DNA of 64,000 nt, from the NCBI RefSeq assembly GCF_014191375.1, contig NZ_JACHWN010000002.1:620001-684000 (forward strand). Reading direction: 5' to 3'. The notes beneath the pieces are model-generated. The model was not told where the DNA came from. It made no database searches and saw only the letters and a program-made list of their open reading frames with translations. This document shows positions 1 to 64,000 of this stretch, piece after piece. Position 1 is the stretch's first letter. Each line of letters starts with the position of its first letter. Origin of the DNA: Mesorhizobium sp. RMAD-H1 (GTDB lineage Bacteria > Pseudomonadota > Alphaproteobacteria > Rhizobiales > Rhizobiaceae). The position numbers and the translations under genes are program-made.

Positions 1-746
1 GCATCGATGCCCCATTTCTCGCTTTCCGGCAGGATCAGGGTAAGGACGCCTGTCTGCCGCATCCAGAGGAGCGCCCGTGATGGATCGGGAGCGGAGAGAA
101 GTTTTTTCAGCTCGTCCCATATCCGTTCCTTCGACAGGCCGGTGAGCCCGTCCTTCAGCCGTGTGCAGGCTTTCAGCCCCTGCGCTTCCGGCCGCCCCGA
201 CCCATACCAGGCGAAGAAACGGAAGAAGCGCAGGATGCGCAGGAAATCCTCCCTGATGCGCGTTTCGGCATCACCGATGAAGCGCAGGGTCCGCGTCTCG
301 ATATCCCTCAGTCCGCCGACATGATCCACCACGGTGCCGTCCGCCCGGGCGTAAAGCGCGTTGATGGTGAAGTCGCGGCGCTCGGCATCGACCTTCCAGT
401 CCCGCCCGAAGGCGACCTTCGCCCGCCGCCCGTCGGTCTCGACATCGGCGCGCAGCGTCGTCACCTCATAAGGCCTGCCGCCGGCAACGACGGTCACGGT
501 CCCATGCTCGATGCCGGTCGGCACCACCTTGAAGCCGCGACCTGCCGCGCGGCGCATGGTTTCCTCCGGCAGCGTCGTCGTCGCGACATCGATATCGCTG
601 ACCTTCTGGCCGAGAAGCGCATTGCGGATCGCACCGCCGACGATGCGCGCCTCCTCGCCATCGCCCGAAAGCGCGTTCAGCAGCGATTGCAGGTGCTTGT
701 CGGCGAGCCACGGCGCCCGGCCGGCTATGGTAACGGTATCGCTCAA
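1..746 (-). CDS. cca: CCA tRNA nucleotidyltransferase, 3' part cut by window edge
   Basis: Adds or repairs the 3' CCA end of tRNAs from CTP and ATP, in the cytoplasm. Reading leftward from a TTG at 746, the protein shows the class II nucleotidyltransferase head: IVGGAIRNALLG near residues 35-46, then the metal-binding DID (D51 and D53), and later ERRDFTINAL, which is typical of the poly(A) polymerase/CCA family. About 248 residues are visible and the C-terminal RNA-binding part lies outside the window. The TTG overlaps the TGA of the upstream Nudix gene (bases 743-746), which suggests translational coupling in the DUF1285-Nudix-cca operon. No in-frame ATG lies further upstream in this frame before the Nudix gene's coding end, so the TTG start is an inference. 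Confidence 0.88.
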   Translation of the reverse strand, partial: MSDTVTIAGRAPWLADKHLQSLLNALSGDGEEARIVGGAIRNALLGQKVSDIDVATTTLPEETMRRAAGRGFKVVPTGIEHGTVTVVAGGRPYEVTTLRADVETDGRRAKVAFGRDWKVDAERRDFTINALYARADGTVVDHVGGLRDIETRTLRFIGDAETRIREDFLRILRFFRFFAWYGSGRPEAQGLKACTRLKDGLTGLSKERIWDELKKLLSAPDPSRALLWMRQTGVLTLILPESEKWGID

Positions 747-1396
747 ATGTAGAGCCTTTCATAAAGTGTGCGGATGATGCCCGCGGTCACGCCCCAGATG
801 AAGCGGTCCTGATAGGGCATCGTATAATAGAACCTCTCGCGCCCTTCCCACACCCTGCTCTCGCGGCGGTGGTTGCGCGGGTCCATCAGGAAGGAAAGCG
901 GCACCTCGAAGACATCCGCCACCTCGTCCGGATTGGGCACGAGGTCGAAGGGCGGGTGCACCACCGCAAGCACCGGCGTGATGGAATAGCCCGTCGTCGT
1001 GAGATAGCGCGGCAAGCGGCCGAGAAGCTCCGCCCTGTCGCGGGTGAGGCCGATTTCCTCATGGGCCTCGCGCAGCGCCGCATGTTCCGCCGTGCCGTCC
1101 TCGGGATCGATGGCGCCGCCCGGAAAGGCGATCTGGCCCGAATGCTTGCGCAACGAGGCATTGCGCAGCGTCAGAAGCATCGTCGCGTCCGGGCCGCGAT
1201 CGACGACGGGAACGAGCACCGCCGCGTCGCGCATTTTCGTCGCCGCGATCATCTGGTCGAGATCGGGATTGAGCAGGTGGTCGCCGCGATCCTCGCTCAC
1301 GCCGTGATGGCCGAGATCGGCAATGCGCGCAGCGAAATCCCGCGCTGAAAACGCATCGGTCTCATCATGCCTGAACTCTCCGCTGACGAACTTCAC
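743..1396 (-). CDS. Nudix hydrolase, CoA pyrophosphatase (NudL/UPF0035) type
   Basis: Predicted 217-residue cytosolic Nudix pyrophosphatase. The CoA-specific subfamily signature LRKHSGQIAFPGG sits at residues 82-94, directly before the Nudix box (about 94-116, with REAHEEIG as the catalytic metal-binding helix). This combination is characteristic of coenzyme A diphosphatases, which split CoA or acyl-CoA into phosphopantetheine and 3',5'-ADP. It overlaps both neighbours: its ATG overlaps the stop of the DUF1285 gene by four bases and its TGA overlaps the cca start. The three genes therefore look like one leftward transcription unit. The substrate assignment is by family motif only. Confidence 0.88.
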   Translation of the reverse strand: MKFVSGEFRHDETDAFSARDFAARIADLGHHGVSEDRGDHLLNPDLDQMIAATKMRDAAVLVPVVDRGPDATMLLTLRNASLRKHSGQIAFPGGAIDPEDGTAEHAALREAHEEIGLTRDRAELLGRLPRYLTTTGYSITPVLAVVHPPFDLVPNPDEVADVFEVPLSFLMDPRNHRRESRVWEGRERFYYTMPYQDRFIWGVTAGIIRTLYERLYI

Positions 1397-2019
1397 GACC
1401 GGAACGCCTCCAGCTGATCGGCCGGCAGGATCGGGAAGACCGCGCCTTTCGAGCGCACCGCGAACATCGGGCGTCCGTCGATCTCCACATCCTCGCCCAG
1501 TGCCACCAGATCATACATGACGGGCCTGGCAAGCAGCGCCTCCAGCCTGCCGCGCACCAGAAGATAGGGCTTCAGCCCCTCGTTCTCCGGCTCGATCTCG
1601 AAGCGCAGCGGGTGGTCCGCTCCGGCCTCCACCACATCGCCGACATTGGTGCGGAAGGTCAGGACCTGGGCCGCGCCCGATCCCGACACATTCATCTCCA
1701 CGCCCAGAAATGGCGCATCCTCGACGCGGATGCCGACCTTCTCCACCGGCGTCACCAGATAGGTCCGGCCATCCTCGTCCTTGCGCAGGATTGTCGAGAA
1801 GAGCCGGACGAGCGGCTTGCGGCCGATCGGCGTGCCCATGTAGAACCACGTCCCGTCGGCGCGGATCTCCATGTCGATATCGCCGCAGAAATCCGGGTTC
1901 CATTTTTCCACCGGCGGCAGGCCCTTGCCCTCCCCGGCTGCCCCGTCGGCGCGCGCACGGGCGATCAGGGCTTCGAGCCCCGGCATGTCCGATCCTGAAA
2001 CTGCGCTGCTCTTTCCCAT
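1393..2019 (-). CDS. DUF1285 family protein
   Basis: A 208-residue soluble protein of the DUF1285 family, common in Proteobacteria and without an established reaction. Typical family features are PPVEKWNPDFCGDIDM near residues 35-50, then FYMGTPIGRKPLVRLFSTIL, and a C-terminal segment naming Y/L-V-x-LG before the end. It is the first gene of the leftward unit with the Nudix hydrolase and cca, and shares an ATGA overlap with the Nudix gene. The divergent moxR gene starts 161 bp away, so the gap 2020-2180 should hold back-to-back promoters. No signal peptide or membrane segment is visible. Confidence 0.85.
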   Translation of the reverse strand: MGKSSAVSGSDMPGLEALIARARADGAAGEGKGLPPVEKWNPDFCGDIDMEIRADGTWFYMGTPIGRKPLVRLFSTILRKDEDGRTYLVTPVEKVGIRVEDAPFLGVEMNVSGSGAAQVLTFRTNVGDVVEAGADHPLRFEIEPENEGLKPYLLVRGRLEALLARPVMYDLVALGEDVEIDGRPMFAVRSKGAVFPILPADQLEAFRS

Positions 2020-2180
2020 GCGACTCGGCTATTCTCACATTCAAAATTAAGGATACGTCACGAAATAGTCACCGTTTCGCGGCTTGTCAGCATGTCATTG
2101 TGATTTAACTTGTCCAGTTAGGGCACAGTTTTAGAGCATTACGCCGCTGCCGTAGCGGTCAGGCCATTTGCGAGGAAGCC

Positions 2181-3187
<1,007 letters not shown>

Positions 3188-3188
<1 letters not shown>

Positions 3189-4102
3189 TGGCGGCGCTCG
3201 GGCAGCGTGTTGAGCCGGTCGCAACGACCGATGCGCTTGCCCGCGCCAGACAGCGTGCGGCCCTTGTGCCCGATCTCCTGGTCGAGGCCCGCCGGGTGGT
3301 CAATACGGTGATCACCGGCTGGCATGGCCGGCGCCGACGCGGCATGGGCGAGAATTTCTGGCAATTCCGACCGTACGTCCAGGGCGAGGCGCTGTCGCGC
3401 ATCGACTGGCGGCGTTCGGCCCGCGACGACCACACCTATGTGCGTGATCGCGAATGGGAGGCGGCGCACACGGTCTGGCTCTGGGCCGATCCTTCCGCCT
3501 CCATGCTCTATCAGTCCAATCTTGGCGAGGTCTCCAAGGAATGGCGGGCGCTGGTCATCACCCTGGCGCTTGCCGAGCTTCTGTCGCGCAGCGGCGAGCG
3601 CATCGCATATCCCGGCGTCATCGACCCCTTCGCCGCACGCAACGGCGCCGAAAGGCTCGCTTCGGCCCTCGTCCATTCCGCCGGTGTGCCCGCCCTGCCC
3701 GATATCACCAATATCCGGCGCTTCTCCGATATCGTCCTGGTCAGCGATTTCCTTCAGCCGGTTGAAGAGATGCTGGAACTCCTGGAACGGCTGGCCAAGC
3801 ACGGCGTCCGCGCCCATTTGATCGAGATCGCCGATCCGGCAGAAGAGGTCTTCCCCTATTCCGGCCGCACCGAATTCCGCGATCCCGAGACCGGCGAACG
3901 GATCACCGCAGGCCGTGCCGAGGTCTATGCCCAGGATTATCGCAACCTCTATCTCGCCCGCCGCCAAACGCTCTCGGGCTATTGCAAGCGGCTCGGCTGG
4001 AGCTTCACCGTCAACCATACCGACCGCCCGGCCTCCGAGGCGCTGGTGCGGGTGCACATGAACATGACCGCCGACATGGGCTATCAGGGAGGCGTGGCAT
4101 GA
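3188..4102 (+). CDS. DUF58 domain protein (MoxR partner)
   Basis: A 304-residue DUF58 protein. The family signature F-R-x-Y-x-x-G-E-x-x-x-x-I-D-W-R-x-S-A-R is clear at residues 60-79. DUF58 proteins have a von Willebrand A-like fold and always travel with MoxR ATPases, probably as their client or adaptor. No signal peptide or membrane helix is visible, unlike longer DUF58 proteins. An in-frame TTG at 3185 is possible, but the ATG at 3188 overlapping the moxR TGA is the simpler start. It overlaps the next gene by ATGA at 4099-4102, so translation of the operon is coupled throughout. Confidence 0.9.
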
Positions 4103-7023
4103 ACGCCCTTCCGCTCGCCTTCGGCGCACCGATGGTCCTCGCCGGCCTGATCGCCCTGCCGATCATCTGGTGGCTCCTGCGCATGACCCCGCCACGCCCC
4201 CAGGAGGAGGTGTTCCCCCCGCTCCGCATCCTTGCAAATGTGCTGAAGAGGGAGGAAACGCCGAGCAAGAGCCCTTGGTGGATGACGCTTCTGCGGCTGC
4301 TGCTTGCCGCGCTGGTGATCCTGGCGCTGGCCGAGCCCGTCTGGAACCCGCGCCCGGTCACGCTGGCCGGCAGTGAACCCGTCGCCATCGTCCTCGACAA
4401 TGGCTGGGCGTCGGCCGAGGATTGGGACCAGAAGCGCGAAACGGCGGAACGGCTCGTCTCCGATGTGGAGGCGACGGGCGCGCCGATTTACGTCATGGGC
4501 ACGGCCGAGCGCACCAACACCGAGATCGGACCTTTCGACGCGACCGGTGCGCTGGAAAGGCTGGAGGCGCTGAAGCCCCGCCCCATACCGGTCGACCGCG
4601 GGCAGGCCTTCGAGCGCCTTGCAACGGCCATTGCCGCCACGCCGGGCACCCGCGTCGCCTATCTCAACGACGGCATCCAGACGGCGGATGCCGAAGCGGC
4701 TCTCCGCTCCCTCGACCAGAGCGGCGCATCCTCCATGCTTTGGTACCGGCCCGATACCGCCAACCTCGCCGGCCTCACCTCGGTCGAGAACGGCGCGGAT
4801 GCGCTCGTCGTCCATGCCCTACGGCCAAGCGATGCCAACCAGCCGCGCAGCGTCACCCTCGGCGCCTTCGACGACAAGGGCCGCCGCATCGCCGAGACGA
4901 GCCTCGCCTTCGGCCCGGGAAGCAACACGGCGGAAGGGCGCATCGAGGCGCCGATCGAACTGCGCAACGATTTTTCCACCATCCGCATCGACGGCTCCCG
5001 GCAGGCGGCCGCGACGCGCCTTCTCGACGACAACGCCAAAAGGCGGCGCGTGGCGCTCATCTCCGGCGCGGAGGCCGATGCCGCCGCCGCCCAGCCGCTG
5101 CTCTCGCCGCTCTATTACATCTCACGGGCGCTGCAGCCTTTCGCCGATCTTCTGCAGCCGCGCACGGCCGACCTCGCCATATCCGTGCCGGAACTCCTCG
5201 ACCAGAAGCCCTCCGTCGTGGTGATGGCGGATATCGGCAAATTGCCGGAAGCGGCGGAACGGCGGCTCGCCGACTGGGTGGACAAGGGCGGAACGCTCAT
5301 CCGCTTCGCCGGACCCAGGCTTGCCGGCGCCGGCGACGACGACACATTGCTGCCGGTCACACTCCGGCGCGGCGAGCGCTCGCTCGGCGGAACGCTTTCC
5401 TGGACCGAGCCGCAGCCGTTGGCCGCCTTCCCGGTGAACGGCCCGTTCGCCGGCCTCCCGACACCGCAGGAAGTCACCGTCAAGCGCCAGGTGCTGGCCG
5501 AGCCCTCCCCCGATCTCTTCGAGCGGAGCTGGGCTAATCTCGCCGACGGGACCCCGCTCGTGACGGGAGAGACCCGCGGCCGCGGCCGTATTGTGCTCTT
5601 CCATGTCGCACCGGATGCCACCTGGTCCAACCTGCCGATCAGCGGCACCTTCGTCGAAATGCTGCGCCGCATCGTCGTGCTGTCGCGCAATCTCGGCGGC
5701 ACTGAGCAGAACGGCACGGCCAGCGTTTCGCTGCCGCCCTATCTCATGCTGGCGGCGGATGGTTCGATGATACCGCCGACGCCGGAGACGAGGCCGCTCA
5801 CCGTCGGCGGCGGTGCCGCGCCGCAGGTGGGCTACGACAACCCTCCCGGCTTCTACGGCTCCGAGGATGCGCTCTATGCGCTGAACCTCCTGGAACCCCG
5901 ATCGGAACTGACGCCGCTGGTTCAGCCCTCGCTTTCCTTCCCCGTTACCGCGACGGCCTATGCCGCCGACGAATCGATCCGGCTGCGCGGGCCGCTCTTT
6001 GCGGCGGCGGCGGTCCTGCTGGCGCTCGATACCCTGCTCGTGCTCTGGCTCGGCGGCCATTTCCGCCCGCGTCGGACAGGCCGGCCGCAAGGCGGGCGAA
6101 AGGCAGCCGCGATCGGCGCGGTGGTGCTGTTGCTCCTGCCGGCCGGATTGCTTGCCTCAGCCTCTCCGCTGGCCGGCGGCCAGGCATTGGCGCAGACCTC
6201 CGCGCCCGCCCAGTCGGCACAATCCCAGGAAAACAGCGACAACGTCGTCCATGATGACAGCAGGCCCGGCGATCAGGCGATGATCGATGCGGTTTCCGTC
6301 ACCCATCTCGCCTACATCATCACCGGCGACAAGGCCGTCGACGATATCAGCAAGGCGGGCCTGCAGGGTCTCACCCGGTTTCTAGCCGAAAAGACGGCGC
6401 TGGAACCGGGCGAGCCCATCGGCCTCGATCCGGCGCGCGATGATCTCTCCTTCTATCCGCTGATCTACTGGCCGGTCGATCCCAATGCGCCGATGCCCAG
6501 CGAGGCCGCGATCGCCAGGGTCGACGCCTATATGCAGCAGGGCGGCACCGTCCTCTTCGATACGCGCGACGAACTTGCCGCCGGCTCCGGGCTCGATGGC
6601 GCCACCACCCCTGCCGGCCAGCGCCTGCGCGCCATTCTCGACGGCATGAACGTGCCGCCGCTCGAACCCGTGCCGAGCGATCATGTGCTGACCAAATCCT
6701 TCTACATCATGCCGGATTTTCCGGGCCGCTTCCGTGGCGGCCCGCTCTGGGTGGAGGCGTCGCTCAACAGCGAGAGCCGCCAGGACCGCCCGGTGCGCAC
6801 CGGCGATGGCGTCAGCCCCATTCTCATCACCGGCAATGATTTCGCCGGCGCCTGGGCGGTCGACCAACAGGGCGTGCCGCTATTGCCCACTGTGCCGAAC
6901 GACCCGATGCAGCGGGCCTATGCCCTGCGCGGCGGCGTCAACATCATGATGTACATGCTGACCGGCAATTATAAGTCCGATCAGGTGCACGTCCCCGTCC
7001 TGCTCGAACGGCTTGGGAACTAG
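4099..7023 (+). CDS. DUF4159 protein with N-terminal BatA membrane region
   Basis: Large membrane protein, 974 residues. The N-terminus (about residues 1-85) has two membrane helices in BatA style, including LAGLIALPIIWWLLR and LLRLLLAALVILALAEP. A long extracytoplasmic or VWA-like region follows. Two more hydrophobic stretches lie at about residues 635-655 and 675-695. The C-terminal 210 residues match the DUF4159 domain, including FYPLIYWPVDPNAP and GGTVLFDTRD. It is the third gene of the MoxR operon, starting within the DUF58 stop. The likely role is a membrane-anchored partner of the MoxR/DUF58 pair; the actual process is not known. The longer frame opening upstream is not used because it overlaps DUF58 extensively. 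Confidence 0.88.
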   Translation: MNALPLAFGAPMVLAGLIALPIIWWLLRMTPPRPQEEVFPPLRILANVLKREETPSKSPWWMTLLRLLLAALVILALAEPVWNPRPVTLAGSEPVAIVLDNGWASAEDWDQKRETAERLVSDVEATGAPIYVMGTAERTNTEIGPFDATGALERLEALKPRPIPVDRGQAFERLATAIAATPGTRVAYLNDGIQTADAEAALRSLDQSGASSMLWYRPDTANLAGLTSVENGADALVVHALRPSDANQPRSVTLGAFDDKGRRIAETSLAFGPGSNTAEGRIEAPIELRNDFSTIRIDGSRQAAATRLLDDNAKRRRVALISGAEADAAAAQPLLSPLYYISRALQPFADLLQPRTADLAISVPELLDQKPSVVVMADIGKLPEAAERRLADWVDKGGTLIRFAGPRLAGAGDDDTLLPVTLRRGERSLGGTLSWTEPQPLAAFPVNGPFAGLPTPQEVTVKRQVLAEPSPDLFERSWANLADGTPLVTGETRGRGRIVLFHVAPDATWSNLPISGTFVEMLRRIVVLSRNLGGTEQNGTASVSLPPYLMLAADGSMIPPTPETRPLTVGGGAAPQVGYDNPPGFYGSEDALYALNLLEPRSELTPLVQPSLSFPVTATAYAADESIRLRGPLFAAAAVLLALDTLLVLWLGGHFRPRRTGRPQGGRKAAAIGAVVLLLLPAGLLASASPLAGGQALAQTSAPAQSAQSQENSDNVVHDDSRPGDQAMIDAVSVTHLAYIITGDKAVDDISKAGLQGLTRFLAEKTALEPGEPIGLDPARDDLSFYPLIYWPVDPNAPMPSEAAIARVDAYMQQGGTVLFDTRDELAAGSGLDGATTPAGQRLRAILDGMNVPPLEPVPSDHVLTKSFYIMPDFPGRFRGGPLWVEASLNSESRQDRPVRTGDGVSPILITGNDFAGAWAVDQQGVPLLPTVPNDPMQRAYALRGGVNIMMYMLTGNYKSDQVHVPVLLERLGN

Positions 7024-7027
7024 ACCC

Positions 7028-9118
7028 ATGTATATGTCGCTCGATTTCCAGCCGCTCTTCTCATGGCCATGGCTAGCCGCCCTCCTCGTGCCGCTGGCGC
7101 TGCTCGTCATCGCCGGGCTCTTCTTCCGCCAGCGCGGCAGCGCCATCCGTCTGCTGGCGCTCCTGGCGCTCGCGGTCGCCCTTTTCAATCCGATCCTGAT
7201 CGACGAGGAGCGCGAGCCGCTCAAGAGCGTCGTCACCGTGGTGGTCGACCGCAGCCAGAGCCAGGATATCGGTGCCAGGCGCGCCGATACCGACGCAGCC
7301 GTCAGGACGATCGAGCAGGAACTTGGAAAGCTGCCGCAGTTCGACGTGCGCGTCGTCGAGGCGGGCCGACCCGCTGACGATGACGATGGCACCTCGACCA
7401 AGCTCTTCCAGGTGCTGAACGGCGCCTTCCGCGACGTGCCGCCCTCGCGCGTCGGCGGCGCGATCATGGTGACGGACGGCCAGATCCACGACATCCCGGA
7501 AAACGCCGCCGCTCTCGGCTTCAACGCCCCCGTCCACGGGCTCATTACCGGATCGCCGGAGGAATTCGACCGCCGCATCCGCTTCGTGCATGCGCCGCGC
7601 TTCGGCATCACCGGCAAGCCGCAGCAGCTCGTCTATACCGTCACCGATGAGGGCGAGAACGCCCCGACCGACGGGACGGCGCGCGTGCGCGTCCTCGTCA
7701 ACGGCAATGTGGTGAGTGAGGAAAACGCCGTTATCGGCGCCGAGACGCCGGTGGAGGTCAACCTGCCGCGTGCCGGCACCAACATCGTCGAGATCAGGAC
7801 CGATCCGATCCCCGGCGAAGTCACCGAAACCAACAACCGCGCCGTGGCGATGATCGACGGCATCCGCGACAATCTCCGCGTGCTGCTGGTTTCGGGCGAG
7901 CCGCACAATGGCGAGCGCACCTGGCGCAATCTCCTCAAGTCGGACGCCTCGGTCGATCTCGTCCATTTCACCATTCTGCGCCCGCCGGAAAAGCAGGACG
8001 GCACGCCGATCAATGAATTGTCGCTGATCGCCTTCCCGACGCGCGAGCTCTTCGTGGAGAAGATCGAGGATTTCGACCTGATCATCTTCGACCGCTATCA
8101 GCATCGCGACGTGCTGCCGCTGCTCTATTACGACTACATCGCCCAATATGTGGAAAATGGCGGCGCGCTGCTGATCGCCGCCGGCTCCGAATATGCCGGC
8201 AACCAGTCGATCGCGCGCACGCCGCTGTTAAGCGCCCTGCCCGCGCTGCCGACCGGCGAGATCACCGAAAAGGCCTTCTACCCCCGCCTGACCGATATGG
8301 GCAAACGCCATCCCGTGACGCGCGGGCTGGAAGGCGGCGCGCAGGAGCCGCCGCAATGGAGCCGCTGGTTCCGCATCATCGACATCGACCAGCCGCAGGG
8401 CGAGGTCATCATGAAAGGTGCCGACAACAGGCCGCTTCTGGTGCTGAACCGCGTGGGCGAAGGCCGCGTCGGCATGTTCCTCTCCGACCAGGGCTGGCTC
8501 TGGGCGCGCGGCTTCGAGGGCGGCGGCCCCTATGCCGCGCTCTACCGCCGCATCGCCCATTGGCTGATGAAGGAGCCGGAGTTGGAGGAGGAAGCGCTGA
8601 CGGCGAGCGGCAGCGGCCGCACATTGCAGATTCGCCGCCAGACCATGGGCGATAATCCCGGCAATGCCCGTATCATCACCCCGTCGGGCAACACAGTCGA
8701 GGTGTCGCTGACGCAGAGCGAGCCCGGCATATTCAGCGGCACGCTGCAGACCGACGAAATCGGCCTCTTCCAGGTAGCGAACGGTGATCTGAACACGCTG
8801 GCCCATGTCGGCCCGGTCGACGCGCCGGAATTCACCGACAGCATCTCGACCACCGCGAGGCTGGAGCCGCTGGCGGCCGAGACCGGCGGCAGCGTCCGGC
8901 GGCTGCGCGCTGAGGCGGGTCAGTCGGGCATCGATGTTCCCGGCATCATCGCCGTGCGCAACACCGCCGCGGCGAGCGGCAGCAGCTGGATCGGCCTGCG
9001 CGAGACCGGCGACACGGCGCTGAAAAGCGTCAACCGCCTGCCGCTCTTCTCCGGCTTCCTCGGCCTCGCCGCCATGCTCTTGGTACTGGGCTCCATGTGG
9101 TATCGCGAGGGGCGGTAA
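7028..9118 (+). CDS. Membrane protein of the MoxR/DUF58/DUF4159 operon, VWA/glutamine amidotransferase-like
   Basis: A 696-residue membrane protein, last in the MoxR operon, starting four bases after the DUF4159 stop. Two N-terminal helices (WLAALLVPLALLVIAGLFF and AIRLLALLALAVALFNPIL) precede a VWA-like segment beginning VVTVVVDRSQSQ. A middle region with FDLIIFDRYQ and GGALLIAAG resembles a class I glutamine amidotransferase fold, as in other members of this family, but no catalytic Cys-His pair is evident there. One C-terminal helix (FSGFLGLAAMLLVLGSMWY) ends the protein. A TTG at 7013 also opens the frame, but the ATG at 7028 fits the family better. Function is unknown. Confidence 0.83.
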   Translation: MYMSLDFQPLFSWPWLAALLVPLALLVIAGLFFRQRGSAIRLLALLALAVALFNPILIDEEREPLKSVVTVVVDRSQSQDIGARRADTDAAVRTIEQELGKLPQFDVRVVEAGRPADDDDGTSTKLFQVLNGAFRDVPPSRVGGAIMVTDGQIHDIPENAAALGFNAPVHGLITGSPEEFDRRIRFVHAPRFGITGKPQQLVYTVTDEGENAPTDGTARVRVLVNGNVVSEENAVIGAETPVEVNLPRAGTNIVEIRTDPIPGEVTETNNRAVAMIDGIRDNLRVLLVSGEPHNGERTWRNLLKSDASVDLVHFTILRPPEKQDGTPINELSLIAFPTRELFVEKIEDFDLIIFDRYQHRDVLPLLYYDYIAQYVENGGALLIAAGSEYAGNQSIARTPLLSALPALPTGEITEKAFYPRLTDMGKRHPVTRGLEGGAQEPPQWSRWFRIIDIDQPQGEVIMKGADNRPLLVLNRVGEGRVGMFLSDQGWLWARGFEGGGPYAALYRRIAHWLMKEPELEEEALTASGSGRTLQIRRQTMGDNPGNARIITPSGNTVEVSLTQSEPGIFSGTLQTDEIGLFQVANGDLNTLAHVGPVDAPEFTDSISTTARLEPLAAETGGSVRRLRAEAGQSGIDVPGIIAVRNTAAASGSSWIGLRETGDTALKSVNRLPLFSGFLGLAAMLLVLGSMWYREGR

Positions 9119-9130
9119 CTCCGCCTCTCC

Positions 9131-9637
9131 TCACGCCCGGTCGGCGTGGCGCACCAGACCCGAAACATTCTCCAGCGCGCGCGGCGAAAGCTCACAGGCG
9201 AGAAGGCGGTTGGGATCGACGGGCGCCGGCATCAGGATCCGGCCCGGCTCGACCTTGCGGAAGCCGAAGGGCCCGTAATAGGGCTCGTCGCCGACAAGCA
9301 CGACCAGCTTGTGGCCGGCGAGCCTCGCCGCCTCCATCGCCTGGCGCATCAGCGCCCGGCCGATGCCGCGGTTCTTCCATTCCGGCCGCACGGCCAGCGG
9401 CCCGAGGAGGAGCGCCGGCGTCGTCCCGATCCTGACATGCGTCATGCGCACCGAGCCGATGACGATGCCGCCATGCAGCGCCACGAAGGAGAGCGAGCGG
9501 TCATGCGGTCCCCCCTCGCGGATGCGATAGGCGGCGCGGGTGAAACGGCCCGGCCCGAAGGCTTCCCGGTTGATGGCTTCGATTTCGGGATCGTGCGCAG
9601 GATCTTCCTGCACATAGGTCAGTTCGAGTTGCAGCAT
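9131..9637 (-). CDS. GNAT N-acetyltransferase
   Basis: A 168-residue acetyl-CoA-dependent acyltransferase of the GNAT fold. The acetyl-CoA binding motif appears as LAVRPEWKNRGIGRALM around residues 88-104, followed by AARLAGHKLVVLVGDEPYYGPFGFRKV, typical of YhbS-like GNATs. The start MLQLELTYV at 9637 is chosen over the longer opening at 9694 because it matches normal family length. It converges with the MoxR operon, leaving 12 bp between the stops. The substrate cannot be deduced. Confidence 0.85.
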   Translation of the reverse strand: MLQLELTYVQEDPAHDPEIEAINREAFGPGRFTRAAYRIREGGPHDRSLSFVALHGGIVIGSVRMTHVRIGTTPALLLGPLAVRPEWKNRGIGRALMRQAMEAARLAGHKLVVLVGDEPYYGPFGFRKVEPGRILMPAPVDPNRLLACELSPRALENVSGLVRHADRA

Positions 9638-9929
9638 GGCAAGAGGGTCGCAAATTGAGAAATCGGAAACGCCGCGAAAGGCGCAAACGGGCATCGGCAG
9701 CGCGCTCGGCGCCGGTCCGGTTTCATCGTCGGATGAACAGCAATCCCGTCAAAAGGTTTCTCCCGAAATACGGCCATGCCGCATGATCAGGCGGCTCCTA
9801 ACATCAAAATCGCCCGGCGTAAACGAAATAAATCGCGGGTGGTTGCCCGAATGTTACGGTGCGTTCACCGATCCGGCGGCTGCCAAGCGTGTCCGCCTCC
9901 CCTATATTGGGCGGAAAAGGAGATATTCC

Positions 9930-10922
9930 ATGGGACTTCTGGTTGACGGCGTCTGGCATGATCAATGGTACGACACATCGGGAAGCGGCGGGCGCTTCGT
10001 GCGCTCCCAGTCGCAGTTCCGCAACTGGGTGACGGCGGATGGCAGCGCAGGCCCCGCCGGCGAAGGCGGCTTCAGGGCGGAGCCGGGGCGCTATCACCTC
10101 TATGTCTCCTATGCATGCCCCTGGGCGCACCGCACATTGATCTTCCGCGTCCTGAAGAAGCTCGAGGACGTGATCTCCGTCTCCGTCGTCGACTACCACA
10201 TGGGCGAGGAAGGCTGGACGCTCTACGGCACTGACGGCGGAACCGGCGATCATCTCTATGGCGCCAGGCGGCTCCACGAGATCTACACCCGCGCCGATCC
10301 GAAATATTCCGGCCGCGTCACCGTCCCCGTGCTCTGGGACAAGCAGCGCCAGACCATCGTCTCCAACGAATCCGCCGAGATCATCCGCATGCTGAACTCG
10401 GCTTTCAACGAATATGGCGATGCCTCGCTCGATTTTTATCCCGAGGATCTGCGCGGCGAAATCGACGCGATGAACGATTTCGTCTATCCCAATATCAACA
10501 ATGGCGTTTATCGCGCCGGCTTCGCGACGACGCAGGAGGCCTATGAGGAAGCCTTCAACCAGCTCTTCGCCGCGCTGGACGAGATTGAAGAACGGCTTTC
10601 GCGCCAGCGCTATCTCACGGGCGACCGGCTGACCGAGGCCGACTGGCGGCTCTTCACCACGCTTGTGCGCTTCGATCCGGTCTATGTCGGCCATTTCAAG
10701 TGCAACCGGCAGCGGATCGCCGATTATCCCAACCTTTCCAATTACTTGCGTGATCTCTATCAGGTGCCTGATGTGGCCGGGACCGTCAACATGCGCCATA
10801 TCAAGGCGCATTATTACGGCAGCCACAAGACGATCAACCCGACCGGGATCATCCCGCTGGGCCCCGAGATCGACTATGGCGCGCCGCATGACCGGAACCG
10901 GTTTGACAGCAAGGCCGCGTGA
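9930..10922 (+). CDS. yqjG: Glutathionyl-hydroquinone reductase (Xi-class GST)
   Basis: A 330-residue cytosolic enzyme that uses glutathione to reduce glutathionyl-hydroquinones. The catalytic cysteine is C63 in SYACPWAHRTLI, the signature of the Xi class and of YqjG/EcmB relatives. The C-terminal all-alpha GST domain follows, with RYLTGDRLTEADWRLF near residues 226-241. The ATG at 9930 has an excellent Shine-Dalgarno, AAAAGGAG, about eight bases upstream, so the much longer opening from 9636 is rejected. The gene stands alone, divergent from the GNAT gene. The physiological quinone is unknown. Confidence 0.93.
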   Translation: MGLLVDGVWHDQWYDTSGSGGRFVRSQSQFRNWVTADGSAGPAGEGGFRAEPGRYHLYVSYACPWAHRTLIFRVLKKLEDVISVSVVDYHMGEEGWTLYGTDGGTGDHLYGARRLHEIYTRADPKYSGRVTVPVLWDKQRQTIVSNESAEIIRMLNSAFNEYGDASLDFYPEDLRGEIDAMNDFVYPNINNGVYRAGFATTQEAYEEAFNQLFAALDEIEERLSRQRYLTGDRLTEADWRLFTTLVRFDPVYVGHFKCNRQRIADYPNLSNYLRDLYQVPDVAGTVNMRHIKAHYYGSHKTINPTGIIPLGPEIDYGAPHDRNRFDSKAA

Positions 10923-11089
10923 GCCAGCGGCCTTGGCATTCAGCAATCGTGGCATTTTTGTTACACGGCTGATCGAAGATCGGCGCCTTCCACGCGCAAG
11001 CATCCATCGTTGATCCAGATCAAACTGACAGCTCTCCGGCGGCGCCATGTTGCGCCGCATCATCCACAAGGGATCAAGGAGAGAAGATC

Positions 11090-11785
11090 ATGGTGAAAGA
11101 GCGCAAGGGCATGGCACGGGGGATCGTGGCCGCCGCCGCCCTCCTCCTCGCAGGGCATCAGGCCGCCGCGGCAGACCTCATAGCGGCTCCCCAGGCGCCG
11201 GTGGCGGAAGTGCCGGCCACTTTGAGCCCATGGCAGTTCCGCCTGCGCGCGCTGGGCGTCATCACCAACGACAAGGGCAGCGTCGACCAGATTCCCGGCT
11301 CCGACCTCTCCTATTCGAACTCGGTCGTCCCCGAGCTCGACATCACCTATTACTTCACCGACAATCTTGCCGCCGAGCTCATCCTCGGCACCACCAAGGC
11401 CAACGTCAATGGCGACGGGGCGATCGGCGCGCTCGGCAAGATCGGCGAGGTCTGGGTGCTGCCGCCGACGCTGACGCTGCAATATCATTTCACCAATTTC
11501 GGCGCCTTCAAGCCCTATGTCGGCGCGGGCGTCAACTACACCATCTTCTACAATCAGGACGGCACCGGCGCGCTGCGGGACCTCGACGTCAAGAACACCT
11601 TCGGCGCCGCCCTGCAGGTCGGCTTCGACTACATGATCGACGAGCACTGGGGTCTCAATTTCGACGTGAAGAAGATCTTCCTCAAGCCGGATTTCGACGC
11701 AACGCTCGCCGACGGCACGAGGATCTCGGGTGAAGCCAAGCTCGATCCCTGGCTGATCGGCGCGGGTGTGACGTATCGGTTCTAA
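11090..11785 (+). CDS. OmpW-family outer membrane beta-barrel protein
   Basis: A 231-residue outer membrane protein. An N-terminal signal peptide (charged start, then GIVAAAALLLAG, cleavage near HQAAA-AD) is followed by an eight-strand barrel. OmpW features are ELDITYYFTDNLAAELI, LPPTLTLQYHF, KPYVGAGVNYT, and a C-terminal aromatic residue (GVTYRF) suited to the Bam machinery. OmpW porins form narrow hydrophobic channels in the outer membrane. The start has AAGGAGAG upstream. It is a single-gene unit between the hydroquinone reductase and a large palindromic repeat. Confidence 0.92.
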   Translation: MVKERKGMARGIVAAAALLLAGHQAAAADLIAAPQAPVAEVPATLSPWQFRLRALGVITNDKGSVDQIPGSDLSYSNSVVPELDITYYFTDNLAAELILGTTKANVNGDGAIGALGKIGEVWVLPPTLTLQYHFTNFGAFKPYVGAGVNYTIFYNQDGTGALRDLDVKNTFGAALQVGFDYMIDEHWGLNFDVKKIFLKPDFDATLADGTRISGEAKLDPWLIGAGVTYRF

Positions 11786-11814
11786 TACGTTCCTAATCGG
11801 CGCCGGCGGGACGG

Positions 11815-11974
11815 CCCCCCCCCCTCTGTCCTGCCGGACATCTCCCCCTCAAGGGAGGAGATTAGCTGAGAGCTCCGCTTTCGCTTCATCGCCAACGTAC
11901 CGGATGAAGCACCTCACTGGTGAAGGCCAATCTCCCCTTTGAGGGGGAGATGCGCGGCAGGGCAGAGGGGGGTG
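11815..11974. repeat. RIME-like intergenic palindromic element
   Basis: Two arms of about 47 bases (11815-11863 and 11929-11974) are inverted copies of each other, differing at only a handful of positions. Each arm contains a CCCTCTG-CCTGCC block and a smaller palindrome around ATCTCCCCCTC. The roughly 65-base centre has its own inverted pair, GCTTCATC and GATGAAGC. This two-palindrome design resembles the rhizobial intergenic mosaic elements. It lies between the ompW-like gene and a convergent Nudix gene, so it may also act as a transcript end. Confidence 0.7.
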
Positions 11975-12041
11975 TCACACGCGAAAACGCTGAATCAATT
12001 TCCCAACAATCCCGCCCAACCGGTTCAATCGACTCGCTATT

Positions 12042-12512
12042 TCACCACAGCTCCGACGGCGTTTCCCCTTCAAGGATTTCTTTAAGCCGGCGGCGCGTGG
12101 ATTTCGTCGTGCCCTCGGGCAGATCGGAAAGCGGAAAGAAGCCCGCCTCGGCGATCTCGCGGTCGGCCGGCCGCGGCGCGGTCTGCCGGAAATGCCGGCA
12201 GACATAGAGCGCCACATGGTCTCGCTTGGAGGCGTGCGCGTTCTTGTAAAGCGCGAAGAGTTCGGGCGGCCCGGTCAGCTCGATATTGCCCTCCTCGCGC
12301 AGCTCTTTCGCCAGCGCCTGTGCAAAGGTCTCGCCGCTTTCCACGCCGCCGCCCGGCAACTGCCATCCCGGCACATAGGTGTGGCGGATGAGAAAGACCA
12401 TTCCCGCTGCCTCGTCCAGCACGACCGCACGCACACCGAGCGTCATCGGGCGGCGAAGCAGGAAATAGCTGTGGAACACCCAATGCCGCAATCTCATGCT
12501 GATATCCGCCAT
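12042..12512 (-). CDS. Nudix hydrolase
   Basis: A 156-residue Nudix enzyme that should hydrolyse a nucleoside diphosphate linked to another moiety. The Nudix box is easy to see: GGGVESGETFAQALAKELREE near residues 53-73 (here with E-R-E-E at the metal site), preceded by VPGWQLPGG. The N-terminus RLRHWVFHSYFLLRRPMTLGVRAVV is typical of a proteobacterial subfamily annotated only as Nudix hydrolase. It is transcribed toward the palindromic element and is divergent from the phosphoesterase gene, with 79 bp between their starts. Its substrate is not predictable. Confidence 0.88.
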   Translation of the reverse strand: MADISMRLRHWVFHSYFLLRRPMTLGVRAVVLDEAAGMVFLIRHTYVPGWQLPGGGVESGETFAQALAKELREEGNIELTGPPELFALYKNAHASKRDHVALYVCRHFRQTAPRPADREIAEAGFFPLSDLPEGTTKSTRRRLKEILEGETPSELW

Positions 12513-12591
12513 AGGGCAGCTTCCTCGCTTTTCAGGCTTCGATGCAGCCGGACACTGGATTTGAAACCGGCACTATTCTAAACCGGTCTGC

Positions 12592-13503
12592 ATGTTTCAC
12601 TTGGCGCATATTTCCGACATACACCTTTCTCCGCTGCCCGGCATCACCTATCGGGAACTCGCGTCCAAGCGCATCACCGGCTACATCAACTGGCGGCGCA
12701 ACCGCCAGGCCGTGATGACCAGCGGCGCGCTCGACGCGGTGATCGCCGACATGAAGGCGCAGGCGCCGGATCATATCGCCATCACCGGTGATCTCGTCAA
12801 TCTGGCGCTCGATCTGGAAGTGAAGGCGGCGCGGCTCTGGCTTGAAACCCTGGGCAATCCCGCCGATGTCTCCCTCGTCCCCGGCAATCACGACGCCTAT
12901 GTGCCCGGCGCCCTCGACAATGCCTGCCGCATCTGGGAGCCCTGGATGCGCGGCGACGGCGTCGACAATGCGGGCCATCGGGTGGAGTTTCCCTATATGC
13001 GCGTGCGCCAGGACGTGGCGCTGATCGGCGTCTCCTCGGCGCGCGCCACGGCGCCTTTCATGGCGAGCGGCGATTTCGGCCGCGGCCAGGGCAAGCGCCT
13101 CGCCCGGATGCTGGACGAGGCGGCAGGACGCGGCCTTTTCCGCGTGGTGATGATCCACCATCCGCCGGTGCGGGGCGCGGCTCCCGCCCACAAGCGGCTC
13201 TACGGCATCGGGCGCTTCCAGAAGATCATCGCCAGGCACGGCGCCGGGCTCATCCTGCACGGCCACACACATCTCGCAACCCGCTACGAGATCGACGGCC
13301 CGTCAGGACAAGTGCCCGTCATCTGCGTGCCTTCCGCCAGCCAGGGCTTTGGCGAAAGGCGTCCCGCCGCCCGCTTCAACCTTTTCGCGATCGGAAAGCG
13401 TGAAGACGGGACATGGGCCTGCCGCTGGACCGAACGCGGCGTCGTCGGCCCCAATAAGGAGATCGAGACGATCGCCGAGCGCGAGCTGGACGTGGGGCAC
13501 TGA
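12592..13503 (+). CDS. Calcineurin-like metallophosphoesterase
   Basis: A 303-residue dinuclear-metal phosphoesterase. All five family motifs are present in order: ISDIHL (residues 8-13), AITGDLVN (about 63-70), VPGNHDAY (about 97-104), MIHHPPV (about 184-190), and HGHTHL (about 223-228). It has no signal peptide. Members of this group act on cyclic nucleotides, UDP-diacylglucosamine or phosphodiesters; nothing in the context decides between these. The next gene (SDR) is convergent. The intergenic space 13504-13607 contains a weak palindrome of CTTCTCC...GGGGAGAGG type. Confidence 0.9.
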   Translation: MFHLAHISDIHLSPLPGITYRELASKRITGYINWRRNRQAVMTSGALDAVIADMKAQAPDHIAITGDLVNLALDLEVKAARLWLETLGNPADVSLVPGNHDAYVPGALDNACRIWEPWMRGDGVDNAGHRVEFPYMRVRQDVALIGVSSARATAPFMASGDFGRGQGKRLARMLDEAAGRGLFRVVMIHHPPVRGAAPAHKRLYGIGRFQKIIARHGAGLILHGHTHLATRYEIDGPSGQVPVICVPSASQGFGERRPAARFNLFAIGKREDGTWACRWTERGVVGPNKEIETIAERELDVGH

Positions 13504-13607
13504 GATAGCAGTCTGTTGCCGTCTCGTGAAATGCCCCTACGTCCATGTCACCTTCTCCTCGCCTTACGGGGAGAGGATGAGGGGCGCTTTGCGATTATCT
13601 AATCCCC

Positions 13608-14378
13608 TTATACCAACCTCACCGACATACCGCCGTCCACGAGCATCGGGCTTCCCGTCATGAAGCTCGACCGGTCCGACAGGAGGAAAAGGGCCGCCTG
13701 AGCGATCTCCTGCGCCTTGGCCATTCGCTTGATCGGGTGCAGATTGGCGATGAAATCCAGAACCTCGGGATTTCCCGCACCGGCAGCGGGCGTGATCGTC
13801 CCGCCCGGCAGGAGCGCATTGATCCGAATCCCCTCCGCGGCGTGATTGGACGCCAGCGACTGCACGAAGCCGATCAGCCCGGCTTTGGACGCTGCATAGG
13901 CTCCCATTCCCGGCATTCCGCCATTGCTGAATCCCACGAAGGAAGATGTGAAGACGATCGATCCCCCTCCCCGTTGCTTCATGACCGGAAGCTGTGCCTT
14001 GGCCGCGAGAAATGCACTGGTCAGATTGACCGAAATGACATCGTTCCAGTTGTCGAGCGCCATTTCCGTGACCGGCTGCATTTCGCCGACGATGCCCGCA
14101 TTGTTGAATGCTCCGTCCAGCCCGCCGAATTCCTTTATGGCGAGGTCGACAAGGGCACCGGCATAGGCCTCGTCTTTCACATCGCCGGCAAGGAACACCG
14201 CGCTGCCACGCCCTTGCCCCCTGCTTTGATTGATTTGTCCTATAAGCGTTTCCAGCTCCGCCGACCGGCGCGCGCCGAGGACCAGATTGGCGCCTTCAGC
14301 CGCGAACAACATGGCCGCCGCCGCACCGATCCCGCTGCTCGCCCCTGTTATGATGATCGACCTGTTCTGCAGTTCCAT
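13608..14378 (-). CDS. Short-chain dehydrogenase/reductase
   Basis: A 256-residue NAD(P)-dependent oxidoreductase of the classical SDR family. The cofactor motif TGASSGIG is at residues 11-18, NNAG at about 92-95, and the catalytic Ser/Tyr/Lys set in FTSSFVG and YAASKAG. The C-terminus ends LVDGGMSVRLV, as usual. The ATG at 14378 has AGGAG upstream. A much longer opening extending to 15185 in this frame is an artefact that runs through the neighbouring gene. The Shine-Dalgarno is part of a perfect 9-bp inverted repeat, suggesting regulation. The substrate is unknown. Confidence 0.92.
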   Translation of the reverse strand: MELQNRSIIITGASSGIGAAAAMLFAAEGANLVLGARRSAELETLIGQINQSRGQGRGSAVFLAGDVKDEAYAGALVDLAIKEFGGLDGAFNNAGIVGEMQPVTEMALDNWNDVISVNLTSAFLAAKAQLPVMKQRGGGSIVFTSSFVGFSNGGMPGMGAYAASKAGLIGFVQSLASNHAAEGIRINALLPGGTITPAAGAGNPEVLDFIANLHPIKRMAKAQEIAQAALFLLSDRSSFMTGSPMLVDGGMSVRLV

Positions 14379-14387
14379 GGATTTGAT

Positions 14388-14410
14388 CTCCTGTCCTGTT
14401 GGGACAGGAG
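14388..14410 (-). promoter_or_regulatory. Inverted repeat overlapping the SDR ribosome binding site
   Basis: CTCCTGTCC at 14388-14396 and GGACAGGAG at 14402-14410 are perfect inverted copies with a 5-base loop. On the gene's strand the 3' arm contains the AGGAG Shine-Dalgarno, about ten bases before the ATG. It could be an operator or an RNA hairpin that hides the ribosome binding site. No ligand or regulator is implied by the sequence. Confidence 0.5.
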
Positions 14411-14467
14411 GTCTACGGCGCGGCGGCGAGCCCAGCCATCCGTTTCTTGCTTCCGATTCCGGTGTGG

Positions 14468-14495
14468 GTGTCGATGGTCGACCGACCACAGACAC
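14468..14495. promoter_or_regulatory. Nested palindrome upstream of the SDR gene
   Basis: TGGTCG (14475-14480) and CGACCA (14483-14488) are nested within GTGTC (14468-14472) and GACAC (14491-14495). It lies 90-117 bp upstream of the SDR start and just after the stop of the next gene. The two readings are a TetR-type operator or a terminator stem for the upstream gene. There is no T-run, which favours an operator slightly. Confidence 0.4.
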
Positions 14496-14503
14496 GCGCC
14501 CCC

Positions 14504-15151
14504 TCAGATCACGGCGCTGAAGCGCTCCTCCAGCAGCACCAGCAAGACGCCGCATGCGGCGAGAGCGCCGATCAGGAACCAGACCAGCCCCGCTATGAAA
14601 CCGGCCCAGCGGCTCGGCCTGGGCGCCTCGGCCAGCGCCGCTGCCTGAACCGAGACCGGCGCAGGCGTCTCCGCATCTTCTTTTGCCTGGGCTTCCGAAA
14701 CCGGCATGCCGGCCCGCAGGCTGATGAGATCGCCATCGAGAAGACGTTCCCGTTCGACGATACGCTCCGCGATATAGGCGGTCACCGCATCGGAGATGGG
14801 CTTGATCTCGGTCGATTCGGCCATGACGATGCGCCCGAGCCGCGTGTCGCGCACGAAACGGTAGGTGCGCCGGTCCCGCGCCATCATCACATGCGCGGTC
14901 GCGTCGATCCAGAGCCGCGGCTGCAGGCCGGTCGAAAGCGCGAAATCCCACTGCGGATCGTCGGAGGGCACCTCGTCGAACACCGGCTGGAGATCCTGCC
15001 CCAGGAGCTCGAGCCTCGCCCGGTCGGCCTCCTTCATGTCCACCACGACATCGCCACGGTCCGCGGCGGCGATCTTCGCCGTGCGCACGGCTTCCGAAAG
15101 CCTGCGCATCGTGGCTCCGGCTGAACTGGCCTTCTCGCTCGTCTCGCTCAT
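14504..15151 (-). CDS. Hypothetical tail-anchored membrane protein
   Basis: A 215-residue protein I do not recognise by name. The first 185 residues are hydrophilic, with a globular-looking part (WDFALSTGLQPRLWIDATAHVMM, then RRTYRFVRDTRLGRIVM) followed by an Ala/Pro-rich linker. One C-terminal membrane helix (AGFIAGLVWFLIGALAACGVLLVLL, about residues 184-208) would anchor it with the bulk in the cytoplasm. Similar proteins are expected in other Rhizobiaceae. It lies in the same direction as the SDR gene, but the 125-bp gap with two palindromes suggests a separate unit. No function is proposed. Confidence 0.72.
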   Translation of the reverse strand: MSETSEKASSAGATMRRLSEAVRTAKIAAADRGDVVVDMKEADRARLELLGQDLQPVFDEVPSDDPQWDFALSTGLQPRLWIDATAHVMMARDRRTYRFVRDTRLGRIVMAESTEIKPISDAVTAYIAERIVERERLLDGDLISLRAGMPVSEAQAKEDAETPAPVSVQAAALAEAPRPSRWAGFIAGLVWFLIGALAACGVLLVLLEERFSAVI

Positions 15152-15301
15152 GGCATGTCCTGGTCTTAGGGCCTTGGTTAATCAAGCATTAACCTAGAGC
15201 AAGACGCCTGCAAATGGAAATGATCTGTTTGTGGGAGGCACAATGGGCTCGAAAGCACGGGGGAGGAGCGGCAGGGGCCCCTCCCCGAAGACCGAGGCAG
15301 T

Positions 15302-17017
15302 TTACTTCTGTCCCTGCGCGCCGATCACCCGGTTCGCCGCCGCGATGATCGCTTCGAGCGATGCCGTGACGATGTTGTCGTTGATGCCGACGCCAAAGGT
15401 CTTGCCGCCCGGATGGGCGATTTCCATGTAGCAGACCGCGGAGGCGTCGGAGCCCTGGCGCAGCGAGTGCTCGGAATAATCCACCACGGAAAGCTTGATC
15501 CCGAGATAATGCGAAAGCGCGTCGACGAAGCCGTCGATCGGCCCGGTGCCGACGCCTTCGATCCGCTTCGTCTCGCCATTGTCGGTGATCTCGGCCGACA
15601 TGATCCGGCGTCCCTTCCGCTCGGGGTCCGGATAGGTGTGGTGGTCGATGAATTTCAGCCGCGCGCCCGGCTGTTCCACATAGATATTCTGGAACGCGTC
15701 ATGGATACGCTTCGAGGGCAGTTCCTTGCCCTCCTCGTCGGTGATCTGCTGGATCACGTCGCGGAACTCGACCTGCAGGTTGCGCGGCAGGTTGAGCCCG
15801 TAATCGGCCTGCAGGATATAGGCGATGCCGCCCTTCCCCGACTGCGAGTTGATGCGGATGATCGCCTCGTAGGAACGCCCTACGTCCTGCGGATCGATGG
15901 GGAGGTAAGGCACCTCCCACAAGGGCTTGTTGGCCTGCCGGATCGCCTTCATCCCCTTGTTGATGGCGTCCTGGTGGGAGCCGGAGAAAGCCGTATAGAC
16001 CAGTTCACCCACGTAAGGGTGCCGTTCGGGGATGCGCAGCTGGTTCGAATATTCATAGACGTCCTTCATCCTGACGATGTCGGAGCAGTCGAGTTCCGGA
16101 TCGACGCCTTGCGTGAACATGTTGAGCGCCAGCGTCACCACATCGACATTGCCGGTGCGCTCGCCATTGCCGAACAGCGTGCCCTCCACCCGGTCCGCGC
16201 CTGCCATCAGGCCGAGTTCGGTGGCGGCGATGCCGGTGCCGCGGTCGTTGTGCGGGTGCAGCGAGATGATGAGGTTGTCGCGATTGTCGAGATTGCGGCA
16301 CATCCATTCGATCTGGTCGGCATAGATGTTGGGCGTCGCCATCTCCACCGTCGAGGGCAGGTTGATGATCAGCTTGTTCTCGGGCGTCGGCTGGATGATC
16401 TCGGTGACAGCGTTGCAGATTTCGAGCGCCACTTCCAGTTCCGTGCCGGTAAAACTCTCCGGCGAATATTCGAAGCGGTAGCCGCCGCCCGCCTTCACCG
16501 CCATGTCGGTGATCATCTTGGCGGCGTCGGTCGCGATCTGCTTGATGCCGGCCACATCCTTGCCGAACACGACGCGGCGCTGCAACTCGCTGGTGGAATT
16601 GTAGAAATGGATGATCGGGCGATGCGCGCCCTCAAGCGCCTCGAAGGTCCGCGTGATCAGTTCCGGCCGGCACTGCACCAGCACCTGCAGCGAAACATAG
16701 TCCGGTACGCTCCCCTCCTCCACGCACCAGCGCGCAAAGTCGAAATCGGTCTGCGATGCCGAAGGAAAGCCGATTTCGATCTCGCGGAAGCCCATGTCGA
16801 GGAGTAGCTGGAACATGCGCGCTTTGCGGTCATGCCCCATCGGGTCGATCAGCGCCTGGTTGCCGTCGCGCAAATCCACCGAGCACCAGATCGGCGCTTT
16901 CTCGATGCGCTTGCCGGGCCAGGTACGGTCAGGAATATCGATCGCCGGATAAGGCTGGTATTTGGTAGCGGCGACGGGCATTCCCTTGAAGGCGGAAGAA
17001 GCTTTGGTCTCGTTCAT
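15302..17017 (-). CDS. leuA: 2-isopropylmalate synthase
   Basis: First committed enzyme of leucine synthesis: condenses acetyl-CoA with 2-oxoisovalerate. The 571-residue protein has the family signature DLRDGNQAL at residues 48-56 and the metal-binding HPHNDRGTG, with the allosteric LeuA_dimer domain filling the last 140 residues. The length and the sequence WPGKRIEKAPIWCSVDLRDG match the longer type of LeuA found in actinobacteria and many rhizobia. Upstream, 144 bp separates its start from the end of a leucine-rich leader peptide, so expression is probably attenuated by charged leucyl-tRNA level. Confidence 0.96.
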   Translation of the reverse strand: MNETKASSAFKGMPVAATKYQPYPAIDIPDRTWPGKRIEKAPIWCSVDLRDGNQALIDPMGHDRKARMFQLLLDMGFREIEIGFPSASQTDFDFARWCVEEGSVPDYVSLQVLVQCRPELITRTFEALEGAHRPIIHFYNSTSELQRRVVFGKDVAGIKQIATDAAKMITDMAVKAGGGYRFEYSPESFTGTELEVALEICNAVTEIIQPTPENKLIINLPSTVEMATPNIYADQIEWMCRNLDNRDNLIISLHPHNDRGTGIAATELGLMAGADRVEGTLFGNGERTGNVDVVTLALNMFTQGVDPELDCSDIVRMKDVYEYSNQLRIPERHPYVGELVYTAFSGSHQDAINKGMKAIRQANKPLWEVPYLPIDPQDVGRSYEAIIRINSQSGKGGIAYILQADYGLNLPRNLQVEFRDVIQQITDEEGKELPSKRIHDAFQNIYVEQPGARLKFIDHHTYPDPERKGRRIMSAEITDNGETKRIEGVGTGPIDGFVDALSHYLGIKLSVVDYSEHSLRQGSDASAVCYMEIAHPGGKTFGVGINDNIVTASLEAIIAAANRVIGAQGQK

Positions 17018-17142
17018 GTGCTTTCTCGTTTCCTGAGATCGGGCAGCATACCGGCAAGATATGACCGGATATCAGCAGAGGCGATCTAATCAGCAGTTAC
17101 AGTTCTGATGAAGGGGAAGGAGCATGGGCTTCGGCAGCCATT

Positions 17143-17180
17143 CGACCGCCGGACGCTCCTCTCAACGAGCCCGACGGTCG
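17143..17180 (-). promoter_or_regulatory. Stem-loop in the leuA leader
   Basis: Arms 17169-17180 and 17143-17154 pair over 12 positions (10 Watson-Crick and 2 G-U), with a 14-base loop that contains the stop codon of the leader peptide. A ribosome finishing or stalling on the leader would decide whether this stem forms. A competing pairing uses 17155-17161 with 17117-17123. I do not see a classical T-run after either stem, so which one is the terminator is unresolved. Confidence 0.5.
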
Positions 17181-17278
17181 CCGATAAGGCCAAGAAGAAG
17201 CGAGAGTGGAAGCGCGCAAGTCTTCGTCTCCGCTGATGCGGAGCGAACGAAGGAGGATGTGACCGGGCGCGTGATCAT
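17162..17278 (-). CDS. Leucine-rich leader peptide of leuA (attenuation)
   Basis: A 38-codon reading frame ATG 17278 to TGA 17162, too short to be called by most gene finders. Codons 23-31 read L-P-L-S-L-L-L-G-L: six leucines in nine residues. Five of the six use CTT, a codon that this GC-rich genome otherwise uses sparingly next to CTG and CTC. The frame ends inside the loop of a strong stem-loop upstream of leuA. This is the expected design of transcription attenuation of a leucine gene, as described by comparative genomics for proteobacterial leuA. The start codon is uncertain: only the leucine-rich part is strongly supported. Confidence 0.68.
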   Translation of the reverse strand: MITRPVTSSFVRSASAETKTCALPLSLLLGLIGDRRAR

Positions 17279-17326
17279 GGAAATGAGTGATAACCGAGAC
17301 GCCGGGCGGACGCAAGCCTTATGCGT

Positions 17327-17788
17327 TCAGACGAAAATGGCATCCAGCGCCACGAACTCGCCTGAAAAGCGGCCGGCAATCCCTTCCCCGAAGTAGAGCA
17401 CCGCGGATATTTCGATGCGTCCCCTGCCCTTCCGCCTGAGCATCTCGGTGAAACGACCCCAGTTCGCGCCAGCTGCCAGCTGCGAGCGGGCACTGAAAGT
17501 CCCGCTGATCGGCGCGTCATAGTGCATGGTATTGCTCTGGATGACGATACGGCTCGCGATCCCCTCCCGTGCGAGCCGGGTGTGGACGAGCGACCAGGCG
17601 GCAAGAATGGCAAGCGCCGAGGCGCTTCCCCCGAAAACCGTCTCGCGGTGGTTGATGTTGGGGGCAAGCGGCGCCCTGAGGATGACGCTTTCCTCCTGCA
17701 GCGCAACGACCTCCACCTGCATTGCCCTCGAAAGGGGGATGTGCTCGTGAAGATAAAGCTGCAGTTCGCCTTCCGTCATGGCTGTCAC
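17327..17788 (-). CDS. Thioesterase-fold protein (YiiD C-terminal type)
   Basis: A 153-residue hotdog-fold protein resembling the YiiD_C putative thioesterase domain. Markers are LPLSRAMQVEV-like start (HIPLSRAM, residues 16-23), LAPNINHRETVFGGSASALAILAAW (about 41-65) and the terminal GEFVALDAIFV. It probably hydrolyses an acyl-thioester; the substrate is unknown. Its ATG overlaps the stop of the cation efflux gene by four bases, so the two are co-transcribed, with trpE(G) further upstream in the same direction. The leuA leader begins just beyond its stop. Confidence 0.82.
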   Translation of the reverse strand: MTAMTEGELQLYLHEHIPLSRAMQVEVVALQEESVILRAPLAPNINHRETVFGGSASALAILAAWSLVHTRLAREGIASRIVIQSNTMHYDAPISGTFSARSQLAAGANWGRFTEMLRRKGRGRIEISAVLYFGEGIAGRFSGEFVALDAIFV

Positions 17789-18693
17789 GCAAAGGGCACC
17801 GCGGCGGTGCCGCGCGGCAGCTTCGCCTCATCTTCCGGCTCGACATGGATGATGACGCGGGCGCTGGGGATGACATCCTTCAGCGCATCCTCGATACGGT
17901 CGCAGATGACATGAGCGTCGCCGACGCTCATCTCCGCCGCCACCACCATGTGGAACTCGATGAAGGTGGCGCGGCCGGCGATGCGGGTCTTGAGATCATG
18001 CACCTCGATCGCCCCGCCGGCATTGGCGGAGATGATGTCGCGGATGCGGATGGTCTCGTCGAGATCGACGCCGACATCCATCAGCCCCTGCACCGAGGAA
18101 TTGATGACATGCCAGCCCTGCCAGAGGATGTTGAGGGCAACGATAAGGGCGAGCAGCGGATCGAGCACCTCCCAGCCCGTGGCAATCGCCGCGACGAGGC
18201 CGATGATCACGCCCACCGACGTGACCACATCGGTCATGATATGCTTGCCGTCGGCCAGAAGCGCCGGTGATTTTTCCCGGGTCCCGACCCGCATCAGCAG
18301 CAAGGCCCAGGCAGCGTTGATGACACTGGCCGCACCATTGATGGCAAGGCCGATCCAGGGCTGGTCCAGCATCCGCGGCGCACGCACCGCCCCCCACGCC
18401 TCGCGGAAGATCAGAAGCGCGGCCACGACGATCAGCACGCCCTCGAGCACGGCCGAGAAATATTCGGCCTTGTGGTGGCCAAAGGGATGGTTCTGGTCGG
18501 CCGGCTTGTGGCTGACGCGGATCGCCCACCACGCGGCAACAGCGGCAATCACATTGACGATCGACTCCAGCGCATCGGAATAGAGCGCCACCGAGCCCGT
18601 GACGGCGAAGGCGGCATATTTCAGCCCGAGAACGCAGAATGCCACGGGGATCGACCATATGGAGAGAAGCTGGATTTTTTTCTTCGCGTCCAT
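17785..18693 (-). CDS. Cation diffusion facilitator family metal exporter
   Basis: A 302-residue inner membrane cation/proton antiporter. Six hydrophobic helices are followed by a cytosolic C-terminal domain. Metal-site motifs are SDALES in helix 2 (about residues 37-42), HPFGHHKAEY (about 68-77) and a second HxxxD pair, ADGKHIMTD, in helix 5. The C-terminal domain contains EVHDLKTR and DAHVICDRIEDAL. Zn2+, Fe2+, Mn2+ or Cd2+ are the usual substrates; the sequence alone does not fix which. The start MDAKKKIQLL at 18693 is preferred, because a longer opening from 18825 runs through the AGTGAG repeat array and into trpE(G). Confidence 0.92.
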   Translation of the reverse strand: MDAKKKIQLLSIWSIPVAFCVLGLKYAAFAVTGSVALYSDALESIVNVIAAVAAWWAIRVSHKPADQNHPFGHHKAEYFSAVLEGVLIVVAALLIFREAWGAVRAPRMLDQPWIGLAINGAASVINAAWALLLMRVGTREKSPALLADGKHIMTDVVTSVGVIIGLVAAIATGWEVLDPLLALIVALNILWQGWHVINSSVQGLMDVGVDLDETIRIRDIISANAGGAIEVHDLKTRIAGRATFIEFHMVVAAEMSVGDAHVICDRIEDALKDVIPSARVIIHVEPEDEAKLPRGTAAVPFA

Positions 18694-18707
18694 ATCGAAT
18701 TCCCCGA

Positions 18708-18783
18708 GTGAGATAGTGAACCGTGAGGTAGTGAGTAGTGGGCTCTTCACTATCTCACTACTCACTATTCCCCACTCACTATG
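18708..18783. repeat. AGTGAG microrepeat array with two overlapping hairpins
   Basis: The sequence between trpE(G) and the cation efflux gene is built of repeated (T)AGTGAG units on both strands. It forms two perfect inverted pairs: 18708-18720 with 18746-18758 (13 bp) and 18729-18740 with 18756-18767 (12 bp). They share bases 18756-18758, so they are mutually exclusive. A further half-unit overlaps the trpE(G) stop. It may end or process the trpE(G) transcript. Confidence 0.65.
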
Positions 18784-20965
18784 CCGCTCGTTCCTTCGCC
18801 CGCCTCGGCAGATGCGCCACCACATTCTCGATCATGCGCATACCGGCGTCATGGCCGAGCGTCATAATCGATTCTGGATGGAACTGCACCGCCGCAATCG
18901 GCTCCTTTTTATGCTCGAACGCCATGATGACGCCATCCTCCGTCTCCGCCGTGACGATGAATTCATCAGGCAGGCGCACCGGATCGGCGAAGATCGAGTG
19001 ATAGCGGCCGACCGTCACCTCCTTCGGCAGGCCGGAGAAGATGCGGCCGTGCTTGAGCACGCGGATGCGCGACGGCTTGCCGTGCATAGGCTCATGCAAT
19101 TGCCTGAGCGTGCCGCCATAAGCCTCGGCGAGAGCCTGCAAGCCGAGGCAGACGCCGAAGATGGGCAATTCGCGCTTGCGCGCCTTGGCGATCGTCCCCT
19201 TGCAGTCGAAATCCTCCGGCCGGCCGGGGCCGGGCGAAAGCACCACCAGATCCGGCTTGAGGCGGTCGAACAGCTCCTCCGCCACCGGCGAGCGCACCGT
19301 GGAAACGGTTGCCCCGGTCTGGCGGAAATAATTCGCCAGCGTATGCACGAAGGAATCCTCGTGATCGACGAGCAGGATCGATAGCCCCTCGCCGACGCGG
19401 GATGCCGCCCGTGCCTCGCCGGCGCTGTTCACCTTGTGCGCGTCGCGGATGGCCGACAGCATGGCGGACGCTTTCAATTCCGTTTCCGCCTCTTCCTCTT
19501 CCGGCACGGAATCATAGAGCAGCGTCGCCCCGGCCCGCACCTGCGCGATGCCGTCCTTGATACGGATGGTGCGCAGCGTCAGGCCGGTGTTCATGTCGCC
19601 GTTGAAATGCACCATGCCGATGGCGCCGCCATACCAGGCGCGCGGGCTCTTCTCGTTCTCCTCGATGAAGCGCATCGCCCAGAGCTTCGGTGCGCCCGTC
19701 ACCGTCACCGCCCAGGCATGGCTCAAGAAGCCGTCGAAGGCGTCCATGCCCTCGCGCAACCGGCCCTCAATATGGTCCACGGTGTGGATAAGCCGCGAGT
19801 ACATCTCGATCTGCCGCCGCCCGATGACGCGCACCGAGCCCGGCTCGCACACCCGGCTCTTGTCGTTACGATCCACATCCGAGCACATGGTGAGCTCGGA
19901 TTCGTCCTTCTTCGAATTGAGCAGCTTCAGGATCTGCTCCGAATCCGAGATCGCGTCGTCGCCGCGCTTGATCGTGCCAGAGATCGGACATGTCTCGATC
20001 CGCCGGCCATTGACGCGGACGAACATCTCCGGCGAGGCGCCGATGAGATATTCCCCCTCGCCCAGATTGATGAAGAAGGAATAGGGCGACGGGTTGATCG
20101 TCTTCAGCCGGCGGGAGATTTCCGAGGGCTTGGTCTCGCAGCGCTCGTAGAAGGTCTGGCCCGGCACCACCTCGAAGAGATCGCCGCGCTTGAAGCTCTC
20201 CTTGGCCTTCTCCACCAGTCGCGCGAACTCGCCGGGATTGTGATCGCCTCGCGGCGGGATGCTGTCCGAGGGCTTGAATGGCTCCACTTTGATCTCGCGC
20301 GGCAGCCCTTCCGTGGACGAACCGCCAAAGGAGAATTCATACCGGTCGAACCAGGCCTTGGCCGAATAGTGGTCGCAGACCAGGATCTCGTCGGGCAGAT
20401 AGAGCACCAGGTCGCGCTGGTCGTCCGGGCGCTTCAGCTTGAACTGGATCGGATCGAACTGGAACGCCAGATCATAGCCGAAAGCGCCATAGAGCCCCAG
20501 ACTGGCATCGTCCTCGGAAAAGAACAGGCCCACAATGGCGCGCAGCGCCGTGAACACCGAAGGCGCGCGCGAGCGCTCCTCCTCGGTAAAATGCCGCTGC
20601 GGCTCGGCGATCGTGAGCTCGATCAGTTTTTCCTCGGTTGTCACCACCGTCACGTCGGCAAGATCTTTCAGAACACTGAGGATCGGGCGCAGCATCACCA
20701 CGCCGCGCGTGTTGAGAGCCTCGATCTTCATGTGGCGGCCGCTCGACGTGATGACGATAGGCGGGTCGATGATCGCGGTATCCCAGCGCGTGTAACGCCC
20801 CGGATATTCGTAATTGGAGGAGAAGACCGCGCCACGCCGCCCGTCAAGCGCATCGATGCTCGCCTCGATGGCCCCGGCGTAAGGTGTCGGCACCCGCGTC
20901 CTCTGAACCGCGATTCCGCCGGCGGTCACATAATCATGCACTTCATTTTCGGCAGTCATCGCCAT
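18779..20965 (-). CDS. trpE(G): Anthranilate synthase, fused TrpE-TrpG
   Basis: First step of tryptophan synthesis: chorismate plus glutamine gives anthranilate. The 728-residue protein joins the chorismate-binding component (TrpE, about residues 1-510, with [22 protein letters not shown] and [16 protein letters not shown]) to a glutamine amidotransferase (TrpG, about 525-728, with nucleophile Cys in [10 protein letters not shown] and the HPES of the catalytic triad in [13 protein letters not shown]). The fusion is typical of rhizobia. The ATG at 20965 has GGAG nine bases upstream; a TTG at 20974 and an ATG at 20959 are alternatives. Expression is controlled by the trpL leader and terminator 50-170 bp upstream. 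Confidence 0.96.
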
Positions 20966-21016
20966 TGTCCTCAACTCCGTTGCGCTTGCCCTGGCGGCTT
21001 GAACGGACGGTCAAAC

Positions 21017-21047
21017 AAAAAGGCCGCCCGGAAACTCCGTTGCGGCC
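21017..21047 (-). terminator. Intrinsic attenuator of the trp leader
   Basis: On the minus strand, GGCCGC (21042-21047) pairs with GCGGCC (21022-21027) with an inner CGGA/TCCG stem, followed directly by five T (21017-21021). It sits 40 bases after the trpL stop and before trpE(G), the right place for a Trp attenuator and for the 3' end of the leader RNA. Confidence 0.85.
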
Positions 21048-21088
21048 CTGATCCCTTTGCGCGCGTGCAAAACGACTGCGTGGCCGCG

Positions 21089-21136
21089 TTAGCGGACCCA
21101 CCACCAGCCATTCATGATAATGCGCGCGTTGTTCAT
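21089..21136 (-). CDS. trpL: Trp leader peptide
   Basis: A 15-residue frame, ATG 21136 to TAA 21089, reading MNNARIIMNGWWWVR with three consecutive tryptophan codons. The downstream intrinsic terminator and trpE(G) make this a standard transcription attenuator: low charged tRNA-Trp stalls the ribosome on WWW and allows read-through. A promoter placed so that transcription starts at or next to the A of the ATG means the peptide is probably made from a leaderless mRNA, as known in rhizobia. Confidence 0.92.
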   Translation of the reverse strand: MNNARIIMNGWWWVR

Positions 21137-21144
21137 GCGGTGAT

Positions 21145-21173
21145 TGTTAGCGTCGAGTTGCATTTCTTGCAAC
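21145..21173 (-). promoter_or_regulatory. Promoter of the trp leader
   Basis: On the minus strand, TTGCAA (21172-21167), a 16-base spacer and CTAACA (21150-21145) lie so that the start of transcription would fall at the trpL ATG, eight bases further. The -35 lies within a perfect inverted repeat GTTGCA-5-TGCAAC (21157-21173). This is inferred from spacing, not measured. Confidence 0.55.
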
Positions 21174-21288
21174 TGCAAAAATTAGCGCAGCAGTCAGCAA
21201 CATGGTCCTCTGATTGATCCCCCTCGTCCTTACCCTCTCCTCCGCTAGAGCATTTCACTTAAGATGGAAACGGTATGGATGCTGAACC

Positions 21289-21446
21289 GTAGAGGCATGG
21301 ATCCCAGTGACAAGCACTTGGGATGACGGGGTTGAGATATCCGCGCTGTTAAAGAGCGTTCTTGCCAAGCGGAAAGCTTGAAACTTGGCTGCCGACAGCA
21401 AAGCAGCCGTCATCCCAGTGCTTGTCACTGGGATCCATGCCTCTAC
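21289..21446. repeat. Composite palindromic element (ATGGATCCC...GGGATGACGG family)
   Basis: Arms 21289-21329 and 21407-21446 are inverted copies with a single inserted base. Each arm itself contains a short palindrome, CCCAGTG-ACAAG-CACTGGG, before GATGACGG. The 77-base centre shows no coding signal. The same plan, with different stem bases, recurs at 46722-46857 and in part at 54152-54192. Confidence 0.7.
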
Positions 21447-21549
21447 CTGCCCATTACGGCCCAAAAGGAATCTGAACCGCGCTAACGGAGCGGAGGTAAG
21501 GATGAGTGAACTCTCTATTCCTGGTTGTACAAACAGGATCAGAAAGACG

Positions 21550-21584
21550 GAAAGTCCGGATCGTGTGGAGCGATCCGGACTTTC
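21550..21584. terminator. Perfect stem-loop, orphan terminator or small RNA end
   Basis: AAAGTCCGGATCG (21551-21563) and CGATCCGGACTTT (21571-21583) pair perfectly around a 7-base loop, and flanking A/T runs would let it end transcripts in either direction. The nearest convergent gene end is putA, 277 bp away, so it may belong to an unannotated short transcript. Confidence 0.55.
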
Positions 21585-21860
21585 ATTGCCCGTTCGACAG
21601 GCAATATCAGGACAGGGCATAAGCGGGGGGACCCTGGACCTGATTTCGGTCAGACATCGGAAATGCCCCGTTTCCGACATCCGTATCTGCAATCATTAGG
21701 TGTTAAAATGCATTAAGTACGGTGTATATCTATCTCAGGTTGCATTCCGGATCAAGCAGAAAAACCCCGTTTCCGGAGCTCTTTCCACAGGATGGTTAAC
21801 CTCCCCAAAAATTGCTGCTATTTTTTCACAACCTATACGTGCTCGATGATCAGGTTCCGC

Positions 21861-24800
21861 CTATCCCTCGCCCATGGCGATGAGGCTGGCATTGCCGCCG
21901 GCGGCCGCCGTGTTGACCGAGACCGCCTGCTCCAGCGCGAAGCGCGTGAGATAGGTCGGCCCGCCCGCCTTGGGCCCGGTGCCGGAGAGGCCGGAGCCGC
22001 CGAAAGGCTGGGTGCCGACCACCGCGCCGATCGTGTTGCGGTTGACATAGATATTGCCGACATCCAGCCGATCCACCACCTTGGCCACCGTTGCCTCGAT
22101 GCGTGTATGCAGGCCGAAGGTAAGGCCGTAGCCTGTGGCGGCAATGGAATCGAGCACCCGGTCGAGCTCGCTCGCCTTCCAGCGCACCACATGCAGGACC
22201 GGGCCGAACACCTCGCGCGTCAGCGCCTCCGGCCGGTCGAGTTCCACGATATGCGGCGCAAAGAACGTGCCCTCCTCCGGCGCGATGCCGGCAAAGCGCA
22301 CCTTCTGCGTCTTCTTCATTTCCGCGATGTGGTCGGCGAGCATGGCGCGCTGCGCCTCGTCGATGATCGGCCCGATATCGGTCGACGGCAGGGCGGGATC
22401 GTCCAGGACGAGCTCGCGCGCCGCGCCCTCGATCATCTCCAGCATGGAATCGGCGACGTCCTCCTGCAGATAGAGGATGCGCAGCGCCGAGCAGCGCTGC
22501 CCGGCGGAGCGGAAGGCGGACATGATGACATCGTCGGTCACCTGCTCGGCAAGCGCCGTGGCATCGACGATCATCGCGTTGAGCCCGCCGGTCTCGGCGA
22601 TGAGCGGCACGATCGGCCCCTTCTTCGCCGCAAGCGCCCGGTTGATCGCCCAAGCCGTCTCGGTCGAACCGGTAAAGGCGACACCGCCGATGGCGGGATG
22701 CGTCGTCAACGCCGCCCCCACCGCGCCGTCGCCCGGCGCGTAAAGCACGGCATCCCGGGGCACGCCGGCCTCGTGCAGGAGCTTCACCGCCTCATAGGCG
22801 ATGAGCGGCGTCTGCTCGGCGGGCTTGGCGATCACCGCATTGCCGGCGGCGAGTGCCGCCGTCACCTGCCCCAGGAAGATCGCCAGCGGGAAATTCCACG
22901 GGGAGATGCAGACGAACACGCCGCGCCCGCGATGGCGCAGCCGGTCATCCTCGCCCGTCGGCCCAGGCATGACCATATCGTGGCCGAACTGGCGGCGCGC
23001 TTCCGCCGCGTAATAGCGGCAGAAATCCACCGCTTCCCGGATTTCGGCGATACCGTCGTCCAGCGTCTTGCCCGCCTCGCGGGTCAGGAGATCCATCAGC
23101 CGGTCGCGGTTCTTCTCCATGAGATCGCCCATCCGCTCCAGCGCCGTGGCGCGCTCCTCGACCGGAACGCGCGACCACGCGGCAAAGCCTTTACGGGCGA
23201 TCTCGACCGCCCGTCCCGCCTCCTCGGCACTCGCCGGGACGACGGTTCCGACCTGCGAACCATCGACAGGCGACAGCACCAGCTCGGCCTTTCCCGAGAC
23301 CTTCAGTCCGGGGATGAGCGGCGCGGCATCGACATTGCGCCGCGCATTGGCGATGCCGGTCAGGAGCCCGGCCAGCGCCTCGCGATCGCCGAATTCGAGC
23401 CCGGCGGAGTTGCGCCGCTTGCCATAGAGATCGCGCGGCAGCGGGATAGAGGGATGGCGATAGCCCTTGCCGTCCTCCAGCTTCTGCGCCGGACGCACCA
23501 GCAGATCCGATATCGGCACGTTCTCGTCGCCCACCACGGAGACGAAGGAGGAATTGGCACCGTTTTCAAGAAGCCGCCGCACGAGATAGGCGAGCAGGTC
23601 GCGATAGCCGCCGACCGGCGCATAGATGCGGCAGGCGATCTTCTCGCCCTTCTCGGTGATCTGCTTGTAGAGGCTCTCGCCCATGCCGTGCAGGCGCTGG
23701 AACTCGAAGCCGCCCTTGTCATCGCCCGCCATCTCCAGGATGGTGGCGACGGTGAGCGCGTTGTGCGTGGCGAATTGCGGGAAGATGCGCGGCCGTGCGG
23801 CGAGCATCCGCCTGGCGCAGGCGAGATAGGAGGCATCCGTCGCCGGCTTGCGGGTGAAGACGGGATAATCCGCAAGCCCCCGCTCCTGCGCGCGCTTCAC
23901 CTCCGTGTCCCAGTAGGCGCCCTTGACGAGGCGTACCATCATCCGCCGCCCGAAGCGGCCCGCCAGCGCGTCGATATGATCGATCACCTCCAAGGCCCGC
24001 TTCTGATAGGCCTGGATGGCGAGGCCGAAACCGTCCCAGCCTTCCAGAGAGGGATCGGCGAACACTTCATCGATCACGTCGAGCGAGAGCTCCAGCCGGT
24101 CCGCCTCCTCCGCGTCGATGGTGAAGTTGAGGTCATAGGCCTTGGCCTTCTGCGCCAGCGCCAGCACATCCGGCACCAGCTCCTCCAAAACCTGCTCGCG
24201 ATGCGTGGCGAGATAGCGGGGATGCAGCGCCGAAAGCTTCACCGAAATCCCCATCCGGTCCGGCAAAGGCTTGTTGCCTGCCGCCCGGCCGATGGCGTCG
24301 ATCGCGTCGGCATAGGACTGGAAATAGCGCTTGGCGTCGGCGCGAGTCCGTGCCCCCTCGCCCAGCATGTCGAAGGAATGGCGATAGCCCTTCGCCTCGT
24401 TCGCGCGCGCCCGCTTCAGCGCTTCCCCGATCGTCTCGCCCAGCACGAAATGGTGACCTAGAAACCGCATCGCCTGCTTGGTCGCCGTGCGCACCGTCGG
24501 CAGACCGACGCGCTTGACGAGCGAGGCGACCACGCCCTCCGGCGTCTCGCCCGGCTTGATCACCTTGGCGGAAAGGCCAAGCGCCCAGGCCGAGGCCGAG
24601 ACGAACCAGGTGTCGCCATGCGCCTCGTGCTCGGACCAGCGGCCCTGCTTCAGCTTGTCCTCGATGAGCTTGTCCTGCGTCGCCGCATCCGGCACGCGCA
24701 GCAGCGCCTCCGCCAGCACCATCAGCGCCAGCCCCTCGCGCGTCGAAAGCCCGTATTCGCGCAGGAAATCCTCCACCCCGCCAATACCCTTCGCCTCCTT

Positions 24801-24977
24801 GCGGATCGTGGCGATGTAGCCCGACGCCCGCGCGTCGATGCGCCGGTTGGCCTCCGCATCGAAACTGACATCCTTCAAAAGCGCAGCGACGAGCGCCTTG
24901 TCGTCAGGCGCGTAAGGGGTCGCAAAGGGCGCGATCGCCGGCTTGGAGGAAGAAGGGGTAGCGGCCTGGACCGTCAT
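21861..24977 (-). CDS. putA: Bifunctional proline dehydrogenase / P5C dehydrogenase
   Basis: Oxidises proline to glutamate in two steps, FAD- then NAD-dependent. The 1038-residue protein has the PRODH barrel (RLVKGAYWDTEVKRAQ about residues 349-364, and YAPVGGYRDLLAYLVRRLLENG) and the aldehyde dehydrogenase half with catalytic Glu about 795 in AETGGLNAM and Cys about 829 in SAGQRCSALR. At this length it lacks the N-terminal ribbon-helix-helix DNA-binding domain of E. coli PutA, so it is the short, non-repressor form. The start at 24977 has GGAGATC upstream. It is divergent from an Lrp-type regulator, the usual proline-responsive activator in rhizobia. Confidence 0.96.
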   Translation of the reverse strand: MTVQAATPSSSKPAIAPFATPYAPDDKALVAALLKDVSFDAEANRRIDARASGYIATIRKEAKGIGGVEDFLREYGLSTREGLALMVLAEALLRVPDAATQDKLIEDKLKQGRWSEHEAHGDTWFVSASAWALGLSAKVIKPGETPEGVVASLVKRVGLPTVRTATKQAMRFLGHHFVLGETIGEALKRARANEAKGYRHSFDMLGEGARTRADAKRYFQSYADAIDAIGRAAGNKPLPDRMGISVKLSALHPRYLATHREQVLEELVPDVLALAQKAKAYDLNFTIDAEEADRLELSLDVIDEVFADPSLEGWDGFGLAIQAYQKRALEVIDHIDALAGRFGRRMMVRLVKGAYWDTEVKRAQERGLADYPVFTRKPATDASYLACARRMLAARPRIFPQFATHNALTVATILEMAGDDKGGFEFQRLHGMGESLYKQITEKGEKIACRIYAPVGGYRDLLAYLVRRLLENGANSSFVSVVGDENVPISDLLVRPAQKLEDGKGYRHPSIPLPRDLYGKRRNSAGLEFGDREALAGLLTGIANARRNVDAAPLIPGLKVSGKAELVLSPVDGSQVGTVVPASAEEAGRAVEIARKGFAAWSRVPVEERATALERMGDLMEKNRDRLMDLLTREAGKTLDDGIAEIREAVDFCRYYAAEARRQFGHDMVMPGPTGEDDRLRHRGRGVFVCISPWNFPLAIFLGQVTAALAAGNAVIAKPAEQTPLIAYEAVKLLHEAGVPRDAVLYAPGDGAVGAALTTHPAIGGVAFTGSTETAWAINRALAAKKGPIVPLIAETGGLNAMIVDATALAEQVTDDVIMSAFRSAGQRCSALRILYLQEDVADSMLEMIEGAARELVLDDPALPSTDIGPIIDEAQRAMLADHIAEMKKTQKVRFAGIAPEEGTFFAPHIVELDRPEALTREVFGPVLHVVRWKASELDRVLDSIAATGYGLTFGLHTRIEATVAKVVDRLDVGNIYVNRNTIGAVVGTQPFGGSGLSGTGPKAGGPTYLTRFALEQAVSVNTAAAGGNASLIAMGEG

Positions 24978-25138
24978 AGGGATCTCCAGAAACAAAGGGA
25001 TATAGAGCGTCCAATGCCTTTCCAGCAGGAAATCGCTCTATGTGATTTCTCCCATATATTTCATTTTACATAGCCCTTCTCACCGATTAAAAGCCGGTCA
25101 ATAGTGAAAAAATCGAAATAAAAGGGGATTTTTAGGGG
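24978..25138. promoter_or_regulatory. putA/putR divergent promoter region
   Basis: A 161-bp AT-rich gap between divergent starts. It has A/T-run patches such as CCCATATATTTCATTTTACAT and a run of A around 25107, the kind of flexible DNA used by Lrp-family octamers. Individual operators cannot be assigned. Confidence 0.45.
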
Positions 25139-25600
25139 ATGAAAGACCTCGACTCGATGGACCGCAAGATCCTGCGCGCGCTTCAGGACAATGGCAGGCT
25201 CACCAATACGGAACTCGCCGACCATATCAATCTATCACAAACGGCGACCGCCGAGCGCGTAAAACGCCTGACCCGCGACGGCTACATCCTGGGTTATGCC
25301 GCGAAACTCTCGCCGAAGCTGCTCGACCGCTCGATGCTGGTCTTCGTCGAGATCAAGCTCGACCGCACGACGCCCGAGGTCTTCGACACCTTCGCGGAGG
25401 CGACGCGCAACAACCCCGACGTGATGGAATGCCACATGGTGGCCGGCGGCTTCGATTATCTGGTCAAGGCGCGCGTCGCCGACATGGAGCACTACCGCCG
25501 CTTCCTCTCCGACGCCTTGCTGTCCCTGCCGGGCATACGGGAGACCCACACCTATGCCGTGATGGAGGAAGTGAAGGAGACGGCGAACATTCCGGTCTGA
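25139..25600 (+). CDS. putR: Lrp/AsnC-family regulator, probable PutR
   Basis: A 153-residue transcription factor with an N-terminal helix-turn-helix (DRKILRALQDNGRLTNTELADHINLSQTATAERVKRL, given here only as residues 8-44) and a C-terminal RAM ligand-binding domain ending THTYAVMEEVKE. It is divergent from putA by 161 bp. In Agrobacterium and Rhodobacter the gene at this position, PutR, activates putA when proline is present and represses itself. The AGGGG before the ATG is very close, but a second GGGG lies eleven bases upstream. Confidence 0.9.
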   Translation: MKDLDSMDRKILRALQDNGRLTNTELADHINLSQTATAERVKRLTRDGYILGYAAKLSPKLLDRSMLVFVEIKLDRTTPEVFDTFAEATRNNPDVMECHMVAGGFDYLVKARVADMEHYRRFLSDALLSLPGIRETHTYAVMEEVKETANIPV

Positions 25601-25640
25601 GGGATGGCGGAACCACGGGGATCGGGCCCGACCAAATTTG

Positions 25641-25856
25641 TCAGGCCTTGTCCCGGGCCAGATGATAGGCAACGAGGGCATTGGCATGCCCGTGCCCCAT
25701 CTTGTGCTCTGATTTCAGCATGGAAACCATTTCCATGTGCTTCTTCCCCTTCAATCCGTCCAGCACCTCCAGCCAATGGCTGATCGGCCTGCCATAGGTC
25801 TTCTCGATGGAAGGAAAGTAGGAAGCGGGTCCCTTTACCTTGTTCTCTGCCGGCAT
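25641..25856 (-). CDS. DUF4287 domain protein
   Basis: A 71-residue protein made of a single DUF4287 domain: GPASYFPSIEKTYGRPISHW (residues 9-28), then a Lys-rich middle and the end MGHGHANALVAYHLARDKA. The family is widespread and uncharacterised, often with a partner DUF5655. It lies 120 bp downstream of chrA in the same direction and converges with putR. A second, decayed copy lies on the other side of the chromate genes (28321-28460). This suggests the chr segment was inserted by, or bordered by, a duplication. Confidence 0.85.
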   Translation of the reverse strand: MPAENKVKGPASYFPSIEKTYGRPISHWLEVLDGLKGKKHMEMVSMLKSEHKMGHGHANALVAYHLARDKA

Positions 25857-25975
25857 CTGCGCTGTCTCCGATCTCTGCCAGAATCATGTCCCGTGAATAT
25901 GCTGCCGCCGGAGGACGATTGACAGGCGCATGATCCGACATCGGGCACGGATTATTCCGGCAATCCCAGCGGGGC

Positions 25976-27391
25976 CTACCTCCCCCACGAGACCAGCAAT
26001 GTCCAGGCGATACCGAGAGCCGCCGAAAGCAGGAGCGTCGCGACCACGGACATCCTGAAACGGAAGATGGCGAGCGCCGCCAGGCCTGTCAGCACCAGCG
26101 ACGGCCAGACGACGGAACCGATGACCGGCACGTCCATTGACCAGGCGCCCCATGAGATCGCCCGCACCTCGGCGAAGAGCACGTGCAGGCCGAACCAGAT
26201 GGCGAGGTTCAGGATCACGCCCACGACCGCGGCCGTGATGGCCGACATTGCCCCCGCCAGGGCCGCATTGCCGCGCATCCGCTCGATGAACGGCGCGCCG
26301 AGGAAGATCCAGAGGAAGCTCGGCAGGAATGTCACCCACGTCGTCAGCATGGCGGCGAGCGTCGCCGCCATGAGCGGGTCGAGCGCCCCCGGATCGCGAT
26401 AGCCGGCGAGGAAGCCCACGAACTGCGTAACCATGATCAGCGGGCCCGGCGTCGTCTCGGCCATGCCGAGCCCGTCCAGCATCTCGCCCGGCTGCAGCCA
26501 GCCGAAGCGCTGCACCGCCTCCTGGGCGACATAGGCGAGGACGGCATAGGCGCCGCCGAAGGTGACGACGGCCATCTGGCTGAAGAAAACGCCGATCTTC
26601 GCGAAAACATTCGCCGGCCCGAGCGCCATGAGGATGGCGATGACCGGGAGCAGCCAGAGGGCGGACAGGACGGCCGAGATCTTCATGGACCAGGCGAGAT
26701 TCGCCCGTGCGTGAACCGGAACATCTTCGCCGAGCGCCGAATCCCGGTCCTCCAATATCGTCCCCGATCCGGCCTTGTGGCCGCCGCCTACCTTGAAAGC
26801 CGTAAGGCCGGCCCGGCCGCCGAGATAGCCGATCAGCCCGGCCGCGATGATGATCAACGGAAAGGGAATGTGGAGGAAGAAGATGGCGATGAACGCCGCG
26901 GCGGCGATGGCGACCATCACCCTGTTCTTCAGGGCGCGCCCGCCGATGCGGAACACCGCCTGCAGGACGACGGCCAGCACCGCGCATTTCAGGCCGAAGA
27001 ACAGGCCCTCGATGAAGGTGACATTGCCGAAAAGCACATAGATGTAGCTGAGCGCGAGGATCGAAAGGAAGCCCGGCAGGACGAACAGGACGCCGGCAAT
27101 CACGCCGCCCAGGGTCCTGTTGAGCAGCCAGCCTATATAGATGGCGAGCTGATGGGCCTCCGGCCCGGGCAGAAGCATGCAGTAGTTGAGCGCATGCAGG
27201 AAGCGGTGCTCCCCGATCCACCGCTTCTCGTCGACCAGGATGCGATGCATCACCGCGATCTGGCCCGCGGGGCCGCCGAAGCTGAGCGCGGCGACCCGCA
27301 CCCAGGTTCTCACGGCCTCCGGCAGGGGGACGATATTGCCGGCCCGCCCGGGACCGGCCTTCGGCGCGTCTTTGGCGAGATCGGCCATCAT
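25976..27391 (-). CDS. chrA: Chromate transporter, long-chain ChrA
   Basis: A 471-residue inner membrane chromate exporter of the CHR superfamily. Two homologous halves are seen, each with the chromate motif: FGGPAGQIAVMH (near residue 43) and FGGAYAVLAYVAQEAV (near residue 270), plus the PGPEAHQLAIYIGWL and TPGPLIMVTQFVGFLAG segments. About ten hydrophobic helices are present. It starts one base after the chrB stop, so the pair is an operon expelling chromate from the cytoplasm. An ATG three bases further in (27388) is an alternative start. Confidence 0.95.
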   Translation of the reverse strand: MMADLAKDAPKAGPGRAGNIVPLPEAVRTWVRVAALSFGGPAGQIAVMHRILVDEKRWIGEHRFLHALNYCMLLPGPEAHQLAIYIGWLLNRTLGGVIAGVLFVLPGFLSILALSYIYVLFGNVTFIEGLFFGLKCAVLAVVLQAVFRIGGRALKNRVMVAIAAAAFIAIFFLHIPFPLIIIAAGLIGYLGGRAGLTAFKVGGGHKAGSGTILEDRDSALGEDVPVHARANLAWSMKISAVLSALWLLPVIAILMALGPANVFAKIGVFFSQMAVVTFGGAYAVLAYVAQEAVQRFGWLQPGEMLDGLGMAETTPGPLIMVTQFVGFLAGYRDPGALDPLMAATLAAMLTTWVTFLPSFLWIFLGAPFIERMRGNAALAGAMSAITAAVVGVILNLAIWFGLHVLFAEVRAISWGAWSMDVPVIGSVVWPSLVLTGLAALAIFRFRMSVVATLLLSAALGIAWTLLVSWGR

Positions 27392-27392
27392 C

Positions 27393-28205
27393 CTATCCCT
27401 TCCGCGGGTTCGGCCAGTTGTGCGTCTCGCCCGTCGCGTCGCGGCACCACCGGTAGAAGGCGTCATAGAGCGTCAAGCCGGCCGCCAGTTGCTCGAGATC
27501 GTCGTTGAACATGCGCGAGAGCCCGAGCGAGGCGGCCAAAAGGCCGGGCACCTCGGGCGCAAGCTCGGGCCGCGCCGTATCCGCCCCGCGCACGATCGCG
27601 GCCAGATGCAGGAGCGGCTGGGATGTGAGGGCGAATTCCTCCAGCATGACGTCGAAGGTGCAGAGTTCGCCGCGATGGCTCCAGAACACGTCCTCGATGT
27701 CGAACGGCGTCGCAGTGAAGCGGTCCGCGACGGCCGGCACCTCCCCCGCGGGCACGAAGAGGAAGACGGCGAAGGGATCGATGAAGCGGCGGATGAGCCA
27801 GGGGCAGGCGATGCGGTCGATCTTCGGGCGGGCGCGCGTCACCCAGACCGTCCGCCCGCGCCCGTCGCGCGGCGGAAGCTTCCCGTCGGGCACCAGCATG
27901 CCCCCCGCCGACCGCCAGGCCTCGAAACCGCCTTCGAGCACCTCCGACGCCATTCCCTCATGACGCAGATAGGCCGCGACGCCGTGGCTGAGCTTCTGCC
28001 CTTTCTGGCAGATCAGGATCGAAGGCCCCGCCACCTCCGGCCGCCACGCCTCCACCGCGCGATAATCGCGCCTGATCGAGCCGGGAATGATCCGCGGATC
28101 ATCGGCAAAATCCTCATCGATGCGCACGTCGATCAGCAGGGGCGCATTCGGCGTCCCGATGATGCGGTTCAATTTGTCAGGGGTGATTTCAAGAAATGAC
28201 GGCAT
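27393..28205 (-). CDS. chrB: ChrB, chromate resistance regulator/protein with N-terminal rhodanese domain
   Basis: A 270-residue protein with two parts. Residues 1-105 are a rhodanese domain: LIDVRIDEDF, then the active-site loop CQKGQKLS with Cys present, and GGFEAWR. Residues about 118-265 are the ChrB C-terminal domain: VWVTRARPKIDRIACPWLIRRFIDP, and FDVMLEEFAL. ChrB in Ochrobactrum and Cupriavidus senses chromate and activates chrA. The rhodanese head replaces the usual N-terminal region in some homologues. It starts with a GGAGGGAC ribosome site and is followed by chrA with one base between. Confidence 0.88.
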   Translation of the reverse strand: MPSFLEITPDKLNRIIGTPNAPLLIDVRIDEDFADDPRIIPGSIRRDYRAVEAWRPEVAGPSILICQKGQKLSHGVAAYLRHEGMASEVLEGGFEAWRSAGGMLVPDGKLPPRDGRGRTVWVTRARPKIDRIACPWLIRRFIDPFAVFLFVPAGEVPAVADRFTATPFDIEDVFWSHRGELCTFDVMLEEFALTSQPLLHLAAIVRGADTARPELAPEVPGLLAASLGLSRMFNDDLEQLAAGLTLYDAFYRWCRDATGETHNWPNPRKG

Positions 28206-28320
28206 GACGCGTCCCTCCGTTTGGCTCGGGTTCAAAGGACGCGATTCTTCAGCCGTGGCCTCGTGGGGCGATCGCTACCCCATGGCAGGATTTTGCAAGA
28301 GTGGGGGCGGATGTCAATAT

Positions 28321-28460
28321 GCTAGGCTTTGTCCTTGGACAGATGTTAGACAATGAGGGCATTGGCACGCCTGCCCATTTTGTGCCCCACCTTCAAGGCA
28401 GAAACCATTTCCATGTGCTTCTTCCCCCTACCCTTTGCCGGCATATCCGCTCTCGCACCT
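28321..28460 (-). pseudogene. Decayed copy of the DUF4287 gene
   Basis: The sequence aligns base by base with the intact DUF4287 gene at 25641-25880. It includes the last 28 codons (GAGGGCATTGGCA and ACCATTTCCATGTGC blocks are identical), then lacks about 95 bases from the middle, and resumes in the start-codon region (CCCTTT, GCCGGCAT). Several small changes and a 3-base loss are also present. It lies in the same orientation, directly upstream of chrB. Confidence 0.78.
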
Positions 28461-28474
28461 CGAATTTCAAAAGG

Positions 28475-30586
28475 CTAATCACTCACGAGCAGCGCGCGCA
28501 AGCGTTCCAAGTTGTCTGCGAGCCAGGGATTGGCAGGTACTCCAGCATCAGCGATCAAGGTTTCGATTATCTTCTGCACGCTATCCGCATCAAAGAGTTC
28601 ATCAAGCAAGGAGCGCTCCGCACTTGTGCCTGGGGGTAAAAGAAGTGCAGCTAAGGTTGAGATTGCCTCCAAGGTGTCCAACTGCGCAGTGAGGGAGGAA
28701 TGCAACTCTTTGTCCCAATTTTCCGTGTTCAAGATAACATAAACGGCCTCCATGTTTGGCAGCCGCCGAAGAGCTGTACCATCTCGCACCGCTTGTATAT
28801 AGCGAGGCAACTCGCGAGCGAGCAGGTTCTCAGTCTCCTGCCGGGTTAGCACCTCACCTCCTCTTGGGGCGCTCGAATATTTCGTCAGTCCATGAGCGAA
28901 CAGATGCTTGCGTAATATCCATGGCACTAAGACGAGATCGCCTTTGGCAATGAGAGTCTCGATGGTGGCTCGAAGTCTATGCGCTTGGGAACGATCACGT
29001 TGCCCAATCCGAAAAAGAGTGGTCGCCGCATCCTCTGCGAGGGCTCTTGTTGCCTCAGGCGCGGACAGCCAATCCGAATGCCTAAAAAAAGTTCGCCCAA
29101 GCGCAACCCAAAAAATTTGATCACCCGATTCTGGGAGCAAATGTACAAGATCGTCCAAGCGGTCGATGACTGAGGCCAGCTTACCTTCGTTCATCAACTG
29201 TCGTAGTACAATCTCAAGTTCGGTCACATTAGAGTTGTTCCATAAGCTCTCCAAATCCGAACGACGCACTGTGCCGGGTGGATCGCCTAGATAAAGCATA
29301 CGCACGAGATTTCGGCGTCTTGACAGCCGTTCTCCATCATCGGAGTCTACGGCCTGTCCTCTCAAGCGCGGAAACAACAATTCCAGCGTTTTCGTATGTA
29401 TTATAGCGGCTTCGCCCAATAATTCAGCAATACCAGGCTCAGCCTCCTTATTCAGGTTGCGTATTACCCGCTCGGACATGACCCGCTCGCTAGGGTCGCT
29501 GACGAGATTGTCAAAATGGGCAGCGATCTGATCTCTCAATGTGGGAGACTTCGTTAGAACCCAGCAGTAAGCAAGTACATCGTAAGGGCAAATCTCACCT
29601 CTTACTGTTCGCCCGAGTACAGAGAAGGCACCGATCAGACGCTTGATCTCGCGCGGGGTCTGTATCACGTCGACAAAATGGTTAAACAACAACTGTTGGC
29701 TATCTTTGCCCGGTGTTTCCAACGTCACATTGTTGTCTGCAAGCGTAGCCCTCAGCAAGCGCCTTATATCCTCTGCAAACAAGGGGCGCAGAGGGATGGG
29801 ATGTTGAATTATCTTCTCAAGATATCGCTCACCAGATTCACGGCGTTCGTTTCCTTCACCTCGTCCCAGCGCTTGGACGACGCGGTCGGGATCGTAGGCA
29901 ACGAGGTAGGATACGCCCTTGATATCTCCAACTGCCTTCACGAGTTGTGCCACCGCGCGAACTTCATTGTCCTCGACCCGATCTAGTTCATCGATCAGCA
30001 CCACAACAGAACAATTTGTTTGGGAAATCTTTTCTTCCAGGGCAAACCGCTCCTCATCCGGCGTCCGTGTTTTGGGTTTTAATATGGCTCCCCGCATGTG
30101 CTCTCCCCAAATCTTCCAACCGGCTGTAGCTGCGCCCGATCCGCCATGTAGGTCTATCGCCGTGGCCACTCCGTGCCCTGCAACATTGATCGCACCCCAA
30201 TAGCGATCAATTGCCTTGACGAGCGCTCGGGCCTCTTCCACGCGGCTCCGCCCCATCGCACTGCGCAGCGAATTAAAGAAGCCCGTGAGAAGTTCATCAC
30301 GCCCGCTAAAGAGCCAAGGATTAAACGTCGCAACGATTACATGGTCCATCGAATCGAGTTTCTGCGCCAAAAGATTCAGCACACTCGATTTACCCAGACC
30401 CCAGCGGCCGGTTAACCCAACCACATAGCCAGTTGAATGTCGCCCGACGATGCACCCTTTTTCATTCAGCTCATCTAGGACCAATGCACGAATGAGACTA
30501 TTGATAAATGGACCTCGGTCGAGCTGATCAGCTGCTTCGGCTTCGATTGGGCGGTCTTGGTGAGAGATGTGACGAAATTCAGTCAT
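28475..30586 (-). CDS. KAP-family P-loop NTPase
   Basis: A 703-residue KAP NTPase (STAND-related P-loop class). Walker A GRWGLGKSS is at residues 60-68. The KAP-typical FNPWLFSGRDEL is at 88-99 and Walker B VVVLIDELDR at 194-203. A KAP arginine-rich segment, TPREIKRLI, follows. The remaining half is alpha-helical without a known domain. No clear pair of transmembrane helices interrupts the NTPase domain, unlike classical KAPs. It stands alone, its base composition is visibly more AT-rich than its neighbours and it lies in an accessory segment. KAP NTPases appear in anti-phage and plasmid contexts, but the role here is unknown. A GTG at 30613 is an alternative start. Confidence 0.88.
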   Translation of the reverse strand: MTEFRHISHQDRPIEAEAADQLDRGPFINSLIRALVLDELNEKGCIVGRHSTGYVVGLTGRWGLGKSSVLNLLAQKLDSMDHVIVATFNPWLFSGRDELLTGFFNSLRSAMGRSRVEEARALVKAIDRYWGAINVAGHGVATAIDLHGGSGAATAGWKIWGEHMRGAILKPKTRTPDEERFALEEKISQTNCSVVVLIDELDRVEDNEVRAVAQLVKAVGDIKGVSYLVAYDPDRVVQALGRGEGNERRESGERYLEKIIQHPIPLRPLFAEDIRRLLRATLADNNVTLETPGKDSQQLLFNHFVDVIQTPREIKRLIGAFSVLGRTVRGEICPYDVLAYCWVLTKSPTLRDQIAAHFDNLVSDPSERVMSERVIRNLNKEAEPGIAELLGEAAIIHTKTLELLFPRLRGQAVDSDDGERLSRRRNLVRMLYLGDPPGTVRRSDLESLWNNSNVTELEIVLRQLMNEGKLASVIDRLDDLVHLLPESGDQIFWVALGRTFFRHSDWLSAPEATRALAEDAATTLFRIGQRDRSQAHRLRATIETLIAKGDLVLVPWILRKHLFAHGLTKYSSAPRGGEVLTRQETENLLARELPRYIQAVRDGTALRRLPNMEAVYVILNTENWDKELHSSLTAQLDTLEAISTLAALLLPPGTSAERSLLDELFDADSVQKIIETLIADAGVPANPWLADNLERLRALLVSD

Positions 30587-30710
30587 TTGATGACGATTTC
30601 CCAACTTAAGCACGAGTCAATCCGGTTCCAACGCTATCGGTAGAACCTCCCCGATTCCACGACTATTCATTTGTTATCTCTTTGAAGTGAGATGGCGCCT
30701 ATATTTTCCC

Positions 30711-31673
30711 TCACCCCACATCCCCCCAATCCAGCCTTCTCGCCTTCCTATACCCCTCCCCGTCCCGCTTGGTGACCAGCCTCTCCTCCACCTGCCCCCC
30801 CGGCAAACACAGCTTCAGTTCGATCCGGCCGGAGCTCGTCTTCGGCGGGGCGAGCACGCGGGCCTGTGCCGCCATACCTGGAAACCGCGTCGCCGCGAGG
30901 TAGATATATTTCTCGTCCTCCCACGGCACTTCCGCGCCCTTCGCCAGCCTGTGCAGGCGCGAGCGGGCGACGCGGCGGGAGAAGTGGCACCAGTCGGGCT
31001 CCTTGAGCGGGCATGGCGCCGCGTGCGGGCAAGGGGCGGCGAGATGCGCGCCCTGGTCGACAAGGCGTTTGCGCACCGCCATCATGCGCCGCCAGCCGGC
31101 CGGCGTGCCGGGCTCGACCACCAGCAGCATGCCTTTCGCCGCCTGCCACAGCCTTTCGACAAGCTTCAGCCCCTCCTCCGGCGATAGCTCGTCCAGCACA
31201 TAGGCGAGCGTCACCAGATCGAATTGTTCCGTTTCCGGCAGATTCCGCGCCACATCGGCCGCCCGCCATTCTGTCTCCTGGAGCCGCGAACGGCGCGAGA
31301 GCTCCTGCCCGAGCGCGCGGATCGCGGGGCTCGCCTCCAGCATCACCGCCTCTTCGAGCGAGGGCCAGCAATCGCTCGCCGCCCAGAGCGCCGTGCCCGG
31401 CCCAGCGCCGACATCGAGCAGGCTTTTCGGCGTAAAATCCGGGGTCAGTTCCGCGGCGCTCTCCATGCTCGCGCGCACCGCCGCATAGGTCGCCGGCAGG
31501 CGCGTGGCGAGATAGGCGCGCGCGGCGAGATCGCTCGAGAGATGCAAGGTCCCGTCGCGCGTCTCCGCCCGGTAGCGGCGCGAGAGAAGGTCGGCGGCGC
31601 GCTTCAATTCGGCCAGCGGAATGCCTTCCAGCGCCGCCTCGACGGCAAGCCTCAATGGCGTGGGGAGTTCCAT
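30711..31673 (-). CDS. Rsm22-like small ribosomal subunit methyltransferase
   Basis: A 320-residue SAM-dependent methyltransferase related to mitochondrial Rsm22/METTL17. The SAM site is LLDVGAGPGTALWA (about residues 85-98). A cysteine cluster, AAPCPHAAPCPL...DWCHF at about residues 217-236, matches the Fe-S binding region of the family. Rsm22 proteins assist assembly of the small ribosomal subunit. It resumes the normal high-GC composition after the KAP gene. The neighbouring gene on the other side of a 15-bp palindrome is DUF2333. Confidence 0.87.
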   Translation of the reverse strand: MELPTPLRLAVEAALEGIPLAELKRAADLLSRRYRAETRDGTLHLSSDLAARAYLATRLPATYAAVRASMESAAELTPDFTPKSLLDVGAGPGTALWAASDCWPSLEEAVMLEASPAIRALGQELSRRSRLQETEWRAADVARNLPETEQFDLVTLAYVLDELSPEEGLKLVERLWQAAKGMLLVVEPGTPAGWRRMMAVRKRLVDQGAHLAAPCPHAAPCPLKEPDWCHFSRRVARSRLHRLAKGAEVPWEDEKYIYLAATRFPGMAAQARVLAPPKTSSGRIELKLCLPGGQVEERLVTKRDGEGYRKARRLDWGDVG

Positions 31674-31725
31674 GGGGTGTATGTGTCCGTGTGGGTGCCT
31701 TGGATCAGGGGCGCCGGCTCCATGG

Positions 31726-31759
31726 CACCCCCCTCTGGCCTGCCGGCCAGAGGGGGGTG
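31726..31759. repeat. Perfect 15-bp palindrome, CCCCTCTGGCC type
   Basis: CACCCCCCTCTGGCC (31726-31740) and its exact inverse (31745-31759) surround a TGCC loop. The same CCTCTG/GGCAGG wording is seen in the arms of the 11815-11974 element and at 62536-62552. It may be a terminator between DUF2333 and the methyltransferase. Confidence 0.65.
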
Positions 31760-31786
31760 AATGGCGCTTCCATTAAATGGGAACTG

Positions 31787-32989
31787 CTACCGCTCCAGCA
31801 CCTGCCGGATATCGACGAGATTCGAGCGCACCCGCAGGATGTGGAAGCCCATGGTGGTGAGGTGCGACGGCGTGAACAGCGCGTCCTCGCTGCCGTTGGA
31901 GACGATCCACGGCTGCATGTTGAGCGCGGCGCGCAATTGCTGTTCCATCGTGTCCCACAGCCCGTCCAGATGCTTCTCGGCGAGCACGCCCCTGAAGTCC
32001 GAATGCGCGGCGCGCAACAGGCCGTAATAGGCGTAGAGCTGGCCATAGGCGAACCAGAAGCGGTCGTCGGCGCGCGTGTCGAACCAGCCGGCATGGAAGT
32101 TCTCCGCCCGGTCCTTCAGGATCGCCGAGGTGGAGCCGAGATCGTTGGCGATGCGGTCGACATACTGGATGAGATTGTCGGCGCGCGCGTCGAACACCGC
32201 CTGGCAATCCTCGAGCCTTTTGTTGAAGGCGCGCAGGTCCCGGATCGCGGCGCGGTAATAGCTCGGCGTCGGCGTCTTCGGGCCGAAGGGGCTGAGCCCG
32301 AAATACCAGCTGTCCTCGGCGAACTGCAGATTGCCGCGCGCCTTCTGCAGGTCGGAATCGATCTGCGACGTGCCGCGCAGGCGGCCGAGTGAATCGACCA
32401 GCTCGATCGCCGTGCGCCTCACAGCGGCGTTGATGCCGCGCTGGAACGACGCCTTGTTGTCGAAAAAGGGCGTGCGGTCCCAGGAAAGGCCGAAGAAGCC
32501 GGCCTTGTAGAGGATCATCGACGAGATCCAGGCGTTCTGGTTGACGTTGAAATCGGTGAGGTCGGCGGTGACCTCGGCAATTGCGGAACGCGCGCAGGTC
32601 TTGGCCGCAGCCGGCGCGGGCTGTTGTGCCTGCGCGTTCCCGTTCACCGCGCCCGGCAAGGCGGTCGTATCCTCCGGGGCGGGCTGCGGCTGGGCCGCGC
32701 CGCCGACAGGCTCGCCGGGCGTCTGCGCCTTCTCATAGGCGTATTTGGCGGGATAGTCCGGGTTGAAATTGGTCCAGACCTGTGTCTGCCAGATGAAATA
32801 GACGTAAAGCGCCGCAAGCCCGACGACCAGGACGCCGATCACGCCCTTCCAGATCAGCCCGAGCTCCAGGTAGAGCCGCCACAGCGCGCCGAGCGGCACG
32901 GCGATCAGCCGGGCCAGCGCCATGAGAAACCGCCCGATGAAGGAGACCACGCCCCGCAAAGCCCTCAAAACCGTATCCAGCACGCTCAT
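31787..32989 (-). CDS. DUF2333 family membrane protein
   Basis: A 400-residue protein with a hydrophobic, positively charged N-terminal region and one clear membrane helix, GVIGVLVVGLAALYVYFIW (about residues 51-69). A Pro/Ala/Gln-rich linker follows, then a large alpha-helical DUF2333 domain with DLTDFNVNQNAWISSMILY. Function is unknown; the fold should face the periplasm. The ATG at 32989 (MSVLDTVLRALRG) is chosen over 33019. Its gene is divergent from choX across about 350 bp. Confidence 0.84.
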   Translation of the reverse strand: MSVLDTVLRALRGVVSFIGRFLMALARLIAVPLGALWRLYLELGLIWKGVIGVLVVGLAALYVYFIWQTQVWTNFNPDYPAKYAYEKAQTPGEPVGGAAQPQPAPEDTTALPGAVNGNAQAQQPAPAAAKTCARSAIAEVTADLTDFNVNQNAWISSMILYKAGFFGLSWDRTPFFDNKASFQRGINAAVRRTAIELVDSLGRLRGTSQIDSDLQKARGNLQFAEDSWYFGLSPFGPKTPTPSYYRAAIRDLRAFNKRLEDCQAVFDARADNLIQYVDRIANDLGSTSAILKDRAENFHAGWFDTRADDRFWFAYGQLYAYYGLLRAAHSDFRGVLAEKHLDGLWDTMEQQLRAALNMQPWIVSNGSEDALFTPSHLTTMGFHILRVRSNLVDIRQVLER

Positions 32990-33340
32990 CCCCAGTTGAA
33001 TCGCCAATCGAGGCCGCACCGGCGGCGGCCTCTTCCCCCTTCAAATAGAGTGCTTTTTCCCGTTCAACAACCGCGCGGCGAAACCGCGGCCCATTCTCCG
33101 GCCAGGTTTTTGCCCTTTCGGGGTTGCGATCGGCCGGACGATCCTTACGATTGCGGCTCCCTCGCCCCGAAACTATCATCAATCATTTTTCCCGATTCCG
33201 CCCGGTACCCTCATCGTCCATGTCTTCAATTGTCGCTAACGAGTGCATTTTCGCCGCGACGGTGCTTGAATGGCTGCCGCTTTGATGCTTGGTTCATCAG
33301 CGGAGACCGGAGAAAAATGAGCCCGGTAATGGAGAGCACC
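32990..33340. other. Divergent intergenic region upstream of choX
   Basis: No gene is visible in 351 bp. It must carry the promoters of the DUF2333 gene (leftward) and choX (rightward). A TTGTCG around 33232 could be a choX -35 box, but no good -10 stands out, and no choline-regulator (BetI) palindrome was recognised. Confidence 0.5.
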
Positions 33341-34288
33341 ATGAAATCCCTGACCTTCGCAATCGCGTCGTCCCTTCTTGCATTTTCGCTTTCAGGCACC
33401 GCCGTTCAGGCCGCCGAGCCGGAGAGCTGCTCCACGGTGCGCTTTTCCGACGTCGGCTGGACCGACATCACCGCCACCACGGCGGTGGCCACCGAGATCC
33501 TGAAGGGCCTGGGCTATGAGACCGACATCAAGGTCCTGTCGGTCCCCGTCACCTATGCCTCGCTTTCGAAGAAGGATATCGACGTCTTCCTCGGCTATTG
33601 GAAGCCCTCGATGAATGCCGATCTCCAGCCCTATCTCGACGACAAGACGGTCGAGACGCTGCGCACCAATCTGGTGGGCGCGAAATATACGCTCGCCGTG
33701 CCGAAATACACCTATGAGGCGGGCCTCAAGGACTTCAAGGACATCGCCAAGTTCAAGGACGAGCTCGACGGCAAGATCTATGGCATCGAGCCGGGCAATG
33801 ACGGCAACCGCCTCATCCTCGACATGATCAAGAAGGATGCCTTCGGGCTCAAGGATTTCCAGGTGGTGGAATCCTCCGAGCAGGGCATGCTCGCGCAGGT
33901 CGCCAAGGAGGTGAAGCGCGAGAAGCCGATCGTCTTCCTCGCCTGGGCGCCGCATCCCATGAACAAGAATTTCGAGATCGAATATCTCTCCGGCGGCGAT
34001 GAGTTCTTCGGCCCGGATTTCGGCGGCGCCACGGTCGGCACCAATGTGCGCGCCGGCTATACGGCCGAATGCCCCAATGTCGGCAAGTTCCTGACCAATC
34101 TGGAGTTCTCCCTCGATATGGAGAACGCGATCATGGGCAAGATCCTCGATGACGGCGAAGAGCCCTCGAAGGCCGCTTCCGACTGGCTGAAGGAAAATCC
34201 CGCCGTGCTCGACAAGTGGCTGGCCGGTGTCACGGCCAAAGATGGTGGTGACGGCCTGGCGGCCGTGAAGACCTCTCTCGGCCTTTAA
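33341..34288 (+). CDS. choX: Choline ABC transporter, substrate-binding protein
   Basis: A 315-residue periplasmic protein. The signal peptide is MKSLTFAIASSLLAFSLSGTAVQA with cleavage before AEPES. The mature part belongs to the quaternary-ammonium (OpuAC/ProX) type: VRFSDVGWTDITATTAVA, then FLGYWKPSMN, and a C-terminal FLTNLEFSLDMEN. Together with ChoW and ChoV it imports choline, feeding osmoprotection and carbon use. The start 33341 has GGAGA upstream; an ATG twelve bases earlier is possible. An intrinsic terminator directly after the gene should hold back choWV expression. Confidence 0.94.
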   Translation: MKSLTFAIASSLLAFSLSGTAVQAAEPESCSTVRFSDVGWTDITATTAVATEILKGLGYETDIKVLSVPVTYASLSKKDIDVFLGYWKPSMNADLQPYLDDKTVETLRTNLVGAKYTLAVPKYTYEAGLKDFKDIAKFKDELDGKIYGIEPGNDGNRLILDMIKKDAFGLKDFQVVESSEQGMLAQVAKEVKREKPIVFLAWAPHPMNKNFEIEYLSGGDEFFGPDFGGATVGTNVRAGYTAECPNVGKFLTNLEFSLDMENAIMGKILDDGEEPSKAASDWLKENPAVLDKWLAGVTAKDGGDGLAAVKTSLGL

Positions 34289-34298
34289 TGTATCATCG

Positions 34299-34325
34299 CC
34301 GCCCGGTTCCTCCGGGCGGTTTTTT
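34299..34325 (+). terminator. Intrinsic terminator after choX
   Basis: CCGCCCGG (34299-34306) and CCGGGCGG (34312-34319) pair around a 5-base loop, followed by six T (34320-34325). Located between choX and choW, it would reduce permease transcripts relative to the binding protein. Confidence 0.85.
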
Positions 34326-34414
34326 ATGCCTTGAGCAGTGCAGAGCATGCGCGGCAATGGATCACATCCGGCAGGCATCGCTCTTGATGCCGGATAATGC
34401 AGGGGACCCGAAGT

Positions 34415-35251
34415 TTGGATTGGTTGACTGAGTACAAGATTCCGGTCGGACGCACGGCAAAGACCGTCGTCGACTGGCTGACGGAAAATCTGACATGGCT
34501 GTTCGACGGGCTTGCCGCCATCATGCAGACATTGATCGACGGCCTTCTCTTCGCTCTCAACACCCCGCCTCCCCTGGTGATGATCGCCATTTTTGCGGCG
34601 ATCGCCTGGTTCCTGCAGCGCAAGATCTCCATCGTCCTCCTCACCATCCTCGGCTTCCTCTTCATCCTCAACCAGGGCTATTGGAGCCAAACGATGGAGA
34701 CGCTGACGCTGGTTCTCTCCTCCTGTGTGCTCTGCATGGCGCTCGGCGTGCCGCTCGGCATCGCCGCCGCCCATCGCCCCAGGCTCTATGCCGCGATGCG
34801 CCCGGTGCTCGACCTGATGCAGACGCTGCCGACCTTCGTCTATCTGATCCCGGCCATCGTCTTCTTCGGCATCGGCATGGTGCCCGGCCTCCTGGCGACA
34901 GCCATCTTCGTCCTTCCCGCCCCCATCCGCCTCACCCATCTCGGCGTCTCCTCGACGCCCGAGCACCTGATCGAGGCGGGCGAAGCCTTCGGCGCCTCTC
35001 CCCGCCAGCTCCTCTGGAAGATCGAGCTGCCCTACGCCATGCCGCAGATCCTGGCCGGGCTGACGCAGACCATCATGCTGTCGCTGTCGATGGTGGTCAT
35101 CGCCGCCCTCGTCGGCGCCGACGGCCTCGGCGTGCCGGTCGTGCGCGCGTTGAACTCGGTCAACACCGCCCTGGGCTTCGAGGCCGGCCTTGTCATCGTG
35201 GTCGTCGCCATCGTGCTCGACCGTATGTTCCGCCCCGGCAAGGAGAGCTGA
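34415..35251 (+). CDS. choW: Choline ABC transporter, permease
   Basis: A 278-residue inner membrane permease of the proline/glycine-betaine type, with about six helices and the ABC coupling motif EAGEAFGASPRQLLWKIELP (residues about 181-200). A TTG start at 34415, giving the usual N-terminus xDWLTEYKIPVG, fits homologues better than the ATG at 34397, which adds six residues. Next to it, choV starts one base after its stop. An N-terminal extension of about 50 residues before the first helix is normal for this group. Confidence 0.93.
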   Translation: MDWLTEYKIPVGRTAKTVVDWLTENLTWLFDGLAAIMQTLIDGLLFALNTPPPLVMIAIFAAIAWFLQRKISIVLLTILGFLFILNQGYWSQTMETLTLVLSSCVLCMALGVPLGIAAAHRPRLYAAMRPVLDLMQTLPTFVYLIPAIVFFGIGMVPGLLATAIFVLPAPIRLTHLGVSSTPEHLIEAGEAFGASPRQLLWKIELPYAMPQILAGLTQTIMLSLSMVVIAALVGADGLGVPVVRALNSVNTALGFEAGLVIVVVAIVLDRMFRPGKES

Positions 35252-35252
35252 G

Positions 35253-36296
35253 ATGACGGCGATCACAATCGATAATGTCTGCATCATTTTCGGCCGGAAG
35301 ACCGATCATGCGCTCGCGCTCGCCGATCAGGGCGCCACGCGCTCCCAGATCCAGGCCGAGACCGGCCATATCCTCGGCGTGCACAATTGTACGCTGGAAA
35401 TCCATGAGGGCGAGATCCTCGTCCTCATGGGGCTTTCCGGCTCGGGGAAATCGACCCTGCTGCGCGCCATCAACCGCTTGAACCCGATCACCCGCGGCCG
35501 TGTCGTCGTGCATAATGGCGGGCGCGCCATCGATGTCGGCAAGGCCGACAGGGCGGCGCTGCGTCATCTGCGCACCCACCTCGTCTCCATGGTGTTCCAG
35601 CAGTTCGGCCTCCTGCCCTGGCGCACGGTGGAGGAGAATGTCGGCTTCGGCCTCGAAATCTCGGGCCTTTCGAAGGAGGAGCGCAGCGAGGCGGTGCGCC
35701 AGCAGCTGGAGCTGGTCGGCCTGAAGGACTGGGCATCGCGCAAGGTGGGCGAGCTCTCCGGCGGCATGCAGCAGCGTGTCGGTCTGGCCCGCGCCTTTGC
35801 CACGGGCGCGCCGATCCTGCTTATGGACGAGCCCTTTTCGGCCCTCGATCCGCTGATCCGCGCCCGCCTGCAGGACGAGTTGCTCGACCTGCAGGCGCGG
35901 CTGAAGAAAACCATTGTCTTCGTCAGCCACGATCTCGACGAGGCCATGAAGATCGGCAACCGCATCGCCATCATGGAGGGCGGGCGGATCGTCCAGTGCG
36001 GCACGCCGCAGGAGATCCTGCTCAGGCCCGCCAATGACTATGTCCAGGATTTCGTCGCCAACATGAACCCGCTCGGCGTGCTGAGGGCCGATGACATCAT
36101 GGCCCCGCTTGACCGCACGCCCGGCACCCGCCCCTTCGCCGCCACGGCCAGGCGCGAGACGCCGGTGCGCGAGATCATGCAGGCGGTGGCGAAGAATGGC
36201 GGCGATGTCGGCATCGTCGAGAAGGGCGCGATCATCGGCAAGGTGTCGGCGGACGATATCGTCCGCGGCCTCCTGCAGCATCAGAAGCAGGGATAA
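35253..36296 (+). CDS. choV: Choline ABC transporter, ATP-binding protein
   Basis: A 347-residue ATPase energising ChoW. Walker A GLSGSGKST (about residues 61-69), signature LSGGMQQRVGLARA (about 166-179), Walker B ILLMDEPFSALD (about 188-199) and the switch histidine in FVSHDLDEAMKIG. The long insertion before Walker A and the C-terminal regulatory segment (residues 280-347, CBS-like DIVRGLL end) are typical of ProV/OpuAA-type ATPases. It follows choW with one base between, and a palindrome at 36310-36335 closes the operon. Confidence 0.95.
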   Translation: MTAITIDNVCIIFGRKTDHALALADQGATRSQIQAETGHILGVHNCTLEIHEGEILVLMGLSGSGKSTLLRAINRLNPITRGRVVVHNGGRAIDVGKADRAALRHLRTHLVSMVFQQFGLLPWRTVEENVGFGLEISGLSKEERSEAVRQQLELVGLKDWASRKVGELSGGMQQRVGLARAFATGAPILLMDEPFSALDPLIRARLQDELLDLQARLKKTIVFVSHDLDEAMKIGNRIAIMEGGRIVQCGTPQEILLRPANDYVQDFVANMNPLGVLRADDIMAPLDRTPGTRPFAATARRETPVREIMQAVAKNGGDVGIVEKGAIIGKVSADDIVRGLLQHQKQG

Positions 36297-36309
36297 CTAC
36301 GAAGGCCTT

Positions 36310-36335
36310 TACCTTCTCCCCTGGAGGAGAAGGTA
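36310..36335. terminator. Convergent terminator between choV and dppF
   Basis: TACCTTCTCC (36310-36319) and GGAGAAGGTA (36326-36335) are perfect inverted copies with a 6-base loop, located between two convergent operons. It has weak flanking A/T runs, so its strength is uncertain. Confidence 0.65.
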
Positions 36336-36343
36336 GAAAAGCG

Positions 36344-37194
<851 letters not shown>

Positions 37195-37198
<4 letters not shown>

Positions 37199-38046
37199 TG
37201 TGCGGCTCCCGTTGCGGCTTCATCCAGCACGAAATCGGAGATGGTCGGCAGGCGGTCGCCCACCGCATTCTCCGGCAGGGCCGAGAGAAGCGCCCGCGTA
37301 TAGGCGCTTTTCGGCGCCTCGAACAGCGAAAGCACGTCGGCTTCCTCCATCTTGCGGCCCCTGTACTGGACGATGACGCGGTCCGCCGTCTCGGCGACGA
37401 CGCCCATGTCATGGGTGATCATGATGAGCGCCATGCCGTGCTCCGCCTGGAGCCGCATCAGCAGGTCGAGGATCTGCTTCTGGATCGTCACGTCGAGCGC
37501 GGTCGTCGGCTCGTCGGCGATCAAGAGCTTCGGATTGCAGGCGATCGCCATGGCGATCATCACACGCTGGCACTGCCCCCCCGACATCTGGTGCGGAAAG
37601 GCGCCGAGACGCGATGCGGCGTCACGGATACCGACGGATTCGAGCAGTTCGATGGCGCGCCGCCGGCGCTGCGACCGGCCGAGGCCGAGATGCAGGCGCA
37701 ACACCTCCTCGATCTGGAAGCCGACCGTAAAGCACGGATTGAGGCTGGCGACCGGCTCCTGGAAGATCATGGACATGTCGCGCCCGATGATCGCGCGGCG
37801 CTGGCTGTCGCTGAGCTTCTGCAGGTCCTGGCCGTCGAACATCATGCGGTCGGCGGTGACCGTGGCGGATTTGGGCAGAAGCCCCATGACGGCCAGCATG
37901 CCGACAGATTTGCCCGAGCCGGACTCGCCGACAATGGCGAGCACCTCGCCCTTGTCGACCGTCAGGTCGATGCCGTCCACCGCCTTGAACGCGCCGGTGG
38001 AGGTCTGGAACGAAACCGTCAGGTTTCTGATTTCGAGCAGCGCCAT
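37195..38046 (-). CDS. dppD: Dipeptide/oligopeptide ABC transporter ATP-binding protein (DppD/OppD type)
   Basis: A 283-residue ATPase with Walker [10 protein letters not shown] (about residues 39-47), the D-type feature [14 protein letters not shown] (about 93-106), signature [16 protein letters not shown] and Walker [13 protein letters not shown]. The terminal part lacks much of the long Cys-rich tail of E. coli DppD, but the type is clear. It lies four bases from the DppC permease gene and overlaps the DppF gene, in one leftward operon. Confidence 0.93.
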
Positions 38047-38050
38047 GGCG

Positions 38051-38959
38051 TCAGCTCCTCTTCAATTTGGGGTCAAGCGCATCGCGCAAACCGTCGCCGA
38101 TCAGGTTGATGGCAAGAACGGTGATGAGGATCGCAAGGCCCGGAAAGGTGACGACCCACCAGGCGCGCATGATGAACTCGCGCGCCTCGGCAAGCATGGT
38201 GCCCCACTCCGGCGTCGGCGGCTGCGCGCCCATGCCGAGGAAGCCCAGCGCCGCCACGTCCAGGATGGCGTTCGAGAACGACATCGTCGCCTGGACGACC
38301 AGCGGGGCCAGGCAGTTCGGCAGGATGGTCTTGAGCATCAGCCGCAATTTGCCCGCGCCCGCGAGCTTCGCCGCCGTCACATATTCGCGGTTCTTCTCCG
38401 CCATCACCGCCGCGCGCGTCAGGCGCGAGAAATGCGGCAGCAGCACAAGCGTGATGGCAAGAACCGCATTGATGAGACCCGGCCCGAGAATGGCCACCAG
38501 CACCAGCGCCAGCAACAGCGATGGAAACGCCAGGATCACGTCCATGATGCGCATGAAGACCGTGTCCACGCCGCCGCCGAAATAGCCGGAGATGAGGCCG
38601 ATCGTGATGCCGAGGCACATCGAGATGATGACGATGACGAAGCCGACCAGCAGCGAGTACTGGGCGCCATAGATCAGGCGGGAGAGAATGTCGCGCCCGA
38701 CCGCATCCGTTCCCAGGAGGAAACGGGTCGAGCCGCCATCTTCCCAGAAAGGCGGCGCCAGCATGAATTCGCGGAACTGCTCCGTCGGATTATGCGGGGC
38801 GACGACGGGCGCCAGAATGGCGACGACGACAAGCGCCAGGAAGACGAAAAGGCCGATGACAGCGCCGCGATTGACGCTGAAATAGAACCAGAAATCCTGC
38901 AGGGCACGGAATTTTCCGATATTGCTCGCGGCTTCCGGCTGAATGGCTGAGTATGTCAT
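38051..38959 (-). CDS. dppC: Dipeptide ABC transporter permease (DppC type)
   Basis: A 302-residue inner membrane permease with six helices. An N-terminal OppC_N segment with a single helix ([25 protein letters not shown], residues about 33-57) is followed by the binding-protein-dependent transport domain with coupling motif [17 protein letters not shown]. It is flanked by the DppB permease seven bases upstream and DppD four bases downstream. GADAVGRD-like [17 protein letters not shown] matches the family. Confidence 0.94.
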
Positions 38960-38966
38960 AGTACCC

Positions 38967-39974
38967 TCACTTATGCCGGATACGCGGATTGACGAGGCCG
39001 TAAAGCAGATCGACGATCAGATTCACCAGCATGATGATGAACGCGATGATCAAGAGCCCGCTCTGAACGACCGGATAGTCGCGGCGCGAAATGGAATCGA
39101 GCATCCATTTGCCGATGCCCGGCCAGGAGAAAATGGTTTCCGTCAGGATCGCGCCCGCCATCAGAACGCCGATCTGCAGGCCGATGGTGGTGACCACCGG
39201 GATCATCGCGTTGCGCAGCGCATGGAGCCCGACGATGCGGCGCACCGGCAGGCCCTTGGCGCGCGCGGTGCGCACATAATCCTCGCCCAGCACTTCGAGC
39301 ATGGCCGAGCGCGTCTGCCGTGCGATCACCGCCAGCGGAATGGTGGCAAGCACGATGGTCGGCAGGATGAGATGCGAAACCGCCGAGGCGAACGCGCCCT
39401 TCTCGCCCGAAAGCAGGCTGTCGATCAGCATGAAGCCGGTGACCGACGGGAAATAATAAAGGAGCGAGATGCGGCCCGATACCGGGGTCCACTGCAGGAC
39501 ACCCGAGAAGAAAATGATCAGGAGCAGCGCCCACCAGAAAATCGGCATGGAATAGCCGACAAGCGCGACGCCCATCAGCGACTGGTCGAACCACGATCCG
39601 CGCTTGACCGCGGCGATGACGCCCGCCGGTATGCCCACGATCACCGCCAGAATGATCGCACAGACGGCCAGTTCCACGGTCGCGGGGAACAGTGTGAAGA
39701 ATTCCGAGAGAACCGGCCTTTTCGTCACGAGTGACTGGCCGAAATCACCGTGCAGGAGATTCCAGACATAGTGGAGATACTGCTCCCATAGCGGGCGGTC
39801 GAACCCCAGCTGCGCCATCAGTTCGGCATGGCGTTCCGGGCTGACGCCGCGCTCGCCGGCCATCAGCAGCACGGGGTCGCCGGGCAGGACCCGGACGAAG
39901 GCGAAGGCGACAATGGTGATACCGATGAAGGTCGGCACCAGATAGGCCAACTTATTCAGAACAAAACGCAACAT
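38967..39974 (-). CDS. dppB: Dipeptide ABC transporter permease (DppB type)
   Basis: A 335-residue permease with six membrane helices. Features are the N-terminal KLAYLVPTFIGITIVAFAFVRVLPGDP, the coupling segment EVLGEDYVRTARAKGLP, and the ending RDYPVVQSGLLIIAFIIMLVNLIVDLLYGLVNPRIRHK (given here only as a region, about residues 296-333). Its gene follows dppA after a strong stem-loop, and is seven bases from dppC. It forms the translocation pore with DppC. Confidence 0.94.
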   Translation of the reverse strand: MLRFVLNKLAYLVPTFIGITIVAFAFVRVLPGDPVLLMAGERGVSPERHAELMAQLGFDRPLWEQYLHYVWNLLHGDFGQSLVTKRPVLSEFFTLFPATVELAVCAIILAVIVGIPAGVIAAVKRGSWFDQSLMGVALVGYSMPIFWWALLLIIFFSGVLQWTPVSGRISLLYYFPSVTGFMLIDSLLSGEKGAFASAVSHLILPTIVLATIPLAVIARQTRSAMLEVLGEDYVRTARAKGLPVRRIVGLHALRNAMIPVVTTIGLQIGVLMAGAILTETIFSWPGIGKWMLDSISRRDYPVVQSGLLIIAFIIMLVNLIVDLLYGLVNPRIRHK

Positions 39975-39990
39975 GGAAATAAACTCCGAC

Positions 39991-40017
39991 CGGGAGCAGG
40001 GTATCGCCCCGCTCCCG
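39991..40017 (-). terminator. Stem-loop between dppA and dppB
   Basis: CGGGAGC and GCTCCCG (39991-39997 and 40011-40017) pair, extended by GGG/CCC inside with one bulge each. It has no long T-run, so it is more likely an mRNA-stabilising or partial terminator element which keeps dppA message above the permease genes. Confidence 0.65.
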
Positions 40018-40037
40018 GCCGCCTGTGTTAGGAAAGA

Positions 40038-41633
40038 TTACTCGGCGATGTCGACGCCGTCGAAGACATAGTCGCCGAGCGGGCTCTGCTTGAAGCCGGT
40101 GACCTTCTTCGACATAGGCACGAAGACGGTCGAGTGAGCGATCGTCGCCCAGGGCGCCTGTTCCTTGAAGATGACCTGCGCTTCCTCATAAAGCTTGGTG
40201 CGCTCTTCCTGGCTGGTCGAGACCTTCGCCTTCTGGATCAGATCGTCGAACGGCTTGTAGCACCATTGCGCGCGGTTGTTGCTGCCCACGCCGGCGCAGC
40301 CGAGGAGCGTGCCGAGGAAGTTGTCCGGATCGCCATTGTCGCCGGTCCAGCCGAGGATGACGGAACCGTCGCGGTCCTTGTCGGACGACTTCTTGAGGTA
40401 TTCACCCCATTCCATCGAAACGATCTCGGCCTCGACGCCGATCTTGGCGAAATCAGACTGCATCAACTCGGCGGTGCGGCGTGCATTCGGCATGTACGGA
40501 CGGCTCACCGGCATCGCCCAGAGCTTCATCTTGAGGTCCTTGACGCCGGCTTCCTCAAGCATCTTCTTGGCCGCTTCCGGATCGTACGGATCGTCCTTGA
40601 CCGCGTCGTTATAGCTCCACATCGTCGGCGGGATCGGGTTCTTGGCAACCTGGCCCTGACCCTGGAACACGGCGTCGACGATTGCCTGCTTGTTGATCGC
40701 CATGTTGAGCGCCTTGCGCACTTCCGGCTTGTCATAGGGCGCCTTCAGCGTGTTGTACGCGAAGTAGGCCACGTTCAGGCCGGCCTGCTCGTCAACCTTC
40801 AGGTTCGGATCCGCCTGCAGGCCCTTGATGTCGGCCGGAGCCGGATAGGACATCAGGTGGCATTCGCCGGCCTTCAGCTTCTCCGCGCGCACGGCCGGAT
40901 CGGTCGTGATCGCAAAAACCAGGTCATCGATCTTCGGGCGGCCGCCCCAGTAATCGTCATTGGCCTTGAAGCGGACGACCGCGTCCTTCTGGTAGGCGAC
41001 GAAAGCAAACGGACCGGTGCCGACCGGGAACTGGTTGAGATCGCTCTTCTTGCCGTCGGCGGCCAGCTTGTCGGTATATTCCTTCGAGATGATCGAAGCG
41101 AAGGGCATCGCGATATTGGCGATGAACGGCGCCTCGGGACGGTTCAGCACGAACTTGACCGTATAATCGTCGACCTTGACGATATCCTTGATCAGCGTGC
41201 CCATCTCCATGCTGTCGAAATATTCGTAGGTAACCCCGGCGGTATATTCGTGCCAGGGATTATCCTTGTTGCGCATGCGGTCGAAGGAGAAGATCACGTC
41301 ATCCGCGTTGAAATCGCGGGTCGGCGTGAATTGTTCGCTTGAATGGAACTTCACGCCCTTGCGTAAGTGGAAGGTATATTCCAGGCCGTCCTCGGAAACA
41401 TCCCAGCTTTCCGCAAGAGCCGGCACCACCTTCGTCGTCCCGTTTTCGAATTCGGCAAGACGGTTGAAAATCGGGTGCGCCGACGCATCGAACGTGTCGC
41501 CGCCGGTATAGGCCGCCGGGTCGAAGCCTTCCGGCGAAGCCGGAGAGCAATAGACGAACGTCTTGGCCGAAGCGCTTCCGGCCATCAGGACGGCGAGCGC
41601 GGTCGCCACCAGCATTTTTTTATAGAGTTTCAT
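40038..41633 (-). CDS. dppA: Dipeptide ABC transporter substrate-binding protein
   Basis: A 531-residue periplasmic SBP_bac_5 protein. The signal peptide is [23 protein letters not shown], cleaved before KTFVYCS. Family signatures include [20 protein letters not shown] (about residues 84-103), [13 protein letters not shown] and [14 protein letters not shown]. Its closest E. coli relative by wording is DppA, the dipeptide and heme-binding protein. The ATG at 41633 has GGAGGCGG upstream; the longer frame from 41957 is not coding. It is first in the five-gene operon. Confidence 0.95.
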
Positions 41634-42186
41634 AATTTCCGCCTCCAAGAGGTACTGCTGCCGCGGACACCCCTTGCCCGCAACCTGCCTCATGGAAGCC
41701 CCTGACGCGACTCTTTGCAAGCCCATTTCGTGAAAGAAAGTGGCATTTTTACAGTTGACGTAAGGGTAATCTGTGGAAAAAATTTCCAACAAACATGTGG
41801 GGAGTAAAAATTTGGGATTCAGGAGACCGGAAAAACAGGCATCGTTTACCGCTCCGGGCTCTCGCGCGCAGAGAGACTCGGCGCCGCGCCCGGCCGGCAG
41901 AAGAATCGCCGCCTCCCACCTTGCGGGCGACCGAATGAGCGGCAGCGGATCAAGCATTATCCCCAGACAGGCATTTCACGCCGCTCCGGAACCTGATCGG
42001 ACAGCGCCGCGAAAACACAGAAAAGGAAGAATAGCGGCTCCATCGTTGAATGACGCGGCCGTTACTGCCGCGCGAAGTTTTTCCTGAGCGGCGGTGTGAA
42101 GTTTTCTTGAAAAGACAACTTGTACACCGATACTGCTTTGTCTTATGAGTTCGCACATTCTGCACCCTGCAGTTGATAGGTCTACC
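41634..42186. other. Divergent gap dppA / hugZ
   Basis: No gene is visible in 553 bp. For the rightward hugZ-like gene, TTGAAA (42107) and GATACT (42129) with a 16-base spacer form a good promoter; it overlaps a small palindrome TTTTC-TT-GAAAA (42102-42113) that could bind an iron regulator. A TTGACG at 41755 is unassigned. The dppA promoter must lie in 41700-41820. Confidence 0.5.
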
Positions 42187-42975
42187 ATGCCGGACGAAAA
42201 CAGGACCATCCGCGAGACTGATGCCGATGCCCGGCGCCTGGCAAAGACATTGCTGCGCACGGCGCGTCATGGCGCGCTCGCCGTCCTCGATCCGCAATCC
42301 GGCCGGCCGCTGGCCAGTCGCGTGGCGGTTGCGACCGATACCGACGGCGCGCCCATCGTTCTCGTCTCCGCGCTTTCCTCCCATACGCAGGCGCTTCTCG
42401 CCGACAGCCGCTCATCGCTGCTCCTCGGCGAACCCGGCAAGGGCGATCCCCTGGCCCATCCTCGCATTACGCTTCTGTGCAGCGCCCGTCAGGTCGGACG
42501 GGGCGACCCCGATTACGAGCACCTGCGCCGCCGCTATCTGAACTGCCATCCAAAGGCGCGGCTCTATGTCGATCTCGGCGATTTCAGCTTCTTCCGATTC
42601 GAGATGGAAGGCGCCAATCTCAACGGCGGCTTCGGCAAGGCCTTCCTGCTGACCGGCGAGGACCTGATCTCGCATCATGCTTCCAATGCCGGGATAGCGG
42701 CCGCCGAGCAGTCCGCGCTCGACCACATGAACAGCGATCATGCCGATGCGATCGCCCTTTACGCCCGCCATTTCGCAGGCGCCGGGAGCGATGGCAAGGC
42801 ATGGCGCATGAGCGGCATCGACGCCGAGGGCTTCGATCTCATGGCGGACAATGACAAGGCGCGCCGGGTGTTCTTCGACCGGCCGCTGGAAAATGCCGAA
42901 GATATCCGCCGGGTGCTTGTAGAGATGGCAAAACAGGCGCGCCAGCATGTCTCGGCACCCGACAAGGCTCAATAA
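42187..42975 (+). CDS. hugZ: HugZ-like heme-utilisation / pyridoxamine-phosphate-oxidase-fold protein
   Basis: A 262-residue protein with a split-barrel flavin-binding fold (residues about 10-150: RHGALAVLDPQSGRPLASRVAVATD) plus a C-terminal DUF2470 domain (EQSALDHMNSDHADAIALYARHFAG, about 175-199). This arrangement is the HugZ/HutZ family, heme-degrading or heme-binding in other bacteria. The conserved histidine of DUF2470 (MNSDHADA) is present. ATG 42187 is preferred over 42145, which adds a poorly conserved head and lies almost at the predicted transcription start. Function in iron use is inference. Confidence 0.84.
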   Translation: MPDENRTIRETDADARRLAKTLLRTARHGALAVLDPQSGRPLASRVAVATDTDGAPIVLVSALSSHTQALLADSRSSLLLGEPGKGDPLAHPRITLLCSARQVGRGDPDYEHLRRRYLNCHPKARLYVDLGDFSFFRFEMEGANLNGGFGKAFLLTGEDLISHHASNAGIAAAEQSALDHMNSDHADAIALYARHFAGAGSDGKAWRMSGIDAEGFDLMADNDKARRVFFDRPLENAEDIRRVLVEMAKQARQHVSAPDKAQ

Positions 42976-43111
42976 AGTGTGATTAAATTCTTGGGATAGC
43001 GCGCATTAAAGACTTGCAACGAAAAATTCCATCGTTAGTTGTATAGCGCTTTTGCGACAATCGCCTTACTAAAGCAAAGCTCATGCAGTCATACGGGGGT
43101 AGGACGGCTTT

Positions 43112-43447
43112 ATGAAATCCGAGAGATATTTTGCGGATTTGATTGCAAACGCTGACCAGGCGGCGGGATTTCTTTCTGCTTTGGCCAATAACAAGCGTTT
43201 GCTGATCTTGTGCGAATTGCTGAAGAACGAGATGTCGGTGGGGCATTTGGCGAAGACGGTCAATCTGAGCCAGTCGGCGCTTTCGCAGCATCTGGCGAAA
43301 TTGCGGGCACTCAACCTGGTTTCGACCCGGCGCGACGCGCAGACGATTTATTATGTCGTCTCGTCGCACCATATCGAACTGATGCTTGCAACGCTCGACA
43401 GCTTCTATATGGGTCCCAAACCCGCTGGCGATCAGATCACGCAATGA
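43112..43447 (+). CDS. ArsR-family regulator, NolR-like
   Basis: A 111-residue winged-helix regulator. The HTH region VGHLAKTVNLSQSALSQHLAKLRALNLVSTRR (about residues 44-75; motif LSQSALSQHL) and wing RRDAQTIYY closely resemble rhizobial NolR, a global regulator of nodulation and conjugation genes. No metal-binding Cys motif (CxC) of metal-sensing ArsR proteins is present. It overlaps the methyltransferase gene by ATGA, so both are co-transcribed. The name NolR is a likeness, not proof; target genes cannot be read from here. Confidence 0.86.
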   Translation: MKSERYFADLIANADQAAGFLSALANNKRLLILCELLKNEMSVGHLAKTVNLSQSALSQHLAKLRALNLVSTRRDAQTIYYVVSSHHIELMLATLDSFYMGPKPAGDQITQ

Positions 43448-44295
43448 CCGATAGAACGGCGAAGGCCCGGATGAATACAGGCTTTCGACCGGAAGAACGC
43501 GTCCTGAAGATCGACGATGTCGGCGATCCGCGCCTTGCGCCCTATCGCGACATTCGCGAAAGGGATCTTGTCGGGCGCAGTGGGCGCTTCATCGCAGAAG
43601 GCAAGGTCGTGCTCAACGTGCTGTTGTCCTCGGCCCGTTTCGAGGCGGAGTCGCTCCTTGTCCTGGAAAACCGGCTGAGCGGTCTGGAGCAGCAATTGCG
43701 CCTCTGCCCTCCTGAAGTCCCCGTCTATTGCGTCCCGCAACCGGTCATGGACGCAGTCGCCGGCTTTCACGTCCATCGCGGCATATTGGCGGTCGGACGG
43801 CGCAAGGCCGCCCCCTCCCCTGCCGAATTGCTTGCCGGCCTCCCCGACCGTGCGCTCGTCGCAGTCCTCTGCGGCATTTCCAACCACGACAATGTCGGTT
43901 CGATCTTCCGCAACGCCGCCGCCTTCGAGGCCGATTGCGTGCTGATGGACGAGACGTGCTGCGACCCGCTCTACCGCAAGGCGATCCGCGTTTCCGTCGG
44001 CGCGACGCTGAAGATCCCCTATGCACGGCAAGGCTCGATCGACGACATCATCGCCGCGCTCGTTGAGGAAAAGTTCGAAATATGGGCGCTGAGTCCATCG
44101 GGCACGCGCAGCATCTATGACGTGCCCCCTGCCCCGCGGCAGGCGCTGCTCATGGGGACGGAAGGCGAAGGCCTGCCGAAACCGCTGCTCGAACGGCTCA
44201 ACACCGCCCGCATTCCCATGTCGGCGGAATTCGACAGTCTCAACGTCGCCACCGCCTCCGGTATCGCGCTCTCGCGTTTCAGCCGGTTTGCGTGA
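43444..44295 (+). CDS. TrmH/SpoU-family RNA 2'-O-methyltransferase
   Basis: A 283-residue SPOUT methyltransferase. The three SPOUT motifs are present: ISNHDNVGSIFRNAAAF (about residues 141-157), LLMGTEGEGLP (about 236-246) and FDSLNVATASGIALSRF (about 263-279). An N-terminal RNA-binding substrate domain precedes them. It methylates ribose in a tRNA or rRNA; the exact site is unknown. Its ATG overlaps the stop of the NolR-like regulator by four bases. Confidence 0.92.
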   Translation: MTDRTAKARMNTGFRPEERVLKIDDVGDPRLAPYRDIRERDLVGRSGRFIAEGKVVLNVLLSSARFEAESLLVLENRLSGLEQQLRLCPPEVPVYCVPQPVMDAVAGFHVHRGILAVGRRKAAPSPAELLAGLPDRALVAVLCGISNHDNVGSIFRNAAAFEADCVLMDETCCDPLYRKAIRVSVGATLKIPYARQGSIDDIIAALVEEKFEIWALSPSGTRSIYDVPPAPRQALLMGTEGEGLPKPLLERLNTARIPMSAEFDSLNVATASGIALSRFSRFA

Positions 44296-44366
44296 TGTTG
44301 GCGATGTGCGTCCATCCTGTCCCCCTTATCACGGGTCTGTTGAACCACGGATGATGGCCACCCGCC

Positions 44367-45455
44367 TCAATGGGCGTTGACTTCAGGAGATGCGGCCCTC
44401 TTCGCTGCGATTTCCGCCGCATACCGACGCGCTTCCTCTATGCGTTCCGGAGTGGCCGGATGGGTGGAGAGAAAATCGCTGTTGTCGGTATCCCCGAGCT
44501 TGTCGTGCAGAATCTCGAAGAAATCGGCAATGGCGGCGGGGTCGCGTCCTGCTCTCGCCATGAGCTCGATGCTGTAACGGTCGGCTTCCCGCTCCTGCTC
44601 CCGCGAGTAGGAGAGCGTTATGAGTGCCGAACCGTGCGTGAGCACATCTTCCAGCCCTGAACCGATGTCGCCGCCGATGAGCATGATCAGCGCCGAAACG
44701 CCTGCCGCCCGGTAGAGCCGCCGCAGCGTGTGCTCATGCACCACATGCCCGATTTCATGAGCGAGCACGCCAAGCACCATGTCATCGCCGGGAGCAAGGT
44801 CGGTGAGCGCGTCGGTGACGATGATCGTTCCGTCCGGAAGAGCGAATGCGTTTGGCCCCATGACGCCGCCTTCGCGGAAATGCAGGCTGTAGCCGTCGGC
44901 GCCCCGTTGCGTGAGCGCGGCAAGCGAGCGGAATTGCTCGGTGATCCTCTGCTGCAGTTCCTCCTCGATCCTGGAGGGCGCAAGAACCGTCTGGTCGAGC
45001 GAAGCCAGCACACCGCGGCTCATCACCTCAGGCGCAATGGGCGGAGTGACGGCAACGGCCACCTCGACCAGGGCGGGCAGCGCGTAGCGGTAAATCCCGG
45101 CCGCGAGCAGGATGGCCAGCCCGACGAAAAGAACAAGTCTGGGGTGGAGGCGTTCCAGCTTGTGGATGAAGCTGACGCGGCGGCCGTGGCGTACCTCGAG
45201 CCAGCGGTCAACGGCGTCATTATCCGCCGTCTCGAAAAGACTGCCGTCCGCAAAGGTGATCCGACGCGGGATGGAGCCGACGCGGCTCGAAATCACCAGC
45301 CTGTCGAGGGAGCCCGATGCGAGAAGCGCTCCGTCGGCATCACTTGTGACGACGGCCTGCCCATGCTCTGCGACGAGGGCCGCGGCCACGGCCCGGCTCG
45401 AACCCGGCGGATGCCAGGCTCCCGCAACGGGCCCGCTGTTGCCCTCAGAGGCCAA
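44367..45455 (-). CDS. M48 family membrane metalloprotease
   Basis: A 362-residue zinc protease. HEIGH is at about residues 233-237 and the third ligand in SREQEREADRYS further on. A membrane helix (LVLFVGLAILLAAGIYRYA, about 107-125) precedes the catalytic domain, which probably faces the periplasm. The start is a TTG at 45455 overlapping the stop of DUF898, with longer and shorter openings possible. The DUF898-M48 pair is a common arrangement, suggesting joint membrane work. Substrates are unknown. Confidence 0.87.
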   Translation of the reverse strand: MASEGNSGPVAGAWHPPGSSRAVAAALVAEHGQAVVTSDADGALLASGSLDRLVISSRVGSIPRRITFADGSLFETADNDAVDRWLEVRHGRRVSFIHKLERLHPRLVLFVGLAILLAAGIYRYALPALVEVAVAVTPPIAPEVMSRGVLASLDQTVLAPSRIEEELQQRITEQFRSLAALTQRGADGYSLHFREGGVMGPNAFALPDGTIIVTDALTDLAPGDDMVLGVLAHEIGHVVHEHTLRRLYRAAGVSALIMLIGGDIGSGLEDVLTHGSALITLSYSREQEREADRYSIELMARAGRDPAAIADFFEILHDKLGDTDNSDFLSTHPATPERIEEARRYAAEIAAKRAASPEVNAH

Positions 45456-46503
45456 GGCTGATGCCTTCCATCTCCATGAATTCCGCACCCACCGCCGTGC
45501 CGGTATCATGCACGGTGCTGAGATAGTCCTCCAGCGATCCGCTCACATGGACAGCGGTCGCGATCGCAAGGTAAGTCGCCATGCGCACAGCCGCCCACGG
45601 CCGCGCCAGCCCCAGCGTGGCGATGGTCGCGAGAAAATTGGTGATGGCGATGAAGGCATAGCGGTCCGGTTCGATCTGCGAGATGAAACGGTGGCGCCCG
45701 TCGAGGACTGTCGCGTTGAACACGACATTGCGCACCCCCGCAGTATAGATCAGCACCGCCATGCCATAAATCAGAGCAGCGAATGCGAGAACGGTCATGG
45801 AGAAAATGTAGCTATGCTCTCCCAGCAAAATGGCGACACCGCTGAACAGAAACGCCAGAAAAAGGAGAAAGGCCAGGCCGAAGACGGTAAGAGCCGCCGG
45901 CAGCCACCATTGTCCGTAGAGGGCGCCGAGGCGCGGATCGCAGGAGAACGGACGGCCTCCATATTGCAGATTGCCCAGGATATAGCGCCAGGTCCAGCGC
46001 GAGGCGAACGGTGCCATGATCCCGAGCGAAATTGCCGCAACCAGGCTGGCCAGGAAAAAGGCCTTGAAGGCGCCCCGATAACCGCCGGTGAAATCGAGCC
46101 TGACATTGCGGAAGCTCGTCACGCGGGCATTGAAGCGGAGCCCCCGCACGATGAGCCACGGCACGGCGATCAGAAAGAGAGGTACGAACACCAGGCTCGC
46201 CAGCGGAAAGAACGTGGCGATGATGTTGTAGGCAATGAGAACCGCCAGGACGACGAGCCTGCCGATCAGGATCTGCATCGGGCGGGCATGATATTCGAAG
46301 CTTGAACCGGCAAGGAATGTGTTGCCGTAAAAATAGCGCTCGCGCCGCACCTTTGCCCATGCGGAATAGATGCCCAGCGTCAGGATCGTCAGCACCACGT
46401 TGACGATCCAGATGCCGAAATATTCGCCTGCCTTGCCTCTGAAGCTGAACGGCTCAACCCGATCGTTCAGCGGCGCGCCTTGCGCGGCCGATGCGTAGTC
46501 CAT
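45445..46503 (-). CDS. DUF898 (YjgN) family membrane protein
   Basis: A 352-residue polytopic membrane protein with about eight hydrophobic helices. The DUF898 start is FSFRGKAGEYFGIWIVNVVLTILTLGIYSAWAKVRRERYFYGNT (residues about 19-62; key FRGKAGEYF), and a repeated feature FNARVTSFRNVRLDFTGGYRG lies at 138-158. Function is unknown. It is followed and overlapped by the M48 protease gene. The ATG at 46503 has GGGGAGTGGGGAC upstream. Confidence 0.88.
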   Translation of the reverse strand: MDYASAAQGAPLNDRVEPFSFRGKAGEYFGIWIVNVVLTILTLGIYSAWAKVRRERYFYGNTFLAGSSFEYHARPMQILIGRLVVLAVLIAYNIIATFFPLASLVFVPLFLIAVPWLIVRGLRFNARVTSFRNVRLDFTGGYRGAFKAFFLASLVAAISLGIMAPFASRWTWRYILGNLQYGGRPFSCDPRLGALYGQWWLPAALTVFGLAFLLFLAFLFSGVAILLGEHSYIFSMTVLAFAALIYGMAVLIYTAGVRNVVFNATVLDGRHRFISQIEPDRYAFIAITNFLATIATLGLARPWAAVRMATYLAIATAVHVSGSLEDYLSTVHDTGTAVGAEFMEMEGISLGL

Positions 46504-46970
46504 GTCCCCACTCCCCAGGATACCTGATGGCTTTGCTCCTCTATCTCAGCTGAGGGGGAAACTACAAGCTATGGTAGTGAATTTTCGCAATTTATTCTCG
46601 ATTACAACCCGCAGGCTTGGAGCCTTTGAGGTTCGGAATGGATATGAGCGCCTCTTCACCCTCTGGCTCGAGGCTCGCCTTGCGATGGCCTTGCTGTCCG
46701 ACCGCTGCTGGCATGGCGATGTTCCGGAGTGGGTTCTCGGATCAAGCCCGAGGACGACGATTGCCGGGATGTTTTCCGCCGATCGCCAACGTAGGAGACA
46801 GGCGAAAACCCCTCCAGTCCGTCATCCTCGGGCTCGACCCGAGAATCCATTCCGGAACGGTCCAAATGGAAAACAGCTTCGCGATTTCGGCATCACGCTC
46901 GAAATATGGAAACGCGAATGCGGGCGCATCCCGCGCCGGCATCAAGTTCTGCCGCTGGTGATTCGACCGA
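46504..46970. other. Intergenic region with a palindromic element
   Basis: No gene is visible in 467 bp between two converging-away genes (DUF898 start on one side, mnmA end on the other). It carries the inverted element 46722-46857. The reading frames found here are explained by that element. Confidence 0.55.
46722..46857. repeat. Composite palindromic element (TTCTCGG...CCGAGGATGACG family)
   Basis: Arms 46722-46759 and 46820-46857 (38 bases each) are inverted copies with 33 of 38 positions identical. Each arm contains a short stem (CTCGG-7-CCGAG, or CTCGGG-CTCGA-CCCGAG) flanked by TTCCGGAATGGAT and GATGACG. The design matches the element at 21289-21446, though stem bases differ. Confidence 0.72.
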
Positions 46971-48167
46971 TCAGGCGGCCGAGGCGCGCGAAGCCTGCCC
47001 TGTCAGCCGGCGCAGCATTTCCTCTGCCTGGCGAGAGCGTTCCGAGCGGCCGATGAAGCCGCCGCCGAAGACGCGCGCCGCATTGCTGTCGTCGGAATAG
47101 AGTACGCAGGCCTGTCCCGGCGCGATGCCGCTTTCGCCGTCATTGAGCTCGACCCAGGTCTCGCCATTGGCATGATGCAGCACCGCCGGACGCGGCGGCC
47201 GGGTGGAGCGGACCTTGGCATAGACCTCGAAACCGGTAGCCGGAATGTCCTCGAGTGCGCCGTCGCCCAGCCAGTTGACGTCGCGGAGGAAAACCTTGTG
47301 CGTTTCCAGCGCCTCGCGCGGACCGACGATGACCCGCGCCTGCGCGGCGTCGAGATGCACCACATAGAGCGGCTCGCCCGTCGCCACGCCAATGCCGCGG
47401 CGCTGGCCGATCGTATAATGCACGATGCCTTCGTGATGACCCAGCACCCGCCCGTCAATGTGCACGATATCGCCGGGATTGGCCGCTTCCGGCTTCAATT
47501 TGGCGATGATGTCGGAATATTTGCCCTGCGGCACGAAGCAGATGTCCTGGCTGTCCTGCTTCTTGGCCACCGTCAGGCCCATCTCCTCGGCGATCGCCCG
47601 GACCTCGCTCTTCGGCAGATGGCCGAGGGGGAACCGGAGATAATCGATCTGCTCCTGCGTGGTGGCGAAGAGGAAATAGCTCTGGTCGCGATCCGTATCG
47701 ACGGGGCGGTAGAGGGAGCGGTGCGCACCATTGGCACGGCTGCGGATATAATGCCCGGTGGCCAGTGCCGCCGCGCCCAGGTCCCGCGCCGTCTGCAACA
47801 AATCGGCGAACTTGACCGTCTGGTTGCAGGAAACGCATGGAATCGGCGTCTCGCCGCTGACATAGCTGTTGGCGAAGGGATCGATCACCGCCTCGCGGAA
47901 ACGCGCCTCATAGTCGAGCACGTAATGCGGGATGCCGAGGCTTTCCGAAACCCGGCGCGCATCCTCGATATCCTGGCCGGCGCAGCACGAGCCGGCGCGG
48001 TGGACGGCGGCGCCATGATCGTAAAGCTGCAGCGTCACGCCGACGACATCATAGCCCTCGCGCTTCAGGATTCCCGCCACCACGGATGAATCGACCCCGC
48101 CCGACATGGCGACGACGACGCGTGTGTCTTCCGGCTTGCCCGGCAGATCGAGGCTGTTGAGTGTCAT
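46971..48167 (-). CDS. mnmA: tRNA-specific 2-thiouridylase
   Basis: Introduces sulphur at U34 of Lys, Glu and Gln tRNAs. The 398-residue enzyme has the PP-loop SGGVDSS at residues 22-28, the first catalytic Cys in [12 protein letters not shown] (about 110-121) and the second in [10 protein letters not shown] (about 208-217). The C-terminal barrel part ends in an Ala-rich tail. The start [10 protein letters not shown] at 48167 is preferred over the longer opening at 48287. Confidence 0.95.
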
Positions 48168-48481
48168 GAGCGGATCCGGCTTAAAGGGCAGGTGCCCTGC
48201 TGTCTCTCGGGTTTTGCGGTCTGCGCGCCTCTCGGGCAGCGCATTTTTATATAGGGCAAACCGTAGGCCTTTGCCAAGATGTCGCATTCATTTGCGACAG
48301 CGGGCCCGATCGGGGGCCACCCCTCACGGTGCGGCGGCAACACGCGCAAATAAAATAAAAAAAGATTAAAATGGGAAGCACACTTCCTTACCAGAGCATT
48401 ACCACCTGCTTAGGCAAATTTTAAAGCTGTCGCACTATCGTGGCTTGCGATTAGGTCCTTGAGTGTTGTGTAGAGAGTACA
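48168..48481. other. Divergent gap mnmA / sciP
   Basis: No gene. The part nearest sciP is AT-rich, with A-runs at 48354-48375 and TTTTAAAGC around 48419. A cell-cycle promoter for sciP is expected here, but no clear TTAA-N7-TTAA CtrA site or GANTC site was found. Confidence 0.45.
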
Positions 48482-48757
48482 ATGACCGATCTGGTAAGAC
48501 CACGTGTCAAATATGTTATCGGCCCTGATGGCAGCCCGCTGACCATCGCCGATCTTCCGCCCGCCAATACGCGGCGCTGGGTCATTCGCCGCAAGGCAGA
48601 GGTTGTCGCCGCCGTACGCGGCGGCCTGCTCAGCCTTGAGGAGGCATGCCAGCGTTACACATTGACGGTGGAGGAATTCCTATCCTGGCAGTCCTCGATC
48701 GACGAGCATGGTCTCGCAGGTCTTCGGACGACCCGTATTCAGCAATATCGCCATTAG
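48482..48757 (+). CDS. sciP: SciP, CtrA inhibitor (DUF1153)
   Basis: A 91-residue helix-turn-helix protein. In Caulobacter SciP binds CtrA and blocks its transcription activity in G1 swarmer cells. The DUF1153 hallmarks KYVIGPDGSPLTIADLPP (residues 10-27), RRWVIRRKAEVV and LSLEEACQRYTLTVEEFLSWQ are all present, and the length is typical. It lies about 1.3 kb from ctrA, which supports the assignment. Its own promoter is in the preceding gap. Confidence 0.94.
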   Translation: MTDLVRPRVKYVIGPDGSPLTIADLPPANTRRWVIRRKAEVVAAVRGGLLSLEEACQRYTLTVEEFLSWQSSIDEHGLAGLRTTRIQQYRH

Positions 48758-48899
48758 ACCATGATGCCGCAAACAAGGCGCATGCTTTAAATATTGGACA
48801 TTTGCATTTCGATGATTACCGGATGGCTGGCCGTTGCGCTGGCCATTTCTGGTTTGGTGCTCCATAAAGCAGATCCGCAACAGCGAAATGGAGGCGCCG

Positions 48900-49196
48900 T
48901 TGAATGACGAAATGACAATCCGCAAGGAAGAAACCGGCACCGGCGGCCGCTATGTCGCAGAACTTGCCGGCCATGAAGCCGAGATGACGTTCTCCCGCGT
49001 CAATGCCGGGCTCATCATCGTCGACCATACCGCCGTGCCGGACGCGCTGCGCGGCAAGGGCGTGGGTCAGGCGCTGGCGCTCCACGCGGTGGAGGAGGCG
49101 CGCAAGGGCGGCTGGAAGATCCTGCCGCTTTGCCCGTTCATGCGCGCCCAGTCACTGCGCCATGCCGATTGGGGCGACGTCATCCAGCAGAAATAG
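48900..49196 (+). CDS. Small GNAT-like N-acetyltransferase
   Basis: A 98-residue minimal acetyltransferase of the YjdJ/GCN5-related type. The acetyl-CoA loop is ALRGKGVGQALALHAVEEARKGGWKILPLCPF (key RGKGVGQAL, about residues 49-57), and the end RHADWGDVIQ is typical. A TTG at 48900, five bases after an ATGGAGG ribosome site, is the likeliest start; ATGs at 48888 and 48912 are alternatives. The acceptor is unknown. It lies between sciP and the fliJ-like gene. Confidence 0.8.
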   Translation: MNDEMTIRKEETGTGGRYVAELAGHEAEMTFSRVNAGLIIVDHTAVPDALRGKGVGQALALHAVEEARKGGWKILPLCPFMRAQSLRHADWGDVIQQK

Positions 49197-49250
49197 GCTC
49201 GCCTTCCCCTGGGACCGGCAAGCCTGTTGAACCAGTGCTGCGAAGCAGAT

Positions 49251-49637
49251 TTAACCGATCATCGCGCGCCGGTCGGTGACCGGGCGTTCGTCCGCGTCGC
49301 GGACCTTCCCGTCGCGCTCCTCCAGCGCCTCCGCCTTGGCGAGTTCCGCTTCCGCCTCGGCGAGAGCCGCCTCGGCGGCCTCCTTCTGCGCCATCAGATC
49401 GCGGATCGACACGAAGAGATTGTCGCGGCGCTGCCGTGCGGCCTTGGCGAACGTCGGGTAGGCGAAATGCGACATGTCGGTGATTCCGGCCTTCTTCTCC
49501 TCCGACTGTATCTGCGCATCGAGTTCGGCGGCCATGCGTTCGAATTCGCCCATCATCAGGTCGATTTGGCCAAGCTGCCGGCGTTTTTCCTTCACCTGGA
49601 ACTGCTTAAGCCTAACGAGGCTCTCACGCGGTTTCAT
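49251..49637 (-). CDS. fliJ: FliJ-family coiled-coil protein
   Basis: A 128-residue, highly charged, helical protein with the start MKPRESLVRLKQFQVKEKRR and a long coiled coil to about residue 115. Proteins with this wording sit next to ctrA throughout Rhizobiales and are annotated as the flagellar export chaperone FliJ. FliJ binds the FliI ATPase in the type III flagellar export apparatus. No other flagellar gene is in the window, so the flagellar role is by family only. The ATG 49637 is chosen over 49658. Confidence 0.72.
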   Translation of the reverse strand: MKPRESLVRLKQFQVKEKRRQLGQIDLMMGEFERMAAELDAQIQSEEKKAGITDMSHFAYPTFAKAARQRRDNLFVSIRDLMAQKEAAEAALAEAEAELAKAEALEERDGKVRDADERPVTDRRAMIG

Positions 49638-50105
49638 ACGCAATACTCCCTTGAACACCAGGAACCTTGGTTCAAAATGGGAACGTCAGCGTTCACATTT
49701 CGAACCAGCCCGTCTGCCCCGCATCGGAATCACCTTCCAAAACGAAACACAAAATTAAAGATTCCCCGGTTTGGTAACCTTTTCTTTACGAGCAGCATTA
49801 ATCATACGCGTTAGGACTTAAGGCTCGGTAAATCCGATGTTGCTTTTCCGCAACACAGAAACATCGAGTCGGATGAGTCACTTAGGCGGGACTCTTAATG
49901 TGGAAAATCAAACTTTCTGCATGGGATTTCATGAGGTGAATCAGGGAAATACGGCAAATTTTTAATCAGGGTCCAATTCCGCTTGCCAAGCGGAATCAGA
50001 TTTTGTTAACCATTTGCTGGCAACCTTCATACAAAGGCAACGACTGTTCCGTGTGCTGCTTTGAGGGACCAGACCTGTTCGGCGGCGGAAAGGGGATTTG
50101 AAAAG
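49638..50105 (+). promoter_or_regulatory. ctrA upstream region with a GANTC cluster
   Basis: Seven GANTC sites (49727, 49760, 49866, 49875, 49890, 49938, 49993) lie in about 270 bp, three of them within 29 bp. A CtrA half-site TTAACC stands at 50006. In Caulobacter and Sinorhizobium ctrA transcription depends on CcrM methylation at GANTC and on CtrA feedback, so this is the probable cell-cycle promoter. Transcript starts cannot be assigned. Confidence 0.7.
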
Positions 50106-50807
50106 ATGCGCGTTCTTTTGATTGAAGACGACAGTGCTACAGCGCAGAGCATCGAGTTGATGCTCAAGTCGGAAAGCTTCAACGTCTATACGACGGACCT
50201 CGGTGAAGAGGGCGTCGATCTCGGCAAGCTTTATGATTACGACATCATCCTGCTCGACCTGAACTTGCCCGACATGTCGGGTTACGAGGTGCTGCGCACC
50301 TTGCGCCTGTCCAAGGTCAAGACGCCGATCCTCATCCTCTCCGGCATGGCCGGCATCGAGGACAAGGTTCGCGGCCTCGGCTTCGGCGCGGATGATTACA
50401 TGACCAAGCCCTTCCACAAGGATGAGCTGGTCGCCCGCATCCATGCCATCGTCCGCCGTTCCAAGGGCCATGCCCAGTCGGTCATCACCACGGGCGATCT
50501 GGTCGTCAATCTCGACGCCAAGACCGTCGAAGTCGCCGGCCAGCGCGTGCATCTGACCGGCAAGGAATACCAGATGCTGGAGCTGCTTTCGCTGCGCAAG
50601 GGCACGACGCTCACCAAGGAAATGTTCCTGAACCACCTCTATGGCGGCATGGACGAGCCCGAGCTCAAGATCATCGACGTCTTCATCTGCAAGCTGCGCA
50701 AGAAGCTCGATGCCGTCTCCGGCAACCAGAGCTATATCGAGACCGTCTGGGGCCGCGGCTATGTGCTGCGCGAACCCGAAGCGAGCGATCTGCGCGAGAT
50801 CGCCTGA
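50106..50807 (+). CDS. ctrA: CtrA, master cell-cycle response regulator
   Basis: A 233-residue OmpR-type regulator. The receiver domain has phospho-acceptor D51 in ILLDLNLPD and the conserved Lys in [10 protein letters not shown]; the winged-helix DNA-binding domain starts near residue 130 and ends [16 protein letters not shown]. The wording is that of alphaproteobacterial CtrA, which controls division, flagellum and DNA replication. Nearby are its inhibitor SciP and phosphotransferase ChpT. The ATG 50106 has AAAGGGG upstream. A strong bidirectional terminator follows. Confidence 0.97.
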
Positions 50808-50830
50808 TCGACCGCCAGCTTCATTCATGA

Positions 50831-50860
50831 AAGCCCCGCCCGTTGCGGGGCTTTTCGTTT
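50831..50860. terminator. Bidirectional terminator after ctrA
   Basis: AAGCCCCGC (50831-50839) and GCGGGGCTT (50845-50853) pair around a 5-base loop with a TTTTCGTTTT tail on the plus strand and an A-run before it, between two converging genes. Confidence 0.85.
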
Positions 50861-51229
50861 TCAGGCGGCCTTGAGGAAATCGGCGAACTGCGCGGTCAGA
50901 TAAGGCCGATCGAAAGGCTTCAGCATGTAACCGGTGGCGCCGGCGCGCTTGGCCCGCATGATCTTCGTCAGGTCCACCTCATTAAGGCAGAGCACGATCC
51001 TAGCATTCCTGCCGCCCGGAAGGTCCCTGATCGCGGCGATGATCTCGAGCGTCGGCAGATCAGGCAGACCGCTGTCGAGGAGGATGACGTCGGGCATCTC
51101 CCCCATGCATGCCTCGATCGCCTGCGAGCCGCTCGCCGCATCGGCGATCGCCATCGCGCTGTCGGACAGGATGCGCCTGGCGACCTTTCTGATAACGGAT
51201 GAATCGTCGACGATAAGACAGCGCGTCAT
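50861..51229 (-). CDS. Single-domain response regulator
   Basis: A 122-residue lone receiver domain: acidic pair DD (residues 8-9), acceptor D52 in ILLDSGLPD, and Lys in GYMLKPFDRP. It has no output domain, so it must signal by protein contact or act as a phosphate sink. Its position between ctrA and chpT suggests a place in the CckA-ChpT-CtrA/CpdR relay. It is not an evident DivK or CpdR by wording, and I give no symbol. The start MTRCLIVDD at 51229 is preferred over 51247. Confidence 0.86.
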   Translation of the reverse strand: MTRCLIVDDSSVIRKVARRILSDSAMAIADAASGSQAIEACMGEMPDVILLDSGLPDLPTLEIIAAIRDLPGGRNARIVLCLNEVDLTKIMRAKRAGATGYMLKPFDRPYLTAQFADFLKAA

Positions 51230-51346
51230 GCAATACTTCCCTCGCACCCCTGGGACCGGGGCTTGAGGAGAAGCCTATCGGCGAGCCGTGAAAAAACGGC
51301 CAAGCGATATGGTAAAATTCTCGCTATCTGCGCCGCGGTCGCGTTC

Positions 51347-51976
51347 TCACGCCGCGGAGAAGACGATCTCCTCCGCCGTGGCGTGAATGGAGATGGTCAT
51401 GCCCGCCTCCTGCGCCAGGAGCAGCGTGTAGTAAGGCTGCACCGAATGCGCGTCGATCGGCTCTTCTGGCGTCTTGCCGCTGTGCAGCTCCAGGAATTTC
51501 GGCGGCACGCGCAGCATCGGGCCCTTGGCGGTGATGACGAAGCGCGGCTCGGCTTCCGCATTCTCGATGGCCGCGACAAGCGAGCCGCCGCGCGGGATGG
51601 CCGCATTGCCGATGAGGATGAGATTGAGCAGGAGCTTGACCTTGTTCTTCGGCAAAAGGACGCGATTGCCGTTCCAGGAGAACTCGGCCTTCTCGCCCTT
51701 CATATATTCGTTCGCCACGTTCTGCGCGTCGCCCGTGTCGATCTGCACCCCGGCCGAGCCGGCGGCGCCGAAGGCGATGCGCGCGAACTGCAGCCTGGCG
51801 GAGGCATTGCGCGCGCTCGCCTTGATGAGGTTCATCGCGTCTTCGTCCGCGCCGCCCTCCTCCAGGAGTTCGAGGCCGTTATTGATGGCGCCGACCGGCG
51901 AGATGATGTCGTGGCAGATGCGGCTGCACAGAAGGGCGCCGAGATCGGCTGCGGAAAGGACGACAGGCAAGGGCAT
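51347..51976 (-). CDS. chpT: ChpT histidine phosphotransferase
   Basis: A 209-residue dimeric phosphotransferase which passes phosphate from CckA to CtrA and CpdR. The phosphorylated helix LLCSRICHDIISPVGAINNGL contains H22 (residues 15-35 region, key CHDIISPVGA). The second domain is a degenerate kinase-like ATPase lacking ATP motifs, as in the Caulobacter structure. The ATG at 51976 has GGAG eight bases upstream; ATGs further upstream are possible. It is in the same direction as the single-domain response regulator. Confidence 0.92.
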   Translation of the reverse strand: MPLPVVLSAADLGALLCSRICHDIISPVGAINNGLELLEEGGADEDAMNLIKASARNASARLQFARIAFGAAGSAGVQIDTGDAQNVANEYMKGEKAEFSWNGNRVLLPKNKVKLLLNLILIGNAAIPRGGSLVAAIENAEAEPRFVITAKGPMLRVPPKFLELHSGKTPEEPIDAHSVQPYYTLLLAQEAGMTISIHATAEEIVFSAA

Positions 51977-52316
51977 GGACATATCTCCGGACAGCATGGT
52001 TGCCTCGACAGGCAACCGGAGGGGTCATGGACTTCAGGCTTCCCGGGCCGAATCGCCCGGTTTTATCGCTTCTCTGGATACACAGGGCTTTTGCCGACGG
52101 CAAGGAAAGCCGGTGCGCAAACGGCGCGACCAGGCCGCGCGGGCAGCGCCCTGGCGGGCCCCGTCATCGAATTGCCAAGATCAAAACATAAGGATTTGGC
52201 AAACAATTAGCTCTTTAATAACGATGATTCGGCGAAGCGGACGCAAGATCCGTATGCCTGTCCTCTTCAGGGTTCCAGCGTCAGACAGAGAAGCGAGCAG
52301 CCAGAAGGAAAAATAA

Positions 52317-52901
52317 ATGGCCTCTCTATCCCTGTCCCCATCCCGCTTGCGGCTTGCAGCGGGTTTCATCGCGTTGCTTATGACAGCACTCACGCTCGTC
52401 TCTCCGGCCCGCGCCAACGAAGCCTATACGATGGAGGAGATCGTCGAATCCGGCCATCGCTTCTTCGGCTCCACCTCCGGTGGCATCGCCACGGCGATCG
52501 AGAAGATCTTCCAGAGCTACGGTCTGCCCAATGGCTACATACTGGGCGAAGAAGGTTCCGGCGCGTTCATCGGCGGCCTGACCTATGGCGAGGGCACGCT
52601 CTATACCAAGAATGCCGGCGACCATAAGACCTTCTGGCAGGGCCCGTCGCTTGGCTGGGATTTCGGCGGCCAGGGCTCGCGCGTGATGATGCTCGTCTAT
52701 AATCTCGACGATATCCAGAGCATGTACGGGCGCTATGCCGGCGTCGCGGGCTCGGCCTATCTCATCGCCGGCGTCGGCTTCAATGTGCTCAAGCGTCAGA
52801 ACATCATGCTCGTTCCGGTGCGCACGGGCGTCGGCGCCCGCCTCGGCGTCAATATAGGCTATCTCAAGCTGACGGGCTCGCCGACCTGGAATCCGTTCTG
52901 A
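52317..52901 (+). CDS. eipA: DUF1134 envelope protein, EipA-like
   Basis: A 194-residue periplasmic protein. The N-terminal signal peptide (LAAGFIALLMTALTLVSPARA, cleaved before NEAYT) is followed by the DUF1134 domain: EIVESGHRFFGSTSGGIATAIEK, YILGEEGSGAFIGGLTYGEG and GWDFGGQGSRVMMLVYNL. In Brucella the DUF1134 protein EipA is needed for envelope integrity and is controlled by CtrA, so its place in a CtrA neighbourhood is notable. It is the only gene in its unit and ends just before a stem-loop. Confidence 0.9.
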   Translation: MASLSLSPSRLRLAAGFIALLMTALTLVSPARANEAYTMEEIVESGHRFFGSTSGGIATAIEKIFQSYGLPNGYILGEEGSGAFIGGLTYGEGTLYTKNAGDHKTFWQGPSLGWDFGGQGSRVMMLVYNLDDIQSMYGRYAGVAGSAYLIAGVGFNVLKRQNIMLVPVRTGVGARLGVNIGYLKLTGSPTWNPF

Positions 52902-52958
52902 TCCCGACGGCAACCATGCTGGATTAAGCGCCCCGCTTATGCCATTCTGCTGCCGGTT

Positions 52959-52979
52959 CCCCAATCGTGCCGATTGGGG
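52959..52979 (+). terminator. Stem-loop after eipA
   Basis: CCCCAATCG (52959-52967) and CGATTGGGG (52971-52979) pair perfectly around a 3-base loop, 57 bases after the eipA stop. It lacks a T-run, so it may be a weak terminator. It also argues against a GTG at 52967 as the start of the next gene. Confidence 0.6.
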
Positions 52980-53071
52980 ATAAACCGCAGCTTTCAACGC
53001 TCCCACGCGCCTTTATGCATCCGCTCGATGCAAGGCGCTTGGGCGCGCGTAACAGGTCCTGGGTCCCGGAA

Positions 53072-54022
53072 GTGATCGAGTCAGCCCTTTTCTTCATTCT
53101 CGGCTTTCTCAGCGCTGCCTTCCTTGCCGCGCTGGTCGCGCCGTCCATCTGGCGGCGCGCCACCGTGCTGACGCGGCGGCGCATCGAGACCGAAGTGCCG
53201 CTGACGCTCAACGAGATCCAGGCCGACAAGGACAGCCTGCGCGCCGAGCATGCGATGGCGGTGCGCAAGCTCGAGATGCGCCTGAAGGCGCTCAACGAGA
53301 AATATGCCGAAAGGAAGATCGAGCTCGGCACCAGCCATGAGAAGCTCAAGCGGCTCTCCACGCTGGAAATCGAACTGGAAGAATTACGCAGGCAGCAGGA
53401 GGAACGCGAGCGCGAGCTTGCCTCGACCTCCAATGCCCTCGCCGCTGCCGAGCAGAGCCTCGGGCAGCACAAGGGCGAGCTGGAAATGCTGCAGCTTCGC
53501 CAGAGCGAGCTTTCGAGCCTTGCGGATACGCTGCGCATCGAGATTGCGGTGCGTGAAACCGAATTGGGCCGGTTGACGGGAGAGCTGGACGACATGCGGC
53601 ATGAACGCAGGAAAACCGATGCCACCCAGCGCGAATTGTCGACGGAGGTCAAATCCGCCCAGGCGGCGCTTGCCAGCGAGCGCAAGCGGAACGCCGTCTT
53701 GGAAAAGAAGCTGGAGCGCCTGCTCGCCAATCTCACCGATGCGCGCGAGAAGCTCGAGCGGCGCGAAAACGAGCTGGCGCGGCTGCGCAAGGGCGGGAGC
53801 GCTCAAAAGACCGGCTCTAAGGCGAGCCAGGCCGCGACCGACGCCGCCCTGCGCGATGAGATGCAGGAACTCGCCGCCGAGGTCGTCGCCGTGACGGCGG
53901 AACGCGAAGGCCCGCAATCGCCTATCCACAAGGCGCTGGAACAGGCACAGCCGAAGAGCGGAAGCGACAAGGCGCCGGAAAGCCTTGCCGACCGCATCCG
54001 CAGCCTGAAAAAGCCGGAATAA
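53072..54022 (+). CDS. Membrane-anchored coiled-coil protein
   Basis: A 316-residue protein I cannot name. One N-terminal membrane helix (SALFFILGFLSAAFLAALVAP, residues about 4-24) is followed by basic WRRATVLTRRR, then a coiled coil of about 230 residues rich in Glu, Lys, Arg and Leu, and a short tail. The topology suggests a cytoplasmic rod attached to the inner membrane. The GTG at 53072 fits a compact N-terminus before the helix; an ATG at 53015 is an alternative. Proteins of this plan occur near eipA in Rhizobiales, without known function. Confidence 0.72.
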   Translation: MIESALFFILGFLSAAFLAALVAPSIWRRATVLTRRRIETEVPLTLNEIQADKDSLRAEHAMAVRKLEMRLKALNEKYAERKIELGTSHEKLKRLSTLEIELEELRRQQEERERELASTSNALAAAEQSLGQHKGELEMLQLRQSELSSLADTLRIEIAVRETELGRLTGELDDMRHERRKTDATQRELSTEVKSAQAALASERKRNAVLEKKLERLLANLTDAREKLERRENELARLRKGGSAQKTGSKASQAATDAALRDEMQELAAEVVAVTAEREGPQSPIHKALEQAQPKSGSDKAPESLADRIRSLKKPE

Positions 54023-54705
54023 ACCTAAGCGGCCGGTTTTTACCGACCGCGCCAGCCGATCCCGTCGCCGACGACAACAAGATGTCTCCGCTCCCTTTGC
54101 CGTGGATTCTCGTATCTTGGGTTTGAGATATGGAGGATGGAGTTCGACGATCCGGAATGGATCATCGGGCTTGACCCGATGATCCATTCTGGAACGGCAC
54201 AGACCACCACCGTCTCAAAAAAATTATCCCACACCTCCCGCCCTGCCTTTATCCTTGCCGCGGGAACGCGGCTCGCGACGGCGTGTTGCGGGGAAGGACC
54301 GGCGCTTCCGGTTCATCGCTGCCGAGCGGTGGGGCTGGGGAGGCTCCGCCCAAGCGCTCCTCGCCGGCACTAAGACCGGTGGCGCCGGAAACAGGCGCCG
54401 AAGCGGGGAGAGCGGCGGATATCCGGTGCGGGGGGTGAGACCTTGCGCAGCGATGCCGCCGGCTTTTTCCGTGATTGGACGGGGCGGAGACGGAAATCGC
54501 CGGACGGGCGGTCCTGTGACCGCAGTCAAACAAACCAAAGATCGAGCGTTCGCATGACCGCCCGTCTTCCCATCTCCCGGTTCGGGGTGTTCTTTCTCAA
54601 ATGGCCAGACGGAGACATCCGGGCGTGGTAACGATGCCCCGCTGCCAGCGACGAGCGGTCGAATTCAGACAGCGAGGAGCTCACGGGCAGCGGGGAAAAA
54701 CCGCT
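54023..54705. other. Unexplained 683-bp gap
   Basis: No gene, RNA or operon signal was recognised. An 18-bp hairpin (54152-54192) of the rhizobial repeat type is present. The part 54280-54520 is GC-rich with many short self-complementary segments (CCGGCG, GGCGCC) which could be a structured RNA, but it matched none of the RNase P, tmRNA or riboswitch consensus features I could check by eye. Confidence 0.5.
54152..54192. repeat. 18-bp palindromic repeat
   Basis: Arms 54152-54169 and 54175-54192 pair over 17 of 18 positions around CTTGA. Wording CCGGAATGGAT...CGGG is shared with the arms of the 46722-46857 element, so this is a single-hairpin member of that family. Confidence 0.7.
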
Positions 54706-55830
54706 CTACCCCTTCTTCCCGTGGAACGCCCGGATGGCGTCGATGATGCGGTCCTGATCGTCTTTTGCCAGATAGGGATGCATCGGCAGGCTGAGGATGC
54801 GCTCGGGCAGCGCCTCCGACACCGGCAGGCCGCCGGGGGCTTGGCCATAGTGCTTGTAGGCCGTCTGCTGGTGCAGCGGCTTCACATAATAGATGACCGA
54901 GGGAATGCCGGCCGCCGTGAGATGCGCCTTGAGACCGTCGCGGTTTTCGCTCTCGATCGAATATTGCGCCCAGGCCGAGCGGTAGCCCGAAGGCGTGTGC
55001 GGGACCTTCACCACGTCCTTCAGGCCTTCGGCATAGCGCTTCGCCACCACCTGCCGGGCTTCCATCTCGTCCTCGAGAATGGCGAGCTTCTCGATCAGGA
55101 TCGCCGCCTGGATCGTATCGAGGCGCGAATTGAGGCCGATGCGCACATTGTCATACTGCGTCTCGCCCTTGCCGTGGAACAGCACCGAGCGCAGCGTCTC
55201 CGCCAGTTCGCCATCATTGGTGAACATGGCGCCGCCGTCGCCATAGCAGCCGAGCGGCTTGGCGGGGTAGAAGCTCGTCGCCGCGACGTCGCCGAACGCA
55301 CCGCACATCACATTGTCGCGCTTGCCGCCGATGGATTGCGCCGCGTCCTCGATGACGAAAAGCCTTTCACGCTCGGCGAGTGCGGCGATCTTGTTATATT
55401 CGGCGGCAAGGCCGAAGAGATCGACCGGTATGATCGCCTTGGGCTCGAGGCGTCCTTCCCTGCGCACCTCGGCGATCGCCGCCTCGAGCTGCGGCACATT
55501 CAAATTGTAGCTATCAGGATCGACATCGACGAAAACGGGCTCCGCCCCGGCGAGCGCCACCACCTCGGCCGTGGCCGCGAAGGTGAAGCTCGGGCAGAAG
55601 ACGGCGTCGCCCGGCCCGATGCCGCGCGCCATCAGCGGCATCAGCAGCGCATCCGTGCCGTTGGCACAGGCGATCACATGCTCGACGCCGATATAGTCCG
55701 CCAGCTTCTTCTCGAATTCCGCGACTTCCGGCCCGAGAATATAGCGCCCGTCAGCCACCACCTTGGCGATGGCCGCGTTCAGCCGGTCTCCGATGCGCTC
55801 GCGTTGCGCCGCCAGATCGATGAATTGCAT
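54706..55830 (-). CDS. DegT/DnrJ/EryC1 aminotransferase, WbpE-like
   Basis: A 374-residue PLP-dependent sugar aminotransferase. The PLP lysine is K191 in FYPAKPLGCYGDGG; other family blocks are CANGTDALLM (about residues 56-65), EDAAQS (about 161-166) and RLDTIQAAIL. The wording throughout resembles Pseudomonas WbpE, which makes UDP-2-acetamido-3-amino-glucuronate from the 3-oxo form for O-antigen. An upstream Gfo/Idh/MocA oxidoreductase could make that 3-oxo substrate. The start MQFIDLAAQ at 55830 is chosen over 55893. Confidence 0.88.
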   Translation of the reverse strand: MQFIDLAAQRERIGDRLNAAIAKVVADGRYILGPEVAEFEKKLADYIGVEHVIACANGTDALLMPLMARGIGPGDAVFCPSFTFAATAEVVALAGAEPVFVDVDPDSYNLNVPQLEAAIAEVRREGRLEPKAIIPVDLFGLAAEYNKIAALAERERLFVIEDAAQSIGGKRDNVMCGAFGDVAATSFYPAKPLGCYGDGGAMFTNDGELAETLRSVLFHGKGETQYDNVRIGLNSRLDTIQAAILIEKLAILEDEMEARQVVAKRYAEGLKDVVKVPHTPSGYRSAWAQYSIESENRDGLKAHLTAAGIPSVIYYVKPLHQQTAYKHYGQAPGGLPVSEALPERILSLPMHPYLAKDDQDRIIDAIRAFHGKKG

Positions 55831-56090
55831 GTCTGCTCCAATGACGACTAAGGCATGATCCCGAAAAGTGGCAGGCTTTTCGGATGAGACCATGCGGCTA
55901 AGATAGATCCGCTGCCGAAACCTCGCGCGAATCCGGTGGGTTTGTGTAACGCCTCATCCCGACGGCTTCCATCGCGCCGCCGTTCAAAGTTTGATCGGGT
56001 ATGTAACAACGCTTGAGGCCGTTGTCACCGCATGCCGATCACATCCCTGTGTCGGGATTTTGGCTTGTGGCGTGATTTCTTGCGGTTTGC

Positions 56091-57056
56091 TTAACGCGAC
56101 CGCTGGTCGTGCGCGACGGTGCCGGCGGTCAGGATGCGCAGCACGTTGATCGCTTCTTCGCCATCGGTGCGCGGTCGGCTGCGCGTTTCGATGCAGTGGA
56201 TGAAATGCTGGCATTCGCGGGTGAGCGGCATGCCCTCGCCCACCGGTATGTAGGTCGGCTCCTCGGCGGTAAAGGCCCACTGGCCATTGTCCTGCCAGAC
56301 CGCATGGCGATAGACGGCGAGCTTGCGCTCCCATTGCTCGACATCGTCGAAGACGGCCATCGCCTTGGTGCCGACCACCGTCAGGCGGCGCTCGCGATAG
56401 GGATTGAGCCTGGAGGCGAAGAGATGGCTGCGCAGGCCATTGGGGAATGTCATGTGCACATGCGCGAAATCGCTCAAATGGTCGAGAAGCGCCGCCCCCT
56501 CGCCGCGCACCTCGACCGGCTCGCTGCCGGTCAGGGCCAGGATCATCGAGAGATCGTGCGGCGCGAGGTCCCAGAGCGCATCGTTCTCGGTGTGGAACTT
56601 GCCGAGGCCGAGGCGATGCGAATGGATATAGCGCACCTCGCCGAGTTCACCCGACTTGACCAGCTCCAAGAGCTTCTCGAAGGCCGGGTGGTAGCGTAGC
56701 ACATGGCCGACCATGAAGATGCGGCCATTGTCGCGCGCCGCCTTCACCTCGGCTTCCGCATCGGCCACCGTCAGCGCGATCGGCTTTTCGACCAGCACGT
56801 CCTTGCCGTTGGTGACGGCGCGAATGGCATATTCGGCATGGAACTGCGGCGGCAGCGCCAGCACGAGGGCATCCACATCCGCGCGGGTGAAGATCTCCTC
56901 GACCGGAATCTGGAGCACGCCGTGCTCCGCCGCGAAGCCCGCGGCGCGGTCACTGTTCTGGTCGGAGACGGCGTAAAGCGCGCCGAGGCTCTTCAATGTA
57001 CGGATATGGTTGCTGCCCCAATAGCCACAACCCACTACTGCAATACGCGGTGCCAT
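56091..57056 (-). CDS. Gfo/Idh/MocA-family oxidoreductase
   Basis: A 321-residue NAD(P)-dependent sugar oxidoreductase. The Rossmann motif VVGCGYWGSNH is at residues 7-17 and the catalytic-site EKP in DVLVEKPIALT at about 94-104. The remainder forms the alpha/beta dimerisation domain. With the downstream WbpE-like aminotransferase in the same direction (260 bp gap) it probably oxidises a UDP-sugar acid at C3, for a surface polysaccharide or glycan. ATG 57056 is favoured; a TTG three bases earlier also opens the frame. Confidence 0.86.
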   Translation of the reverse strand: MAPRIAVVGCGYWGSNHIRTLKSLGALYAVSDQNSDRAAGFAAEHGVLQIPVEEIFTRADVDALVLALPPQFHAEYAIRAVTNGKDVLVEKPIALTVADAEAEVKAARDNGRIFMVGHVLRYHPAFEKLLELVKSGELGEVRYIHSHRLGLGKFHTENDALWDLAPHDLSMILALTGSEPVEVRGEGAALLDHLSDFAHVHMTFPNGLRSHLFASRLNPYRERRLTVVGTKAMAVFDDVEQWERKLAVYRHAVWQDNGQWAFTAEEPTYIPVGEGMPLTRECQHFIHCIETRSRPRTDGEEAINVLRILTAGTVAHDQRSR

Positions 57057-57233
57057 CAACCAATGCCCTTGCCTTCGGCCACTCCCTTATCGGCGCAAAC
57101 GCACGAAGACAAGCCTTGACCGCTATCAAGAACGCTTGACACGGTGTTGTTCCCCACCTTATACCCGCGCCGTTCCCGCGGAACAAAACATCGCCGCCGG
57201 CTCTGGCTAGAGCCTGTTTGCAGCGATACCGGG

Positions 57234-57310
57234 GGCGGAGTAGCTCAGTAGGTTAGAGCAGAGGAATCATAATCCTTGTGTCGGGGGTTCGAATCCCTCC
57301 TCCGCTACCA
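57234..57310 (+). tRNA. tRNA-Met (CAT)
   Basis: A 77-base cloverleaf including encoded CCA. Acceptor GGCGGAG pairs with CTCCGCT (position 1-72 is G-U), D-loop TAGCTCAGTAGGTTAGAGC, anticodon stem GAGGA/TCCTT with loop ATCATAA giving anticodon CAT, and T-loop TTCGAAT. It lacks the initiator features (C1-A72 mismatch type and three G-C anticodon pairs), so it is an elongator Met; the Ile-lysidine type is less likely. An antisense frame over it is a well-known spurious ORF. Confidence 0.94.
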
Positions 57311-57597
57311 TATTCCGAATTAACATCCTGATTTTTATTTATAATTTCGCGAAAATCCGTCCACGGCAGGCATTCCCGTCCGATCCTCCTTTGCTTTCGC
57401 AGCTTCTCATCGTCGGGCGTCCGAAGCGCCATGGCGCCACCACCACATGCCCCAATCATCCGCGATGGCTTTACCATAACGGGCGATTTTGCGGTTTCGT
57501 TACCGGATTTGCATTAGCTTGATCTCTCTGAAAATGCTTTCAAGGGGCCAAGCCTTCATGGGGCACGGCGCTTCCGCTATCAGAAAGAGGCTTTCCC

Positions 57598-57822
57598 ATG
57601 CACCGGATATTGTGGATGGCATTGCTCGGTATCGCCGGGTGCACCGCATCCCCGGAAAGGCCGGTGGGCATGCCCAATCCGGCCTCTGTCTATTGCACTG
57701 ATATCGGCGGCCGGCTGGAAATCCGTCAGGAGCCGCAGGGGCAGGTCGGCTATTGTCATCTGCCCGACGGGCGCGTGGTCGAGGAATGGAAGCTCTTCCG
57801 GTCGCAGAACAAGGCGGGGTGA
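57598..57822 (+). CDS. DUF333 small lipoprotein
   Basis: A 74-residue protein with a lipoprotein signal peptide (MHRILWMALLGIAGC, lipobox LGIAGC with Cys15). A DUF333 domain follows: NPASVYCTDIGGRLEI, GQVGYCHLPDGRVVEEWKLF. Two further Cys (about residues 33 and 53) may form a disulfide in the periplasm. DUF333 proteins include putative hemolysins and inhibitors such as YoaF; the role is unknown. It is alone, 290 bp after the tRNA. Confidence 0.84.
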   Translation: MHRILWMALLGIAGCTASPERPVGMPNPASVYCTDIGGRLEIRQEPQGQVGYCHLPDGRVVEEWKLFRSQNKAG

Positions 57823-57894
57823 GTCCTCTCCCTGCTGCTTCAGCCTTCCCCCTCCCCAATCGTCGCCACATTGATCGGATAGCTTGTTGCCGTC

Positions 57895-58026
57895 ATGACA
57901 CTTGGAATCGCATTCGGAGTGGGCCTTGGTGCCCTCCTGGGCGTGACGATCGATAACGTTCCCATCGGGATCGCCATCGGAATCGCGCTCGGTGCAGCAG
58001 TGGGATACGCGATCCAGCGAAGATAG
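57895..58026 (+). CDS. Small glycine-rich membrane protein
   Basis: A 43-residue frame, ATG 57895 to TAG 58024-58026. It reads as two hydrophobic Gly/Ala/Ile segments (TLGIAFGVGLGALLGVTI and PIGIAIGIALGAAVGYAI) separated by DN, ending QRR: a helical hairpin of glycine-zipper type. An in-frame stop lies five codons upstream, so the ATG is the only start. The ribosome site is weak. Regular GxxxG spacing and a charged end support a real small membrane protein. Confidence 0.55.
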   Translation: MTLGIAFGVGLGALLGVTIDNVPIGIAIGIALGAAVGYAIQRR

Positions 58027-58346
58027 AACGGCGCGCCCCATGATATTGGCGCGGGGTTCCCCGGGCGCCCGGACGGCCATGGCCCCTCCCACCCAGCTTG
58101 ACATTCGCAGTGAAGCGGCCAAACTGTTCCCATGGTTATCACGCGCCCCAGAATTTTTCGGATTCGACCGATCGCAGATTCCTAGCCCTGGGGCTCGGCC
58201 GTGCGCCCCGAGCTCCGGGGACGCATGCTTTATCGCAAATCGCGCAGCCTCGTCTTCGAGGCGTTTCACCCAGCATTTCAAAGGATTCGCACAGCGCGGC
58301 TCGTGCTGCATGCGCTGACGCGCCGTACCAGGAGAAAACGGAAACC
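58027..58346. other. Gap before the Rnk-like gene
   Basis: No gene is supported in 320 bp. Open frames on both strands here have no ribosome site and biased composition unlike the neighbours. It should hold the promoter of the Rnk-like gene. Confidence 0.45.
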
Positions 58347-58790
58347 ATGACCCAATCGAAGAAGACCAGCCGCAAGCCGAGGATCGTCGTCAGCGATATC
58401 GACTATAAGCGCCTCACCAACCTCGCCGCGGACGCTTACGACCGGTTTCCGGAAGTCGCCGAGGAACTGCAGATCGAGCTGGACAGGGCCCAGGTGAAGC
58501 CGGCCGCCTCTGTGCCCTCCGATGTCGTCCAGATGGGATCGACCGTTGAATTCCGCTCCGACAGCGCTCAGCAAAGGCGGGTGACGCTTGTCTTTCCGGG
58601 CGAGGCGGACATTGCGCAGAACAGGGTCTCGATCCTCACGCCCATCGGCGCCGCCCTCATCGGCCTTTCGACCGGCCAGTCGATCGCCTGGACCGCCCGC
58701 GACGGCCGCAAGCATGAATTGACCGTGGTCGGCGTCGAGCAGCCCGAGCCGGTCACGGGCGACATGACCCTCGCCAGGCGGCCGGGCTAG
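58347..58790 (+). CDS. rnk: Rnk-like nucleoside diphosphate kinase regulator (GreA/GreB C-terminal domain)
   Basis: A 147-residue protein with an N-terminal region similar to Rnk (RIVVSDIDYKRLTNLAADA, about residues 12-30) and a GreA/B-type FKBP-like C-terminal domain: VVQMGSTVEFRSD, RRVTLVFPGEAD and SILTPIGAALIGLSTGQSI. Rnk binds RNA polymerase but lacks the cleavage finger of GreA. The ATG 58347 has GGAGAAAACGGAAACC before it. It influences nucleotide pools and exopolysaccharide in pseudomonads; a role here is inferred. Confidence 0.87.
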   Translation: MTQSKKTSRKPRIVVSDIDYKRLTNLAADAYDRFPEVAEELQIELDRAQVKPAASVPSDVVQMGSTVEFRSDSAQQRRVTLVFPGEADIAQNRVSILTPIGAALIGLSTGQSIAWTARDGRKHELTVVGVEQPEPVTGDMTLARRPG

Positions 58791-59001
58791 AGAAGTCGGG
58801 CGTGCAATGCGGTTTTCCCGCGGAAAGGCTGGAATGCTCCCCGGGCATGCGCAACGGCTTTAACGGGCCGATGAAGCGAAGCCGGCCGCCCATGCCTCTT
58901 TTCGAGGCAGATGCCCGCCTGTCGATTGAGCAGACAAGCGTGAATTAACCTGAAGTTGACGATTGTGGCATTCAATATGGCCGAAAGAAGGAGTTTCGGC
59001 C

Positions 59002-59253
59002 ATGATGGCTGCCGTTTTCGCATTGCTGTCGCTGGCGCTGGTGCTTGGCTGGTTCGGCCGCCGCTCCATCGCCCTGCTCTGCATCCTGTTATGCCTCGCC
59101 GTGGCGGTGAAGGAGTTCCTCTGGGAAATCCACAGCTCGGAATATGGCTATCGCATGCCCTGGATCCAGACCCGGCTGATCGACAGGCTCCCCGCGGCAC
59201 CGCAGGCCCTCGCCGGGCATAGGCTGACCGAAACGCATGGAGGCCGGGCATGA
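59002..59253 (+). CDS. DUF5993 small membrane protein
   Basis: An 83-residue protein with two hydrophobic helices (AAVFALLSLALVLGWF and SIALLCILLCLAVAVKEFLW) and a conserved HSSEYGYRMPWIQTRL segment. It is the standard partner of DsbB-like genes in alpha- and gammaproteobacteria: its stop overlaps the dsbB start by four bases. It may help the disulfide-forming enzyme in the inner membrane. The ATG 59002 has AAGGAG upstream. Confidence 0.84.
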   Translation: MMAAVFALLSLALVLGWFGRRSIALLCILLCLAVAVKEFLWEIHSSEYGYRMPWIQTRLIDRLPAAPQALAGHRLTETHGGRA

Positions 59254-59864
59254 GCCATAACACCACGACGCATGGCGCCACGCATGCCGCTCATTCGGCA
59301 CAGCCGCTGTCCGTCACGCTCCATTATCTCTATCTTCTCGGGATGATGGCCGCGATCGCCGCCATCCTGACGGCCGCGATGACGATGCAATATGTCTGGG
59401 GCGAATTGCCCTGCCCGCTCTGCCTCCTCCAGCGCGTGGCGCTGTTCGGCGTCTGTTTCGGCATCATGCAGCAGTTCCGCAACGGCTTTTCCTATCAGAA
59501 CACCGGGCTCAGCCTGCTTTTCACGATTTTCCTGCTCGTGGTATCGGTGCGGCAAACCCTGCTCGACATCTACCCGCGCCCCGGCCATGAATATATCGGC
59601 ACGGCCATATTCGGCCTGCACATGCCGGTCTGGTCGATCCTCATCGCGCTCGCCCTGCTCATCGCCTATGCGTTGAAGCTCATCCTCTGGGGCGGCAGCG
59701 ACGGTCTGCGCAACGCGCGTCTTGCCGATTACCCGGTGATCCGCACGCTCGCCACGCTTCTGAGCCTCTATGTGATCGCCATCGCGCTCGTGAATTTCGG
59801 CTCGGTGGTGCTGCAGTGCGGCCTCAACGAATGCCATACTTTCGGTTACGCGCTGCTCAAGTAA
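59250..59864 (+). CDS. dsbB: Disulfide bond formation protein B family
   Basis: A 204-residue inner membrane quinone-linked oxidoreductase with four main helices. The first redox pair is C55 and C58 in LPCPLCLLQR; the second pair, C190 and C195, is in LQCGLNECHTF near the C-terminus. It passes electrons from a DsbA-type thiol oxidase to quinone. A His-rich N-terminal tail is unusual. It overlaps and is coupled to the DUF5993 gene. No dsbA is in the window. Confidence 0.9.
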   Translation: MSHNTTTHGATHAAHSAQPLSVTLHYLYLLGMMAAIAAILTAAMTMQYVWGELPCPLCLLQRVALFGVCFGIMQQFRNGFSYQNTGLSLLFTIFLLVVSVRQTLLDIYPRPGHEYIGTAIFGLHMPVWSILIALALLIAYALKLILWGGSDGLRNARLADYPVIRTLATLLSLYVIAIALVNFGSVVLQCGLNECHTFGYALLK

Positions 59865-60103
59865 GCCGATCGGAGAGGCCTTTTCCGGCTCGCGCATCCC
59901 TTCGGGAGGTTTTTTCGGCAGCGACGCAGATATCGGGAGGAGACGAGGTTTTTAATGCCTTCTGAAGCCCAAATGCAGGATTCTAATACTAATATTTTCT
60001 GTGTTTAGAAAACCATTCGCGTTCCATTCCTGCTATGGTTTTGAGATTGTAAGGCATCCACGCAAACTCCGGCCGCTGGCCGATTATCTTGGGATGACAC
60101 ATC

Positions 60104-60874
60104 ATGAAATGGTTGAATTCGCTGCTCGTTGCCGGCGCCCTGCAGGTCCTGGCGCTTGCTCCCGCCTTCGCAGCCGACCTTGAACAGATCAAGTCCTCGG
60201 GCGTTTTCCGCATCGGCACCGAAGGCACCTACCCGCCTTTCACCTATCATGACGAATCCGGCAAGCTCGTCGGCTTCGACGTCGAGATCGGAGAAGAGGT
60301 CGCCAAGCGCCTCGGCGTCAAGGCCCAGTTCCTCGAAGGCCGCTGGGACGGGCTGATCGCCGGCCTCGACGCCGACCGTTACGATGCCGTCATCAATCAG
60401 GTCGGCATCACCGAGGAGCGCAAGAAGAAATATGATTTCTCCGATCCCTATATCGCCTCCAAGGCGGTGCTGATCGTGCGCAGCGACAATGACGAGATCA
60501 AGGATTTCGCCGATCTCAAGGACAAGAAGGCGGCGCAGTCGCTGACCAGCAATTTCGGCAAGCTCGCCGCCTCCAATGGCGCCGAACTGGTGGGCACTGA
60601 CGGCTTCGACCAGTCGATCCAGCTCGTCCTCAACGGCCGCGCCGACGCCACCGTCAATGACAGCCTCTCCTTCCTCGATTTCAAGAAGCACAAGCCGGAC
60701 GCGCAGGTGAAGATCGCCGCCAGCCAGGACAAGGCTGACTATTCCGGCATCATCATCCGCAAGAACGAGCCCGAACTACTCGCCGCGATCAACGCCGCGC
60801 TGAAGGATATCAAGGCCGACGGCACCTACCAGAAGATCGCCGACAAATATTTCGGACAGGACGTTTCGCAATAA
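60104..60874 (+). CDS. tcyJ: Cystine-type ABC transporter, substrate-binding protein
   Basis: A 256-residue periplasmic amino acid binding protein (SBP_bac_3). Signal peptide MKWLNSLLVAGALQVLALAPAFA, cleaved before ADLEQ. Ligand-site wording GTEGTYPPFTYHDESGKLVG and EGRWDGLIAGLDADRYDAVINQVG are typical of FliY/TcyJ cystine binders. It is followed by a strong stem-loop, then permease and ATPase genes. The substrate could also be another polar amino acid. Confidence 0.9.
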   Translation: MKWLNSLLVAGALQVLALAPAFAADLEQIKSSGVFRIGTEGTYPPFTYHDESGKLVGFDVEIGEEVAKRLGVKAQFLEGRWDGLIAGLDADRYDAVINQVGITEERKKKYDFSDPYIASKAVLIVRSDNDEIKDFADLKDKKAAQSLTSNFGKLAASNGAELVGTDGFDQSIQLVLNGRADATVNDSLSFLDFKKHKPDAQVKIAASQDKADYSGIIIRKNEPELLAAINAALKDIKADGTYQKIADKYFGQDVSQ

Positions 60875-60890
60875 GCCTGGCCCGCACATG

Positions 60891-60922
60891 AGCCGGCCGA
60901 TCCGCCACCGGATCGGCCGGCT
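60891..60922 (+). terminator. Stem-loop after tcyJ
   Basis: A perfect 14-bp stem (60891-60904 and 60909-60922) around a CCAC loop, followed by TGCTATTTT. It sits between the binding-protein and permease genes and would partially end transcription or protect the tcyJ message. Confidence 0.8.
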
Positions 60923-60987
60923 TGCTATTTTGTGCATGATATTTTTAGAAAAAACTGCAATTTTGCGGAGCATTGGAGGACACATCC

Positions 60988-61668
60988 TTGCCCCACTGGC
61001 TTCAGCTCATGCTGGAATCGCTCGGGCCGCTACTCTACGCGGCCCTGATGTTTTCAGCCCCCCTCACGCTCCTTTCCTTCGCGTTCGGGCTCACTCTCGG
61101 CCTGATCGTCGCGCTGATCCGCCTGTTCGGGCCGGCCCCGCTGGTGGCGCTCGTGCGCTTCTATGTCTGGATCATCCGCGGCACGCCCCTGCTGGTGCAG
61201 CTCTTCCTGATCTTCTACGGCCTGCCCAGCGTCGGCATCGTGCTCGATGCCTTTCCGGCGGCGCTGATCGGCTTCACGCTCAATGTCGGCGCCTATACGT
61301 CGGAGATCATCCGCGCCGTCATCAGCTCGGTCCCCAAGGGTCAGTGGGAAGCGGCCTATTCCATCGGCATGACCTGGTCACAGGCCATGCGCCGCACGAT
61401 CCTGCCGCAGGCCGCGCGCGTCGCCGTGCCGCCGCTGTCGAACACCTTCATCTCGCTGGTCAAGGATACGTCGCTCGCGGCCGCCATCACCGTGCCGGAA
61501 CTTTTCCAGGCGGCGCAGCGTATTGTCGCCACCACCTATGAGCCGCTGATCCTCTATATCGAGGCTGCGCTCATCTATCTCGCGCTCAGTTCAATCCTGT
61601 CGCAGCTCCAGGTCCGGCTCGAACGGCGCCTCGGACGCTATGGCGGTTTCATCGAGGCCCGGTCATGA
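60988..61668 (+). CDS. tcyL: Cystine-type ABC transporter, permease
   Basis: A 226-residue HisM-type permease with five helices and the amino acid-transporter coupling motif EAAYSIGMTWSQAMRRTILPQA (about residues 124-145; key AAYSIGM). FYVWIIRGTPLLVQLFLIFYGLP is the usual HEAA-family entry. A TTG at 60988, eight bases after TTGGAGGA, is the likely start; a TTG fifteen bases earlier would consume that ribosome site. The ATPase gene overlaps its stop by four bases. Confidence 0.9.
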   Translation: MPHWLQLMLESLGPLLYAALMFSAPLTLLSFAFGLTLGLIVALIRLFGPAPLVALVRFYVWIIRGTPLLVQLFLIFYGLPSVGIVLDAFPAALIGFTLNVGAYTSEIIRAVISSVPKGQWEAAYSIGMTWSQAMRRTILPQAARVAVPPLSNTFISLVKDTSLAAAITVPELFQAAQRIVATTYEPLILYIEAALIYLALSSILSQLQVRLERRLGRYGGFIEARS

Positions 61669-62435
61669 TCGGCTTGGAAAACATCGAAAAGCAGTTCGGC
61701 GACCTGACGGTTCTCAAGGGCGTGACGCTCACCATGGAGGAAGGCAGCGTCACCGCCCTCGTCGGTCCCTCGGGCGGCGGCAAGAGCACGCTCCTGCGCT
61801 GCATCAACCTGCTCGAAATCCCCACTTCCGGGGCGGTGCGCATTGGCGAGGATCGGCTTGAGTTCCGCCCCGGCCAGCGGGTTCCCACAGCCGCGATCCA
61901 GCGGCTGCGCCGCCAGACCGGCATGGTCTTCCAGAATTTCCAGCTCTTCCCCCACCGCACCGCCATCGAAAACGTCATGGAAGGGCTGACCACGGTGCTG
62001 AAATGGCCGGTTGACCGCGCCCGCGAACGGGCGATGGAACTTCTGGAAAAGGTCGGCATGGCCCACAAGGCGGATGCTTGGCCGGCGACGCTCTCGGGCG
62101 GCCAGCAGCAGCGCGTCGCCATCGCCCGTGCGCTCGCCCCCTCGCCCCGCGTGCTCCTGTGCGACGAGCCGACCTCGGCGCTCGACCCGGAACTGGCGCA
62201 GGAAGTGGTGGATGTGCTGAGCGATCTCGCGCGTGAAGGCACGACCATGGTGATAGCCACGCACGATCTTCGCCTCGCCTCGACCATCGCCAGGGAGGCC
62301 GTGTTCCTCGAGGCCGGCGTGGTGGTGGAAAAGGGGCCGGCGCAGAAGCTCTTCTCCAATCCGGAACGCGAGCGCACCAAGCGCTTCATCGCCACGCTGA
62401 CGCATGAAATGGTGAGCGACGGCGAGGCCATCTGA
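61665..62435 (+). CDS. tcyN: Cystine-type ABC transporter, ATP-binding protein
   Basis: A 256-residue polar amino acid importer ATPase. Walker A GPSGGGKST (about residues 36-44), Q-loop QTGMVFQNFQLFPH, signature LSGGQQQRVAIARAL (about 143-157), Walker B VLLCDEPTSALD (about 162-173) and switch His in IATHDLRLA. The ATG overlaps the permease stop (ATGA). It ends the three-gene operon. Confidence 0.93.
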   Translation: MIGLENIEKQFGDLTVLKGVTLTMEEGSVTALVGPSGGGKSTLLRCINLLEIPTSGAVRIGEDRLEFRPGQRVPTAAIQRLRRQTGMVFQNFQLFPHRTAIENVMEGLTTVLKWPVDRARERAMELLEKVGMAHKADAWPATLSGGQQQRVAIARALAPSPRVLLCDEPTSALDPELAQEVVDVLSDLAREGTTMVIATHDLRLASTIAREAVFLEAGVVVEKGPAQKLFSNPERERTKRFIATLTHEMVSDGEAI

Positions 62436-62737
62436 ACCCTGTCGTCATTCCGGAACGGTGATGCAACGCCCGCATTTCAGACGATGGATGTGATTTCGAT
62501 GTTCCGGAAGGCATAATCTCCCCCGGGGGAGATGGCCGGCAGGCCAGAGGGGTGGCCGCGCGATTCCATCAAAACAGGAACTGCTCCATTCGCATTGTGC
62601 TTTCCTGGCAACGCCCGCACCAATTGCCGCTCATCACCCCCATATCCGGTGTCTCTTAAGGACACTATTAACCTTCATTTTTTATTGATTTCAGGAAGCC
62701 TCATCAGGCGATTTCACATTTACGGGTTGCAGGTGAC
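62436..62737. other. Gap before ftsK with a palindromic repeat
   Basis: No gene is visible in 302 bp. A perfect palindrome ATCTCCCCCGGGGGAGAT lies at 62516-62533, followed by GGCAGGCCAGAGGGG, the wording of the 31726 and 11815 repeats. The last 100 bases are AT-rich and should contain the ftsK promoter. Confidence 0.55.
62516..62552. repeat. RIME-like half element
   Basis: An 18-bp perfect palindrome (62516-62533) plus GGCAGGCCAGAGGGGT reproduces one arm of the large element at 11815-11974. It is the single-arm form of that repeat. Confidence 0.6.
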
Positions 62738-64000
62738 ATGCGTATCCAGAGAACAAATTTTCCAGTAAATCCAGCTGATTACGAGGAGGACTCGGAAGAC
62801 CGGGACCATCCGCAGACGACTGGGCGCAGCCCCATGGCAATCGAATCTCCGGCCGCTCCCGGATCCTACCCGCCCCACCGCAATCCGGCCTCTCCTGCCG
62901 GCACGGCCTATCAGCCCTTGCGCCCGGCGCGGCTCCAGCCGATCGCGCCGAAAACCACCGCCGCAGCCGTGGACGCGCTGCGCGCCACCCATGCGCAAAT
63001 GGCGGCGTCCAGCACACAGCCGGCGCAGCCCAGCGATACCGGCTACCCGCCGGTGTGGAAGCATGCGTTCTCGCTGGCCGAGAACGTGCGCTTCACCCGC
63101 ACACCGGAAGTCGAATTGACGAAATCGCGAGACGTCCAGCCCGCCCAGGCGAGCACGGCACGCCCGAATAATCCCGTTCAGCCGAAGCCGATGGCGCAGG
63201 TCACCCCGCCACGCGCAATACCGGCGACGGCCGGCGCGCCGGTCGCGGCAACGGTACCGCCCAGGAACATCACACCGGCATCGGCCGCGCCCATCCAGCC
63301 GTCGCCGGCTTCCATCGCCCCGCAGAGCGTCGCGGCGACGCCGCAGCAGGCTGCTTCCGCAACGCAGCAGCACGCCTCCTACGGCAACCGCCAGCACGCG
63401 CCTTTCGCCCATCTGTCGGACTTCGCCTTCTGGGAATCGGTCGACCTCCATGGCGAATTGCCCTCGGCGCCGGCCGCTGCCCCTTTCCGGCCGAAGCCGC
63501 AGATAGCGCCCTCTTCGATCACCGCCATGTTCCGTGTGGTGGAGTGGAAGCAGCCTGGCGAGCCGGAAGCGACAAGCCCCGCCCAGGTCCCGGCGGCGAG
63601 CCCCGCAGGCCCGCCTGCCGAAGCCGCGCCGGCACCGCTGGCCGCGGAAGCGCCCGCGGCCGAGCCGGTGGCGAGGACCGAGAGCAGCAGCGCGATTGCC
63701 GCAAGCGCTCCGCAGGAGGCCCGCGAGGCAACCGACGACAGCCCTCGGAAGGCCGTGCCGGTTGCGCCTGTCGCCACGGTGCGCAAGGAGCAGTCCTTTG
63801 CCGCCGCCCGCATAGAGCTCAACAGCCCCGCGCAGGCGCATGGCTATGAAAAGCCGTCGGTCGAGCTCCTGCAGGAGCCGGTGGCGCAGGAAGGCGAAGT
63901 CCTCACGCAGGAGATGCTGGAGCGCAAGGCCGGGCTTCTCGAAAGCGTACTGGAGGATTTCGGCGTCAAGGGCGAGATCATCCATGTGCGCCCCGGACCG
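62738..64000 (+). CDS. ftsK: FtsK-family DNA translocase, 5' part only
   Basis: An open frame from ATG 62738 to the end of the window (421 residues seen). The first 360 residues are a Pro/Ala/Gln-rich, low-complexity linker with no membrane helix. Residues about 371-421 read as the FtsK alpha domain: YEKPSVELLQEP, then EMLERKAGLLESVLEDFGVKGEI (key DFGVKGEI) and HVRPGP. The motor and gamma domains would follow outside. Typical FtsK begins with four membrane helices, which are missing here, so this is either a soluble paralogue or uses another anchor. A long frame on the other strand is an antisense shadow. Confidence 0.88.
   Translation, partial: MRIQRTNFPVNPADYEEDSEDRDHPQTTGRSPMAIESPAAPGSYPPHRNPASPAGTAYQPLRPARLQPIAPKTTAAAVDALRATHAQMAASSTQPAQPSDTGYPPVWKHAFSLAENVRFTRTPEVELTKSRDVQPAQASTARPNNPVQPKPMAQVTPPRAIPATAGAPVAATVPPRNITPASAAPIQPSPASIAPQSVAATPQQAASATQQHASYGNRQHAPFAHLSDFAFWESVDLHGELPSAPAAAPFRPKPQIAPSSITAMFRVVEWKQPGEPEATSPAQVPAASPAGPPAEAAPAPLAAEAPAAEPVARTESSSAIAASAPQEAREATDDSPRKAVPVAPVATVRKEQSFAAARIELNSPAQAHGYEKPSVELLQEPVAQEGEVLTQEMLERKAGLLESVLEDFGVKGEIIHVRPGP

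What the first reader, a model, noticed from the sequence alone, without database searches (positions are those of the whole stretch)
28475..30613. Solitary, compositionally foreign KAP NTPase
A 703-residue KAP P-loop NTPase with clear Walker A and B stands alone in an accessory segment; its base usage is visibly AT-richer than flanking genes and it lacks the obvious membrane insert of classical KAPs. KAP and STAND NTPases are recurrent in anti-phage defence, so this is the best candidate in the window for an undescribed single-gene defence factor. The C-terminal 350 residues match no domain I know.
Basis: partly seen in the sequence, partly recalled or inferred. Interest (0 to 1): 0.6.

Follow-up and report, generated by a model that had tools for sequence, protein, structure and literature searches.

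The report
Horizontally acquired PifA-like KAP NTPase gene
This bacterium carries one extra gene, absent from its close relatives, for an ATP-binding protein related to a known phage-blocking protein of the F plasmid; relatives of it sit in prophages, beside known defence genes and inside CRISPR operons, so it is probably an anti-phage gene, though this was not tested.

Summary
28475-30613(-) encodes an intact 703-aa (ATG) or 712-aa (GTG) KAP NTPase with Walker A and B motifs. It is the only gene on a 2.39-kb segment (28321-30712, 52% GC) that all five available genus mates lack; two show a clean empty site. Its codon usage is more foreign than that of 41 scored window genes. It is not an orphan: with nine full-length homologues (47-60% identity) it forms a clade across Alphaproteobacteria and Pseudomonas. 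Four viral contigs hold further close members, and a wider clade lies at about 23-34%. The C-terminal half has no Pfam or clear PDB match but is conserved, all-helical, and weakly similar to that of F-plasmid PifA, a KAP-type phage-exclusion protein. Homologues lie next to a prophage integrase, beside Septu genes, near a ThsB-type gene, and in two genomes inside a type I-C cas operon between cas7 and cas4. Best explanation: a mobile single-gene PifA-like exclusion/abortive-infection NTPase (about 0.6; mechanism inferred). It is a new variant of a known kind, not a PifA (separate clade, no pifC). No phage test exists, the neighbour evidence is no enrichment test, and several homologues have ordinary-looking neighbours.

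The parts
28475..30613 (-). KAP NTPase gene (712 aa from GTG 30613; 703 aa from ATG 30586), intact
29606..30511 (-). KAP P-loop NTPase domain (about residues 26-327 of the 703-aa form)
   Evidence: Pfam PF07693 E 8.3e-54; model resembles RdrA and Orc/Cdc6 AAA+ folds
30383..30418 (-). Walker A, residues 57-68 GLTGRWGLGKSS
29978..30007 (-). Walker B, residues 194-203 VVVLIDELDR
30074..30172 (-). residues 139-171, low-confidence part of the segment where classical KAP proteins carry transmembrane helices (recalled); not hydrophobic enough to span a membrane here
28478..29554 (-). C-terminal all-helical domain, residues 345-703
   Evidence: AlphaFold2 mean pLDDT 90.8, pTM 0.86; weak similarity to PifA C-terminus
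28321..30712 (.). 2392-bp accessory segment holding only the KAP gene (plus a gene remnant); two genus mates (L087, L091) have about 50 and 55 bp here
   Evidence: no terminal inverted repeat or target duplication seen
28318..28427 (-). remnant of a small DUF4287-type gene just 3' of the KAP gene, about 79% identical to sequence at 25635-25749
   Evidence: DUF4287 identity inferred from the homologous gene in L089
30711..31673 (-). flank: Rsm22-like methyltransferase gene (found in all 6 genus genomes)
27393..28235 (-). flank: rhodanese + ChrB_C fusion
25976..27466 (-). flank: chromate transporter

Best explanation
A mobile, stand-alone KAP-type NTPase that protects its host, or the element that carried it, against phages, working broadly like F-plasmid PifA. 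Proposed working: the N-terminal P-loop domain binds ATP and may form a ring (RdrA-like fold); the C-terminal helical domain senses a phage component or process; on activation the NTPase changes state and stops the infection, by damaging the membrane or blocking a phage step, at a cost to the cell (exclusion or abortive infection). Shown here: the NTPase motifs, the acquisition, the clade and its contexts. Inferred: sensing by the C-terminal half, oligomerisation, the trigger and the killing step.
For: KAP domain E 8.3e-54. PADLOC PifA model 3.7e-54, best stretch at model positions 6-348 of 720. BLASTP to F PifA 25% over 320 columns, 1e-17. Profile comparison with five PifA proteins spans 645 columns, E 1.2e-40, a figure that the N-terminal halves alone also reach; C-terminal halves alone E 9e-5, probability 60%, 140 columns; the clade's C-terminal HMM finds F PifA at 1.9e-4. 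PifA is described as an abortive-infection system against T7, with phage Gp1.2 and Gp10 involved (passages of PMC8594841, and PMC10286901). Acquisition: five of five genus mates lack it at the site. Close homologues in 4 of 19 viral-contig loci; in L239 the gene lies between tail, endolysin and DNA-methyltransferase genes and the integrase; L241 has portal and terminase genes, L238 capsid genes. Of nine close homologue loci in genome contigs, one lies beside PtuA 2.8e-281 and PtuB 3.4e-99 (L101), one near a TIR gene (L100) to which I attribute the ThsB match of 1.8e-124 (one search names no member), one near an integrase and D5-type primase (L095). Two wider-clade members lie inside type I-C cas operons. 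Full model: the best 17 Foldseek hits are all RdrA chains of the RADAR defence system.
Against: No functional data. In the window the neighbours are Rsm22 and chromate genes, not defence genes. No enrichment against random loci was made; the control loci also gave PADLOC matches, and outside L101 and L100 most matches near close homologues are to generic domains. RdrA similarity may only reflect a shared AAA+ fold: Orc/Cdc6 follow closely (Z 14.4 against 16.9). No match in 50,697 phage records at E 1e-5; of 764 plasmid records with a match only one covers 80% of the query. The C-terminal half has no PDB match at Foldseek E 0.001 or better.
Confidence: 0.6

Rival explanations
1. Passenger: the gene served a mobile element (for example prophage superinfection exclusion) and is now a neutral leftover cargo in this chromosome, with no current role.
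For: It is alone on a segment with a degraded DUF4287-type remnant and no mobility gene; its codon usage is poorly adapted to the genome (CAI 0.386); no full-length copy in the five genus mates.
Against: The frame is intact over 703 codons. The window protein keeps 42 of 42 columns invariant in the 24 other rows of the wide alignment, and 156 of 160 invariant in its nine closest homologues; those nine are also uninterrupted.
Confidence: 0.17
2. A cellular or element-maintenance NTPase (membrane, DNA or stress signalling, element stability) whose presence beside defence genes only reflects shared islands.
For: KAP matches are widespread (10 of 14 control genomes, 8 over the cut-off). Homologues also lie beside TniB/TniQ-type transposition genes (L094; L120), and some neighbours look ordinary. 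PMC8594841 (passages) itself raises the possibility that PifA's main role is not immunity.
Against: Patchy distribution (1 of 199 family genomes full-length), the place next to a prophage integrase and tight cas-operon membership fit a conflict role better.
Confidence: 0.18
3. A subunit that needs a partner encoded elsewhere, as QatA needs QatBCD, rather than a single-gene system.
For: Weak QatA similarity (PADLOC 1.5e-10; NCBIfam 43 bits). In two genomes the gene is built into a cas operon.
Against: NCBIfam QatA cut-off is 600 bits. Among 179 neighbour ORFs of nine close homologues, all but one of the 7 recurring pairs are shared only between Pseudomonas loci; the seventh (L096-L103) is a 140-residue match; no gene recurs across the clade. 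The prophage copies have no common partner by eye.
Confidence: 0.05

Closest known systems
PifA of plasmid F (T7 exclusion; PADLOC PifA, PDLC02361)
   Same: KAP P-loop domain at the N-terminus (25% over 320 columns), similar length, no clear transmembrane insert in either, weakly similar C-terminal half; PifA lies on a plasmid, relatives of this protein on prophages and plasmids.
   Different: Separate, well-supported clades; PADLOC PifA model matched best at positions 6-348 of 720; no pifC-type repressor gene beside it, whereas F has pifC directly upstream.
Tmn (KAP NTPase with two transmembrane domains; anti-phage; passages of PMC11846954)
   Same: KAP family, defence role reported for Tmn.
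   Different: Tmn is described with two unusual transmembrane domains; none was found here between the Walker motifs or after them. Tmn's sequence was not compared.
QatA of QatABCD
   Same: Related P-loop region (PADLOC 1.5e-10).
   Different: 43 bits against a cut-off of 600; the flanking genes scanned belong to other families.
RdrA of RADAR
   Same: Predicted fold of residues 6-424 (VIA Z 16.9, 342 residues, rmsd 5.1; best Foldseek E 5.4e-7).
   Different: TM-score only about 0.3; no RdrA chain among the sequence matches in the PDB profile search; no RdrB-type gene among the flanking genes scanned.

Membership tests
KAP P-loop NTPases (Pfam PF07693) | match to the KAP_NTPase model above its cut-off | tested here: met
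   183 bits against cut-off 20; 186 bits in the whole-genome search
KAP P-loop NTPases (Pfam PF07693) | Walker A and Walker B motifs | tested here: met
KAP P-loop NTPases (Pfam PF07693) | transmembrane helices inserted between Walker A and B (typical of classical members by recall; not required by the Pfam model, and unclear in PifA) | tested here: not met
   maximum 19-residue Kyte-Doolittle mean 0.80 here, 2.02 in L112; 1.27 in F PifA
PifA | N-terminal KAP domain of PifA type | tested here: met
   PADLOC PDLC02361 3.7e-54; BLASTP 1e-17
PifA | full-length match to the PifA model and place in the PifA clade | tested here: not met
   best stretch at model positions 6-348 of 720; PifA rows form their own 100/100 clade, the window protein falls in another 28-row clade 100/99 (long branches flagged)
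PifA | C-terminal domain homologous to that of PifA | tested here: inconclusive
   hhalign E 9e-5 but probability 60% over 140 columns; HMM 1.9e-4
PifA | operon with a pifC-type repressor | tested here: not met
   the upstream gene is Rsm22-like; in F, pifC lies directly upstream of pifA
PifA | exclusion of T7-like phages | not testable with these tools
   needs plating assays
QatA | NCBIfam NF041923 above cut-off | tested here: not met
   43.3 bits against 600
Tmn | two transmembrane domains | tested here: not met
   (segment between Walker motifs 0.80, after Walker B 1.34); definition from passages of PMC11846954
RADAR RdrA | RdrA fold | tested here: inconclusive
   Z 16.9 over residues 6-424 but TM about 0.3, with Orc/Cdc6 folds at Z 14
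RADAR RdrA | RdrB deaminase gene alongside | tested here: not met
   scanned flanking genes are Rsm22, DUF2333, ChrB-type, chromate transporter, Lrp-type, PutA-type

The most novel reading that the evidence does not exclude
A distinct clade of KAP NTPases is a transferable sensor-effector used in three ways: alone on chromosomes, as an accessory gene in prophages, and as a translationally coupled extra subunit of type I-C CRISPR-Cas, where it would act when Cascade engages a target or is defeated (a built-in abortive-infection backup).
Probability: 0.2. Interest if true: 0.75.

Novelty: new variant of a known kind. Interest (0 to 1): 0.52.

Why it matters
PifA is a classical phage-exclusion protein (recalled), yet PMC8594841 (passages) reports a remarkably poor target range for it and suggests that it may have another main function. 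A sister clade found in prophages, beside defence genes and inside cas operons gives natural variants with which to test what KAP NTPases sense and how they act. The cas-operon members would tie a PifA-like NTPase directly to adaptive immunity.

Tried and rejected
A single-protein scan of genome contigs found nothing; the four-sequence alignment A1 did. I looked for a transposon: no terminal inverted repeat or target duplication seen at 28321/30712. The one notable repeat, 28318-28427 against 25635-25749, is read as a DUF4287-type gene remnant, not a mobile-element end. No match in phage records at E 1e-5, though IMG/VR viral contigs hold close homologues. PDB sequence searches gave no KAP or RdrA relative: weak matches to other P-loop proteins at the Walker A region (best E 0.0029), and to unrelated proteins (best E 0.00099, a radial spoke protein over residues about 420-520; 0.035). 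The C-terminal half alone: no Foldseek match at E 0.001 or better; best VIA Z 8.1 to a karyopherin, which for helical proteins may be only a common arrangement. I considered and dropped 'it is a PifA', 'it is a QatA' and 'it is a RdrA' (Membership tests).

Neighbour scoring. Close homologues: 149 ORFs from nine loci matched 198 PADLOC models at 1e-5, of which the tool shows 25. PtuA and PtuB of one locus, L101, alone match 117 and 36 models. After leaving out L101 and 32 or so doubtful ORFs, 103 ORFs matched 26 models at 1e-8: ThsB 1.8e-124 is the specific one; the others are mostly generic (mad3, PycC, GajB-type helicase, AriA and the like). Control: 62 ORFs of the five genus-mate loci matched 31 models at 1e-5, 25 of them from one PD-Lambda-5_A-like protein. 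This is not a proof of enrichment. The wider clade (15 loci, 170 ORFs) was judged by eye plus 19 different chosen proteins.

Readings of single ORFs by eye are marked as such. L240:792-1607 looks TIR-like by eye but PHROGs and phmmer against the PDB found nothing. The TnsA and TnsB readings in L120 are by eye; Pfam and NCBIfam gave no match for the TnsB-like ORF.

Paper searches for KAP with CRISPR, KAP with anti-phage or defence, KAP family, PifA and RdrA with KAP listed no report of this clade or of KAP genes in type I-C operons in what I saw: listings and abstract starts, and passages of PMC11846954, PMC8594841, PMC6360697, PMC10286901 and PMC13273231. A term search inside PMC11090510 and PMC9994260 found no passage. 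The 2004 KAP family paper was not held. Most subscription papers are not in the library.
Full report
THE OBJECT. Window 28475-30613 on the minus strand is an intact gene of 703 codons from the ATG at 30586 (712 from an upstream GTG) with a TAG stop. Pfam gives KAP_NTPase at 8.3e-54, an overlapping AAA_22 match, and no family for the C-terminal half. Walker A (GLTGRWGLGKSS, 57-68) and Walker B (VVVLIDELDR, 194-203) are present; the protein keeps 42 of 42 columns that are invariant in the 24 other rows of the wide alignment, and 156 of 160 invariant in its nine closest homologues. Between the motifs lies a segment of 125 residues where classical KAP proteins carry transmembrane helices (recalled). 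Here its most hydrophobic 19 residues average only 0.80. In 24 of 26 relatives that the script could measure, the values run from 0.66 to 2.02 (in L114 the second motif was mis-assigned, so its value is doubtful). F PifA has 1.27. The lack of a clear membrane insert is therefore PifA-like rather than odd. AlphaFold2 on the 25-sequence alignment gave mean pLDDT 85.4 and pTM 0.75, with residues 139-171 of that segment below 50. Residues 345-703 folded alone gave pLDDT 90.8 and pTM 0.86, all helices.

ACQUISITION. The gene's GC is 52.6% and its CAI 0.386, lower than all 41 other window genes scored (mean 0.716, sd 0.078, minimum 0.492). Among 15 homologue loci checked, the KAP gene is AT-richer than its flanks in 10, equal in 2 and richer in GC in 3, so low GC may partly be a property of the family. 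In the genus, 6 of 6 genomes keep the Rsm22 flank. In L087 (88% DNA identity over the left flank) and L091 the window's 28321-30712 is replaced by about 50 and 55 bp. The other three mates (L088, L089, L090) also lack the gene between the flanks, but there the chromate genes are missing too. A whole-genome search found a full-length copy in the own genome only; G937 has a distant KAP gene (27%, residues 50-344) on another contig, and the other four have no match. In the family, 23 of 199 genomes have some match but only the own genome has a full-length one, the next best being 4.4e-28 over residues 52-340. No inverted repeats or target duplication were seen at the ends. The 3' end of the segment carries a remnant of a DUF4287-type gene, a paralogue of one near the Lrp-type gene, so homologous recombination is a plausible route (inference).

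THE SITE. The interval between the Lrp-type gene and Rsm22 is variable. The window has chromate genes plus KAP; G935 and G936 have the chromate genes alone; G937 a FUSC-type gene; G142 FUSC and DUF5677 genes; G050 a protein matching PD-Lambda-5_A at 7.9e-69 over nearly its whole length, plus a DUF4287 protein. So 2 of 6 genomes, the window included, carry a strong match to a defence model in this slot (PifA model; PD-Lambda-5_A).

KIN. The alignment-based scan of genome contigs confirmed 390 of 570 candidate stretches and kept the best 80, 79 distinct loci. A tree of 37 rows puts the window protein in a 10-row clade (100/100) with nine others: Rhizobium altiplani, Afifella marina, a Novosphingobium MAG, an Asaia MAG, four Pseudomonas and a Phenylobacterium MAG (47-60% identity). 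This host mixture speaks for transfer (inference). A wider 28-row clade (100/99) excludes the PifA clade (100/100); flags six long branches and warns that the PifA rows meet another long branch. The C-terminal half is conserved across the wider clade: a C-terminal HMM finds 49 of the 189 ORFs that the full model finds. Those above 100 bits come from 26 distinct loci, 23 of which built the model. F PifA scores 1.9e-4. Profile comparison of the C-terminal halves with PifA gives E 9e-5, probability 60%, over 140 columns, while mismatched halves give 0.057 and 0.67. I read this as a distant common origin along the whole length, not proven for the C-terminal half. In plasmids 764 records match, mostly over the N-terminal half; one covers at least 80% of the query.

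CONTEXTS OF KIN. (a) Phages: of 19 viral-contig loci with a relative, 4 are full-length at about 48-52%. In L239 the gene lies between a tail protein (6.9e-127), an endolysin (7.3e-74) and a DNA methyltransferase (8.3e-94) on one side and an integrase (2.8e-77) on the other. L240 has the same integrase-side arrangement by eye. L241 holds portal (2.8e-132) and terminase (7e-92) genes, L238 a major head protein (1e-60) and head protease (1.8e-114). The L239 and L240 proteins are 78% and 77% identical to the one in Pseudomonas sp. LS-2. (b) Defence genes: L101 (P. fluorescens H24) has Septu PtuB (3.4e-99) and PtuA (2.8e-281) just downstream on the other strand; L100 (P. quercus) has a TIR-domain gene about 0.6 kb downstream, to which I attribute the ThsB match of 1.8e-124 (one search does not name the member). 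(c) Mobile genes: L095 integrase, next to a tRNA-Glu gene, and D5-type primase within 5 kb; L104 integrases; L094 Mu-type transposase, TniB, TniQ and integrases; L120 TniB and TniQ followed by two KAP genes in tandem. (d) CRISPR: L114 (Phaeospirillum MAG) and L118 (contig binned as Stygiobacter) have a type I-C order cas3-cas5-cas8c-cas7-KAP-cas4-cas1-cas2-array. NCBIfam confirms Cas3, Cas5c, Cas8c/Csd1, Cas7/Csd2 and Cas1c in L114 and Cas5c, Cas7, Cas4 and Cas1c in L118; the rest are read by eye and by L114-L118 similarity, and the arrays by 36 and 25 copies of a repeat. Junctions are tight: in L114 the KAP ATG follows the cas7 stop by 2 bases and the KAP stop overlaps the cas4 start; in L118 the KAP GTG overlaps the cas7 stop. 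The two KAP proteins are 48% identical while the cas proteins range from 34% to 76%, so the arrangement seems to have been kept since their divergence (inference). A search of 289 class genomes with the L118 protein found 20 with a match, but none close (best 34%). (e) Against: L109, L112, L115, L117 and L119 look ordinary by eye, and L105, L106, L111, L116 were not classed. No neighbour recurs across the close clade; 6 of 7 recurring pairs are between Pseudomonas loci.

HOW IT PROBABLY WORKS. Established for the family: KAP proteins are P-loop NTPases. PifA is described as aborting T7 infection, with phage Gp1.2 and Gp10 deciding sensitivity and membrane effects reported (passages of PMC8594841 and PMC10286901). 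Inferred: the C-terminal helical domain is the sensor; ATP binding drives assembly. The whole-model search returns RdrA chains as its 17 best hits (E 5.4e-7 to 1.5e-5), with VIA Z 16.9 over 342 residues of 6-424, but TM is about 0.3 and Orc/Cdc6 folds follow at Z 14, so the ring is a suggestion only. The flexible segment between the Walker motifs is the natural candidate for a membrane-acting or switching part (inference). I put defence at about 0.6, and a PifA-like membrane end-effect at about 0.3.

NOVELTY. [quoted passage not shown] The nearest label is 'PifA-like KAP NTPase, new clade'. My paper searches showed no description of this clade or of a KAP gene inside a type I-C operon, but the library lacks most subscription papers. 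I rate it a new variant of a known kind.

Noticed in passing
L114:1161-10855 and L118:4653-13998: KAP homologue built into a type I-C cas operon between cas7 and cas4 with overlapping or near-overlapping start and stop codons, in two genomes; the two KAP proteins are 48% identical.
   Followed up: partly
L120:1-14445 (G1284:C13): Type I-C-like cas7 and a 3' part of cas8, then TnsA/TnsB-like ORFs (by eye), TniB and TniQ (Pfam), then two tandem KAP genes: possibly a CRISPR-associated Tn7-like element with KAP cargo, or a transposon inserted in a cas operon.
   Followed up: partly
L089:6923-8257 (genus mate G050): PD-Lambda-5_A-like protein (7.9e-69; no Pfam match) in the same Lrp-Rsm22 interval that holds the KAP gene in the window; the interval seems to be a variable slot.
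   Followed up: partly
window 28318-28427 and 25635-25749: Remnant of a DUF4287-type gene beside the KAP gene, about 79% identical to a second copy near the Lrp-type gene.
   Followed up: partly
L101:3815-8203: 1463-aa ORF with a P-loop-like motif (by eye) upstream of the KAP gene, with Septu on the other side; no Pfam or PADLOC match: a candidate defence protein.
   Followed up: no
L240:792-1607: TIR-like protein (by eye) in a viral contig carrying the KAP gene; no PHROGs or PDB sequence match.
   Followed up: partly
window 27393-28235: Rhodanese domain fused to a ChrB C-terminal domain beside a chromate transporter; this stretch aligns in two of five genus mates.
   Followed up: no
G937:C17:7116-7979: A genus mate carries a different, distant KAP gene (27%, 427-aa open frame) on another contig.
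   Followed up: no
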